From Candidatus Eiseniibacteriota bacterium (GTDB lineage Bacteria > JAFGKV01): a stretch of DNA of 13,440 nucleotides. Positions within the stretch are counted from its first letter, which is position 1. The number at the start of each line of letters is the position of its first letter. The translations under genes and the position numbers were made by a program. The stretch spans positions 1 to 13,440 of the forward strand of contig JALOPK010000062.1 in assembly GCA_025453925.1 (NCBI GenBank), written 5' to 3'. The notes beneath the pieces were generated by a model that worked only from the letters and a program-made list of their open reading frames with translations, was not told where the DNA came from and made no database searches. Positions 1-13,440 of the stretch are shown here, piece by piece.

Positions 1-2
1 CC

Positions 3-2093
3 CTCACAAAGGCGGATGTATACCAGTCCTCCGCCGAGATACTCATCGACATTCCCGAGATCCAGGCCAGCCCCTGGGAGCTGGCCATTGGCGGCAAGAA
101 GGTCAGATCCATCGACTTCTACAAGGCCATCCTGGAGAGCCAGCCTTTCTTGAAGAAGGTGGCCCAGAAGGCATATGAGGACGAGCTTTCGAGCGAGACG
201 TCGAACCTCACACTGGACGCCGCTCTGTTCCGGGTCATGGGGCGAATCGATTTCGTCGCGCAGCGGCACGAGGGATTCTACAGTCTGTCCTGCGTCGCCA
301 ATGATCCCGATGAGGCCTTCGCACTCGCCGACGCCGCCAAGGACGTCTTTCAGGAGCAATGCAACGAGCTGGTGCGCCAGGACTCGCAGAAGCTCGTCGA
401 CTACGTGACCGACCAGATCGAGGCGGTGAGCGAGCAGCTCGCCCAGTCTACCCATGACCTGGAGATGTTTCAGCGCCAGCTCGGCGAGGTACGTTTGGAG
501 GAGAACCAGACGGTGGTGAGTGAACTGGCCAGCTATCAGCAGCGGCAGAGTGAGGCGGCCAACCAGAAGGCAACCGTGCGGGGCGAACTCGCCAGCGTGC
601 GTGGGCAGTACCTGGAACTTGACGCACGCATCCGCCCGAGCGGCCCCACGGGCAACAGCAGGCTCTCCCAGCTGCAGAACCAGCTCGCCCAAATCGACAC
701 CGATCTCGAACGTTTGCGGCTCACCAGGGAGCCGGATGATCCCGAAGTTCGCCAGCTCCGGAGGGATCGTGAGAAGATCGCCAGGTCCGTCGTGCAGGAG
801 TCGATGACGGGATCCAGCTCGGGGATGAATCCGGCGGCAGCGGCCTCCTGGCAGCAACTTCAGGAGCGCGTGGCCCAGTTGGAGGGGGAACTGGACAAGC
901 TAGAGCGGCAGGAGAGGTTCTACCGCAACGAGATCACCCGGTTCCAGCGCGAGCACCCGGATCTCTTCCGTCAGACCATCGAACTGGCGAGGCTCCGTCG
1001 CGTGGTTGATACCCACAACAAGGCCATCAACTTCCTCGTGGAAGAGCGCGAGAAGGCCCGAATCAAGGGCGCGACTGAGACCGCGGGCATTAAAGTGATC
1101 GACAACCCCCGACGCCCCGTTGCGCCTCTTCCCTCTCGCACCAAGACCTACATCCTCTTCGGAGCCGTCATCGGCATACTCTTAGGCGTGGGATCCGCGT
1201 ACGCGCTGGAGTATTTCGACAACTCCATCCGAACCGCAGAGGAGGTCCAGCGCAGCGTGTCCCTTCCGGTACTGGGGACCATTCCCCAGATCCGCACCGG
1301 AACGCGCGGCGCGACCGGTACATACGCAGGCAATGTTTTCGGGATCGGTGAGGGCGCCGGCACTGGCGACGACACGCTGAAGATGAGCGAGAAGATCGTG
1401 ACTCACTTCGCCCCCAAGGATCCCATCAGCGAGGCCTATCGCTCTCTGCGCACCAACATACAGTTCGCGCGCCTCGACAAGCCGATCCGCAGTATGCTGG
1501 TGTCGAGTGCCGGCCCGAAGGAGGGGAAATCGCTGAGCGTCATCAACCTGGCCACCACTTTCGCGCAGATGGGGGAGAAGACCTTGGTGGTGGATGCAGA
1601 CATGCGTCGTCCGACGCAACATCATCTCTTCGGGATCGACCGGGATCCGGGCCTGACCACGCTGCTGAGCAGACAGGACATGACCTTGCGGGACGTCATA
1701 CGAGGCACTGAGGTCGAGAACCTGTTCGTGATTCCCGGGGGGAGCTCCGCCCCCAATCCGGCCGAACTGCTTGGTTCCCCGCGGATGGAAGCCCTCATTG
1801 CTGAAATGATGAGCGAGTTCGGGATGGTCGTGTTCGACACGCCGCCGGTGGTGGCGGTGACCGACGCGGCGCTTCTCTCCAGAAAGGTTGACGGCGCATT
1901 GTTGGTCTGCCGGTGGGGACAGACGGACCGTCACCTTCTCATGCACGCCGCCGACCTCATGCGAAAGGTCGGCGCGAGCATGATCGGCGTGCTGATGAAC
2001 AATATCGATGTGTACCACCGTTATGGCTCGTATGGTCATTACTACCACTACTACTACTACAGCAGCGATGCGAAGACGGGAGCATCGGCGTGA
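3..2093 (+). CDS. Wzc-type polysaccharide co-polymerase with BY-kinase domain (5' partial)
   Basis: This inner-membrane protein controls chain length and export of a surface polysaccharide and phosphorylates its own tyrosines. The frame is open to the window edge (codons from base 3), so the TTG at 150 is internal. The missing part should hold the first membrane helix. Visible in order: the end of a Wzz domain, long periplasmic coiled coils (about 400-1080), a proline-rich stretch and second membrane helix (about 1110-1210), and a cytoplasmic kinase. The kinase has Walker A SSAGPKEGKS (1503-1532), Walker A' VVDADMRRP (1587-1613) and Walker B MVVFDTPP (1824-1847). The C-terminal tail has nine tyrosines between 2013 and 2060, the usual autophosphorylation cluster. 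Kinase and co-polymerase are in one chain, as in proteobacterial Wzc, not split as in Firmicutes. First visible gene of a four-gene operon. Family certain; the exported polymer is unknown. Confidence 0.96.
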   Translation, partial: LTKADVYQSSAEILIDIPEIQASPWELAIGGKKVRSIDFYKAILESQPFLKKVAQKAYEDELSSETSNLTLDAALFRVMGRIDFVAQRHEGFYSLSCVANDPDEAFALADAAKDVFQEQCNELVRQDSQKLVDYVTDQIEAVSEQLAQSTHDLEMFQRQLGEVRLEENQTVVSELASYQQRQSEAANQKATVRGELASVRGQYLELDARIRPSGPTGNSRLSQLQNQLAQIDTDLERLRLTREPDDPEVRQLRRDREKIARSVVQESMTGSSSGMNPAAAASWQQLQERVAQLEGELDKLERQERFYRNEITRFQREHPDLFRQTIELARLRRVVDTHNKAINFLVEEREKARIKGATETAGIKVIDNPRRPVAPLPSRTKTYILFGAVIGILLGVGSAYALEYFDNSIRTAEEVQRSVSLPVLGTIPQIRTGTRGATGTYAGNVFGIGEGAGTGDDTLKMSEKIVTHFAPKDPISEAYRSLRTNIQFARLDKPIRSMLVSSAGPKEGKSLSVINLATTFAQMGEKTLVVDADMRRPTQHHLFGIDRDPGLTTLLSRQDMTLRDVIRGTEVENLFVIPGGSSAPNPAELLGSPRMEALIAEMMSEFGMVVFDTPPVVAVTDAALLSRKVDGALLVCRWGQTDRHLLMHAADLMRKVGASMIGVLMNNIDVYHRYGSYGHYYHYYYYSSDAKTGASA
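2040..2060 (+). repeat. TAC trinucleotide run encoding the tyrosine tail
   Basis: Seven in-frame codons, all TAC except one CAC (third position), encode YYHYYYY near the kinase C-terminus. Changes in repeat number would keep the frame and alter the number of phosphorylatable tyrosines. Confidence 0.7.
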
Positions 2094-2992
2094 ACGGCGA
2101 ACGCTGGATGCCCGACGGCGTTTCGATCATGATTCCCGCATTCAACGAAGAAGACGGGATCGGTCCGACCATTGAGGCGGTGCAACAGGCATTCCTCCGG
2201 ATCGATCTCCCCGGCGAGATCATAGTGGTTGACGACGGCAGCACCGACGGCACCGTGGAGAGAGCGGCCCGGTACGAGGGTGTCCGGATCGTGCGGCACA
2301 AAGAGAATCGGGGAGTTGGTATCGCCCGCAACACGGGCATCCTCGAGGCGCGCTACCAGGCCGTCGGCATGCTTGATGCCGACGGCACCTATCCCGCCGA
2401 TTCGATCCCCGCTTTGGTGGAAGGCTTGGGGGAGTACCATATGACGGTCGGCGCCCGCGTAGGGCGCAAAGTCGCCCGCGACTGGGCGCGGATGGTGCCG
2501 AAGTGGCTGATCCTCAAGCTGGCCTGCTACATCAGCGGTCAACGGATCCCCGACCTGAATTCCGGCCTGAGGCTTTTTCGCCGGGATTCGGCGCTGCGCT
2601 TCTTCAACATACTCCCCAAAGGTCACTCATGGGTGTCAACCATCACCCTGGCCATGTTGAGCAACGGCATGGCCGTCAAGTTCGTCCCCGTTGACTACTA
2701 CAAGAGGATCGGGAGGTCCACCTTCCATCCGCTTCGCGACACCTACAACTACATCATGGTGATCATCAGAACCGTCATGTACTTCGATCCGCTCAAGGTC
2801 TTCTTCCCGGCGGGGCTTCTTCTTCTTCTCGCCGGGATCGCGAAACTCGTTTTCGACCTTGTCCGGTTCAACGACATCAAGGAGAGCGATGTCATACTCA
2901 TCGTGACGGCGTTGCTCGTCCTCTTCCAAGGTCTCCTGGCCGATCTCATCGTCGCCAGAACGAAGCTCCTGGGCAACGGAGGGCAACGCTGA
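2090..2992 (+). CDS. Family 2 glycosyltransferase, polyprenyl-phosphate sugar synthase type (DPM1/GtrB-like)
   Basis: Probably moves a sugar from a nucleotide donor to a polyprenyl phosphate on the cytoplasmic face of the membrane. The GT-A fold is clear: SIMIPAFNEE near residues 12-21, VVDDGSTDG with Asp48/Asp49, the metal-binding DAD at 96-98, and the acceptor-loop motif PDLNSGLRLFRRD. Two hydrophobic helices end the protein (about residues 238-256 and 268-288), the arrangement of GtrB and dolichyl-phosphate synthase-like enzymes. I chose the GTG at 2090 because it overlaps the kinase stop as GTGA and has GGGAG 7 bases upstream. The longer frame from 1913 would lie inside the kinase gene and add an unrelated N-terminus. 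ATG 2108 is a weaker alternative. The product is 300 residues. The sugar and acceptor are not determined by the sequence. Confidence 0.93.
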   Translation: MNGERWMPDGVSIMIPAFNEEDGIGPTIEAVQQAFLRIDLPGEIIVVDDGSTDGTVERAARYEGVRIVRHKENRGVGIARNTGILEARYQAVGMLDADGTYPADSIPALVEGLGEYHMTVGARVGRKVARDWARMVPKWLILKLACYISGQRIPDLNSGLRLFRRDSALRFFNILPKGHSWVSTITLAMLSNGMAVKFVPVDYYKRIGRSTFHPLRDTYNYIMVIIRTVMYFDPLKVFFPAGLLLLLAGIAKLVFDLVRFNDIKESDVILIVTALLVLFQGLLADLIVARTKLLGNGGQR

Positions 2993-4116
2993 TGGCAGTC
3001 GTTCTTGTCACCGGGGGGGCCGGTTTCATCGGCTCCCATCTCGTGGATGCATTGGTGGCGCGGGGCCATGAGGTTCGGGTTCTGGACAGCCTGGAACCCC
3101 AGGTTCACGGATTCTCTGGCGTCGCCCCCGACTATCTGAACTCGGCCGCTTTGTTCCACCGGGGCCGCATCGAGGACCCGGCGACGCTAGCGGCCGTGCT
3201 CCCGGGTGTCGATGTCGTGTTCCACGAGGCCGCCATCGTGGGGGTCGGGCAGTCGATGTACGAAATCCGCCGGTACGTGGACGGGAACACCGGCGCCACC
3301 GGCGCGTTCCTCGAGTTTCTCGTCCACCACCCGGAACTCCGGCCGCGGAAGCTGGTGGTGGCTTCGTCCATGTCCATCTATGGGGAAGGCGCCTATAGGG
3401 GCAGCGATGGGGCGGCCCTGTACCCGCACGTGCGATCCCGGCAGCAGCTTGAGAACAGGGTCTGGGAGATCATGGATGACCATGGGCAGGCGGCGCAGCC
3501 CCAACCTACCGGGGAGCAGAAGCCTCTCCATCCGACCTCCATCTATGCCGTCACCAAGCGCGACCACGAGGAGATGTGCCTCGCCGTCGGGTACGCCTAC
3601 CGCATGCCGACCGTGGCCCTACGATACTTCAACGTGTACGGCCCACGTCAGGCCCTCTCGAATCCCTATACCGGCGTCGGCGCCATTTTCAGTGCGCGCC
3701 TTCTCAACAACAAACCGCCGCTCGTGTTCGAGGACGGGTGCCAGACCAGGGACTTCGTGCACGTCTCCGACATCGTCCAGGCCAATATCCTCGCCATGGA
3801 GTCGGACGCGGCTGACTACCGCGCGGTCAATGTCGGAACCGGCACGCCAACCTCCGTGCTCGGGGTGGCATCCCTGCTGTCCGAGCACCTGGGGTACGCG
3901 GGCGCACCACTGATCCTCGGCAAGTTCCGCGAGGGCGACATCCGTCATTGCGTGGCCGATATCACCTGCGCCCGGCATCTGCTGGGGTACCGGCCTACCG
4001 TTGCGCTCCATGAGGGTATCCCGGAACTGGTCCGATGGGTGAGCGCCCAGCGCGACGTGCTCGATGGTACCGATCGTGCGGCGGATGAACTGAGGAAGTG
4101 GGGCCTGACGGAATAG
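2992..4116 (+). CDS. NAD-dependent epimerase, dTDP-L-rhamnose 4-epimerase-like
   Basis: Extended short-chain dehydrogenase/reductase of 374 residues. The NAD-binding loop is TGGAGFIGSH (residues 7-16), the active-site pair is Tyr185/Lys189 in YAVTK, and the Ser motif is SSMSIYGE near 125-132. The pattern VGVGQSMYEI, the conserved ALRYFNVYGPRQALSNPYTG and the late GDIRHC-ADI segment match, from memory, the subgroup that turns dTDP-L-rhamnose into dTDP-6-deoxy-L-talose. Other UDP- or GDP-sugar epimerases remain possible. The loop before YAVTK (about residues 140-180) has no cysteines, whereas I recall some relatives with a Cys-pair there. The start ATG shares its first base with the previous stop (TGATG), so translation is probably coupled. 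No dTDP-rhamnose synthesis genes are in the window, so the donor would come from elsewhere in the genome. Confidence 0.92.
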   Translation: MAVVLVTGGAGFIGSHLVDALVARGHEVRVLDSLEPQVHGFSGVAPDYLNSAALFHRGRIEDPATLAAVLPGVDVVFHEAAIVGVGQSMYEIRRYVDGNTGATGAFLEFLVHHPELRPRKLVVASSMSIYGEGAYRGSDGAALYPHVRSRQQLENRVWEIMDDHGQAAQPQPTGEQKPLHPTSIYAVTKRDHEEMCLAVGYAYRMPTVALRYFNVYGPRQALSNPYTGVGAIFSARLLNNKPPLVFEDGCQTRDFVHVSDIVQANILAMESDAADYRAVNVGTGTPTSVLGVASLLSEHLGYAGAPLILGKFREGDIRHCVADITCARHLLGYRPTVALHEGIPELVRWVSAQRDVLDGTDRAADELRKWGLTE

Positions 4117-4130
4117 GGGGCGGCCGGCCG

Positions 4131-5288
4131 TTGCATGTGGTCTTCTTCGGCACCTACGACACTCACCGGCCTCGCTTCCGAATCCTGACACGCGGCCTTG
4201 CGCAGGCGGGCGTCACCGTATCGCAGTGTCATGCGTCCATCTGGGGCGACCTGGAAGACCGCAGCCACATGCGCGACGCCAGGAACTACCTACGCCCCGC
4301 GCTCAGATGGTGCGCCGCCATGCCGCGTCTGGCGCGGGCCTATGCCGCGATCCCTCCCCACGACGCGGTCATCGTGCCCTACCTCGGCCAGGCTGACGCC
4401 GTCGCCGCGAGACGGCTGGTCAGAAAGCGCGGAGCCCCACTCATCTTCGATCCCTACGTGTCACTCTTTGAGACGGTCATCGGAGACAGGAAACTCGCCC
4501 CTTCGCGCAGCCTCGCCGCCCACGCGATCCGCTTGCTCGACGTGCGTGCGTTCAAGGCGGCGGACCTCGTGGTGGTCGACACGGCTTCCCACGGGGATCT
4601 CATAGCCGACCAGCTGAGGCTTGGATCCTGGCGTCGACATGTCATCCCGGTGGGCGCCGAGGCGGACGTGTTTGTTTCGCGGCCACTTCCCGCCGGACGG
4701 AGCACTACTTCGGTGCTGTTCTATGGTTCCATGATTCCCCTGCACGGCATCGAGACCATCGTCAGAGCAGCGGCCGGACTGAGGGATCGCGGTTCGGTGC
4801 GTTTCACCGTGATTGGAACGGGTCAGGAACATGCAAAGGCGCGAGCCCTTGCGGCGCAACTTAACGCCGGGAGCATCATCGAGTGGCGGGATCGTGTGCC
4901 CTATGATCTGCTCCCCTCGGTGATTGCGGAGGCTGACATCTGTCTGGGCATTTTCGGCACCACCAGGAAGGCGCACGCGGTCGTGCCCAACAAGGTTTAT
5001 CAGGCATTGGCGGTGGGGCGTCCCGTGGTCTCTGCCGACACCCCCGCGATGCGGGAATGGTTCACGCCGGGAGTCGATTGCCTTCTGACACGGCCGGGGG
5101 ACCATCATCAACTCGGCGAGGCGATCGTCAGCCTGATTGAGGACCGGGCCTTACGTGAGCGCCTCGCCCATGACGGTCACCGGTTATTCGCTGAGAAGTT
5201 CAGCGAGGCGGCCATCGGCGAGGCGGCCCGGGCCATGTTGACCGCCTCTTCTCCTCTCCGCTGCGCTGGATTGGCTGGCGGCAGGTGA
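4131..5288 (+). CDS. Family 4 glycosyltransferase (GT-B fold)
   Basis: Adds a sugar from a nucleotide donor to a growing glycan in the cytoplasm. The N-terminal Rossmann half begins HVVFFGTYDTHRPR. The C-terminal half carries the donor-binding features: IPVGAEADVF, then SVLFYGSMIPLHG, FTVIGTGQE, a short GIFGTTRKA segment and VPNKVYQALAVGRPVVSADT near residues 285-305. At the place of the second Glu in the usual E-x7-E pair there is Gln291. I recall Gln at this place in some relatives, so the enzyme need not be inactive. I prefer the TTG at 4131 (385 residues): it puts the start directly before the first strand and has AGGGGG 10 bases upstream. The GTG at 4098 would overlap the epimerase and has a Shine-Dalgarno only 2 bases away. 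Last gene of the operon. Sugar specificity cannot be read. Confidence 0.91.
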   Translation: MHVVFFGTYDTHRPRFRILTRGLAQAGVTVSQCHASIWGDLEDRSHMRDARNYLRPALRWCAAMPRLARAYAAIPPHDAVIVPYLGQADAVAARRLVRKRGAPLIFDPYVSLFETVIGDRKLAPSRSLAAHAIRLLDVRAFKAADLVVVDTASHGDLIADQLRLGSWRRHVIPVGAEADVFVSRPLPAGRSTTSVLFYGSMIPLHGIETIVRAAAGLRDRGSVRFTVIGTGQEHAKARALAAQLNAGSIIEWRDRVPYDLLPSVIAEADICLGIFGTTRKAHAVVPNKVYQALAVGRPVVSADTPAMREWFTPGVDCLLTRPGDHHQLGEAIVSLIEDRALRERLAHDGHRLFAEKFSEAAIGEAARAMLTASSPLRCAGLAGGR

Positions 5289-5695
5289 GGGTGTGTCGCC
5301 CGACGCCTGTCCGCCGCGGAACGCGAGGAGCGACCCCGGGTGTACAATGAGCACCACACGTCGCGGTGTGCCGGTGCCCGCTGTGAGCCTGCCGGGAGGT
5401 GACGTGCGGTGTCATGTTCCAGGAGCGGTGCGCTGGCGACCAGGATCACGCCTACGGTGACGGCCGGAGGTCCACGGAATGCCATGCCGCCCGCCGTGAA
5501 GGCGGCGGCCGCATCGGCTCGGGAGGTCAGGCGACCCCGGGGCGGGGAATCTTCCGTGCCTCCTCTCCTGGGGCCGCGGTCCGGCGAATGCCGCGTGCAT
5601 GTCGAAATGAAGAGGGATCGACGGATTCGGTCGAACGCCCCGCACTGTCGGGATGCGATGTGACGCCTCCTCTCCGGGGCGCCAAGGAGGATGAA
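5289..5695. other. 407-base intergenic region between the glycan operon and the barrel gene
   Basis: No convincing gene. Open frames here (for example 5409-5663) are rich in Arg, Pro and Ala and have high GC at the second codon position, unlike the real genes. TACAAT at 5343-5348 resembles a -10 box but has no matching -35. A GC-rich hairpin (5486-5495 with 5501-5509, one bulge) has no T-run after it. The GGGAGGTGA at 5394-5402 looks like a Shine-Dalgarno with no supported gene. The region probably carries the promoter of the next gene. Confidence 0.5.
5666..5690 (+). promoter_or_regulatory. Shine-Dalgarno of the barrel gene with a complementary upstream run
   Basis: A strong AAGGAGG (5684-5690) sits 5 bases before the ATG at 5696 and fixes that start. 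CCTCCT at 5666-5671 is perfectly complementary to AGGAGG at 5685-5690, leaving a 13-base loop, so the mRNA could hide its own ribosome-binding site. The six-pair helix is visible; regulation is inference. Confidence 0.4.
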
Positions 5696-6838
5696 ATGAG
5701 GAATGGATGGGTTCTCCTGTTCATCTTGATGCTGGGGTGTCTGCCCGCCAGTGCGTACGACCACAAGTACGCCGCAGAGTTCCTCAACATCGGAGTAGGT
5801 GCCCGTGCCGGCGCCATGGGAGGCGCGTTCAGCGCCGTTGCCGATGATGCGTCCGCCGGCTATTGGAACCCTGCGGGGTTGCGCCTTCTGTCCCGCAGGC
5901 AGATCGGGCTCATGCATTCTGCGCAGTTCGGAAACGAGGTGAAGTATGATTACCTGGTGTTCGGTTCACCGGGAGGAGTCGAGTCTTACGGCGTGAGCCT
6001 CATCCGAATGGGCATTGATGACATTCCCTACACCGAGGACGCGTTCCACGACTGGGGCATGGACAACATCCCCCCCGGCTCACCCGGTGACGACGGATCC
6101 GATGACTACGACCCGGCCACGAATCCCGACGGCACTGAGGGAAACGGCACATGGGATCCGTACGACTCGACCTTCCCCGATCTGCCCGGGGAGGGCATCG
6201 ATGAGGGCGCCATCGAGTACAAGAGCGATGTGGAGATGGCGCTGCTAGTGACCTACGCAAAGACCATTGGGGCCCTCAGCGCCGGCGCCAACGCGAAGCT
6301 GATACGCCAGGGAATCGGGGACGCCAGCCTCCTGGGATTGGGCGGTGACGATACGATGTTCGGGTTCGGCGTTGATCTGGGGCTGCTGTATCAGATTCGG
6401 CCCTGGTGGCGAACCGCTGCCGTGCTTCGTGATGCCGTGGGTACCCTTTTGGTATGGAATAACGGCACACGCAATACCAAGACGCCGACGCTTACTGTGG
6501 GCAATGCGGTGTTCGCCCGCGCGGCCTCGAACCAAGTAAGACTGACGGTCGCCGCCGATGTCGACCTCCGATTCGAAGGGCGGGAAACCGCCAGTCAGTT
6601 CTCAACCGGCGCGCTGAGCGCCGATCTCCGGATCGGCGGGGAGATTGCTTACCGGGAGGCTATCGCGCTCCGCGCAGGCCTGCAGCCCTCCTCGAGAGAC
6701 AAGGAGCCCTACGGACGAGCCTGGGATCTCACGCTGGGAGCCGGGCTGTCATTCAGAGGAATGATGCTTGACTATGCATTCTCGGAGCACCGCGTCTTCG
6801 ACCAGACCCACAAAGTGTCCCTTGGTCTTCTCCTGTAG
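5696..6838 (+). CDS. PorV/PorQ-family outer-membrane beta-barrel protein
   Basis: Exported protein of 380 residues with a signal peptide (MRNGWVLLFILMLGCLPASA, probable cleavage before YD). The mature start FLNIGVGARAGAMGGAFSAV followed by DDASAGYWNPAGL is the family hallmark, and the chain ends in beta strands (LDYAFSEHRV, then HKVSLGLLL). In Bacteroidetes the relative PorV carries cargo to the type IX secretion sortase; in other phyla the role of such barrels is mostly unknown, so no secretion function is claimed here. Between about residues 121 and 172 (6059-6212) lies a loop rich in Asp, Gly and Pro with GNGTWDPYD, like calcium-binding DxNGNG repeats. The last residue is Leu, not the aromatic usual for barrel insertion signals. 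It lies 35 bases before the first phosphodiesterase gene, so the two probably form one transcript. Confidence 0.9.
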   Translation: MRNGWVLLFILMLGCLPASAYDHKYAAEFLNIGVGARAGAMGGAFSAVADDASAGYWNPAGLRLLSRRQIGLMHSAQFGNEVKYDYLVFGSPGGVESYGVSLIRMGIDDIPYTEDAFHDWGMDNIPPGSPGDDGSDDYDPATNPDGTEGNGTWDPYDSTFPDLPGEGIDEGAIEYKSDVEMALLVTYAKTIGALSAGANAKLIRQGIGDASLLGLGGDDTMFGFGVDLGLLYQIRPWWRTAAVLRDAVGTLLVWNNGTRNTKTPTLTVGNAVFARAASNQVRLTVAADVDLRFEGRETASQFSTGALSADLRIGGEIAYREAIALRAGLQPSSRDKEPYGRAWDLTLGAGLSFRGMMLDYAFSEHRVFDQTHKVSLGLLL

Positions 6839-6873
6839 CACAAGAGCCCTGTTGTCCTGTCAAGGAGTGTGTG

Positions 6874-8211
6874 ATGGCGCTCGGTCATACTGAGATACCG
6901 CGTCTCGTGGTGGTGGGAATTGACGGCGTCCCGCTCACCCTGCTGCATGAACTGATGAGCCGCGGCATCATGCCCGCCATGAAAGCGCTGGTTTCCGACC
7001 GTACCGTGGAACTGCTCAGCGTGTACCCGACAGTGTCATCGGCTGCGTGGACGAGTTTCATGACTGGCCTTCATCCCCCGCGGCACGGCATTATGGGGTT
7101 CGTCAACAAGACGGCCGGGAGCTATGACATCCTCTTTCCGCGGCGCGAACACATCCGTTCGCCGCTCGTACAGGAGATCGTGAGTGAGGCGGGGGGTACG
7201 GTGTTCTCCATGGGGGTTCCGGTGACGTTTCCCCCCATGCACCTGCGTGGCGTCGTGATCTCCTGCTTTCTCGCTCCCGGGCTGGACAAGGCCGTCTTTC
7301 CTCCCGGCGAGCTTGCCACGCTGCGTGAACTCGGCTACGTCATGGATCCGGATCCTCTCGTGGCCCATCAGGACCGCGCTCGTTTCATGGGGATGATTCA
7401 CCACGGACTGGAGCGGCGCATCGCCACCGTCCAGCACTACTTCCGCAGCCAGCCGTGGGACCTTTTCCTCGTGCACGTGATGGAAACAGACCGGCTTCAT
7501 CACTTCTTCTGGCGCGACCACGACACCCCCGGATCCGCGTTCCACGAGGACTTCTTCCGGTTCTACCGCAGGCTTGACGGCCTCTTCGAGTGGCTCGGAC
7601 AGGAAATGGGGGATTCCCGCCGGCTTGTCGTCCTGTCCGATCACGGGTTCTGCGGACTCGACTGGGAAGTCAATGCCGGAAAGTGGATGGTAGATCAGGG
7701 GATGACCGTGCTCCGATCGACGACTCCCGGGCCGCCGCTGACCAACGTGGAGTGGAGCAAGACCAAAGCCTACAGCATGATACCGGGCCGCGTCTGGGTA
7801 AACCGGCGCGGGAGGGAGCCCGAAGGAATCGTGAGTCCTTCCGAGGCGGATGACGTTCTCGCCCGGCTCAGAGGAGCCGCCATGGAGTGGAGGGATCCCA
7901 GGGGCCAGCCGGTAATCGATAAGGTGCTCATCGGCACGGAGATCCCCGGCTACAGGGAGGGGAACGGAATTCCGGATGCGCTGCTGATATCGAAGCGAGG
8001 GATGGATCTCAAGGACGGTGCCTTACGACCCGAGTTGTTCGAGCGGAAGGCCCTCAACGGCATGCACACCTATGACGACGCGCTGCTCTTCTTCGGGCCG
8101 GATCAGATTCGTGCCGAACATGCGCCATGGATCGGGGATCTGGCGCCGACATTGCTCCGCGTTCTCGGGCAACCGGCGCCCCACGACCTGGATGGCAGAG
8201 CTCTTGTCTGA
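6874..8211 (+). CDS. AlkP-superfamily type I phosphodiesterase-like protein, first copy
   Basis: Metal-dependent hydrolase or phosphotransferase of the type I phosphodiesterase/nucleotide pyrophosphatase branch, 445 residues. The expected two-metal site is present: Asp17 in VGIDG, Asp206 and His209 in ETDRLHH, Asp256/His257 in SDHG, and His398 in GMH. The nucleophile region reads YPTVSSAAWTSFMTG. Aligning on the final TG places Ser55 where nucleotide pyrophosphatases have Thr. There is no signal peptide or membrane helix, so it should act in the cytoplasm, perhaps on a nucleotide-sugar, a lipid-linked phosphate or a phosphate-bearing cofactor; the substrate is unknown. ATG 6874 is chosen because AAGGAG (6862-6867) lies 6 bases upstream; the adjacent GTG 6871 would be too close. 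It is followed by a structured leader and a related gene. Confidence 0.9.
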   Translation: MALGHTEIPRLVVVGIDGVPLTLLHELMSRGIMPAMKALVSDRTVELLSVYPTVSSAAWTSFMTGLHPPRHGIMGFVNKTAGSYDILFPRREHIRSPLVQEIVSEAGGTVFSMGVPVTFPPMHLRGVVISCFLAPGLDKAVFPPGELATLRELGYVMDPDPLVAHQDRARFMGMIHHGLERRIATVQHYFRSQPWDLFLVHVMETDRLHHFFWRDHDTPGSAFHEDFFRFYRRLDGLFEWLGQEMGDSRRLVVLSDHGFCGLDWEVNAGKWMVDQGMTVLRSTTPGPPLTNVEWSKTKAYSMIPGRVWVNRRGREPEGIVSPSEADDVLARLRGAAMEWRDPRGQPVIDKVLIGTEIPGYREGNGIPDALLISKRGMDLKDGALRPELFERKALNGMHTYDDALLFFGPDQIRAEHAPWIGDLAPTLLRVLGQPAPHDLDGRALV

Positions 8212-8231
8212 TTCGTCTCACAGAGCATGCC

Positions 8232-8263
8232 AGGGATCCTACAAGCTTGCTTGTGGGATCTCT
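8232..8263 (+). terminator. Long hairpin after the first phosphodiesterase gene, terminator-like
   Basis: Arms 8232-8245 and 8250-8263 pair over 14 positions, two of them G-U, around a CTTG loop. It begins 21 bases after the stop codon. Only a broken T-rich tract follows (TCGCATCCTTGTTT), so rho-independent termination is plausible but not certain. Confidence 0.5.
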
Positions 8264-8378
8264 CGCATCCTTGTTTGGCAGCGGTTCTTATAGGAGACGG
8301 CGAGTCCCCTTATCATCGATCCTTGGTGGTTTCGACCGAAGAACGAAGGCGTTGAGGCGGAGTCACCAACGGGCGACA

Positions 8379-8396
8379 AGCCGAACATGTTCGGCT
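8379..8396. promoter_or_regulatory. Perfect 18-base palindrome in the leader of the second phosphodiesterase gene
   Basis: AGCCGAACATGTTCGGCT equals its own reverse complement over all 18 bases. It could be an operator for a dimeric regulator, or in RNA a 7-pair stem with a CAUG loop. It lies 3 bases before the next hairpin and 63 bases before the GTG start. Confidence 0.5.
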
Positions 8397-8399
8397 CAG

Positions 8400-8429
8400 G
8401 AAGCCCCCGAGCTCGCTCGGGGGTGCTTC
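8400..8429 (+). promoter_or_regulatory. GC-rich hairpin just upstream of the ribosome-binding site, attenuator- or terminator-like
   Basis: CCCCGAG (8405-8411) pairs with CTCGGGG (8416-8422) around CTCG. GAAGC (8400-8404) then pairs with GCTTC (8425-8429), leaving a GT bulge, for 12 pairs in all. No T-run follows, which argues against a simple terminator. It ends 16 bases before the AAGGAG Shine-Dalgarno at 8446-8451. Confidence 0.5.
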
Positions 8430-8458
8430 ATTCCGCACAGGACACAAGGAGCACGAGC

Positions 8459-10105
8459 GTGGGTAACCGATGCATTCTCCTCGGCCTCGATGGGGCCACG
8501 TATGATCTCCTCGACCCGTGGATGGACGCGGGGTTTCTGCCGAATCTGAAGGACCTGCTTGCCCGAGGTGCGAAGGGCGTGCTCCGCTCCACGGATCCTC
8601 CCACGACGCCGCCCGCGTGGACCTCGGTCCTCACAGGGGTCAATCCGGGCAAGCACGGGATTTTCGACTTCCGGGACTCGTTCCACCGTGATCCGCGCCG
8701 ACCTCTCGTGAGCTCGCGTTCCATGAAAGCCCCCCGCATCTGGCAGATTCTCAATGCCGCCGGTCTCCGTACTGCCATCATGAACGTTCCCATCACCTTC
8801 CCGCCAGAACCTCTCGATGGGTTCATGATAAGCGGGATGATGACGCCCAACGACGAGGCTGAGTACACCTACCCGCCCGAGCTCAAGGCTCGTCTCGACG
8901 GGATGGTCGGGCACTACGTGGTTGACGTTGACATACCGCGCTATGACGTGGAGATCTGGAAGGACGCGCAGGCGTTCTTCGACGACGTGGAGCGCGCCTT
9001 CACGCGGCGATCCGAGGCTTTCCTCCGGCTCATGAAGGAAGAACGATGGGACTTCTTCATGGTGGTGTTCGTCATCCTCGATCGCATTCAGCATCTGTTC
9101 TGGAAGTTCTTGGTGTCGGAGTTCGAACAGTACCACACCCCACTGGGCGCGAGGGTTCGGGATAGAGTGATCGCGCTCTACAGCCTGGTGGACAGGACCA
9201 TCGGCGCAGTGATGGAACAGCTTGATGGATCGACCACGCTTCTGCTCTGCTCGGACCACGGTTTCGGCGGCACAAGAGCGTGGTTCAACGTGAACCGTTG
9301 GCTCGAGCGGGAGAAGCTGCTGACGCTGGTGCCCTCGGTCCGGTGGAAGAAGCGAATCTTCTACACCCTCATGTCGTGGAATGACTCATCCTTCGTGAAG
9401 GCCGTGGTGCCGGCGTCAGTACAGAGCATGGTCAGGGGGCGCATCCGGGCGGGGCGCTCAACCTACAAGACCGATGTGCTGGCCACGGTGGATTGGTCCC
9501 GGACCAAGGCTTTCTTCGCCAGTATTCCCAGTCAGGGCATCTATGTCAACCGACAGCTGGTGCCGGAGCGCGAGCGAGACAGCCTTCGGCGGGACATCCG
9601 CGACCGGCTGCTGGGACTCAAGGACCCCGAGACTGGCAAGACATTCGTCGACCGGGTGATGTTCCCCGAGGAAATCTATGACGGGCCAGAGAGCATCTAC
9701 GCACCCGATGTGCTCTTTGTCGCGCAGGATTATGGATATCTGGGGAGGCAGCTCTTCGGTACCTCGCGGGTCGTCGAGACGAGTCTCCATACGCCGAACG
9801 GATTCCATCGGGTCGGAGGCATTTTCGGCGCGTACGGACCCGATATCCAGCCGGGTACCGCGGTCCGGGGAGCTGCCGTGCACGATGTGACGGCCACCGT
9901 GCTGCATGCCATGGAGCAGCCCGTGCCGTCCTACATGGATGGCCGCGCGCTGATTGAGATTTTCTCGCCCGACTATCGCGACGCCCATCCCGTGCACACC
10001 GCAGGCAACGATCAGTACGAGACCGCGCAGCGAGGACACCACTACAGCGCGGAGGAACAGCAGGAGTTGGAGGAGCGGCTCCGGAGGCTCGGTTATTTAG
10101 GCTGA
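8459..10105 (+). CDS. AlkP-superfamily type I phosphodiesterase-like protein, second copy
   Basis: A longer relative (548 residues) of the preceding phosphodiesterase gene. The metal site is complete: Asp11 in LGLDG, Asp208/His212 in DRIQH, Asp266/His267 in SDHG, and His450 in GFH. The nucleophile segment PPTTPPAWTSVLTG places Thr50 at the catalytic position, as in nucleotide pyrophosphatases. It has no signal peptide, so a cytoplasmic enzyme is expected. The extra length lies mainly between the SDHG motif and the C-terminal His motif (about residues 280-380). The C-terminus LRRLGYLG resembles a tail I associate with AlkP and sulfatase proteins of candidate phyla. I chose GTG 8459 because AAGGAG lies 7 bases before it and the first strand begins right after. 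ATG 8387 would start inside the palindrome and translate the hairpin. It has its own leader, so it may be controlled separately. Substrate unknown. Confidence 0.9.
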   Translation: MGNRCILLGLDGATYDLLDPWMDAGFLPNLKDLLARGAKGVLRSTDPPTTPPAWTSVLTGVNPGKHGIFDFRDSFHRDPRRPLVSSRSMKAPRIWQILNAAGLRTAIMNVPITFPPEPLDGFMISGMMTPNDEAEYTYPPELKARLDGMVGHYVVDVDIPRYDVEIWKDAQAFFDDVERAFTRRSEAFLRLMKEERWDFFMVVFVILDRIQHLFWKFLVSEFEQYHTPLGARVRDRVIALYSLVDRTIGAVMEQLDGSTTLLLCSDHGFGGTRAWFNVNRWLEREKLLTLVPSVRWKKRIFYTLMSWNDSSFVKAVVPASVQSMVRGRIRAGRSTYKTDVLATVDWSRTKAFFASIPSQGIYVNRQLVPERERDSLRRDIRDRLLGLKDPETGKTFVDRVMFPEEIYDGPESIYAPDVLFVAQDYGYLGRQLFGTSRVVETSLHTPNGFHRVGGIFGAYGPDIQPGTAVRGAAVHDVTATVLHAMEQPVPSYMDGRALIEIFSPDYRDAHPVHTAGNDQYETAQRGHHYSAEEQQELEERLRRLGYLG

Positions 10106-10286
10106 TCCGAAGTCGTGATCCGGTGACCCTTGTGCCGCGCCGCCATCCCAGTTTCTTGGTGCTTCTTCGGTCGACCGTCTACGCCACTCCCCTGCGGAGA
10201 GGCGATTGGATCCGGCATATCGCGCGTCCCTTACTTCGGCGAGCCCCCGCACCGCGAGGTTCGCTCGGTCTCATGAGGTGTGACGA
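10106..10286. other. 181-base gap before the fusion gene
   Basis: No gene seen. It contains a 10-base palindrome (CGGTCGACCG, 10168-10177) and GAGGTG (10275-10280), which lies 6 bases before the next ATG. No clear promoter or terminator could be recognised. Confidence 0.4.
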
Positions 10287-13200
10287 ATGACACAGAGCAA
10301 GTCTCGAAGTTCCCTCAGGAGCCTGCTCACCACGGCTCTGAAAGCCACCCTGACGGTGGGCGCCTTCTGGTTGCTGCTGAACCACAAGATTGCAGATGGA
10401 AGCCACCTCATGCTGTTGGCCTCCGACGGAACCACGCTTCATCTTGCGGTCGGCGAGAGCATTCTCCTGGAGCAGGGTGCCGCCTCCGTCATCTCATCGC
10501 GACAGCTCGACATCGGCGGTCAACCCACGCATGTTCAGACCGGTGACTACCTGCAGCGGGCCGATGGCGCCGAGCTGCAGGTGCTGCCCGAGGGGAAGAC
10601 CACCACCTACCGTGCCATTCGCACATACCTGCCTCGGATCCATGCCCGCACGTTCTGGCTGTTCATCGGGATCGGCGCGCTGGTGAAGGCAATCGGCATC
10701 CTCGCCAGCATGCTGCGCTGGCACGTCCTCCTGCTTGGGCAACAGATCCGCTTTCCCTTCGGACATCTGGCGGGGACCTTCATGATCGGCCGCTTCCTGG
10801 GCACGTTTCTCCCGTCCACCGTGGGCCTCGATGGGTACACCCTGTTTGATGCCGCACGGCACAGCAGGCGGACAGTGGAGGTTGCCGCTGCCAAGTTCAT
10901 AGAGAAGATCATGGGCATCGTGGGGATCCTCCTGACGTTCCTGGTCACGCTTCCCCTCGGATACGCCGTGTTCAGGAACAACCTGGGAGAGAATGCTGGC
11001 CACGTGACCGCGATCACGGTTGCCGTCTCCGTCGGCGCAATCGTCGTGTTCTTCTTCGTGCTCATGCGCCCCAAGATCATCGACCCCTTCATCCGCCTCC
11101 TCCCCGGCGAAGGAAAGCCCGCGCACATGCTCCGACACATCAGGGAGGCTGCCGGCGCCTATGACCACCACAGAGCCATTCTCGTGCTCGCGGCGGCGCT
11201 GAGCTTCCTCGTCCATTTTCTTACGGCCGTCATGTACTACTTCACCGCCCGGGCCATCGGCGCGTCAGGCGCCGATCTCTGGGAGATCAGCTTCGCGAGT
11301 TCCATCCAGATCTTCGCCACCGTCATCAGTCCCTTCACCATCGCCGGCGAAGGCGTGCGCGAGATCGTGACTTATGTCCTGCTCGGCGGCATGATGGGCG
11401 GGGAGGCCACGATTCTGTTCAGCGCCTTGGGGTTCTGGTCCGCGGAGGCGCTCACTCTGGTGGGCGCGGTTGTCTGGTTCGCGCGGCGACGCGGCTATGC
11501 TCCCCGGTTCGTAGAAGTAGGAGGCGTGCGGCTGAATCCGGCGGCGCCACCTCCCGCGCCTCCCACACCCCCGGCCCCCGATCCTCGGCCGCCGCGGGGA
11601 CGCAGGATCATCAGCGGGCTGATGGGCGGGCTCTTCGGAGGTGCCCTGCTGGGCTTCCTGGAGGGGCTCGTCGTCATCCGGCTCGCCAACCAGGACGAGA
11701 TGTGGGTCCTGCCCTATGCATTCCTGCTCTACGGTGTCTTCGGCGCCGCTCTGGGCGCGGCCACGGGGGTGCTGATCGAGCCCCTGGCCCGCCTGTCGGG
11801 GAGGAGGGAGGTTCGCGGCACCACGTTCGCCCTGGCATTCGCCGGCGTTTTTGCCCTCTGGGGTGCAGTGGTGACCCGGTTCCGCCTGGTCCGGGATCTG
11901 TTTCGTGAGCGACCGCCTCAGGGGCTCTTGCTCCCACTGGTGGTCCTGTGCGCGGCGTTCATCGTGGGTGTAGCGCTCTTTGCACTGGTGAAGAAGCTGT
12001 CGCGTCAGGGCAGGCCGTTTGCGCCTCTCCGTGAAGCACTCTCGGGCTCTCTGGTGTACATCGGGCTTTTGGGCGCGCTTCTGCTTGTGGCGTGGTGGGG
12101 GAAGACTGAACCTCCGGTGAGCAGCGTGGATCCCGCGGCACAGACCAAGGCGGCGGGACGTCCGAACGTCCTTCTCATCGTGGTGGACACCATGCGGGCC
12201 GACCGCCTCGGGTGTTACGGCTATCCCGAGAACACCAGCCCCACGCTGGATGCAATGGCCGCCGAGGGTGTCGTTTTCAGGCGCGCGGTTGCGCAGGCCT
12301 CGTGGACGCGGCCCTCAATCGCCACCATCCTCACGGGACTGTACCCATCCACCCACCAGGCCATCAGCAAGGTCAGCATTCTACCTGAGGCCGTCGTCAC
12401 CCTTGCCGAGGTCTTCCACCAGGAGGGATACTATACGGCGGGGTTCGCGGACAACATCAACATCGCCCCGATGTTCGGATTCGGTCAGGGGTTCTGCGAG
12501 TACCACTATCTGGCGCCCGCGTACTTCTACGGCGCGTCGGAGTCGGCATCGAAGCTGACCTTGTACGACCTCGTGCGTCTGGTGAAAGAGCGATTCCTCT
12601 CCAAGTCGAAGCACGTCGATCACTACTACCGTGACGCCGAACGCATGACTTCCGAGGCCATCGACTGGATGAAGGAGGAGCGCGGTGAGCCGTTTTTCCT
12701 GTTCCTCCACTACATGGACCCACACGACCCGTACTTCGTCCACCCGTACAATGGCGAGGGCTACGCCCGCGTGTCCATGCCCAAGCCCCCGCTGGAGATG
12801 GCGCCAATGCTCTCGGCGCTCTACGATGGCGAGATTGCGTTCTGGGACCGCAGTTTCGCGGATCTGTTGGCATTCATGAGATCGCGGGGGCTGCTGGACA
12901 ACACGATCATCGCGGTGACCGCAGATCACGGCGAGGAGTTTGCCGAACACGGGGGATGGTGGCATGGAGCCACGCTCTACGACGAGGGCATCCTCATCCC
13001 CCTGGTGATCCGGCTGCCGCAGGCTGCATCCGCCGGAATGGTCATCGACCACCAGGTTCGACTGCTGGATGTCGCGCCGACCTTGCTCGATCGCTGCGGG
13101 TTGCCCATACCCGGGACCATGCAGGGGGAGGCGCTAAGATGGGAGGATCCGGGGTTCTCAGGTATCCGGCAGGTCTTCTCCGAAGAAGACTTCGAGGGCA

Positions 13201-13440
13201 ACCTTCTGGCATCCGTCAGGACTCCTGACTGGAAACTCATCCGCGCGAACCAAGGGAATCGCCGCGGGCTCGATCCGCTGGAGCTGTACCATCTTCGCGA
13301 CGACCGCAAGGAGCGGTTCTCTTTGGTTGCCCAAGAGCCGGACACCGTGCGCACGCTTCAGGGGAGTATCGATGACATCCACCACCAGGCAACGAGAGTC
13401 GCGGTGCAGGGCAAGACGCAGGAACTGGATGCCGGCACGA
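10287..13440 (+). CDS. Lipid flippase-like (LPG_synthase_TM/UPF0104) protein fused to a sulfatase-fold AlkP domain (3' partial)
   Basis: One frame without stops runs from ATG 10287 past the window end (1051 codons). Order: a membrane helix (residues about 16-32); a soluble, beta-rich segment (33-118); a multi-helix flippase-like domain (about 123-405) with FLPSTVGLDGY at 174-184; a Pro/Ala linker (418-438); five more helices (about 440-610); and a sulfatase-fold domain from NVLLIVVDTMRADRLG (from residue 627). That domain keeps Asp634, Asp880/His881 in DHGE and His893 in WHG. Its nucleophile segment SWTRPSIATILTG has Thr674 where sulfatases have Cys or Ser, so a formylglycine sulfatase is unlikely. 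The membrane domain belongs with MprF/AglD-type proteins that flip lipids. The sulfatase-fold part would sit outside the inner membrane and may transfer or cleave a phosphate-linked group, as EptA- and LtaS-type enzymes do. Start supported by GAGGTG 6 bases upstream. Function is inferred. Confidence 0.88.
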   Translation, partial: MTQSKSRSSLRSLLTTALKATLTVGAFWLLLNHKIADGSHLMLLASDGTTLHLAVGESILLEQGAASVISSRQLDIGGQPTHVQTGDYLQRADGAELQVLPEGKTTTYRAIRTYLPRIHARTFWLFIGIGALVKAIGILASMLRWHVLLLGQQIRFPFGHLAGTFMIGRFLGTFLPSTVGLDGYTLFDAARHSRRTVEVAAAKFIEKIMGIVGILLTFLVTLPLGYAVFRNNLGENAGHVTAITVAVSVGAIVVFFFVLMRPKIIDPFIRLLPGEGKPAHMLRHIREAAGAYDHHRAILVLAAALSFLVHFLTAVMYYFTARAIGASGADLWEISFASSIQIFATVISPFTIAGEGVREIVTYVLLGGMMGGEATILFSALGFWSAEALTLVGAVVWFARRRGYAPRFVEVGGVRLNPAAPPPAPPTPPAPDPRPPRGRRIISGLMGGLFGGALLGFLEGLVVIRLANQDEMWVLPYAFLLYGVFGAALGAATGVLIEPLARLSGRREVRGTTFALAFAGVFALWGAVVTRFRLVRDLFRERPPQGLLLPLVVLCAAFIVGVALFALVKKLSRQGRPFAPLREALSGSLVYIGLLGALLLVAWWGKTEPPVSSVDPAAQTKAAGRPNVLLIVVDTMRADRLGCYGYPENTSPTLDAMAAEGVVFRRAVAQASWTRPSIATILTGLYPSTHQAISKVSILPEAVVTLAEVFHQEGYYTAGFADNINIAPMFGFGQGFCEYHYLAPAYFYGASESASKLTLYDLVRLVKERFLSKSKHVDHYYRDAERMTSEAIDWMKEERGEPFFLFLHYMDPHDPYFVHPYNGEGYARVSMPKPPLEMAPMLSALYDGEIAFWDRSFADLLAFMRSRGLLDNTIIAVTADHGEEFAEHGGWWHGATLYDEGILIPLVIRLPQAASAGMVIDHQVRLLDVAPTLLDRCGLPIPGTMQGEALRWEDPGFSGIRQVFSEEDFEGNLLASVRTPDWKLIRANQGNRRGLDPLELYHLRDDRKERFSLVAQEPDTVRTLQGSIDDIHHQATRVAVQGKTQELDAGT

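Follow-up and report, generated by a model that had tools for sequence, protein, structure and literature searches.

An MprF-type membrane domain fused to a Thr-type domain of the sulfatase fold in four bacterial phyla

The fused gene and the protein it encodes

The window analyzed in this study is the complete 13,440-base contig C422 of a draft Fermentibacterota MAG that comprises 502 contigs. An exopolysaccharide-type cluster (Wzc-like kinase, GT2, epimerase, GT4 and PorV-family protein) is followed by two PF01663 genes and then by the fused gene that is the subject of this report. The PorV/PorQ-family outer membrane protein (5630-6838) belongs to a type IX secretion-associated family, and its gene separates the glycosyltransferases from the AlkP genes. 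The features considered here are listed below.

6871..8211, + strand: second PF01663 gene (Pfam; neighbor in Fermentibacterota and the G221 phylum)
8387..10105, + strand: PF01663 (type I phosphodiesterase) gene directly upstream of the fusion (Pfam; neighbor in Fermentibacterota and the G221 phylum)
10287..13440, + strand: fused gene, ATG start, 1051 codons, about 11 missing
10311..10382, + strand: first membrane helix, residues 9-32, with the invariant-type Lys19 (AF2 model, hydropathy, conservation)
10383..10604, + strand: beta-strand insert, residues 33-106, predicted extracytoplasmic (AF2 strands with pLDDT of about 90; gap in other phyla)
10605..11483, + strand: PF03706 (LPG_synthase_TM / MprF-type) membrane domain, residues 107-399 (Pfam match 115-381, AF2, conservation)
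11484..11600, + strand: cytoplasmic linker, residues 400-438, proline-rich in the window protein (alignment, AF2)
11601..12098, + strand: second membrane block of five helices, residues 439-604 (AF2, conservation)
12162..13400, + strand: AlkP/sulfatase-fold domain, residues 626-1038, predicted extracytoplasmic (PF00884; VIA-align to 6hr5)
12186..12188, + strand: Asp634 codon, predicted metal ligand (invariant in 86/86; aligns with the metal Asp of phosphonate monoester hydrolase)
12306..12308, + strand: Thr674 codon, predicted nucleophile at the sulfatase Cys position (invariant in 86/86; alignment)
12924..12929, + strand: Asp880-His881 codons, predicted metal ligands (invariant in 86/86)

For the gene at 8387..10105, comparison with L034 makes a GTG near 8459 the likelier start. 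Neither PF01663 protein has an evident signal peptide, and both score far under every curated cut-off in NCBIfam (the best being PhnA, 26.5 versus 407.55 bits). Judged by their sequences, they are apparently cytosolic enzymes of the AlkP superfamily.

The original prediction held that a single uninterrupted frame, not two adjacent genes, spans the fusion. The frame indeed begins with the ATG at 10287 and runs for 1051 codons (1051 aa) to the end of the contig without a stop. The whole protein is present in both other Fermentibacterota genomes examined (1062 and 1064 residues, 78% and 64% identity), and both relatives extend 11 residues past the last codon of the window protein. Since the contig stops at 13440, the fused gene must be truncated near its 3′ end, with the last ∼11 codons cut off. 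Two Fermentibacterota MAGs assembled independently have the frame intact, so the fusion did not arise from an assembly join, and the chimeric junction that was named as a reason to abandon the prediction did not appear. An assembly artefact or a chance run-on of two genes, as might be feared for a gene that touches a contig end in a draft of 502 contigs, is thus ruled out to the point of negligible probability, the frame being unbroken also in 83 further proteins. Purifying selection acts on every segment of the gene, the junction among them, in the three Fermentibacterota sequences (synonymous proportion 0.62-0.77, non-synonymous 0.11-0.31, with synonymous sites near saturation and the ratios therefore rough). 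The linker is the sole segment in which selection is relaxed in this comparison.

Domain searches of the kind proposed with the prediction gave matches above cut-off for both halves. PF03706 matches residues 115-381 with 58.3 bits (cut-off 33.4), in agreement with the predicted flippase-like LPG_synthase_TM domain, and PF00884 matches residues 626-938 with 158.2 bits (cut-off 25). Four orthologues that were scanned score 65-88 bits with PF03706, and R144, R169, E206, H310 and E359 are invariant in this domain. A structure prediction of the full protein, likewise proposed, was made with AF2 from 86 aligned fused sequences. It reaches a mean pLDDT of 90.2 and a pTM of 0.76 with the domains in the order claimed, and it replaces an earlier model built from 8 sequences (pLDDT 64). 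The second membrane block consists, as predicted, of five helices (439-467, 474-504, 510-538, 548-573 and 584-604), in which E459 is near-invariant and D537 is invariant. The linker was correctly described as proline-rich for the window protein, but this property is not conserved, since the linker of L035 is rich in Glu and Ala. The original description did not mention the beta strands inserted between helices one and two; this insert occurs only in Fermentibacterota and G221-phylum proteins and is a gap in other phyla.

The membrane domains have no PDB match by sequence profile. In the AF2 model, two broken helices (158-174/179-193 and 331-347/357-370) are compatible, as a helix pattern only, with the two re-entrant hairpins of the MprF fold. 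In the Rhizobium MprF structure (PMC8131360), the gate pair of RtMprF is Glu280-Arg304. At the motif position, the fused proteins invariably have a Glu (E359), and the later helix of the aligned members, among which MprF itself is absent, carries no Arg.

The topology was computed from the helix count with the N terminus inside, assuming two re-entrant hairpins as in MprF, and from the charge distribution. The beta-strand insert and the AlkP domain are predicted by this model to be located outside the cell membrane. Basic stretches at 261-295, 400-438, 505-509 and 574-583 lie inside, as expected of this topology. Helix count and charges thereby favor the earlier proposal that the enzyme is across the membrane from the side of the MprF synthase. 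The sole basic outer loop (532-547) contains the invariant D537 and the conserved R533 and R536, and by helix count it is outside, beside the AlkP domain. This loop could contact a lipid phosphate beneath the active site.

Spread of the fusion and of split versions

A survey of other genomes, also suggested with the original prediction, yielded 86 fused proteins in four phyla, including that of the window: 46 in the G279 phylum, 35 in the G376 phylum, two in the G221 phylum and three in Fermentibacterota. The same-frame AlkP domain was checked on the fetched genes for all 86. Homologs are therefore not always two separate genes, which was the other outcome named as fatal to the prediction. Whole-phylum searches with profiles of the first 625 residues place the fused frame in 58 of 68 G279-phylum genomes (in a few of which a contig end cuts it), in 37 of 187 sampled from the G376 phylum and in two of eight from the G221 phylum, where a third (G388) is cut by a contig end. 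When a profile of the N-terminal half was run over 386 genomes of many phyla, the fused form was found in eight (three Fermentibacterota and five others), along with two close stand-alone halves. A 1116-aa frame in G101 was rejected as a fusion because it has no fused AlkP domain.

A stand-alone flippase half is encoded in 19 further genomes, and the matching five-helix and AlkP half is found elsewhere in 18 of them. Within the G376 phylum, a separate five-helix and AlkP gene is present in 16 of 17 genomes with a stand-alone flippase half, versus 11 of 133 other non-fused genomes (Fisher p 1.5e-13, an optimistic value since kinship is ignored). Both halves are also present as a split pair in G059 and G093, each the sole genome of its own phylum. 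The co-retention of the split halves indicates that the two form a functional pair, whether joined or apart. That this is a true fusion, as first proposed, is borne out by its maintenance in four phyla.

In FastTree trees, which provide local support only and contain long branches, the fused and split proteins are separated with support 100 from the remaining PF03706 domains and with support 99 from the remaining proteins of the sulfatase fold. The trees of the two halves broadly agree, with a patristic correlation of 0.86 overall, 0.95 within the G376 phylum and 0.60 within the G279 phylum. The fusion architecture is an old, conserved family.

No universal operon partner was found when neighborhoods were compared across phyla, and the neighbors vary by phylum. 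The G221 phylum has a conserved cluster in the order PF01663, ATP sulfurylase, PHP, PF01663, APS kinase, PF01663, fusion, PF01663 (L096 1236-13397 and L097 5225-17731, with L226 cut at the fusion). In the G279 phylum, a PF13469 sulfotransferase is the divergent neighbor of the fusion in nine of 22 loci (L101 7302-8321 and eight others), and UDP-glucose dehydrogenase-like and epimerase-like genes often come after the sulfotransferase. Recurring neighbors in the G376 phylum are glycerol-3-phosphate dehydrogenase, FeoB and a lipoprotein-like gene. These neighborhoods hint at envelope glycans or lipids without pointing to a single substrate.

Fold and active site of the AlkP domain

The second half was originally described as a sulfatase-fold domain. 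This holds for the fold, since the PF00884 match is accompanied by a VIA-align superposition on sulfatase 6hr5 with a Z of 44.2 and an rmsd of 2.2 over 351 residues. Superpositions of the domain on sulfatases and phosphonate monoester hydrolases give Z values of 34-44, and the closest solved relatives among the matches listed are the hydrolases 4upi, 4upk, 2w8s and 6hr5. The description does not extend to the active site, which is of the Thr type seen in phosphotransferases and phosphodiesterases. Thr674 aligns with the Cys of CGPSR in 4upk, and Thr occupies the Cys position of C-x-P-x-R in all 86 fused proteins. The window protein reads T-R-P-S-I at this site, and the Arg of the motif is not retained in the family. 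The formylglycine motif C/S-x-P/A-x-R is absent from all 86. In place of the D-D and D-N calcium ligands of sulfatases, the fused proteins have D634-T635 (T or A) and D880-H881. A type I formylglycine sulfatase is thus excluded by Thr at the Cys position and by the missing motif.

The Asp634-Thr674-Asp880-His881 set is invariant in 86 of 86 fused proteins, as are H690, H813, D814, E884, H888 and H893. The split C-halves retain the invariant residues, save for one fragment and one substitution.

The position of Thr674 is also Thr in LtaS, EptA, MCR-1 and YejM, proteins that each have lipid phosphates as substrates or phosphatase activity, and EptA and YejM likewise place five helices before a periplasmic AlkP domain (PMC7576196). 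The fused proteins have this arrangement, with five helices at 439-604 ahead of the AlkP domain at 626-1038 (AF2, with the membrane side taken from helix count and charges). They also have the Thr nucleophile and the acidic/Thr/Asp/His metal site of the EptA/LtaS type in all 86 cases. The curated EptA/LtaS-type models, in contrast, remain far below cut-off (EptA, 30.6 versus 561 bits; P_eth_NH2_trans, 18.9 versus 500). By sequence and, among the structure matches listed, by fold, the core resembles sulfatases and phosphonate monoester hydrolases more closely than EptA or LtaS, so that transferase chemistry is putative. EptA and LtaS are missing from the structure matches listed, which the AlkP domain takes up, and this absence does not count against a relationship. 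Our preferred reading is that the outer enzyme belongs to the Thr-type phosphotransferase/phosphodiesterase class, within which transfer and hydrolysis are indistinguishable from sequence alone.

Among 19 Fermentibacterota proteins of the PF00884 fold outside the fused family (L006, L008-L013 and L017-L031), the nucleophile position is Thr in 18 and Cys in one. Most Fermentibacterota proteins annotated as ‘sulfatases’ are probably not formylglycine sulfatases, going by this position, and many proteins so annotated in these phyla cannot be.

Proposed mechanism and comparison with known systems

The picture that we favor is a single chain in which a translocase is combined with an outer-leaflet, metal-dependent phosphotransferase or phosphodiesterase that uses a Thr nucleophile on a lipid or lipid-linked headgroup. 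We judge this proposal to be evenly balanced between right and wrong. It is supported by the occurrence of the fusion in 86 proteins of four phyla, by purifying selection on both halves and by the invariant D634, T674, D880 and H881. The EptA/YejM-like layout and the shared Thr position also favor it.

The N-terminal MprF-type domain would move a phospho- or glycolipid between leaflets, and the five helices and periplasmic AlkP domain would act on the outer leaflet in the manner of EptA and LtaS. Thr674 would attack the headgroup phosphodiester to form a Thr-phospho-headgroup intermediate, which would then be resolved by water or by an acceptor, either another lipid or a surface glycan. The translocase domain would either supply the donor lipid or carry a diacylglycerol-type product back. 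The fusion and its conservation, the fold, the intact Thr/Asp/Asp/His site, the topology and the co-retention of split halves are computed results; the substrate, transfer rather than hydrolysis, the coupling and the direction of movement are inferred. The specific role for the MprF-type domain, that of feeding donor lipid to the outer-leaflet Thr-type phosphotransferase or returning diacylglycerol from it within one chain, is offered tentatively, as an idea with somewhat less than an even prospect of being correct. The more general suggestion made originally, in which one chain would flip a lipid and afterwards transfer or cleave off its headgroup, is a plausible inference.

To our knowledge, the supply of donor lipid to outer-leaflet headgroup transferases and the return of leftover diacylglycerol are largely open questions. 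A single chain with a translocase domain and a headgroup enzyme would make both testable on one purified protein. If the proposal is true, flipping is physically coupled to headgroup chemistry on the trans side, which would solve how reactions of the EptA/LtaS kind obtain their donor or return their by-product.

Three other explanations deserve consideration. The domain may be an outer-leaflet hydrolase that serves recycling or homeostasis by splitting, with water, either a lipid-linked sugar phosphate or the headgroup of a lipid that has been flipped. Its closest solved relatives, as noted above for the matches listed, are hydrolases, and YejM, which combines five helices with a Thr-containing AlkP domain, has phosphatase activity (PMC7576196). 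Such a role would follow the logic of AcvB, a periplasmic Lys-PG hydrolase that is paired with a flippase-synthase; in Agrobacterium, a flippase/synthase is reported to work together with a periplasmic lipid hydrolase (PMC13197417). However, transferases are the best-known proteins in which a five-helix block precedes an AlkP domain of the Thr type, and we regard this explanation as rather unlikely. A role in sulfate chemistry, in which sulfuryl groups on a lipid-linked glycan are removed or transferred, is suggested by the PF00884 assignment, by the sulfotransferase neighbors in the G279 phylum and by the ATP sulfurylase and APS kinase genes in the G221-phylum cluster. This is improbable given the missing sulfatase motif and calcium ligands, and the APS kinase match in the window's genome is weak only. 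Finally, 5TM and AlkP proteins with sensing roles exist, as debated for YejM/PbgA (PMC7576196), but a non-catalytic domain that senses an outer-leaflet lipid and controls the translocase is highly doubtful when the full metal and nucleophile set is invariant in the fused proteins and kept in split C-halves.

The preferred reading, a translocase joined to a Thr-type phosphotransferase or phosphodiesterase, can be compared with several known systems. Fusions of MprF-type (PplT) domains with other lipid enzymes are already on record (Hauser et al. preprint 2022, cited by PMC11980842), and the present fusion adds to these; going by that citation, its partner is distinct in being a Thr-type AlkP domain. 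No description of a flippase-sulfatase fusion was found in the open literature, a search outside of which the preprint falls, and the same fusion is possibly already listed there.

Like phosphonate monoester hydrolases and type I sulfatases (S1), the AlkP domain has the common fold, with metal Asp and Asp-His positions as in the former. It differs from them by Thr in place of the formylglycine Cys, by the loss of the C-x-P-x-R Arg and by its membrane anchor. EptA/MCR, LtaS and YejM/PbgA share with the fused protein the five helices followed by a periplasmic AlkP fold, the Thr nucleophile and the acidic/Thr/Asp/His-type metal site. In contrast to these enzymes, the fused protein adds an MprF-type domain and has a core nearer to sulfatases and phosphonate monoester hydrolases. 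The residues W673, H690, K695, N725 and H813-D814 are specific to its family, as compared with EptA, LtaS and YejM.

MprF likewise combines a PF03706 membrane domain with a lipid-modifying enzyme in one chain (PMC8131360, PMC11980842), and its Pseudomonas representative scrambles many lipids without preference (PMC11980842). A P-x(4)-G-x-G-x-x-E-like motif, with E359 in the fused protein, is conserved in both. The fused protein lacks the cytosolic aminoacyl-PG synthase domain (there is no such Pfam hit, and the C-terminal domain is PF00884). Instead, its enzyme is an extracytoplasmic metalloenzyme of the AlkP fold accompanied by a five-helix block of its own and by a beta-strand insert. The pairing of a flippase with a headgroup enzyme on the outer face has a counterpart in LpiA/AcvB, a Lys-PG synthase-flippase and a periplasmic Lys-PG hydrolase. 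In that system (PMC13197417), the two proteins are encoded by separate genes, the hydrolase is a different one and the chemistry is that of aminoacyl esters.
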